This document shows, in pieces, positions 1 through 21,671 of a stretch of 21,671 nt of DNA (its first letter is position 1; every line of letters starts with the position of its first letter). The stretch covers positions 1 through 21,671 of IMG/VR virus record IMGVR_UViG_3300031673_009057. One strand, given 5' to 3'. Below the pieces are notes generated by a model. The model was not told the DNA's origin. It saw only the letters and a list, made by a program, of their open reading frames with translations, and did not search any database. The stretch comes from a virus. The position numbers and the translations under genes are program-made.

Positions 1-2
1 GT

Positions 3-398
3 TACACTGCTTTTGAAAAGGCTAACTACATGATTGAAACAGAGTACCCATTAAATGAATGGAATGTGTACTGTATCTATGTTGGTGATGGTGAAGATTT
101 TGATCCAAAGAAAACTGTTACTCATATGGATATTATGTTAAAGAAGGAAATCAACATGCTAGGATATGTTGAAATTGATCTTGACCACGATGATGATGAT
201 GGTGGTTTTGCTTATAGAGATTCCATGAGAACTCTTCTTGTAGAGATTAAAAAGAAATGGAACTTTTTATCATACCGTGAAAAACAAACTGACTTCTATA
301 AAAATGAAAAAAGAAGATTTCTCTGTGCAGTTATTCGAAACAAAACCCATGTGTGGCCAACTCTAAAACATATGTTATTTGAAAAGGAGAAAAAGTGA
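3..398 (+). CDS. YeaH/YhbH-family (DUF444) protein, C-terminal part
   Basis: The reading frame is open to the left edge, so the gene starts outside the window; the first ATG at 30 is internal. The visible 131 residues match the end of the DUF444 family (YeaH/YhbH, a von Willebrand A-like fold): 'YPLNEWNVYCIYVGDGEDF' corresponds to the family's 'YP..EWNIY..QASDGDNW', followed by 'LGYVEID' and the closing 'VWPTLKHMLF' (family: 'IYPVFRELF'). An Asp-rich insert (DLDHDDDDGG) lies between them. In bacteria yeaH lies beside the kinase gene yeaG (prkA) and is functionally linked to spoVR/ycgB, and a SpoVR homologue follows here at 603. The molecular role of YeaH is unknown. The stop overlaps the next ATG by one base, so the genes are translationally coupled. 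Family assignment is from remembered motifs. Confidence 0.75.
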   Translation, partial: YTAFEKANYMIETEYPLNEWNVYCIYVGDGEDFDPKKTVTHMDIMLKKEINMLGYVEIDLDHDDDDGGFAYRDSMRTLLVEIKKKWNFLSYREKQTDFYKNEKRRFLCAVIRNKTHVWPTLKHMLFEKEKK

Positions 399-616
399 TG
401 GAAATATTAGATGAAAAACAACAAGACGATGGTAATTATTTATGGGACATACAATGCACTGAAGAAGAAATAGTATACTTCAGAGTATATGCGCGAACCA
501 AAGGTAAAGATATTGAAAACATGACTGATGATGAAATAATCCAATTCTCTGTCGTGGGAATGTTAAAAGAACAAATTGATAAAGAAAATGAAAGGATTGA
601 AAATGGACAAGACTGA
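398..616 (+). CDS. Small acidic hypothetical protein (72 aa)
   Basis: This gene lies between the YeaH-like and SpoVR-like genes. The ATG at 398 overlaps the upstream TGA and has a good Shine-Dalgarno (AAAGGAGA at about 383-390); a GTG at 395 is a less likely start. The product is acidic and looks mostly helical, with 'MTDDEIIQFSVVGMLKEQIDKENERIENGQD' split over a likely amphipathic C-terminal helix. I recognise no family. Its end overlaps the SpoVR start by 14 bases, which places it inside a three-gene translationally coupled unit. It may be an accessory to the YeaH/SpoVR pair, but that rests only on position. Confidence 0.6.
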   Translation: MEILDEKQQDDGNYLWDIQCTEEEIVYFRVYARTKGKDIENMTDDEIIQFSVVGMLKEQIDKENERIENGQD

Positions 617-2147
617 TCTACAAAGACTTGTAAAAATAGAAGATAGGATATATCAAATAGCAAAAGATTTTGGACTTGACTTTTGTGATATTGAATTTGA
701 TATTATTCCAGCCCAGAAAATGCTAGAGATTATGGCATATAGAATCCCTGGTAATATTTCAAACTGGAAATATGGCCGTGACTATGAACGACTTAGAACA
801 ATACATGAAAAGGTTAGTGCTGGTCTTCCATTAGAAGTCGTTATAAACTCAGACCCATCAAGAGCATATCTGATGAAAGACAATACTTTAGCAATTCAAG
901 CATTAGTCATGGCCCATGTTGTTGGCCACGTTGCTTTCTTCACAATGAATAAGTACTTCCAAAATACAAACAGGGATATTATTCCCTTTTTAAGTGAAGC
1001 AACAAAACGATTTAATAAGTATGAAAGAATGTATGGCATGGATGAAGTCGAAAGAATAATTGATGCCGGTCACTCAATTCAGTTTCACTCAAGTCCATTT
1101 GACAACGAAACTGAAGATGAAAAAAGAGATAGAATATATGAACAAAAAATGGTACAAGCACATACCAAAAGGAATACTAAGTTTGATGATATTGTTCCTA
1201 TTGATGAGTCATATAAAGATATGGATATTTCTCTTTTCAATCAACGACTATGGAGATCATTGAAGTTAAAAACACCAGTTGAACCAACTGAAGATTTATT
1301 GAGATATATAATTGATAACTCTACTTCTCTTGAAAACTGGCAAAAGGATGTTCTTGAAATATTAAGAGGAGAAGGTAGATACTTCTGGCCTCAAATGAGA
1401 ACAAAGTATATGAACGAAGGGTTCGCAACTTTCTGGCATGAAAAGATTATGAAACAATTGTTTGATGAAGAACTGCTTAACATGACAGATCATGCTCAGT
1501 ATAACTTTTCTAACTCACTAGTAAAGGCCGCTCATACAACAGCCTTAAATCCCTATCTTGTTGGTTCTAAAATGTGGGAAGATATAGTAAACAGATGGGA
1601 CAAAGGTAGACATGGTAGAGATTGGAAAGAATGCAATGATAGAAATCAAAAAGAAGATTGGGATACTCATGATATGAAAGGCAAAGATAAAATGTTTGAA
1701 GTCATGAAGACCCATACAGACTGGCTCTTTATGAAAGGATATTTGACCCCTGATTTGGTTGATGAAATGGAGTTATATATTTTTGTTGAAAGAGAAACTC
1801 CTATGACCCGTGACTTAATCATTACAAGGCAAAAGGCTGAGAAGGTGGCTGAATTGATTATCACAAGTTTCACTCACAGTCATGTGCCGAAAGTTGAAAT
1901 AACAGATGGAAATTACGATCAAAAGGGATATTTGTTCTTGACTCACAGATGGTCCGGAGCAAACCTCAAACAAGATTACTGTAAAAAGACATTACAACAT
2001 ATTGCCAATATCTGGGGCACAAATTGTTATCTTGAAACAAAAGATGGACCAGACAAAAGACTATTATATAAAGTTGAAAGAAAAGCAAAACTAGGAGGAC
2101 CATCAATAAGCAGTAACTCCGGTTCCAATCCAGTTCCACAAATCTAA
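603..2147 (+). CDS. SpoVR/YcgB-family protein
   Basis: The product is 514 residues, close to the size of bacterial SpoVR/YcgB (about 470-510). I chose ATG 603 because AAAGGA sits 7 bases upstream; the frame is open to a TTG at 576. Family landmarks appear in order: 'YGRDYERLR' near the N terminus, 'VMAHVVGHVAFF' (family VMAHVYGHNDFF), 'MNEGFATFWHEKIM' (family MNEGWATFWH), 'NPYLVGSKMWEDI', and a C-terminal part with 'LTHRWSGANL' and 'IWGTNCYLETK'. SpoVR was named for Bacillus spore cortex formation; the Escherichia coli homologue YcgB works with YeaG and YeaH in stationary phase and stress, with unknown biochemistry. The His/Glu-rich motifs suggest a metal site (inference). A terminator follows directly. 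Finding it beside a DUF444 gene in a phage suggests capture of a host starvation module. Confidence 0.85.
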   Translation: MDKTDLQRLVKIEDRIYQIAKDFGLDFCDIEFDIIPAQKMLEIMAYRIPGNISNWKYGRDYERLRTIHEKVSAGLPLEVVINSDPSRAYLMKDNTLAIQALVMAHVVGHVAFFTMNKYFQNTNRDIIPFLSEATKRFNKYERMYGMDEVERIIDAGHSIQFHSSPFDNETEDEKRDRIYEQKMVQAHTKRNTKFDDIVPIDESYKDMDISLFNQRLWRSLKLKTPVEPTEDLLRYIIDNSTSLENWQKDVLEILRGEGRYFWPQMRTKYMNEGFATFWHEKIMKQLFDEELLNMTDHAQYNFSNSLVKAAHTTALNPYLVGSKMWEDIVNRWDKGRHGRDWKECNDRNQKEDWDTHDMKGKDKMFEVMKTHTDWLFMKGYLTPDLVDEMELYIFVERETPMTRDLIITRQKAEKVAELIITSFTHSHVPKVEITDGNYDQKGYLFLTHRWSGANLKQDYCKKTLQHIANIWGTNCYLETKDGPDKRLLYKVERKAKLGGPSISSNSGSNPVPQI

Positions 2148-2175
2148 GTTGGTCGACAATGGTCATTTCTGAATA

Positions 2176-2228
2176 AAAAAAACCCTGTATTTCTGCTAAA
2201 TAACTAAGTATAGATACAGGGTTTTTTT
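2176..2228 (+). terminator. Strong, possibly bidirectional terminator
   Basis: A 15-bp perfect stem pairs 2176-2190 (A7 then CCCTGTAT) with 2214-2228 (ATACAGGG then T7). The 23-nt loop holds CTAAATAACTAAG, which resembles a degenerate late-promoter box. With A-runs on one side and T-runs on the other, it should end transcripts on both strands. It separates the SpoVR operon from the terminase gene. Confidence 0.85.
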
Positions 2229-2260
2229 ATGCCCTGAAGTTGTAACTTGGGGAGAAAGGA

Positions 2261-3808
2261 ATGGCAATAAGATATGATGAGCAGTATGTAAAGAGACCAA
2301 GGGCAGAGCTAGAGTATCAACCAGATCAGATAGTTGAACTTCAAAAATGTATGCAAAGTGTAACATACTTCCTTAAATACGTTAAGATTGTAAATCCGGA
2401 TAAAGGGGAAATTTTATTCGAACCCAGAGATTACCAATGGGAACTTCTGGAAAAATTCCAAGCACACAGATTCAATGTTGGATTATGCAGCCGTCAAAGT
2501 GGTAAAACAACCATAGTTTCCGCTTATGTCTTATGGTATGCTATTTTTCACTCAGATAAAAATATAGGTATTGTTTCAAACAAAGAGTCAAGTGCTAAGA
2601 TGATTCTAGCAAGACTCAAAAGAATGTATGAGTCACTGCCAATCTGGTTAAAGCCAGGTGTTACTGAATACTCAAAAACATTTACTACGTTCGATAATGG
2701 AACAAGAATAGTTATATCAGCAACCTCACCCGATGCCTTTCGTGGTGAGTCAATGAACCTACTATGTTGCGACGAGTTCGCATTCGTCCCTAGTGTAGCA
2801 GCCGAAGACTTCTGGGCTGCTAACTACCCCACCATTTCTGCATCCGAAGAAGCAAAAATCATAATCATATCTACTCCAAATGGATTGTTCAATATCTTCC
2901 ATAGAATATGGTCACAAGCCTTAGCTGGATTAAACACCTTCGTTACAACAAAAGTGAGTTATGAAAGAGTTCCGGGTAGGAACGAAGAGTGGGCAAAAGA
3001 ACAAATCAAAAACCTTGGAATGATGAAATTTAATCAAGAGTTTGCAGTTGAGTTTATTGGTTCTACAAACACCGTTCTTAACTCAGAAACTATTAAAGTA
3101 CTTTTAGCTTCTCATAAAGACCCTAACTTTATGGACTTAGATGATAGATTAAGAATTTGGGAAAAACCAAAAGAAAGAGCAGTATATGCTATGGGAGTAG
3201 ACCCCTCAAAAGGAACAGGTGAACACTGGTCTACAGTACAAATTTTTGAAATAATATCGTTGAGACCTGTAAGAATGGATCAAGTTGCTGTATTTGAACA
3301 TAACTTAACTGATGTATATGACTTCTGTGATATAATTGATAGGCTTTCAATGTACTATAACAACGCATATATTATGTGTGAAAATAATGGCGAGGGCGCT
3401 GCAGTAATTCAAAGACTATGGTGGGATATAGAAAATGAAAATTTAGTTAACTCTGGTTCTAAGACTACAAGTCTTGGTATTAGAGCATCAAGATCAACAA
3501 AACCAAAAGCTGTTTTGCTTATGAAGAAACTTATTGAAGATGGCAGTGTAAAAATAGTTGATAAAAACACCATCGAACAACTCAGTTCTTTTATTGAAGA
3601 AAATAATAAATTCTTTGGTAAAGATAAACCGGATGACTTAGTCTCTGCACTATATTGGTGTATATACTTATTAGAAATGGATATTCTTGATGAAAGTTAT
3701 GGGTTCATTAAAAGAGAAGATGATGAAGATGGATGGGGCGTCTTATCAGACGTGGAATCAGACGTCGAAGATTGGACTTGGTTGACCGATACTGAAGTTT
3801 TTGAATAA
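2261..3808 (+). CDS. 17: Large terminase subunit (T4 gp17-like)
   Basis: The product is 515 residues and is the ATP-driven DNA-packaging motor and headful nuclease acting at the portal. ATPase motifs: Walker A 'SRQSGKTT' at about residues 77-84, Walker B 'LLCCDEFAFV' with D171/E172, and the coupling-motif region 'IIIISTPNG'. Nuclease (RNase H fold) acidic residues: D314 in 'MGVDPSKGTG', E374 in 'YIMCENNGEGA', and D458/D459 in 'KPDDLVSALYW'. T4 gp17 is about 610 residues with Walker A near residue 161, so this protein has a shorter N terminus. The start is well supported by GGAGAAAGGA directly before ATG 2261. The C terminus is acidic. No small-terminase (gp16) gene lies next to it, unlike T4. 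Confidence 0.97.
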   Translation: MAIRYDEQYVKRPRAELEYQPDQIVELQKCMQSVTYFLKYVKIVNPDKGEILFEPRDYQWELLEKFQAHRFNVGLCSRQSGKTTIVSAYVLWYAIFHSDKNIGIVSNKESSAKMILARLKRMYESLPIWLKPGVTEYSKTFTTFDNGTRIVISATSPDAFRGESMNLLCCDEFAFVPSVAAEDFWAANYPTISASEEAKIIIISTPNGLFNIFHRIWSQALAGLNTFVTTKVSYERVPGRNEEWAKEQIKNLGMMKFNQEFAVEFIGSTNTVLNSETIKVLLASHKDPNFMDLDDRLRIWEKPKERAVYAMGVDPSKGTGEHWSTVQIFEIISLRPVRMDQVAVFEHNLTDVYDFCDIIDRLSMYYNNAYIMCENNGEGAAVIQRLWWDIENENLVNSGSKTTSLGIRASRSTKPKAVLLMKKLIEDGSVKIVDKNTIEQLSSFIEENNKFFGKDKPDDLVSALYWCIYLLEMDILDESYGFIKREDDEDGWGVLSDVESDVEDWTWLTDTEVFE

Positions 3809-3819
3809 ATAGATAAATA
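3804..3819 (+). promoter_or_regulatory. Tandem late-promoter-like boxes
   Basis: AATAAATA (3804-3811) is followed directly by GATAAATA (3812-3819); each differs from the T4 late consensus TATAAATA only at the first base. With the T4 geometry (+1 about 6 nt after the box) the second gives a start near 3825 and a leader of about 12 nt that keeps the AAAGGA site of the gene at 3837. The first box overlaps the terminase stop codon. AT-rich DNA makes chance matches possible. Confidence 0.5.
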
Positions 3820-3836
3820 GAGTAAAAGGAACTAGA

Positions 3837-4673
3837 ATGGCTATAACAAAAAAACAATTAGCAGAAAACATAAAACGTAGACTAGGTTATCCTATGGTAA
3901 AAATAGAACTTCATCCACGTCAGATTGAAGATGCAATTGACTATGCCCGTGATAAGTTTATCAAGTGGGCTACGGGTCAAGCGACATCGGAAACATTTCT
4001 TACTATGTTACTATCTGCTGGTCAAAACTTTTATGACTTACCAGTTGGTGTAACTGAAGTTTTATCATATGATGATAAAGGTTCTTCATGGGGCATCAAT
4101 ACATTATTCACAATTGATAACTACTTATACACTAGAGGAGTATTTGATCCTGTAATTTGGGGATCAGGTGGTGACTATAACTTAGTTTCATATCACATAG
4201 CTAGAGACTTTTTAAATACGCTTAAGATGTACACACCAAGTGTATATAACTGGAAGTATCATAGATTTACAAATCAAATAGAAATTCATCCACCGCCACC
4301 ATCTGGGAACTCAGTTTCTGTTACAGATCAAAATGGTGTTTATGTAACGGCTGACTCACCTGGCTATGTATTATTAAGGACTTATATGATGGAGGGAGCC
4401 CAATACTCTAATACAGATAGAGGATGGGAACCACTAGAGAGTTATGAAAATTTCTACACAAGTGATTGGATTTTTGATTATGCTTTGGCTGAATGTAAAA
4501 TAATGCTTGGTAGGATAAGAACAAAATTTGCACAGTTTGCCTCAATAGGAAATACAGGTATAGCTTTAGATGGAGACGCCCTACTTAGTGAGGGCATAGA
4601 AGAAAAACGAGAATTAAAAGAAACCCTACAACTCGAGGAAGTTTGGGATGGATTAGGCATTAGTATGGGATAA
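3837..4673 (+). CDS. 13: Neck protein, T4 gp13-like
   Basis: The product is 278 residues (T4 gp13 about 309). gp13 and gp14 form the head completion/neck ring joining the filled capsid to the tail. The N-terminal 'LAENIKRRLGYPMVKIELHPRQIEDAIDYARDKF' (two adjoining helices), the central Tyr/Phe-rich region, 'NQIEIHPPPPSG', and the C-terminal 'ALDGDALLSEGIEEKRELKETL' match the pattern I remember for gp13-type neck proteins in marine T4-like phages, which end with a similar 'G..L...EI..LEE.L' segment. Position between terminase and gp14/gp15 also fits. AAAGGA precedes the start by 7 bases. Family assignment is by motif memory and synteny; another head-tail connector role is possible. Confidence 0.6.
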   Translation: MAITKKQLAENIKRRLGYPMVKIELHPRQIEDAIDYARDKFIKWATGQATSETFLTMLLSAGQNFYDLPVGVTEVLSYDDKGSSWGINTLFTIDNYLYTRGVFDPVIWGSGGDYNLVSYHIARDFLNTLKMYTPSVYNWKYHRFTNQIEIHPPPPSGNSVSVTDQNGVYVTADSPGYVLLRTYMMEGAQYSNTDRGWEPLESYENFYTSDWIFDYALAECKIMLGRIRTKFAQFASIGNTGIALDGDALLSEGIEEKRELKETLQLEEVWDGLGISMG

Positions 4674-4684
4674 AAGGAAAACAG

Positions 4685-5404
4685 ATGATTATCTACAAAG
4701 TTGTAAATGCAATAAATGGAAAATGTTATATAGGTCAAACTACACAAAGTTTAGGGAAAAGGAAAGTAGGACACAAATTTGAAACTAAAAATGGAACCAC
4801 CTATTTTAGTAATGCTTTAAGAAAGTACGGTTTCAAAAATTTTAAATGGGAAGTAATTGAAGAGTGTGATGATAAAGAACAACTTGATGAAATGGAGTTC
4901 CACTACATTAAACAATACAATAGTTTTAAACCGGAAGGATATAATTTAACTTTGGGCGGTGATAAAGGAACATTTGGTTGGAAACCTACAAAAGAAAATA
5001 AAGAAAAAATAGGCAAAGGTGTCAAAAAAGCTTGGATAAAAATGGATAAAAAAACCAAAAGCAAACAAATAAAAAAATTGAGTAATTTTTGGAGTGAAAA
5101 CCATCCCACACGTGGTAAGAAAAGACCAGAAATTTATGGTGAAAATAATCCAGCTAAAAAACCAGAAGTTAGAAAGAAAATTAGCAAAAATGTTAGTAAA
5201 GCAATGGAAAAATTTAACTACGAAGTGATTTCACCACAGGGCAAAGTGTTTAAAATAACCAACATGAAAAAGTTTTGTCGAGAAAATAATCTATCATCAT
5301 GTAGTATGTTTAAATTATGTGATGGTAAAGTATTACAAGGACACCATAAACAGTGGAGAGCTAAAAAATTGGGACTAATAAAGGAGATAAAATGTCAGAA
5401 TTAA
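4685..5404 (+). CDS. Free-standing GIY-YIG homing endonuclease
   Basis: The product is 239 residues. The N-terminal GIY-YIG nuclease (about 1-90) has 'IIYKVVNAINGKCYIGQTT', the Arg/Lys-rich helix 'GKRKVGH', the metal-binding Glu in 'LDEMEFHYIKQY', and 'GYNLTLGG'. DNA-binding NUMOD3-like repeats follow ('KPTKENKEKIGKG' and 'GENNPAKKPEVRKKIS', about 100-170). A C-terminal NUMOD1/IENR1-like domain (about 180-225) reads 'VISPQGKVFKITNMKKFCREN'. It is Lys/Asn-rich and more AT-biased than the structural genes around it, as expected for a mobile gene. It sits between gp13 and a small gene whose Shine-Dalgarno and first four codons lie within its own 3' end (13-bp overlap). The cut site is probably in a neighbouring gene of endonuclease-free relatives (inference). 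Confidence 0.92.
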   Translation: MIIYKVVNAINGKCYIGQTTQSLGKRKVGHKFETKNGTTYFSNALRKYGFKNFKWEVIEECDDKEQLDEMEFHYIKQYNSFKPEGYNLTLGGDKGTFGWKPTKENKEKIGKGVKKAWIKMDKKTKSKQIKKLSNFWSENHPTRGKKRPEIYGENNPAKKPEVRKKISKNVSKAMEKFNYEVISPQGKVFKITNMKKFCRENNLSSCSMFKLCDGKVLQGHHKQWRAKKLGLIKEIKCQN

Positions 5405-5736
5405 CCGCATATGAAAAAATGTTAAAAGATGGATCAGCTTTTAAACCAATAAAGATAGAACAACCAACACCTGATAATCCAAATGGTGGTATGGGTAGAG
5501 GAGCCGACCCAGATCATGAAATAGACTACAGTGTATTTGATGATCACATGAAAGGCATGATACAGGAAAAAATAGAAGCAAAGAAATCAAAGGTAAATGG
5601 TGGTCCAGAAAGGCCAGGAACACAATCATCACAACAAGATAATCATAGAATCACAAGACTAGAAGAAAGAATTAAACTTCTTGAACAAGCACTTAGTCTT
5701 GTAATGGAAACACAGACCAAATTAATGAGAGGATAA
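5392..5736 (+). CDS. Hypothetical protein with C-terminal coiled coil (114 aa)
   Basis: The first 13 bases overlap the homing endonuclease gene; AAGGAGATAAAATG provides a strong start. The N-terminal two thirds are polar and rich in Pro, Gly and Asp, hence likely disordered. The last 30 residues form a heptad-like helix ('ITRLEERIKLLEQALSLVME'), suggesting oligomerisation. I recognise no family. Position in the neck gene cluster suggests a small virion or assembly protein, but no residue evidence supports a specific role. Confidence 0.7.
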   Translation: MSELTAYEKMLKDGSAFKPIKIEQPTPDNPNGGMGRGADPDHEIDYSVFDDHMKGMIQEKIEAKKSKVNGGPERPGTQSSQQDNHRITRLEERIKLLEQALSLVMETQTKLMRG

Positions 5737-5737
5737 C

Positions 5738-5974
5738 ATGAGAGTAGATGAAAAAATATCAAAATATCTAAATGAGGAACAGGAAGAAGAATATGATCTA
5801 ACATTTGATGAAAGAATGGAAGATGATGTAGAAAAACTTCTTAAAAAAGTCAAAGGATATATGGATGATCCGGATTATGATTATGGTGATGCTAGGACAA
5901 ATGCATACATACCCATGAAATATAAAAAGCAATTTGAAAAGGCATTAGATAAACTAGGAGTCGATTGGGACTAA
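5738..5974 (+). CDS. Small acidic protein with capsid-targeting-like N terminus (78 aa)
   Basis: The start at 5738 is preceded by GAGAGGA and lies two bases after the previous stop. The N terminus 'MRVDEKISKYLNE' ends in L-N-E at residue 13, the kind of (L/I)-x-E site cut by T4 gp21 protease. The rest is strongly acidic ('DDPDYDYGDARTNAYIP') with a helical C-terminal part 'YKKQFEKALDKLGVDWD'. No family recognised. A packaged internal protein is possible; a simple neck accessory is equally possible. Confidence 0.65.
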   Translation: MRVDEKISKYLNEEQEEEYDLTFDERMEDDVEKLLKKVKGYMDDPDYDYGDARTNAYIPMKYKKQFEKALDKLGVDWD

Positions 5975-5975
5975 A

Positions 5976-6650
5976 ATGGGTAAAGCAGCAAGACAAAGAC
6001 GGCCCGAGTGGCAGTTATATGACATACATCACAATGTAGAACATGATTTATTTGAAGGATACATAACCGAGTTCACAGATATTGCTGGTATAGTATGCAA
6101 TTATTATATTAGAGATAGAAGAGTTGAGTTAGACACTCTTTATGGTGAGTCAACTAATACCAATTACTTGAAGCCATTAAGGACCAAGCTTATCTATGAA
6201 CCAACAGAAGAACCAACTCTAACAAGAGGGTTTGGTATTACTTCAGAAGAAGCAATTCAATATGCTTCCATTCCTAAATTTACTTTCACTCGTGACATAA
6301 GTGCTGGTTATCACCCAGTACCCGGAGATGTTATTGTAACACCTTGGAATAATAGGGCATATGAGATAGCAGACGTTGCTGAAGAAGAACATATTTTTCA
6401 ACTCAAAAAATTCATTTGGGGTTTTATACTTAGAGCATTTAGATTCAGCGATCAATCAGATGGAGCAGTTGGACTCAAAACAACCGTTGGATCTAAAGAA
6501 CCTTTCAGAGATTTCAGAGACCCAACAAATAAAGATATTGATACATTTACAGAACCACTCACTGCATTCGGTGATAATGAGTGGTTAGAAGACGAGAGTG
6601 AAGAAATATTTGATTACCAAGGAATAGATACTAGTGTATATGGTTACTAG
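5976..6650 (+). CDS. 14: Neck protein, T4 gp14-like
   Basis: The product is 224 residues (T4 gp14 about 256). Landmarks shared with gp14: an N-terminal helix with 'DLFEGYITEFTDIAGIVCNYYIRD' (T4: V..ESIQMRGVECYYVPR), 'VELDTLYGES' (T4: 'PDLIFGED'), 'FGITSEEAIQYA' (T4: 'FGMQVQDEVTLS'), and the strongest match 'PGDVIVTPWNNRAYEI' followed by 'HIFQLKKF' (T4: 'EGDLIYFPMDNSLFEI' and 'PFYQLG'). gp14 works with gp13 at the head-tail junction. Comparison is to the T4 sequence as I remember it. The gene starts two bases after the previous stop. Confidence 0.75.
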   Translation: MGKAARQRRPEWQLYDIHHNVEHDLFEGYITEFTDIAGIVCNYYIRDRRVELDTLYGESTNTNYLKPLRTKLIYEPTEEPTLTRGFGITSEEAIQYASIPKFTFTRDISAGYHPVPGDVIVTPWNNRAYEIADVAEEEHIFQLKKFIWGFILRAFRFSDQSDGAVGLKTTVGSKEPFRDFRDPTNKDIDTFTEPLTAFGDNEWLEDESEEIFDYQGIDTSVYGY

Positions 6651-6661
6651 GAGATAATAAA

Positions 6662-7084
6662 ATGAGATTGAAAAATTTTTTAAAAGAAGGCATGGAAGAA
6701 ATTCATATGGAAATAGAAAAGTTTCTAAAGAAGAATCCAAATCCAAAGGATAAAGAAATACATGATCTTGCTGATAAATTAGGCATTAACCCACATAGAT
6801 TTGAGGAGCATGTTTATATGATACTTGGTGACTTACTCAAGAAAGAAGATAAAATACCAGGTGGTAAAGCAGATAAGCTTACAGTAAAAGACATAGCTGA
6901 TAAGCATAAAGTCTCAGTTGAAAAAATTGAAAAACAAATAGCGATCGGCGTGAAAGTAGAAATGGAACATGTTGATAGTAAAGATTTAGCAAGAGAAATT
7001 TCTCTGGATCATCTTGAAGAAATGCCAGACTACTATACAAGATTAGCAAAAATGGAAAAGGAAGGTGGAATAGAACATGAGTAA
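6662..7084 (+). CDS. DUF5661-like protein with capsid-targeting-like N terminus
   Basis: The product is 140 residues with a good start (AGGAG 9 bases upstream). The C-terminal half, 'GVKVEMEHVDSKDLAREISLDHLEEMPDYYTRLAKME', carries the signature I associate with DUF5661, a family of unknown function common in phages. Two short helix-turn-helix-like stretches ('IHDLADKLGINPHRFEEHV' and 'VKDIADKHKVSVEKIEKQI') look like an internal duplication. The N terminus 'MRLKNFLKE' is of the capsid-targeting type (L-K-E at residues 7-9). The stop overlaps the ferritin-like gene by 8 bases, suggesting linked production. No enzymatic motif is visible. Confidence 0.75.
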   Translation: MRLKNFLKEGMEEIHMEIEKFLKKNPNPKDKEIHDLADKLGINPHRFEEHVYMILGDLLKKEDKIPGGKADKLTVKDIADKHKVSVEKIEKQIAIGVKVEMEHVDSKDLAREISLDHLEEMPDYYTRLAKMEKEGGIEHE

Positions 7085-7439
7085 GCAGGATTTTATAAAT
7101 ATATTCGAAGCTTATAGAAAGATGCTTCCTAAAGATGATTTATCAGAAATGATGAGCCAACCACCAGGTGATAAAGAAAACCTTGACTTAAAAACAAAAG
7201 ATATGGAACTACTTAGACAGGGTATCATAGCCGAAATGGATGCAGTCAATCTATATGAACAAATGGCAGCAGACGCCACAGACGAAAAAGTTAAAAAAGT
7301 AATGTTAGATATTGCTTATGAAGAAAAGGTGCATGCTGGTGAATTTGAAAAGGTCTTAGAAGAAATTGATCCAGACTATGAAAGAGCTGAGGCAGAAGGC
7401 GAAGATGAAGTAAGAGATATGGAAGGAGAGGAAAAATAA
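7077..7439 (+). CDS. Demi-ferritin / rubrerythrin-like protein
   Basis: The product is 120 residues. Two helices carry iron-binding patterns of half-size ferritin-like proteins: 'RQGIIAEMDAVNLYEQMAADA' and 'VMLDIAYEEKVHAGEFEKVL' (E-E-K-V-H), followed by 'EEIDPDYERAEAEGEDEV'. The layout is very close to demi-ferritins that are encapsulin cargo or fused to encapsulins, which oxidise and store iron inside HK97-fold shells. Two copies would make one four-helix ferroxidase unit. The N terminus 'MSKQDFINIFE' ends in I-F-E, a possible prohead-protease site. The stop TAA overlaps the proposed AUA start of gp15. Iron oxidation is expected for the family; packaging in the phage head is inference. Confidence 0.85.
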   Translation: MSKQDFINIFEAYRKMLPKDDLSEMMSQPPGDKENLDLKTKDMELLRQGIIAEMDAVNLYEQMAADATDEKVKKVMLDIAYEEKVHAGEFEKVLEEIDPDYERAEAEGEDEVRDMEGEEK

Positions 7440-7471
7440 AAGGATATTACTACTATGAAGTAATCAGGAAA

Positions 7472-8242
7472 ATGATTGTCCAATTTTTGGACGCGTTCAA
7501 TGATATACAAGTTAAAAGATTAGAGCCAGACAGCAGTACTGTAAGAGAGCTAATACATGTTCCAGTTAAACTTGCTGTAAAAGAAAAATTCTGGTATTGG
7601 CTACAAGAACGTAAAGACGATGAAGTGCTTCCAATGATAACTGCATGGTTGAGCACAATTGATTATGCTTCTGATAGACAAGTTAATACATTTTATGAAT
7701 TATGTACAAGCACTGATCCTGAAACCGGAACTTACGAAAAGTTCCCACATCCAACGCCATATAACTTTACTTTCTCTATGAACATTTGGTCCCTTTATCT
7801 ATCTGATATTGACCAAATACTGGAACAAATTCTGCCATTCTTCGCACCACATATTTTTATACGTATTCGTATAGATGAACTGGAGATTGAATATGATATT
7901 AAAGTTATTTTTCAAAGCTGTACACCAGAAGTAAGTCTTGAAATGGCTGACGACCAATATAGAGTAATTAACTACTCACTTGAATTTGTTGCTCAAGCCT
8001 GGTTATTTAAACCGGCTGTCACTGAAGGTGGTTTGGTAAAATGTATATATACAAATTACTCTACGACAGCAGATGCACTTGATAGATCATTAACAGATAC
8101 AACAAGTACTTTTACATCTGGTGCTTCTGGTGAGGCAACTTCTCTTTGTGGATATTACGATGAAGATGGACAATTGATTATTAATTATGAAACATTTTCA
8201 TCTGGTGAATCATCAGGAAATGCTTGTCAGGGGGTTGTATAA
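7472..8242 (+). CDS. 15: Proximal tail sheath stabiliser, T4 gp15-like (true start probably 7436)
   Basis: Motifs match T4 gp15 as I remember it: 'QILEQILPFFAPHIF' (T4 'QIVEQILPYFQPHF'), 'YSLEFVAQAWLFKP' (T4 'WSLTFEVNGWMYPP') and 'GLVKCIYTNY' (T4 'GLIRTTYTDF'). gp15 caps the upper end of the sheath and tube and binds the neck. Coordinates given use the first canonical ATG, but the conserved N terminus continues upstream in frame: 'KGYYYYEVIRKMIVQFLD', 'AFNDIQVKR' (T4 'GYFYNSSFRR', 'LFSNIQIKR'). No ATG, GTG or TTG exists there; the only plausible start is AUA at 7436, overlapping the ferritin stop as ATAA and preceded by AAGGAGAGG. From there the protein is 268 residues (T4 272). The tail of the protein is Ser/Thr/Gly-rich. 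Confidence 0.9.
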   Translation: MIVQFLDAFNDIQVKRLEPDSSTVRELIHVPVKLAVKEKFWYWLQERKDDEVLPMITAWLSTIDYASDRQVNTFYELCTSTDPETGTYEKFPHPTPYNFTFSMNIWSLYLSDIDQILEQILPFFAPHIFIRIRIDELEIEYDIKVIFQSCTPEVSLEMADDQYRVINYSLEFVAQAWLFKPAVTEGGLVKCIYTNYSTTADALDRSLTDTTSTFTSGASGEATSLCGYYDEDGQLIINYETFSSGESSGNACQGVV

Positions 8243-8763
8243 TGCCATTGATTTGTGCTGATAGTGGGTTGGTAAATTTGGGTAAGGCAACACCAAGTAA
8301 CTATGAGTTAATCATTCCAAAGATACCAACAGAAACCACAATATCCGCAATCAATCCACTCATACTAAATATTTTTAGTACTGTTATACCTAGCGTTTCT
8401 CTGGCCGAGCAAACATTAAATTACCAAGCGGCACAGACAAAACGAGGACTAGGGCCATTGGTTTATGAACAACTATCTGTTGGTTTTGTAGTTGATTCTG
8501 AATTTGCAGATTGGAAAGTTTTAGTAAAATGGATAAAGTATATAAGCGATAACTCAGAAAAAATGGCAGAGATACATAAACTCTATTCAGTAGATGCAAC
8601 ACTTGCAATCACTGATAACTATAGACAGCCACTTATGGCTATAAGATTTGTAAGCCTTTGGCCAATAACTGTAGCCGAAGTAGGATTGAGTCAAAGGGAA
8701 GGTGAGAGTCAGTTAGAATGTTCAGCGACATTTAATTACGATTACTTTTTAATAGAAGAATAA
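8242..8763 (+). CDS. Tail tube-like protein (second gp19-fold copy)
   Basis: ATG 8242 overlaps the gp15 stop (TAATG) and has CAGGGGG upstream; a TTG at 8224 is less likely. The product is 173 residues. The C-terminal part 'PLMAIRFVSLWPITVAEVGLSQREGESQLECSATFNYDYF' follows the pattern of T4 gp19 ('EIKGLWPTNVGEL' then 'QTFEVTLALDYW'), and the middle has 'FADWKVLVKWIKYISDN' like gp19 'FDDWTVTV...FVDW'. A separate gp19-like gene lies at 10702, so this is a paralogue or a related tube-fold protein such as a tail terminator or tube completion protein. Position next to gp15 favours a head-proximal role (inference). Confidence 0.65.
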   Translation: MPLICADSGLVNLGKATPSNYELIIPKIPTETTISAINPLILNIFSTVIPSVSLAEQTLNYQAAQTKRGLGPLVYEQLSVGFVVDSEFADWKVLVKWIKYISDNSEKMAEIHKLYSVDATLAITDNYRQPLMAIRFVSLWPITVAEVGLSQREGESQLECSATFNYDYFLIEE

Positions 8764-8770
8764 TAAAAAC

Positions 8771-8794
8771 GATAAATATGACTAAATATAAATA
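8771..8794 (+). promoter_or_regulatory. Late promoter(s) for the tail sheath gene
   Basis: TATAAATA at 8787-8794 is an exact T4 late consensus; GATAAATA at 8771-8778 is a near match 16 bases upstream. A start near 8800 gives a leader of about 46 nt that includes the hairpin at 8813-8832 and the Shine-Dalgarno AAGGAGG of the sheath gene. Confidence 0.7.
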
Positions 8795-8812
8795 GTAAAG
8801 TGAACAAAAGCT

Positions 8813-8832
8813 TGCCTGAGAAAATTCAGGCA
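8813..8832 (+). promoter_or_regulatory. 5'-leader hairpin before the sheath gene
   Basis: TGCCTGA (8813-8819) pairs with TCAGGCA (8826-8832) around a 6-nt loop GAAAAT. It lies between the late promoter and the strong ribosome binding site, with no T-run, so it is not a terminator. A role in stabilising an abundant mRNA is inference. Confidence 0.6.
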
Positions 8833-8846
8833 TAAGGAGGAAAGAA

Positions 8847-10649
8847 ATGGCACTATACTTAAGCCCACTAGTAGACGTCAATGAGATTGACCTGTCTACT
8901 ACAATTCCAGCTGTGGCAACCTCCATAGGTGTATTGGTTTTAAGAAATACATGGAAAGGTCCGGAACTAAAAAGACAACTAGTAAATAATATAGATGAGT
9001 TGATTGAGATATTTGGTGAACCAGAAGACGTCTCATATCAAGATATTTTTTCTGGTATAGGATTCTTGAAATATGGTATTAATTTGTATTGCACAAGAGC
9101 ATTAGCTCCAAGTGCTACATTTGCTGGTCTGTATGGAAATACAGCATCAGCAGGAACATTAACCCAGTATACCTCTGGTAATGCTTATCAATTAAGTGAT
9201 TTCGCATCAGAAGACTCCGATGAGTTCAATAACGAAAGCACTGTATTTGACGCGGGCAGACCAGACTTTGGAGCCGAAGGTTCTTATATAGCAAAGGACA
9301 GAGGTGAATATGGTAACTACGTACAAATAGCTTATATAGGCAGAAATGTCTATAACGGTGTTAGAGCTGGATCAACAGCTATATCATTAGGAATATCATC
9401 AACGCTTTATGATGATATTGCTGATATTGATAAACCTTTTAATACTGACACTAGCGGTTTAAAACAATTCTTAGTAATTGTAAGAACAGCACAACAAGAA
9501 GACCTAAATCTAAATCCTATTCCTTATCAAGTAGTCGAAAGTCATTTAGTATCAACGGACCCAAGAGCAATTGACGATGGAGGTCAAAACACTTATGCGC
9601 CAATCTGGATAAACTTAGTTTCTGAATATATCAGAATGGCTGCATCACAAGCCGCGGGATTTAATAATAAAAATATGAGTGCTATTTACACCGCCAACTA
9701 CACAAATATGGGTGGAGGAGTAAGAAACCAAGGAGATTCTGTAACTGACGCTGATATTATAGAAGCTTATGAGTTATACTGTGACCCAGAAGTAGTGGAT
9801 GTTAACATCTTTATTGATGGCGCCAAATCAACAACTGTTCAAACAGAAATCGCGGCTATTTGTGAGAATAGAGCAGATGCAATGGCCTGTCTTGACGTAC
9901 CATACTCACTAGTAGTATTTAATAAAGGAAATGAAGCAACAGATTGCAGAGATTTTAGACTTGGTCAACATAGTACTTATAACTTAAATCTAAATACAAG
10001 TTATGCAGCACTATATGCTCAATGGCTAAATGTATATGATAAATGGAATGCAGTATACCGTTGGGTACCATCTTCAGGATACGCAGCAGGAATCTTTGCG
10101 AATACAGACGACGTAACTGATCCTTGGTTCGCACCTGCAGGACTCAACAGAGGTATTCTAAATAACGTTAGAAAGCTAGCTTGGAATCCAACCCTTGGTG
10201 AAAGAGACATTCTTTACAAAAACGGTTTGAATCCAATTGTATCATTCGCTGGACAAGGAAAAGTTGTCTGGGGTCAAAAAGATATGCTAGATAAAAATTC
10301 TGCTTTTAACAGAATTAATGTTAGAAGATTGTTTATGATTATAGGAAAATCAGTATCAACAGCATTGAAGTACTTCCTATTTGAACCAAATGACTCATTC
10401 ACAAGGTTACAAATCATCAACATGACTGATCCTTTCCTTAGAGATATTAAGGGTAGAAGAGGAATCTACGACTACTTGATCGTTTGTGATGAAAGAAATA
10501 ACACACCAGAAAGAATAGATAGAAACGAATTATGGTGTGATATTTATATCAAACCTACAAGAGCAGCAGAATTTATAGTACTTAACTTGATTGCTACTAA
10601 AACTGGAGCATCATTCACAGAATTAGTGGCAGCATCATCACCACAATAA
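8847..10649 (+). CDS. 18: Contractile tail sheath protein, T4 gp18-like
   Basis: The product is 600 residues (T4 gp18 659). The N terminus 'ALYLSPLVDVNEIDLSTTIPAVATSIGVLVLRNTWKGP', then 'FSGIGFLKYGINLYCTRAL', is typical of myovirus sheath monomers, as is the C-terminal domain 'NAVYRWVPSSGYAAGIFA..D' through 'LNPIVSFAGQGKVVWGQK', 'INVRRLFMIIGKSV', 'FEPND...R' and 'DIYIKPTRAAEFIVLNLIATKTGASF'. The sheath polymerises around the tube and contracts to drive injection. The start has AAGGAGGAAAGAA directly upstream, the strongest site in the window, fitting high expression. It has its own late promoter and leader hairpin. Confidence 0.97.
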   Translation: MALYLSPLVDVNEIDLSTTIPAVATSIGVLVLRNTWKGPELKRQLVNNIDELIEIFGEPEDVSYQDIFSGIGFLKYGINLYCTRALAPSATFAGLYGNTASAGTLTQYTSGNAYQLSDFASEDSDEFNNESTVFDAGRPDFGAEGSYIAKDRGEYGNYVQIAYIGRNVYNGVRAGSTAISLGISSTLYDDIADIDKPFNTDTSGLKQFLVIVRTAQQEDLNLNPIPYQVVESHLVSTDPRAIDDGGQNTYAPIWINLVSEYIRMAASQAAGFNNKNMSAIYTANYTNMGGGVRNQGDSVTDADIIEAYELYCDPEVVDVNIFIDGAKSTTVQTEIAAICENRADAMACLDVPYSLVVFNKGNEATDCRDFRLGQHSTYNLNLNTSYAALYAQWLNVYDKWNAVYRWVPSSGYAAGIFANTDDVTDPWFAPAGLNRGILNNVRKLAWNPTLGERDILYKNGLNPIVSFAGQGKVVWGQKDMLDKNSAFNRINVRRLFMIIGKSVSTALKYFLFEPNDSFTRLQIINMTDPFLRDIKGRRGIYDYLIVCDERNNTPERIDRNELWCDIYIKPTRAAEFIVLNLIATKTGASFTELVAASSPQ

Positions 10650-10688
10650 TAAATAGGGGGGAGAGTACTCCCCCCAAAGTAATAAATA
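10648..10688 (+). promoter_or_regulatory. GC-rich hairpin flanked by two late-promoter-like boxes
   Basis: AATAAATA at 10648-10655 overlaps the sheath stop. An 8-bp stem follows: GGGGGGAG (10656-10663) with CTCCCCCC (10668-10675), loop AGTA. A second AATAAATA lies at 10681-10688, directly before AGGAG. The hairpin lacks a T-run, so it is a weak terminator or an mRNA processing/stability element between the sheath and tube genes. The boxes differ from the T4 consensus at the first base. Confidence 0.6.
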
Positions 10689-10701
10689 GGAGCAAAATAA
10701 A

Positions 10702-11256
10702 ATGCCATCATTAGATAGTTTCAATATTGAAAAATTCAAAGCGAAGTTTGGAGATGGAGCAAAAGGTTCGCTGTTCTATTTTCAGCCTCAGTGGCCAGGG
10801 GGTGTACAAACCTCATTGAGTCCAGAGGATGTTGTTTACTTAGTTAAAACAGCAACGATTCCAAATACTGTCCTTGAAGAAGCGACTGTACAATGGCAAG
10901 GATTTGATTACAAATATGCAACAAAGCATACATATGCCGATCTAGCAGTAACCTTCTATGTAGACTTACAGGCAAAAGTAAGAATGTTATTTGAAAATTG
11001 GTCAAACTTAGTTCATAATCCTTTAACAAATGAATACTCAACAACGAATGAGTATATGATGGACCAAAAACTGCAAATGGTTGGTTACCAAGGCCAGACA
11101 ATCATGGAATTTACCATGCATCACGCATATCCAAAAGAAGTTGGAACAATTGCTATGGACTATGCTACAAATGACTATATTACATTCGATGTAACTTTTT
11201 CATACCTATATCATACAATATCATTCAATGAGTCAGGTGGAGCAGTAAACGTATAA
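10702..11256 (+). CDS. 19: Tail tube protein, T4 gp19-like
   Basis: The product is 184 residues (T4 gp19 163). It follows the sheath gene as in T4. Features of the tube fold: 'VKTATIPNTVLEEATVQWQGFDYKYATKHTYADLAVTFYVD', 'VRMLFENWSNLVHNP', and a C-terminal beta region 'TMHHAYPKEVGTIAMDYATNDYITFDVTFSYLYHTI' (gp19 family: '..A.P..I..I.L.....I..F.VTFSYDYW'). It forms the inner tube of stacked hexamers through which DNA passes. The start has AGGAG upstream. A related tube-like protein is encoded at 8242. Confidence 0.85.
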   Translation: MPSLDSFNIEKFKAKFGDGAKGSLFYFQPQWPGGVQTSLSPEDVVYLVKTATIPNTVLEEATVQWQGFDYKYATKHTYADLAVTFYVDLQAKVRMLFENWSNLVHNPLTNEYSTTNEYMMDQKLQMVGYQGQTIMEFTMHHAYPKEVGTIAMDYATNDYITFDVTFSYLYHTISFNESGGAVNV

Positions 11257-11264
11257 AATAAATA
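11257..11264 (+). promoter_or_regulatory. Late-promoter-like box before the gp26-like gene
   Basis: AATAAATA follows the tube stop codon at once. With T4 geometry the start would be near 11270, 8 nt from the ATG at 11278, leaving little of the GAGG Shine-Dalgarno in the mRNA. The match is one base off the consensus and could be chance. Confidence 0.4.
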
Positions 11265-11277
11265 AGTGAGGTAAAAA

Positions 11278-12039
11278 ATGTCAGAACAACAGCATCATCA
11301 AGCAAAGTTCCGTAGTATACTTAATGTATATAGTTTCACTTGTGAGCTACCAGGAACAGGTGAAGAAGTAGAATTTAAACCACTAACAACCGGACAACTA
11401 AAAAGGCTTTTAACATATGAAAATGAAAAAAATCCAGCTATTCAAGAAAATGCAATAGATGAAATAATTAACTCAGCCATTATAACAAAGGGCATGTCGT
11501 CACAAAAAATGTTTCTTGAAGATAGATTTTTCTTCTTAATCCAAGTAAGAAAGAAATCAAAAGGTGAAGTAATTGAATTTACTAATGACTGCGAGGAATG
11601 CAAATCTCAAAGCCTTATTAGAATGAGTTTAGATGATTTACCAATTATAAAAAGGAAAGAAGAAGAAGTATATGACTTAGATTTAAACGATGGAATAAAA
11701 ATCAAATTAAAACACATAACTCGTGGAGAACAAAGACAAATTAATCCTCGAGCTTTCAAAGGGCTATCTGAAACACAAATGCATGCTGAGATGCAATTAT
11801 ACACAAATGCACTTGGTATAGAATCAGTAACAACACCAGATTTTGGTGAAGAAACTGAATTAACTATAGAAGATAGAAAGTTCTTAATAGAAAATATACC
11901 AACAAATGAGTATCAAAAAATATTGGATTGGTATGAACAAAACTTTTTTGGAATTAAATTTGAAACCCAATTTAGTTGCATTCACTGTCGCCACACAGAA
12001 AAAATTAATATACCAATGGAACAGGCTTTTTTTTTCTAA
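11278..12039 (+). CDS. 26: Baseplate hub / tail assembly protein, T4 gp26-like
   Basis: The product is 253 residues. The N-terminal 'CELPGTGEEVEFKPLTTGQLKRLL' matches the start of the T4 baseplate family (gp26/gp51; Pfam T4_baseplate), where 'K.LT..Q...L' is typical. Two CxxC pairs, 'CEECKSQS' (about residues 103-106) and 'CIHCRHTEK' near the C terminus, could bind one zinc ion. The gene lies exactly where lambda-like and Mu-like phages place their frameshifted tail assembly chaperone: between tube and tape measure. It ends in '...MEQAFFF' on a run of nine T, from which a -1 shift enters the next ORF (12027-12221). Family membership is from memory; a chaperone role is inference. Confidence 0.7.
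   Translation: MSEQQHHQAKFRSILNVYSFTCELPGTGEEVEFKPLTTGQLKRLLTYENEKNPAIQENAIDEIINSAIITKGMSSQKMFLEDRFFFLIQVRKKSKGEVIEFTNDCEECKSQSLIRMSLDDLPIIKRKEEEVYDLDLNDGIKIKLKHITRGEQRQINPRAFKGLSETQMHAEMQLYTNALGIESVTTPDFGEETELTIEDRKFLIENIPTNEYQKILDWYEQNFFGIKFETQFSCIHCRHTEKINIPMEQAFFF
12027..12036 (+). promoter_or_regulatory. Candidate programmed -1 frameshift site
   Basis: Nine T followed by C are read in the gp26-like frame as GCT TTT TTT TTC TAA. This contains T-TTT-TTT and T-TTT-TTC, canonical X-XXY-YYZ slippery heptamers. A -1 slip avoids the stop three bases later and enters the frame of the ORF that runs to 12221. No strong downstream pseudoknot is obvious. Confidence 0.6.
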
Positions 12040-12044
12040 TCAAA

Positions 12045-12221
12045 ATGTTTGAAACATCTATTGATAGGATAATTGATGATCAATACTGGTTATCAAGAAG
12101 AGCTAATATTAGTGTATCTGAATCAAATGAAATGGCTGAGTTTGAACGATTGTTTTTTGTTAGTCTACTTCTTAGGGATATTAAAGAAGAAAGAGAATCA
12201 TATGAAGGATTAAGTAATTAA
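12045..12221 (+). CDS. Small ORF, likely -1 frameshift extension of the gp26-like protein
   Basis: From ATG 12045 it encodes 58 residues: 'MFETSIDRIIDDQYWLSRRA', then a helical segment 'MAEFERLFFVSLLLRDIKEERE'. The codons directly upstream in this frame are open (TTT TTT TTT CTA ATC AAA ATG), so a -1 slip on the T run would fuse about 61 residues to the gp26-like protein. There is no Shine-Dalgarno before 12045 (T run, then CTAATCAAA), unlike most plus-strand genes here. This arrangement is like the lambda gpG/gpGT and Mu tail assembly chaperones that precede the tape measure gene. Independent initiation cannot be excluded. Confidence 0.7.
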   Translation: MFETSIDRIIDDQYWLSRRANISVSESNEMAEFERLFFVSLLLRDIKEERESYEGLSN

Positions 12222-12229
12222 GAGCTCAC

Positions 12230-12244
12230 TTAGCCAATGGCTAA
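12230..12244 (+). other. Short hairpin upstream of the terminator
   Basis: TTAGCC (12230-12235) pairs with GGCTAA (12239-12244) around a 3-nt loop AAT. It has no T tail and stands just before the main terminator, so it may be a pause or protection element. Confidence 0.4.
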
Positions 12245-12250
12245 TGGATC

Positions 12251-12285
12251 AAAAGGTCTCAAGACTCTACTTGAGACCTTTTTTT
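12251..12285 (+). terminator. Rho-independent terminator before the tape measure gene
   Basis: A 13-bp perfect stem pairs AAAAGGTCTCAAG (12251-12263) with CTTGAGACCTTTT (12270-12282), loop ACTCTA, followed by more T residues. It ends the sheath-tube-gp26 transcript and separates these abundant products from the tape measure gene. No clear late box lies between it and 12299, so the tape measure may depend on readthrough. Confidence 0.9.
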
Positions 12286-12298
12286 ATTAGAGGACTAT

Positions 12299-14029
12299 AT
12301 GGTAATGCAAGACACTGGAATACAAGAACTTAATAAATCTGTTAAACAGATAGTAAAATCACTATCTATTGGAGTGAGTCCGGCTGACGCGAAAAGGATT
12401 GCAGACATGGAATACGAAACTGCAAAACAAGAAAAAGACAATATTGAAAAGAAAAAATCACAGCAATCCAAAGATGGAAAGTTCTGGTCAGATAACATAA
12501 AAACATGGACTCAGCTCGGTAAGTTTATGACAAAAGGAACAAAGGATTGGTTTGCTAAACAAATGAAAGCCACAGGTTTACTAGGCAGTACATTGAGAAT
12601 GGGTGCTAATATATGGAACAATTTAAATGAACACATAATTAAAAATCTTAGAAATGCTTTTAGTTCTATTACCAGTCATGTTAAAGAAGTACTTGGTCCC
12701 GTAGCTGAGGCATTTGAAGCTGTTAAAAATTTATTTTCGGGTGTATTCAAATTCTTTAAAGGTACAATTATGGGAATTGGAGCCAAAGTAAAACCAGAAG
12801 ATAAATTCAGAAACAAAATGCTTCAAAAAATATTAGATATTAATAAAAAGCAGTGGAGTCACATTATAGGAGGTAAAAAAGGAGCGTTCGTAGATAGTCT
12901 TAGTAATAAAGAAAAACCAAAGGGATGGTGGAAATTCTTGCTAATATTAGGTATTATTCTAGCAGCAGCACTCGGCGCTGCAGTAAGAAAATTTATACTT
13001 CCATTTGAGATCGCAGGAAAGTTTATAAGTGGGCCATTTATAAAATTTTTTAAATGGCTTGGTAAAATTGGTAGAGTATTTTTGACAATTATCAAAAATA
13101 CTAAAACAGGCGGAAAAATTTTTGGAGCAATAGGTAAGCTTTTTGGATGGCTCGGAAAGTTATTTGCACCTATTGTTAAAATAGTAAGAACAGTTATAGG
13201 ATTCTTTAAAACACTAGCGCCTGCAGCAGGTATATTAGCCAAACTAGGTAGAGCGTTTATGGTTGGATTTAAAATCCTTGGTTGGCCTTTAACAATAATC
13301 ATGGGTATATATGACTTCATAAAAGGTTTCATAGAAACTGAAGGAACTTTATGGGATAAAATAAAGGGAGGATTTATGGCGGCATTAATGGGATTCATAG
13401 AACTGCCAGTTAGATTTATCTCTTGGCTAATTGAAAAAGTAGCAGGATTTTTTGGTATAGAAATAACTGGATTGGCAGATGGCATATTAGGTTGGATAAA
13501 AAATATGTTTGATAAACTTCTTGACTTGGTGGGGAACCTTCCTTTAATCTCTTTTCTAGTAGGATTCTTTAGTACTGAAGGCACATTCATGGAGAAGTTA
13601 AAAGGTGGATTCAATAATATGGTAAAAGGACTAATTACATTATTTGCTAATATATGGAACTTTGTAGTAGACCTTGCTTATAAACTTCTTCCAGACTGGA
13701 TAGTAAATAAAATTGGTCTCAAAAAAATGGAGGTTCCCGGACAAACAGTAGATACAGGAGGATCAACATCAGACGCAGAGAGCAAGAACAAAGAAGCACA
13801 ATCAGCTGCTAGGAAAAAAGAAAAAGAAGATATGATAAAGATAATGGATGAACAAAAAAAACTTGCAAAAGCACAACTAGATGCAACAAAAGCCGCTGGT
13901 GCTTCAGCTGCTGCTATGGGTGGACAAGGTGGACAAGGTGGACAAGGTGGTGGAGATATACCACAGATACCAGATGAAGTAGACAACTGGGGAGTCACTT
14001 CGAAAAATTATGATATGGAGATGAGTTAA
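12299..14029 (+). CDS. Tape measure / baseplate hub protein, T4 gp29-like
   Basis: The product is 576 residues (T4 gp29 590). It sets tail length and lies extended inside the tube. The N-terminal 60 residues are helical and Lys-rich; a hydrophobic segment 'FLLILGIILAAALGAAV' lies at about 215-232; the centre is rich in Gly, Phe, Trp and Lys amphipathic repeats. Two related blocks about 79 residues apart ('GFIETEGTLWDKIKGGF' at about 343 and 'GFFSTEGTFMEKLKGGF' at about 422) show internal duplication. The C terminus has a charged coiled-coil stretch, then Ala-rich and GGQ repeats. This repeated hydrophobic make-up and the position after the tube and chaperone-like genes fit a tape measure. The start is ATG 12299 (AGAGGA upstream); ATG 12305 is possible. 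Confidence 0.7.
   Translation: MVMQDTGIQELNKSVKQIVKSLSIGVSPADAKRIADMEYETAKQEKDNIEKKKSQQSKDGKFWSDNIKTWTQLGKFMTKGTKDWFAKQMKATGLLGSTLRMGANIWNNLNEHIIKNLRNAFSSITSHVKEVLGPVAEAFEAVKNLFSGVFKFFKGTIMGIGAKVKPEDKFRNKMLQKILDINKKQWSHIIGGKKGAFVDSLSNKEKPKGWWKFLLILGIILAAALGAAVRKFILPFEIAGKFISGPFIKFFKWLGKIGRVFLTIIKNTKTGGKIFGAIGKLFGWLGKLFAPIVKIVRTVIGFFKTLAPAAGILAKLGRAFMVGFKILGWPLTIIMGIYDFIKGFIETEGTLWDKIKGGFMAALMGFIELPVRFISWLIEKVAGFFGIEITGLADGILGWIKNMFDKLLDLVGNLPLISFLVGFFSTEGTFMEKLKGGFNNMVKGLITLFANIWNFVVDLAYKLLPDWIVNKIGLKKMEVPGQTVDTGGSTSDAESKNKEAQSAARKKEKEDMIKIMDEQKKLAKAQLDATKAAGASAAAMGGQGGQGGQGGGDIPQIPDEVDNWGVTSKNYDMEMS
13919..13952 (+). repeat. Tandem 9-bp repeat coding for GGQ
   Basis: GGACAAGGT is repeated three times in frame, giving 'MGGQGGQGGQGGGD' near the C terminus of the tape measure protein. 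It is probably a flexible linker and prone to copy-number change by slippage. Confidence 0.85.
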
Positions 14030-14991
14030 TGGCGAACAATGATTTATTTGTATTTAAACCAGGTGAGATAGTTAGAAGACCTTATAAGTTATTACCTTAT
14101 GGATCACCAGAGTGGCAGAATAATGCTACATGGTTTCAAATTAAAGCAAGAAAAATATCCAACCAAAATACTTCTGGCAGAGGCGGCACACTCGCTGCTG
14201 GTGAAGAAGGAGCGACATTTATTTTTCTAGCACCAAAATCATTTGCAGAAGATATTGGTCACACATGGGAGGAATATGAATCAATGGCTTCAAGGCTGGC
14301 TAATAAAGTAAGAGATGCCGCAAAATTAGGTGCAGACATATCTGCACTAACAAATTCTAATATTGATGTAGCTACCATAGCTACATCATTTTCAGCAACC
14401 AATGCCGCAACAGCCGCTTCGGATCTAGCAAGAACAGCATATAATTCAGTTGCTGGAAGTAATATTCCAAAAGTAAAAATTGATACTCCTTTATATTATT
14501 CAGGTTCAACAAGAAGACAACTAACCGTTGACGTTGAATTAATAGCTGAGTCAAGAAAAACATTAAAAAATGATGTTTTAGATATAGTACAAGACCTTAT
14601 GAGATATTCATCACCAGGTATGAGTTCAAGAAGTGCAGTTGATATTGAGTTTCCATATTACTTTGAAGTTAAACTTCTTCCAACAGAAGGAATTAAATAC
14701 ACCACTGCTGCTCTTATAGCGGTTCAACCAACATACGGTGAACCATGGATCAATGGATATCCAACTCATTGTAAATTACAATTAACTTTTAAAGATATTT
14801 CTCCATTGTTCCGTAAGACAATCACTCATGGTTCTATTATCCGTGTTATTGGTGGTAGTAATAATGCTCGAGCAGGACAAACACCTACAAATCCAGGACC
14901 TTATAGACAAGCAACAAATTCTCAAAAAGCAAAAGCATCGTTTGATGCTGATACAATAAAAAGACAGGAAGAATCCGGTAATAGGCGTTAA
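14029..14991 (+). CDS. Baseplate tube cap, T4 gp48/gp54-like
   Basis: The product is 320 residues (T4 gp54 320, gp48 364). The start overlaps the tape measure stop (TAATG), with GGAG upstream; in T4 gene 29 is likewise followed by 48 and 54. The middle is Ala/Thr-rich ('ATIATSFSATNAATAASDL'). The C-terminal half has a tube-like beta pattern: 'YYSGSTRRQLTVDVELIAES', 'DVLDIVQDLMRYSSPG', 'IEFPYYFEVKLLPTEGI', 'YGEPWINGYPTHCKLQLTF', 'PLFRKTI'. Such proteins join baseplate hub and tube. I cannot separate gp48 from gp54; order favours gp48, length favours gp54. Its stop overlaps a minus-strand gene end (convergent). Confidence 0.6.
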   Translation: MANNDLFVFKPGEIVRRPYKLLPYGSPEWQNNATWFQIKARKISNQNTSGRGGTLAAGEEGATFIFLAPKSFAEDIGHTWEEYESMASRLANKVRDAAKLGADISALTNSNIDVATIATSFSATNAATAASDLARTAYNSVAGSNIPKVKIDTPLYYSGSTRRQLTVDVELIAESRKTLKNDVLDIVQDLMRYSSPGMSSRSAVDIEFPYYFEVKLLPTEGIKYTTAALIAVQPTYGEPWINGYPTHCKLQLTFKDISPLFRKTITHGSIIRVIGGSNNARAGQTPTNPGPYRQATNSQKAKASFDADTIKRQEESGNRR

Positions 14992-15128
14992 AGAAACCAT
15001 ACGCCGGTGGTGACATAGTTAAAATAAGCACCAAGTAATATTCCAACAACAGCAAAAATACCTGTAATAAAAAGAAGTAATAATAATGGTTTAAGTGATT
15101 TCCAATTTATAAATTCTTTTGTTGTCAT
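14988..15128 (-). CDS. Small single-span membrane protein (46 aa)
   Basis: This gene is short and easy to miss. The ATG overlaps the stop of the Cys-rich gene as ATGA, so translation is coupled. The product begins 'MTTKEFINWKSLKP', followed by a hydrophobic helix 'LLLLLFITGIFAVVGILLGAY' split at about residues 15-36, then 'FNYVTTGVWFL'. Charge placement suggests a cytoplasmic N terminus. The stop meets the tube-cap stop on the opposite strand. A role at the host membrane (lysis control, exclusion, inhibition) is possible but not shown. Confidence 0.65.
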   Translation of the reverse strand: MTTKEFINWKSLKPLLLLLFITGIFAVVGILLGAYFNYVTTGVWFL

Positions 15129-15337
15129 AATAAAAACATCCCATCAAGTCCGAAGTCAATGCTAAAAAGAACACACTTAACTTTTTTAAACTCATTACAA
15201 GAATCATTGCACGTACAGTCCACCAAGTCAGTAGACTTAACTTTTTTAAATACTTGTATTTCATGTGGCTCAGCGTGATCACATCCATTTGTATCTTCAC
15301 ATATACTAGCTCTATTACAAATTACTTTTTGGTTCAA
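15125..15337 (-). CDS. Small Cys-rich protein (70 aa)
   Basis: The start is TTG with AGGAGA 8 bases upstream; no ATG start is available in the frame at this end. It has seven Cys: 'MNQKVICNRASICEDTNGCDH' (C7, C13, C19) with 'AEPHEI', then 'LVDCTCNDSCNEFKKVKC'. The spacing, with His residues, suggests one or two metal (zinc) sites. Phages often carry such 'C..C..C.H..PHE' mini-proteins of unknown function. It is the first gene of a two-gene minus-strand island read from a TATAAT box at 15360-15365. Confidence 0.65.
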   Translation of the reverse strand: MNQKVICNRASICEDTNGCDHAEPHEIQVFKKVKSTDLVDCTCNDSCNEFKKVKCVLFSIDFGLDGMFLL

Positions 15338-15349
15338 AACTCTATCTCC

Positions 15350-15365
15350 TATAAATAGTATTATA
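15350..15365. promoter_or_regulatory. Divergent promoter region: late (+) and early-like (-)
   Basis: Plus strand: TATAAATA at 15350-15357, exact T4 late consensus, predicted start near 15363, only about 2 nt before the ATG at 15365. Minus strand: TATAAT at 15365-15360, a sigma70-type -10 box with a poor -35, predicted start near 15353, suitable for the gene at 15337. The two overlap, so late and early transcription would exclude each other here. Confidence 0.6.
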
Positions 15366-15793
15366 TGAAATTTAAAAATTATATAAATGAAGTACTCAGT
15401 AAAAAGACTCCATTAACAAATGTCTCCAGTCCTGGTGCCTATCAATTAAGATTCAAAGCCGCTGGTGAAGAGTGGATGTTTTTAGCCAATGATACAACAT
15501 TCTCAGACGACTGGGATATATACTTCACTAAAGTAAATGTTGATCCTCTTGATCCATGGACTTTAAAGGGTGACATTGGATCAAAAGTATTTGAAGTATT
15601 CGCCGGTGTTGCTGAGTCACTTAAAAAATTTATTAAAGAAAATGACCCTGAGTACTTTCACTTCACAGCACAAGGTGAAAGCAGGATCAAGCTCTACAAG
15701 AAACTCTCCAAACTAATCGAAAGAAAAACTGGTTACGAACATATAACTACAAAGACTAAAGGCAAATCAGTTATCTTTTACTTTTCTAAATAA
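15365..15793 (+). CDS. Paralogue A of a head-targeted-like protein family (142 aa)
   Basis: It starts 'MKFKNYINE', a match to the T4 capsid-targeting type (I-N-E at 7-9). The body shares with the genes at 16538, 19818 and 20351 a beta segment ('EEWMFLANDTTFSDDWDIYFT') and the C-terminal block 'VFEVFAGVAESLKKFIKEN', 'DPEYFHFTAQGESRIKLYKKLSKLI'. The family is not one I can name. No Shine-Dalgarno precedes the start; the late box TATAAATA is 7 bases upstream, so the mRNA is probably almost leaderless. The stop overlaps the minus-strand gene end by 8 bases. Confidence 0.8.
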   Translation: MKFKNYINEVLSKKTPLTNVSSPGAYQLRFKAAGEEWMFLANDTTFSDDWDIYFTKVNVDPLDPWTLKGDIGSKVFEVFAGVAESLKKFIKENDPEYFHFTAQGESRIKLYKKLSKLIERKTGYEHITTKTKGKSVIFYFSK

Positions 15794-16097
15794 TAAACAG
15801 TTCCTCTGGTAACTCAAACAATTCCCCGCTTATTCCCCACTCATCTTCTTTCATTAAGTCACACTCCTTAAAAGAGTACATCCGAAACCTATGTGTTAAT
15901 TCGTCATAATCATCTACCAACACTGTATACATTCGTCCAAAACTAAAGTGATCTTCATCATAACTAGTAACAATTCCACTTGAAGGATTAGGTATTTTAC
16001 CTACCAAATGAGGCTTCAGCATTCTATCAAGTCCTAATATTTGACCACAGCTTTTATCTAATAACTTAACTCTATCTCCATTTTTAAATTTTCTCAT
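15786..16097 (-). CDS. Hypothetical protein with SH3-like N terminus (103 aa)
   Basis: It begins 'MRKFKNGDRVKLLDKS', the 'GDxVxLLD' strand-turn pattern common in small SH3/KOW-like barrels, and continues with 'GIVTSYDEDHFSFGRMYTVLVDDYDE' (beta-rich) and an acidic tail 'ELFELPEELFII'. The start overlaps the upstream gene's stop (ATGA). It is the second gene of a minus-strand pair probably read early from 16487-16515. No family named. The 'GDIVKV' start of its partner at 16459 is similar, so the pair may be distantly related. Confidence 0.7.
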   Translation of the reverse strand: MRKFKNGDRVKLLDKSCGQILGLDRMLKPHLVGKIPNPSSGIVTSYDEDHFSFGRMYTVLVDDYDELTHRFRMYSFKECDLMKEDEWGISGELFELPEELFII

Positions 16098-16459
16098 AAT
16101 AAAAAATCCATATCACTAAACATTTGACTCTTTTTTTCTATTTTCAGTCCATCAAAACTAATAATAAACTGTCTGCAATCATAGGCTCTTTCAATTAATG
16201 CAATTGAACCATATGTATTAAGTGTCACACATACATCACCATTATCAACTATATTGTCATATATCCATTTACAACTTCTATCTTTCCGGGCCTTAGAAGA
16301 ATCTAAATCACGAAACGATCCTTGATTTTCATTCCATAATCTCATAATATAGGAACTTACATCAGCACCTAATCTAACAGCCATTTCAACATATGTTGTA
16401 TACTGGTACCCATTATCAGTGACTTTTACTATATCACCTATCTCAATTTCAATTCTCAT
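16094..16459 (-). CDS. Hypothetical protein, SH3-like N terminus (121 aa)
   Basis: I chose ATG 16459 (MRIEIEIGDIVKV) because GGAAGG lies 7 bases upstream; an ATG at 16474 would add five residues without a site. The N-terminal 'IGDIVKVTDNGYQYTTYVEMAVRLGAD' looks like a small beta barrel; 'DNGDVCVTLNTYGSIALIERAYDCRQFIISFDGLKI' continues the beta pattern. The combination is typical of small early phage proteins of unknown role. It is the first gene after a good sigma70-type promoter. Confidence 0.7.
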   Translation of the reverse strand: MRIEIEIGDIVKVTDNGYQYTTYVEMAVRLGADVSSYIMRLWNENQGSFRDLDSSKARKDRSCKWIYDNIVDNGDVCVTLNTYGSIALIERAYDCRQFIISFDGLKIEKKSQMFSDMDFLL

Positions 16460-16486
16460 ATATAAACCTTCCAATAGTTTTTTCTT

Positions 16487-16515
16487 ATTATAACATACTC
16501 AGCTAAAAAAGTAAA
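16487..16515 (-). promoter_or_regulatory. Sigma70-type (early-like) promoter, minus strand
   Basis: -35 TTTACT (16515-16510) and a perfect -10 TATAAT (16492-16487) are separated by 17 bp. Transcription would begin near 16480 and give a leader of about 20 nt with the GGAAGG site of the gene at 16459. It lies back to back with the plus-strand late promoter at 16522. Confidence 0.7.
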
Positions 16516-16521
16516 TAATCT

Positions 16522-16529
16522 TATAAATA
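16522..16529 (+). promoter_or_regulatory. Late promoter, nearly leaderless
   Basis: TATAAATA is an exact T4 late consensus. By T4 geometry transcription starts near 16535, about 3 nt before ATG 16538; no Shine-Dalgarno lies between. The arrangement repeats that at 15350-15365. Confidence 0.7.
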
Positions 16530-16537
16530 GCTTAGAC

Positions 16538-16972
16538 ATGAAACAAAAACTGGAAGAATATATAACTGAACTCGCCATGAAGAGTGACACGGACATTGAT
16601 CTTGGTCATAAGAAAGGTGATTACTTCAATGCTAAAATCACTTTAGGAAGCGGTGATATATGGTATTTCAATGCCGAAAATGATATGGGTGATGGTGATT
16701 GGAGTATTGTTTTTTATGCGCCATCAATGAGTCCGGGTATAAGAGGAGACAAAAACAAAGTAGCACTTGAAACATTTGCTGCTGTTGAGAAACTAGTTAA
16801 AGATTTTATAGATAAAGAAAAACCAGAACGATTTCACTTCACCGGTCAGGGTACCAGCCGAGTGAAGTTATATAATACTTTAGCTAAAAAGATTCTCAAA
16901 TCTGGAAAATATGAAAAGGGACCAGATATGAAAATGCTACAAGGTGCTGCTTGGAGTTTTGTTAAGAAATGA
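16538..16972 (+). CDS. Paralogue B of the head-targeted-like family (144 aa)
   Basis: The N terminus 'MKQKLEEYITE' ends in I-T-E at residues 9-11, a predicted prohead-protease site. The conserved core is 'DIWYFNAENDMGDGDWSIVFY' and 'ALETFAAVEKLVKDFIDKEK', 'PERFHFTGQGTSRVKLYNTLAKKIL', aligned with the genes at 15365, 19818 and 20351. It is more diverged in the first 40 residues, as expected if that part is removed or only a signal. No Shine-Dalgarno; a late promoter ends 8 bases upstream. Confidence 0.8.
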   Translation: MKQKLEEYITELAMKSDTDIDLGHKKGDYFNAKITLGSGDIWYFNAENDMGDGDWSIVFYAPSMSPGIRGDKNKVALETFAAVEKLVKDFIDKEKPERFHFTGQGTSRVKLYNTLAKKILKSGKYEKGPDMKMLQGAAWSFVKK

Positions 16973-16983
16973 AATTTAATAAA

Positions 16984-16999
16984 TGCCTTTAAAAGGGCA
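16984..16999 (+). other. Leader hairpin before the gene at 17014
   Basis: TGCCTT pairs with AGGGCA (one G-T pair) around a 4-nt loop, after an AATAAATG box at about 16977. The layout (box, hairpin, AGGGAT, ATG) copies that before the sheath gene in miniature. A weak element. Confidence 0.35.
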
Positions 17000-17013
17000 G
17001 GGATAAAAGTAAA

Positions 17014-17382
17014 ATGAAAATAGAAGAAAGGATTGATATGTACATTGGAGAAGCTAAAAGTAAAAAGGTTAAGTTTCCAAGAATGAACAACTTACAGCTA
17101 CTCAAAGTTAAACATGTTTTTAAAAATATAATGGAGTTTGGAGATAACACTATTGATAAAAATTCATTTACTATTGATGTAGTCTACTCCAAAGATGTGG
17201 AAATAGCTAAGTCATATAAACTTGTAACGACAACACAAAAGGCACCAAAGGGAATGTATGGTTATGAAAATTTAAAAGATGAAGAACGAATGCTTGTTTA
17301 CCCAACACAACTAGGACTTCATCTTATGGCAGCAATGCAACAGCATAAAGAATTACGAACGGATAAAAGGATTAAGCTATGA
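17014..17382 (+). CDS. Putative internal head protein with IGE-A targeting motif (122 aa)
   Basis: The N terminus 'MKIEERIDMYIGEAKSKK' gives I-G-E followed by A, the same bases of recognition as the T4 internal proteins ('FIAE' then A). The mature part is basic and of mixed structure ('FPRMNNLQLLKVKHVFKNIM', 'FTIDVVYSKDVEIAKSY', 'LVYPTQLGLHLMAAMQQHKEL'). High Lys content fits a DNA-associated packaged protein. I recognise no family. The stop overlaps the next ATG (ATGA). Confidence 0.75.
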   Translation: MKIEERIDMYIGEAKSKKVKFPRMNNLQLLKVKHVFKNIMEFGDNTIDKNSFTIDVVYSKDVEIAKSYKLVTTTQKAPKGMYGYENLKDEERMLVYPTQLGLHLMAAMQQHKELRTDKRIKL

Positions 17383-17495
17383 CCAGAGCAGAATTAGAAG
17401 CCAAACGAAAAGCCAGACTGGCAATGATAAAAAATAGAGAACAAAAAGTACGAACTGGATGTGGTGGATGTAAGAAGAAAGCAGAAAAAAAATAA
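17379..17495 (+). CDS. Tiny basic CxxC protein (38 aa)
   Basis: Its ATG overlaps the preceding stop as ATGA, and AAAAGGATT lies upstream. The sequence is a helix 'MTRAELEAKRKARLAMIKNR' followed by 'EQKVRTGCGGCKKKAEKK'. C-G-G-C flanked by Lys could be a metal or redox site, perhaps half of a zinc site formed with a partner. Small phage proteins with a terminal CxGC or CGGC are common, with unknown role. Coupled translation on both sides supports it as real. Confidence 0.65.
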   Translation: MTRAELEAKRKARLAMIKNREQKVRTGCGGCKKKAEKK

Positions 17496-17508
17496 AAAGG
17501 AAAAACAA

Positions 17509-17769
17509 ATGAAATTCAAAGACTATGTAAATGAAAAAATGGATGAATCCATTATACCTAAAAAAATTGCACATTGGGTCACCTCAAAAATAACAGATAA
17601 GAAAGTATTATTAAAGATGTCTACTGCGTTTGCAAATGCATATAATGAAAAAACAATGACAGGAAAATCCGGTGATATTGAAAAGCACTTAAGAAGTATG
17701 ATTGACTCAGGTAAAATAAAAAATGGAAAGGAATTTGCAGAGTACGTAATAAAAAAATATAAAAAATGA
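17509..17769 (+). CDS. Small protein with capsid-targeting-like N terminus (86 aa)
   Basis: I chose ATG 17509 because AAAAGGA lies 8 bases upstream; the frame is open further up to 17461. The N terminus 'MKFKDYVNE' is almost the same as that of the gene at 15365 ('MKFKNYINE'), with V instead of I at the cleavage motif. The rest is basic and helical ('IAHWVTSKITDKKVLLKMSTAFANAY', 'GKEFAEYVIKKYKK'). The stop overlaps the next ATG as ATGA. Confidence 0.75.
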   Translation: MKFKDYVNEKMDESIIPKKIAHWVTSKITDKKVLLKMSTAFANAYNEKTMTGKSGDIEKHLRSMIDSGKIKNGKEFAEYVIKKYKK

Positions 17770-17969
17770 AACTAAAATATCACTTACTAAATGAAGAAGG
17801 TATAGCCACTCAAAAAGATATGACTGGTCACGCCCACCTTGGAGAAGTCAACGAAGATGGTGATGGTAAAACAGTAGAGTGTCTGGGTTGCCAAACTGAA
17901 CACGTTCATAAAATATTCCAATGGCTAGTACAACCAGCCGATGGTCATACACATAATTTAAAGGATTAA
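17766..17969 (+). CDS. Small His/Cys-rich protein, possible metal binder (67 aa)
   Basis: It starts 'MKLKYHLLNE' (L-N-E at 8-10, targeting-type). The remaining residues hold three H-x-H type clusters, 'GHAHLGEV', 'EHVHKIFQW' and 'GHTHNL', plus 'CLGCQ' and a Gly/Asp-rich 'NEDGDGKT'. The pattern 'GHAH...DGDGKT...H.H.I..W.V.PADGHTH' recurs in phage and bacterial small proteins and suggests zinc or other divalent metal binding. The function is not known. It sits between the 86-aa gene and the SprT-like gene. Confidence 0.75.
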   Translation: MKLKYHLLNEEGIATQKDMTGHAHLGEVNEDGDGKTVECLGCQTEHVHKIFQWLVQPADGHTHNLKD

Positions 17970-17971
17970 CT

Positions 17972-18709
17972 ATGTATCTATTTGATGGAGTAGAAGGCAG
18001 CGAAAACATACGAGTTATGTATGATGAGTTGAACAAACAGTATTTTGGTAATTCTCTGCCAAAAATTAAAGTTGAATGGGACGGTAGACTAAAAAAAGCC
18101 ATAGGTAGGGCTAAGGTAAAGTGGAGAAACTTCGTGGGAGCCAAACCAGAGATTGATATATCCTCGCTAAAAATAACTATGAGTAAATCTTATGATTTAA
18201 GTTATCAAGATACACAAGCAGTCATGTTACATGAAATGGTTCACATCCAGTTATACGTGAATGGCAATCTTAGCAAACACCACGGCACTGGTGCTTTCGA
18301 TGGACAGATAAGACGATTCAGAAAAGAATCCGGTCTGAATGTTCCATTCAAAGAAAGCAGTTTCAAAACATCACCTAATGCACCAGCTAAAGAAGGTTAT
18401 TTAGCAATACTTCATACATCTGGTGGCACAGGTATTTGTGTTTACTCAACTCCTTTTATCAAAAAGAACTGGAGAGAACTAACCAATTTTCTTGGTAGCT
18501 TTATTCCATCTGGTAAGGTTAGACAAATGGAGTTATGGAAAGTAAAACATCCTATAATCAAAAATTCAACAGGTAAAAGATCACTCAGAAAAATTAGTTG
18601 GACTATCAAAACCACAGAAGAAATAGAATCAATTAAAAAATCAGGTTTTAAATGGGCAGAGTTCGGAGCCGGAATAAAAAAAGTAGATAGCAAAAGGGCG
18701 GGATTATGA
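17972..18709 (+). CDS. SprT-like zinc metalloprotease
   Basis: The product is 245 residues. The N-terminal SprT-like domain (about 1-125) has 'MYDELNKQYFGNSLPKIKVEW' typical of the family start, and the active site 'VMLHEMVHIQLYV' (H87, E88, H91) with the third ligand likely H104 in 'SKHHGTGAFDGQIRRF'. SprT/Spartan proteins cut proteins attached to DNA, including DNA-protein crosslinks. A second beta-rich region (about 130-245) begins 'GYLAILHTSGGTGICVYS' and carries 'VRQMELWKVKHP'; it is unlike the Spartan tail and may bind substrate. No capsid-targeting motif is visible, unlike its neighbours. The stop overlaps the next ATG. Confidence 0.85.
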   Translation: MYLFDGVEGSENIRVMYDELNKQYFGNSLPKIKVEWDGRLKKAIGRAKVKWRNFVGAKPEIDISSLKITMSKSYDLSYQDTQAVMLHEMVHIQLYVNGNLSKHHGTGAFDGQIRRFRKESGLNVPFKESSFKTSPNAPAKEGYLAILHTSGGTGICVYSTPFIKKNWRELTNFLGSFIPSGKVRQMELWKVKHPIIKNSTGKRSLRKISWTIKTTEEIESIKKSGFKWAEFGAGIKKVDSKRAGL

Positions 18710-18957
18710 AACTAAGACAAGCACTAAACGAGGGCAAGATGGTAGAAAAGGTACTCAAAAAATTAAACGACCATCATGTAGAAGAAGTAAAGAGAGGAAA
18801 AGCGTTAAGAATTATTATTCGAAGAATGATTGACTCTATCAACGATACAGCTGATCTTCAAGACATACATAACTCATTGGATTTAAATAATGATCTGGAA
18901 AGTGATGTTGCAGGAATGTTATATAACAGAGGTGGAAAACTGGGAACAAAAATATGA
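18706..18957 (+). CDS. Small helical protein with capsid-targeting-like N terminus (83 aa)
   Basis: It starts by ATGA overlap with the SprT-like gene. The N terminus 'MKLRQALNE' ends in L-N-E before G. The mature part 'KMVEKVLKKLNDHHVEEVKR' continues as basic helices and ends with 'ESDVAGMLYNRGGKLGTKI'. No family recognised. Coupling to the protease gene suggests coordinated production. Confidence 0.75.
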   Translation: MKLRQALNEGKMVEKVLKKLNDHHVEEVKRGKALRIIIRRMIDSINDTADLQDIHNSLDLNNDLESDVAGMLYNRGGKLGTKI

Positions 18958-18990
18958 TGATACAAAGCGAGATTTGAAAATAAAATAATT

Positions 18991-19821
18991 ATGAGACTAA
19001 CTCAATACCTAACAGAATTTCAGGACACTGAAAGTCAAACCAAAAGCCGAGTAAAGAAAATTGATAAAACTAAAGCACAAGACCTATTGAAGTCAAAGTG
19101 TAAAAAAGCAGTAGTTGATTTTCTCACCCATGGTGTACACATTCAAAGGTTTGCAAACGACGCAAGAAATATGGAATATGGTTTTCTTGATGCCTCAAAT
19201 CTTCCACCTCGACTATCCAGGAATAGCCAGAACTACTATACTCTGATAATCAACGATGATCCATCCTGGAAAGGATATCCAAAAAGACAGATAATAGGTA
19301 CAAAAAAAAATAGGATTATGGAAACAACTCCTGGTTTGTGGCATATTTTTCCATTCGATGGAGTCAAAGTAGGTATTGTTCCAGGATATGATATATGGGA
19401 TTCATTCTCAAATTTAAGTAGTGAAGTCGGAATTATGGCAAGAAGATATAATGAGTTCATTTCCATGATGTTAAATTATGGAAATACTAACATTAGTCGG
19501 ACATTTGATAAAAGACTAGCCGAGTTTAAACAAGCGTGTAAGAACACAGACAAATGGATCGCTGATAATGATGGCATTGAAAATGTTGTCAAAGAAAGAT
19601 TTCCAAATCTTGATTCCAGTAAAAAGTCACTGAATAACTATAATGGTGATTACTATAAATCAATACTACATTACTATAACCCAAAGGGATTCAACGTCAG
19701 TACTCCAGGAAGCATGACAGGGAAAGATGGAAATGAAGTATGGCTCGATGGTCCCGCGGTATATTTAAACTCAATTATCTCATTGGAAACAATACAAAGT
19801 ATAATGGGATACTCAGCATGA
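18991..19821 (+). CDS. Large putative head-packaged protein, weak ADP-ribosyltransferase-like features
   Basis: The product is 276 residues and starts 'MRLTQYLTE' (L-T-E, targeting-type). The central part contains 'VHIQRFAND' (R53), 'NSQNYYTLIINDDPSWKGYPKRQIIGT' split at residues 78-103, then 'GLWHIFPFDGVKVGIVPGYDIWDSF'. This series recalls a recurrent phage protein pattern ('YRG', 'SANTSNYYT', 'PKRS..CST', '..Y.VFP.DGAKIGV') whose order (Arg, Ser/Asn-strand, aromatic strand) resembles ADP-ribosyltransferase folds. The resemblance is weak: no clear E-x-E is visible. If real, it would be a functional counterpart of T4 Alt, which is packaged and injected. No Shine-Dalgarno is obvious upstream of 18991. 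The stop overlaps the next ATG. Confidence 0.75.
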   Translation: MRLTQYLTEFQDTESQTKSRVKKIDKTKAQDLLKSKCKKAVVDFLTHGVHIQRFANDARNMEYGFLDASNLPPRLSRNSQNYYTLIINDDPSWKGYPKRQIIGTKKNRIMETTPGLWHIFPFDGVKVGIVPGYDIWDSFSNLSSEVGIMARRYNEFISMMLNYGNTNISRTFDKRLAEFKQACKNTDKWIADNDGIENVVKERFPNLDSSKKSLNNYNGDYYKSILHYYNPKGFNVSTPGSMTGKDGNEVWLDGPAVYLNSIISLETIQSIMGYSA

Positions 19822-20312
19822 GATTCTATAACATCATAAATGAAAAAATAGACCTTAACTATAGGCTTAAGGCCAGTGAAGTGTATGACTCAAAGGACTC
19901 CTATGAAATTGAGTTTAACATTGGTGAAACCGGATACACATTCGAAGCTGAACCGTATTTTCTTGAAGACAGTGAAGGAATGAAAAAGGAACTAGGATTT
20001 GATCCCGACTACGATAGCAATGTAGTCATTTGGAGCATTGCCTTCAAACTGGATTCGGACCCCTTCAACCCATTTGGTATAACTGGTGAGCAGGGCATGA
20101 AGGCCATGGAAGTCTTCTCCGCTGTGGCAGTGTGTTTAAAAAAATTCATTCTAACCAAGCGTCCCGAGTACTTTTCATTCTCAGCTAAGGAACGATCCAG
20201 AGTAAATCTGTATTCCAGGTTTGCTAAAATGATACCAAAGATCACAGGAAAATACACAATGAAAGAATTTACACACAAGTCGAATAAGTACTTTTTATTT
20301 GTGAGGAACTAA
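19818..20312 (+). CDS. Paralogue C of the head-targeted-like family (164 aa)
   Basis: ATG 19818 overlaps the previous stop (ATGA); the frame is open up to 19740, inside the previous gene, but the targeting motif starts at 19818: 'MRFYNIINE' (I-N-E). The conserved family parts are 'YTFEAEPYF', 'VVIWSIAFK', and 'AMEVFSAVAVCLKKFILTKR', 'PEYFSFSAKERSRVNLYSRFAKMI'. It carries a longer insert in the first half than copies A and B ('LEDSEGMKKELGFDPDYD'). Confidence 0.8.
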   Translation: MRFYNIINEKIDLNYRLKASEVYDSKDSYEIEFNIGETGYTFEAEPYFLEDSEGMKKELGFDPDYDSNVVIWSIAFKLDSDPFNPFGITGEQGMKAMEVFSAVAVCLKKFILTKRPEYFSFSAKERSRVNLYSRFAKMIPKITGKYTMKEFTHKSNKYFLFVRN

Positions 20313-20350
20313 TGCGATTCGGCAACCACAATTTGTAGGCAAGGAGCTTT

Positions 20351-20827
20351 ATGCAAGATTTCACTAGATGGGAAGAATATTACTTAATTGAAAAGCTAGA
20401 CCTGAATGTACCTGTAAAGGTTACAGTCAATAACAAGATATTGTGGCAAGCTACATGGGAAGTAAATGGAGTGAAGTTTAGGTTTGTAGCTGAAAATGAT
20501 GATGATTGGGAGGATGAATTTCCAGAGTGGAGTATAACCTTTTGGAACATGTCTACGCCTTCTATTTTTTCCTCTGGTAGTACAGATTTAACAGGTGATA
20601 TGGGTGCTTCCTCTTTAAAGGTTTTCTCAGGGGTTGCTAGTGCCTTTAAGAAATTCATTCGAGTAAAGAAACCCCAACACTTCTTTTTCTCCGCAGAAGA
20701 GCCTAGCCGTGTAAGGCTTTACAATAGGCTCGCCAAGATGATCGCCAGTGAATTTCACTATAAAATGATGAAAGATAATGATGGTTCCAATACGTTTTAT
20801 GGGTTCACAAAGAAATACTCATCCTGA
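20351..20827 (+). CDS. Paralogue D of the head-targeted-like family (158 aa)
   Basis: AAGGAG lies 6 bases before ATG 20351. The N terminus 'MQDFTRWEEYYLIE' ends in L-I-E at residues 12-14, acidic rather than basic, and the least typical of the set. Family core: 'FRFVAENDDDWEDEFPEWSI', 'SSLKVFSGVASAFKKFIRVK', 'PQHFFFSAEEPSRVRLYNRLAKMI'. A DDDWEDE acidic patch matches the 'D-D-W' stretch of copies A and B. The gene ends four bases before a convergent minus-strand gene. Confidence 0.8.
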   Translation: MQDFTRWEEYYLIEKLDLNVPVKVTVNNKILWQATWEVNGVKFRFVAENDDDWEDEFPEWSITFWNMSTPSIFSSGSTDLTGDMGASSLKVFSGVASAFKKFIRVKKPQHFFFSAEEPSRVRLYNRLAKMIASEFHYKMMKDNDGSNTFYGFTKKYSS

Positions 20828-20831
20828 ATAC

Positions 20832-20948
20832 TCACATATTGAAGGGAACCGACAATGCTCCTCCATAAGGGCTTGTCATATATACAAAAACGACAGCAGA
20901 CAAACCAGCAATTATCAACCAAAATAAATCATTAAATATATTATTCAT
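20832..20948 (-). CDS. Small single-span membrane protein (38 aa)
   Basis: This gene is very short. The ATG overlaps the upstream stop as ATGA. The product is 'MNNIFNDLF' followed by the hydrophobic span 'WLIIAGLSAVVFVYM' and 'TSPYGGALSVPFNM'. It is the last gene of a minus-strand pair, the same layout as the 46-aa membrane protein at 14988. No sequence similarity between the two beyond the span. Confidence 0.55.
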   Translation of the reverse strand: MNNIFNDLFWLIIAGLSAVVFVYMTSPYGGALSVPFNM

Positions 20949-21241
20949 CTGTTCTCATTCCCTCTTTCATCATCATATTCCACCCATTTCGCCCATTTCA
21001 TTGCTGTTGTTATATATCCACGTCCAATACTGTAAACGAATATTATCTTTTTTCCTTTATATTGTATCATATGAATTTCTTGATCATCGTTCTCAACCAA
21101 TATAACATTTGATTTATCTATACGAAGATCATTACTCAGAAAGTCAAATTCTTCCATTGTCATTGGAGAAAGATCAAATCTTTCTTTTAATCTTTGATTC
21201 ACATGATCAAAACTATATATAATATCTTTTTTTGGCTTCAT
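20945..21241 (-). CDS. Hypothetical protein (98 aa)
   Basis: The start at 21241 has a strong GAGGAGG 7 bases upstream, present twice through a tandem duplication. The sequence 'YSFDHVNQRLKERFDLSPMTMEEFDFL' followed by 'IHMIQYKGKKIIFVYSIGRGYITTAM' has the layout of small phage and BrnT/DUF4258-like proteins ('H...R..ER..... ' helix followed by beta strands), but I cannot assign the family. A toxin-like RNase fold is only a guess. It is translationally coupled to the 38-aa membrane protein. Confidence 0.75.
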   Translation of the reverse strand: MKPKKDIIYSFDHVNQRLKERFDLSPMTMEEFDFLSNDLRIDKSNVILVENDDQEIHMIQYKGKKIIFVYSIGRGYITTAMKWAKWVEYDDERGNENR

Positions 21242-21269
21242 TTTGCAGCCTCCTCTTTGCAGCCTCCTC
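21242..21269 (-). repeat. Tandem 14-bp duplication containing the ribosome binding site
   Basis: On the minus strand GAGGAGGCTGCAAA occurs twice head to tail, directly before the ATG at 21241. Each copy carries a full Shine-Dalgarno GAGGAGG. It looks like a recent slippage duplication. Confidence 0.8.
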
Positions 21270-21331
21270 CCTTTCTTCTTTTGTTGCTGGCCTATGTCTT
21301 AAATCTTCCTTTCAAATATTAATTTTTAAAG

Positions 21332-21548
21332 TGGACGTGGCGGGAATCGAACCCGCACTAGATCTGCCTCAGGCATTACCCTGTGACTCCCTATCCATTG
21401 GAAACGCGCTTCCTTTGCTTGTTACCCACCTCAGATGGATCTAAGGCCGCTATAAGTGCATCCGCAACCATACTGAATAAAGATTTAAGACCATAGGTTT
21501 TACCCCATCCGGCCGTTTTCAGATGTGACTCCATTTGTCAACACGCCC
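21332..21548 (-). tRNA. tRNA-like element: clear T arm and acceptor 3' strand, distant matching 5' half
   Basis: On the minus strand a perfect T arm (GCGGG TTCGATT CCCGC, 21356-21340) is followed by CACGTCC and A (21339-21332), as in a tRNA 3' end without encoded CCA. No acceptor 5' strand lies at normal tRNA distance. The matching GGGCGTG (one G-T pair) lies at 21548-21542, followed by a possible D arm (GAC AAATGGA GTC) and ATCTG, which can pair with CAGAT (21366-21362) as an anticodon stem. This leaves a loop of 153 nt: too long for a tRNA, short for a group I intron, and lacking the GAUUCGAC motif of tmRNA. It may be an interrupted tRNA, a decayed one, or partly chance. The T arm itself is solid. 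Confidence 0.35.
21391..21534 (-). CDS. Doubtful small ORF inside the tRNA-like region (47 aa)
   Basis: ATG 21534 to TAG 21391 encodes 'MESHLKTAGWGKTYGLKSLF', then 'SMVADALIAALDPSEVGNKQ' and 'RKRVSNG'. The sequence looks protein-like, but there is no Shine-Dalgarno, and it lies wholly within the interval spanned by the tRNA-like halves. It could be a real small gene, which would make the distant tRNA pairing chance. Confidence 0.35.
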   Translation of the reverse strand: MESHLKTAGWGKTYGLKSLFSMVADALIAALDPSEVGNKQRKRVSNG

Positions 21549-21564
21549 AGTTTATTTAATCCCC

Positions 21565-21671
21565 TTATTTAATGTAGTCGGCCATTTTGATAGTCTTCAT
21601 GCCATCTGGTAAATAGATAAGCCAGCTGAAAATCCAACCCTCTTTCATGACCTGTTTGCCGGTTAGCTTAA
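21565..21671 (-). CDS. C-terminal end of a gene entering from the right edge
   Basis: The frame is open from the right edge to TAA at 21565 and encodes 34 residues: 'KLTGKQVMKEGWIFSWLIYL', then 'PDGMKTIKMADYIK'. An internal ATG ('MKEGWIF') could start a 27-residue protein, but the frame is open above it. No family is visible in so short a piece. Confidence 0.4.
   Translation of the reverse strand, partial: KLTGKQVMKEGWIFSWLIYLPDGMKTIKMADYIK

Follow-up and report, generated by a model that had tools for sequence, protein, structure and literature searches.

The window analysed in the current study (the whole stretch of DNA, 21,671 nucleotides) derives from a T4-like contractile-tailed phage and corresponds to a 21.7 kb virus record in IMG/VR. 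A gene for a gp26-like protein of 253 aa, the short form (TAC-N; PF12322/phrog_150), is located at 11278-12039 on the + strand, and was assigned by profile matches and an AlphaFold2 model. Its 3' end reads GCT TTT TTT TTC TAA and contains a run of exactly nine T's (12027-12035), which forms, together with the following C, a putative slippery site, T9C (12027-12036, + strand), with the overlapping 0-frame heptamers T TTT TTT and T TTT TTC for a -1 slip. The 0-frame stop codon TAA (12037-12039, + strand), which terminates the short form, follows directly.

The next ORF on the + strand (ORF2, 58 aa) is annotated at 12045-12221 and lies in the -1 frame relative to the gp26-like gene. Counted from the T run, the -1 frame extension (TAC-C; 12027-12221, + strand) comprises 64 codons and is similar to the C-terminal part of gp51 and to phrog_634; the product of its fusion to TAC-N would be 314 aa long. 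Since the -1 frame is free of stops from 28 nt 5' of the 0-frame stop, a slip must fall inside these 28 nt. The gene end, the -1 position of the next ORF and the frame open through T9, as described in a previous sequence-only reading, were confirmed from the sequence. At a GC content of 35%, a first-order Markov simulation predicted 0.3 runs of T9 on the + strand of the window, against one observed, so that the run alone is unsurprising, and it is its position and conservation that go beyond chance.

The TAC gene pair sits between a tail-tube-like gene on the 5' side of TAC-N (10702-11256; phrog_45, E 4e-35) and a tape-measure-like gene on the 3' side of ORF2 (12299-14029, 576 aa), the latter recognized by a weak match to phrog_58 (E 0.0018) and by its position. 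This agrees with the location between tube and tape measure genes that had been proposed from the sequence. A second tail-tube-like gene, also of phrog_45, was found at 8242-8763, and the two flank the gene in the sheath position. Elsewhere in the window, an ORF among the head-tail genes (4685-5404) resembled, by eye, a GIY-YIG homing endonuclease, and four small ORFs (15365-15793, 16538-16972, 19740-20312 and 20351-20827), likewise judged by eye, appeared to be paralogous, having in common a motif of the type F.F(T/S)A...SR..LY.

A strong intrinsic terminator was detected at 12251-12282, between ORF2 and the tape-measure-like gene, and may limit tape measure expression. It was conserved in the close relatives L002, L004, L005 and L016, and was present with a different stem in the more distant L099; no terminator after ORF2 was seen in L017, L018 and L100-L105. 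A small hairpin lies 5' of the terminator (TTAGCC...GGCTAA), and in L005 both of its arms differ (TTAGCT...AGCTAA), which is a compensatory change.

Protein family and predicted fold

The TAC-N protein matched PF12322 with an E-value of 3e-28 (99.5 bits, curated cut-off 24.5) and phrog_150 with an E-value of 2e-29. For ORF2, 11 of 12 clade members matched phrog_634, which is annotated as 'baseplate hub assembly catalyst' (best 2e-6), and a profile comparison of ORF2 from the window clade with ORF2 from cyanophages gave an hhalign E-value of 3e-9. T4 gp26 (208 aa) covers phrog_150 up to position 235, and T4 gp51 (249 aa) covers it up to position 280 and also matches phrog_634. When compared with an HMM of the fused family, gp51 aligned as a single chain over the junction and gp26 stopped at it, indicating that gp26 corresponds to the short form and gp51 to the long form. 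The direct profile match between the window-clade fusion and T4 gp51 was weak and not significant; the link between them runs via the cyanophage-type family.

The AlphaFold2 model of TAC-N had a pLDDT of 86.6. A plain Foldseek search of this model against the PDB gave no significant match, and a sequence search with the gp26 profile against solved structures found nothing. A second-look aligner, with which 794 PDB chains were aligned to the model, placed solved tail assembly chaperones highest, the best matches being 3fgx (Z 5.5), the HK97 chaperone 2ob9 (Z 5.4) and YqbN 3klu (Z 5.2), followed by 5ir0 (Z 4.2) and a fifth entry at Z 2.3. The Z-scores of the top three are modest and their alignments span 80-90 residues, confined to the N-terminal ~95 residues of the model; 3fgx carries the title of an uncharacterised protein. 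The -1 extension was predicted to be helical. The identification of the first protein as a tail assembly chaperone is thus supported by its homology to T4 gp26/gp51 and by its predicted fold. The connection of gp26-type proteins with such chaperones, as suggested in the sequence-only reading, was strengthened by the same two lines of evidence, but it is not new, having been published in 2022.

Conservation of the slippery site and of the -1 frame

The 15-nt block GCTTTTTTTTTCTAA (T9C-TAA) was invariant in the five aligned loci, i.e. the window and L002, L004, L005 and L016, whose proteins are 68–91% identical to that of the window (IMG/VR relatives at 91, 84 and 68%). This invariance was found despite approximately 0.5 synonymous differences per site in ORF2 among the close clade. 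A slippery T run before the stop, with ORF2 at -1, was present in all 14 window-type relatives. At 40–45% identity (L017, L018 and L099-L105) the gene ended in AAT TTT TTT TCA TAA, AAC TTT TTT TTC TAA or AAT TTT TTT GGN TAA, and ORF2 was always at -1. A T6-T9 heptamer and the same frame relation recur in about 100 further relatives.

In the cyanophage-type genes, NNT TTT TTC was located one codon ahead of the stop in all 79 distinct sequences. The base before the Phe pair was T in 79/79, whereas T ends only 62% of the Ser codons of these genes, and the Phe pair was TTT TTC in every case although TTT accounts for 72% of Phe codons; no probability is attached to this bias because the sequences share ancestry. 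In contigs of metagenome-assembled genomes (MAGs), a slippery T TTT TTC/T site with ORF2 at -1 was found in 10 of 10 readable cases, an eleventh being masked. Isolates in agreement include Cr30, C48C1, nt-1, Yut3, AS-szw, an Ochrobactrum phage and P-SSM3. Over the whole family, T TTT TTY is retained as the in-frame heptamer, even where the run is as short as T6C. Pseudoalteromonas XG4 carries T TTT TTA as its heptamer. The 0 frame of Pelagibacter phage Mosig does not end at the slip site but continues for several codons beyond it. Two distant phages, Pseudomonas phage Cygsa01 (L109) and Vibrio phage D495 (L110), were exceptions, in which the heptamer is absent and a TAATG overlap is found instead, possibly reflecting a switch from frameshifting to coupled translation.

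The counts for the window-type, cyanophage-type and MAG sequences provide strong comparative support for the programmed -1 frameshift that had been postulated from the window itself. Conservation in related phages had been proposed as a check, and the relatives do retain the slippery site and the -1 frame, many of them without a start codon for the second ORF.

Probable frameshifting and alternative explanations

Judged from sequence comparison, the locus very probably encodes the TAC-N/TAC-NC pair of a T4-like phage, with the long form produced by a programmed -1 frameshift. An ATG at 12045-12047 (+ strand), 5 nt past the gp26 stop, could allow ORF2 to be made as a separate small protein by coupling or re-initiation, the T run then being incidental. 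In agreement with this, the ATG is kept throughout the close clade, and stop-start overlaps (TAATG or TGATG) occur in some distant relatives. It is conserved only in the close clade, however, and no Shine-Dalgarno sequence was found before it (gctttttttttctaatcaaaATG), as had already been remarked together with the presence of such sequences at most neighbouring genes; a match of at least 4 nt was observed at about 18 of 26 starts examined. Moreover, many relatives have no nearby start codon and yet retain the -1 frame, which is still under coding constraint. In L017 and L102-L105 there is no ATG, GTG or TTG in this frame until about codon 30, and the first start codon comes not before codon 26 in C48C1 and not before codon 30 in AS-szw. 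Immediately past the 0-frame stop, the -1 frame had a pN/pS of 0.15 in the L017/L100-type group, where the other frames gave 0.6–0.9, and of 0.36 in the close window clade, from few codons; over the TAC-C extension it was 0.32 within the close clade. A coding constraint that lies upstream of any start is not explained by a separately initiated ORF2, but is explained by a shift. With the slippery codons being fixed against codon usage, and T4 gp51 being one fused chain, a separate ORF2 protein is considered very unlikely, although coupled initiation may occur in the window's own close clade, as far as the sequence tells.

Adding one T would join the two frames, and the run could in principle be a homopolymer sequencing error within what is really one gene. 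However, several contigs of independent origin have a run of equal length, and the frame break is also present in the isolates S-SM2, Cr30, C48C1 and nt-1, whose runs are shorter, so that an error is next to impossible. A lone homopolymer error had been named as a possible refutation of the frameshift, and this did not hold, as the run recurs in independent contigs and isolates.

For the programmed frameshift, the likeliest mechanism is tandem slippage of two Phe-tRNAs on U UUU UUU or U UUU UUC. Ordinary translation of 11278-12039 would yield the abundant short form, TAC-N, of the gp26 type. At U9C, ahead of the stop, the two Phe-tRNAs of a minority of ribosomes would re-pair one base back on one of these heptamers, and the slipped ribosomes would bypass UAA and translate as far as 12221. 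Their product would be the rarer long form, TAC-NC, in which the gp26 domain would be joined to a predicted helical, gp51-type tail domain over the junction ...EQAFFFLIKMFE... If the pair works as G/GT does in lambda, the tape measure protein would be coated by TAC-N, tube subunits would be brought in by TAC-NC, and both would be absent from the virion. The analysis establishes the layout of the locus, its conservation, the constraint on the -1 frame as coding sequence, the homology and the predicted fold. We infer that slippage occurs and that it is ribosomal, and likewise its efficiency and the binding partners of the two forms.

The two forms could also arise from mixed mRNAs, if RNA polymerase instead of the ribosome slipped on T9. 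A run of nine T's is long enough for RNA polymerase to slip in bacteria, and throughout the close clade T9 does not vary. What is constant in the family as a whole, however, is the heptamer T TTT TTY and not the length of the run, which shrinks to T6C, so that tandem tRNA slippage is the better fit, and transcriptional slippage as the sole source of the two forms is considered unlikely. It may add to ribosomal slippage in the T9 clade.

A conserved 3' stimulatory structure was also sought. The fold downstream of the site in the window scored z -1.8, and L005 and L016 have not retained its sequence; because of this weak fold and unconserved sequence, no 3' RNA stimulator is claimed. In the cyanophage-type genes, the upstream codon is GAG in 60/79 compared with a usage of 34%, an excess in sequence that suggests an upstream Shine-Dalgarno stimulator in cyanophages. 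No such stimulator was evident in the window.

It is conceivable, if doubtful, that T9C is slippery for RNA polymerase as well as for the ribosome and that, together with the terminator after ORF2, it sets the dosage of chaperone to tape measure protein. If this were true, T9C and the terminator would constitute a two-level control by slippage and attenuation. To our knowledge, no control of this kind has been described for T4-like tails.

Comparison with known tail assembly chaperones

In phage lambda, the G/GT proteins are produced by a -1 slip close to the 3' end of the first of the two genes, between the tube and tape measure genes (PMC5009743), and Atkins et al. (2016) described the G-T shift as widely conserved 'except T4' (PMC5009743). 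The window and lambda G/GT are alike in the position of the -1 slip, in the location between tube and tape measure genes and in having a short and a long form. This likeness rests on arrangement and fold class. The slip sequence of lambda G/GT differs from that of the window. In the Vandenendeviridae phage Adele, TAC-N ends with a poly-T motif at which a conserved -1 shift occurs (PMC12846349). Adele is like the window in this respect, but its motif is GTTTTT and it belongs to a different phage family.

The cyanophages S-SM2 and P-SSM3 resemble the window, with a pair of gp26 and a short 'gp51', a U UUU UUC slip site and ORF2 at -1, except that T6C and one codon precede the stop in cyanophages, whereas T9C stands directly before TAA in the window. 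Sullivan et al. (2010) reported that the first ~200 residues are missing from cyanophage gp51 (PMC3037559). The protein seemed short because annotators saw only the -1 extension. Annotation pipelines overlook or mis-start ORF2 in other phages as well; in the database records, the ORF2 start of C48C1 is placed well within the conserved region, and ORF2 of AS-szw is unannotated.

The TAC genes of T4-like phages were identified by Vladimirov, Gautam & Davidson (2022), as referred to in passages of PMC10885494 and PMC12846349. According to these passages, that study describes, for T4-like phages, -1 shift signals of the poly-T kind within TAC-N genes (PMC12846349) and, in some of these phages, one short gene alongside a fused long one (PMC10885494). 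As these genes are already published, the locus in the window is a further example and not a new principle. The protein family and the occurrence of short and long forms are the same, but the window clade is uncultivated and has T9 where cyanophages have T6C. The 2022 study is said to have found frameshifting conserved in several T4-like groups, with T4 using genes 26 and 51. The sequences analysed here suggest that the frameshifted chaperone arrangement extends to this uncultivated T4-like clade.

T4 itself, which the sequence-only reading described as not known for such a shift, uses no frameshift. Its gp26 is equivalent to the short form of the window, and its gp51 consists of a gp26-type domain and the C-terminal domain that is encoded by ORF2 in the window. 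Both forms are made in T4 from paralogous genes, 26 and 51, located on opposite strands, whereas the window has a single locus. A -1 slip signal was present in nearly every relative examined that is not of the T4 type, while T4 and its closer kin have a separate fused gene 51.
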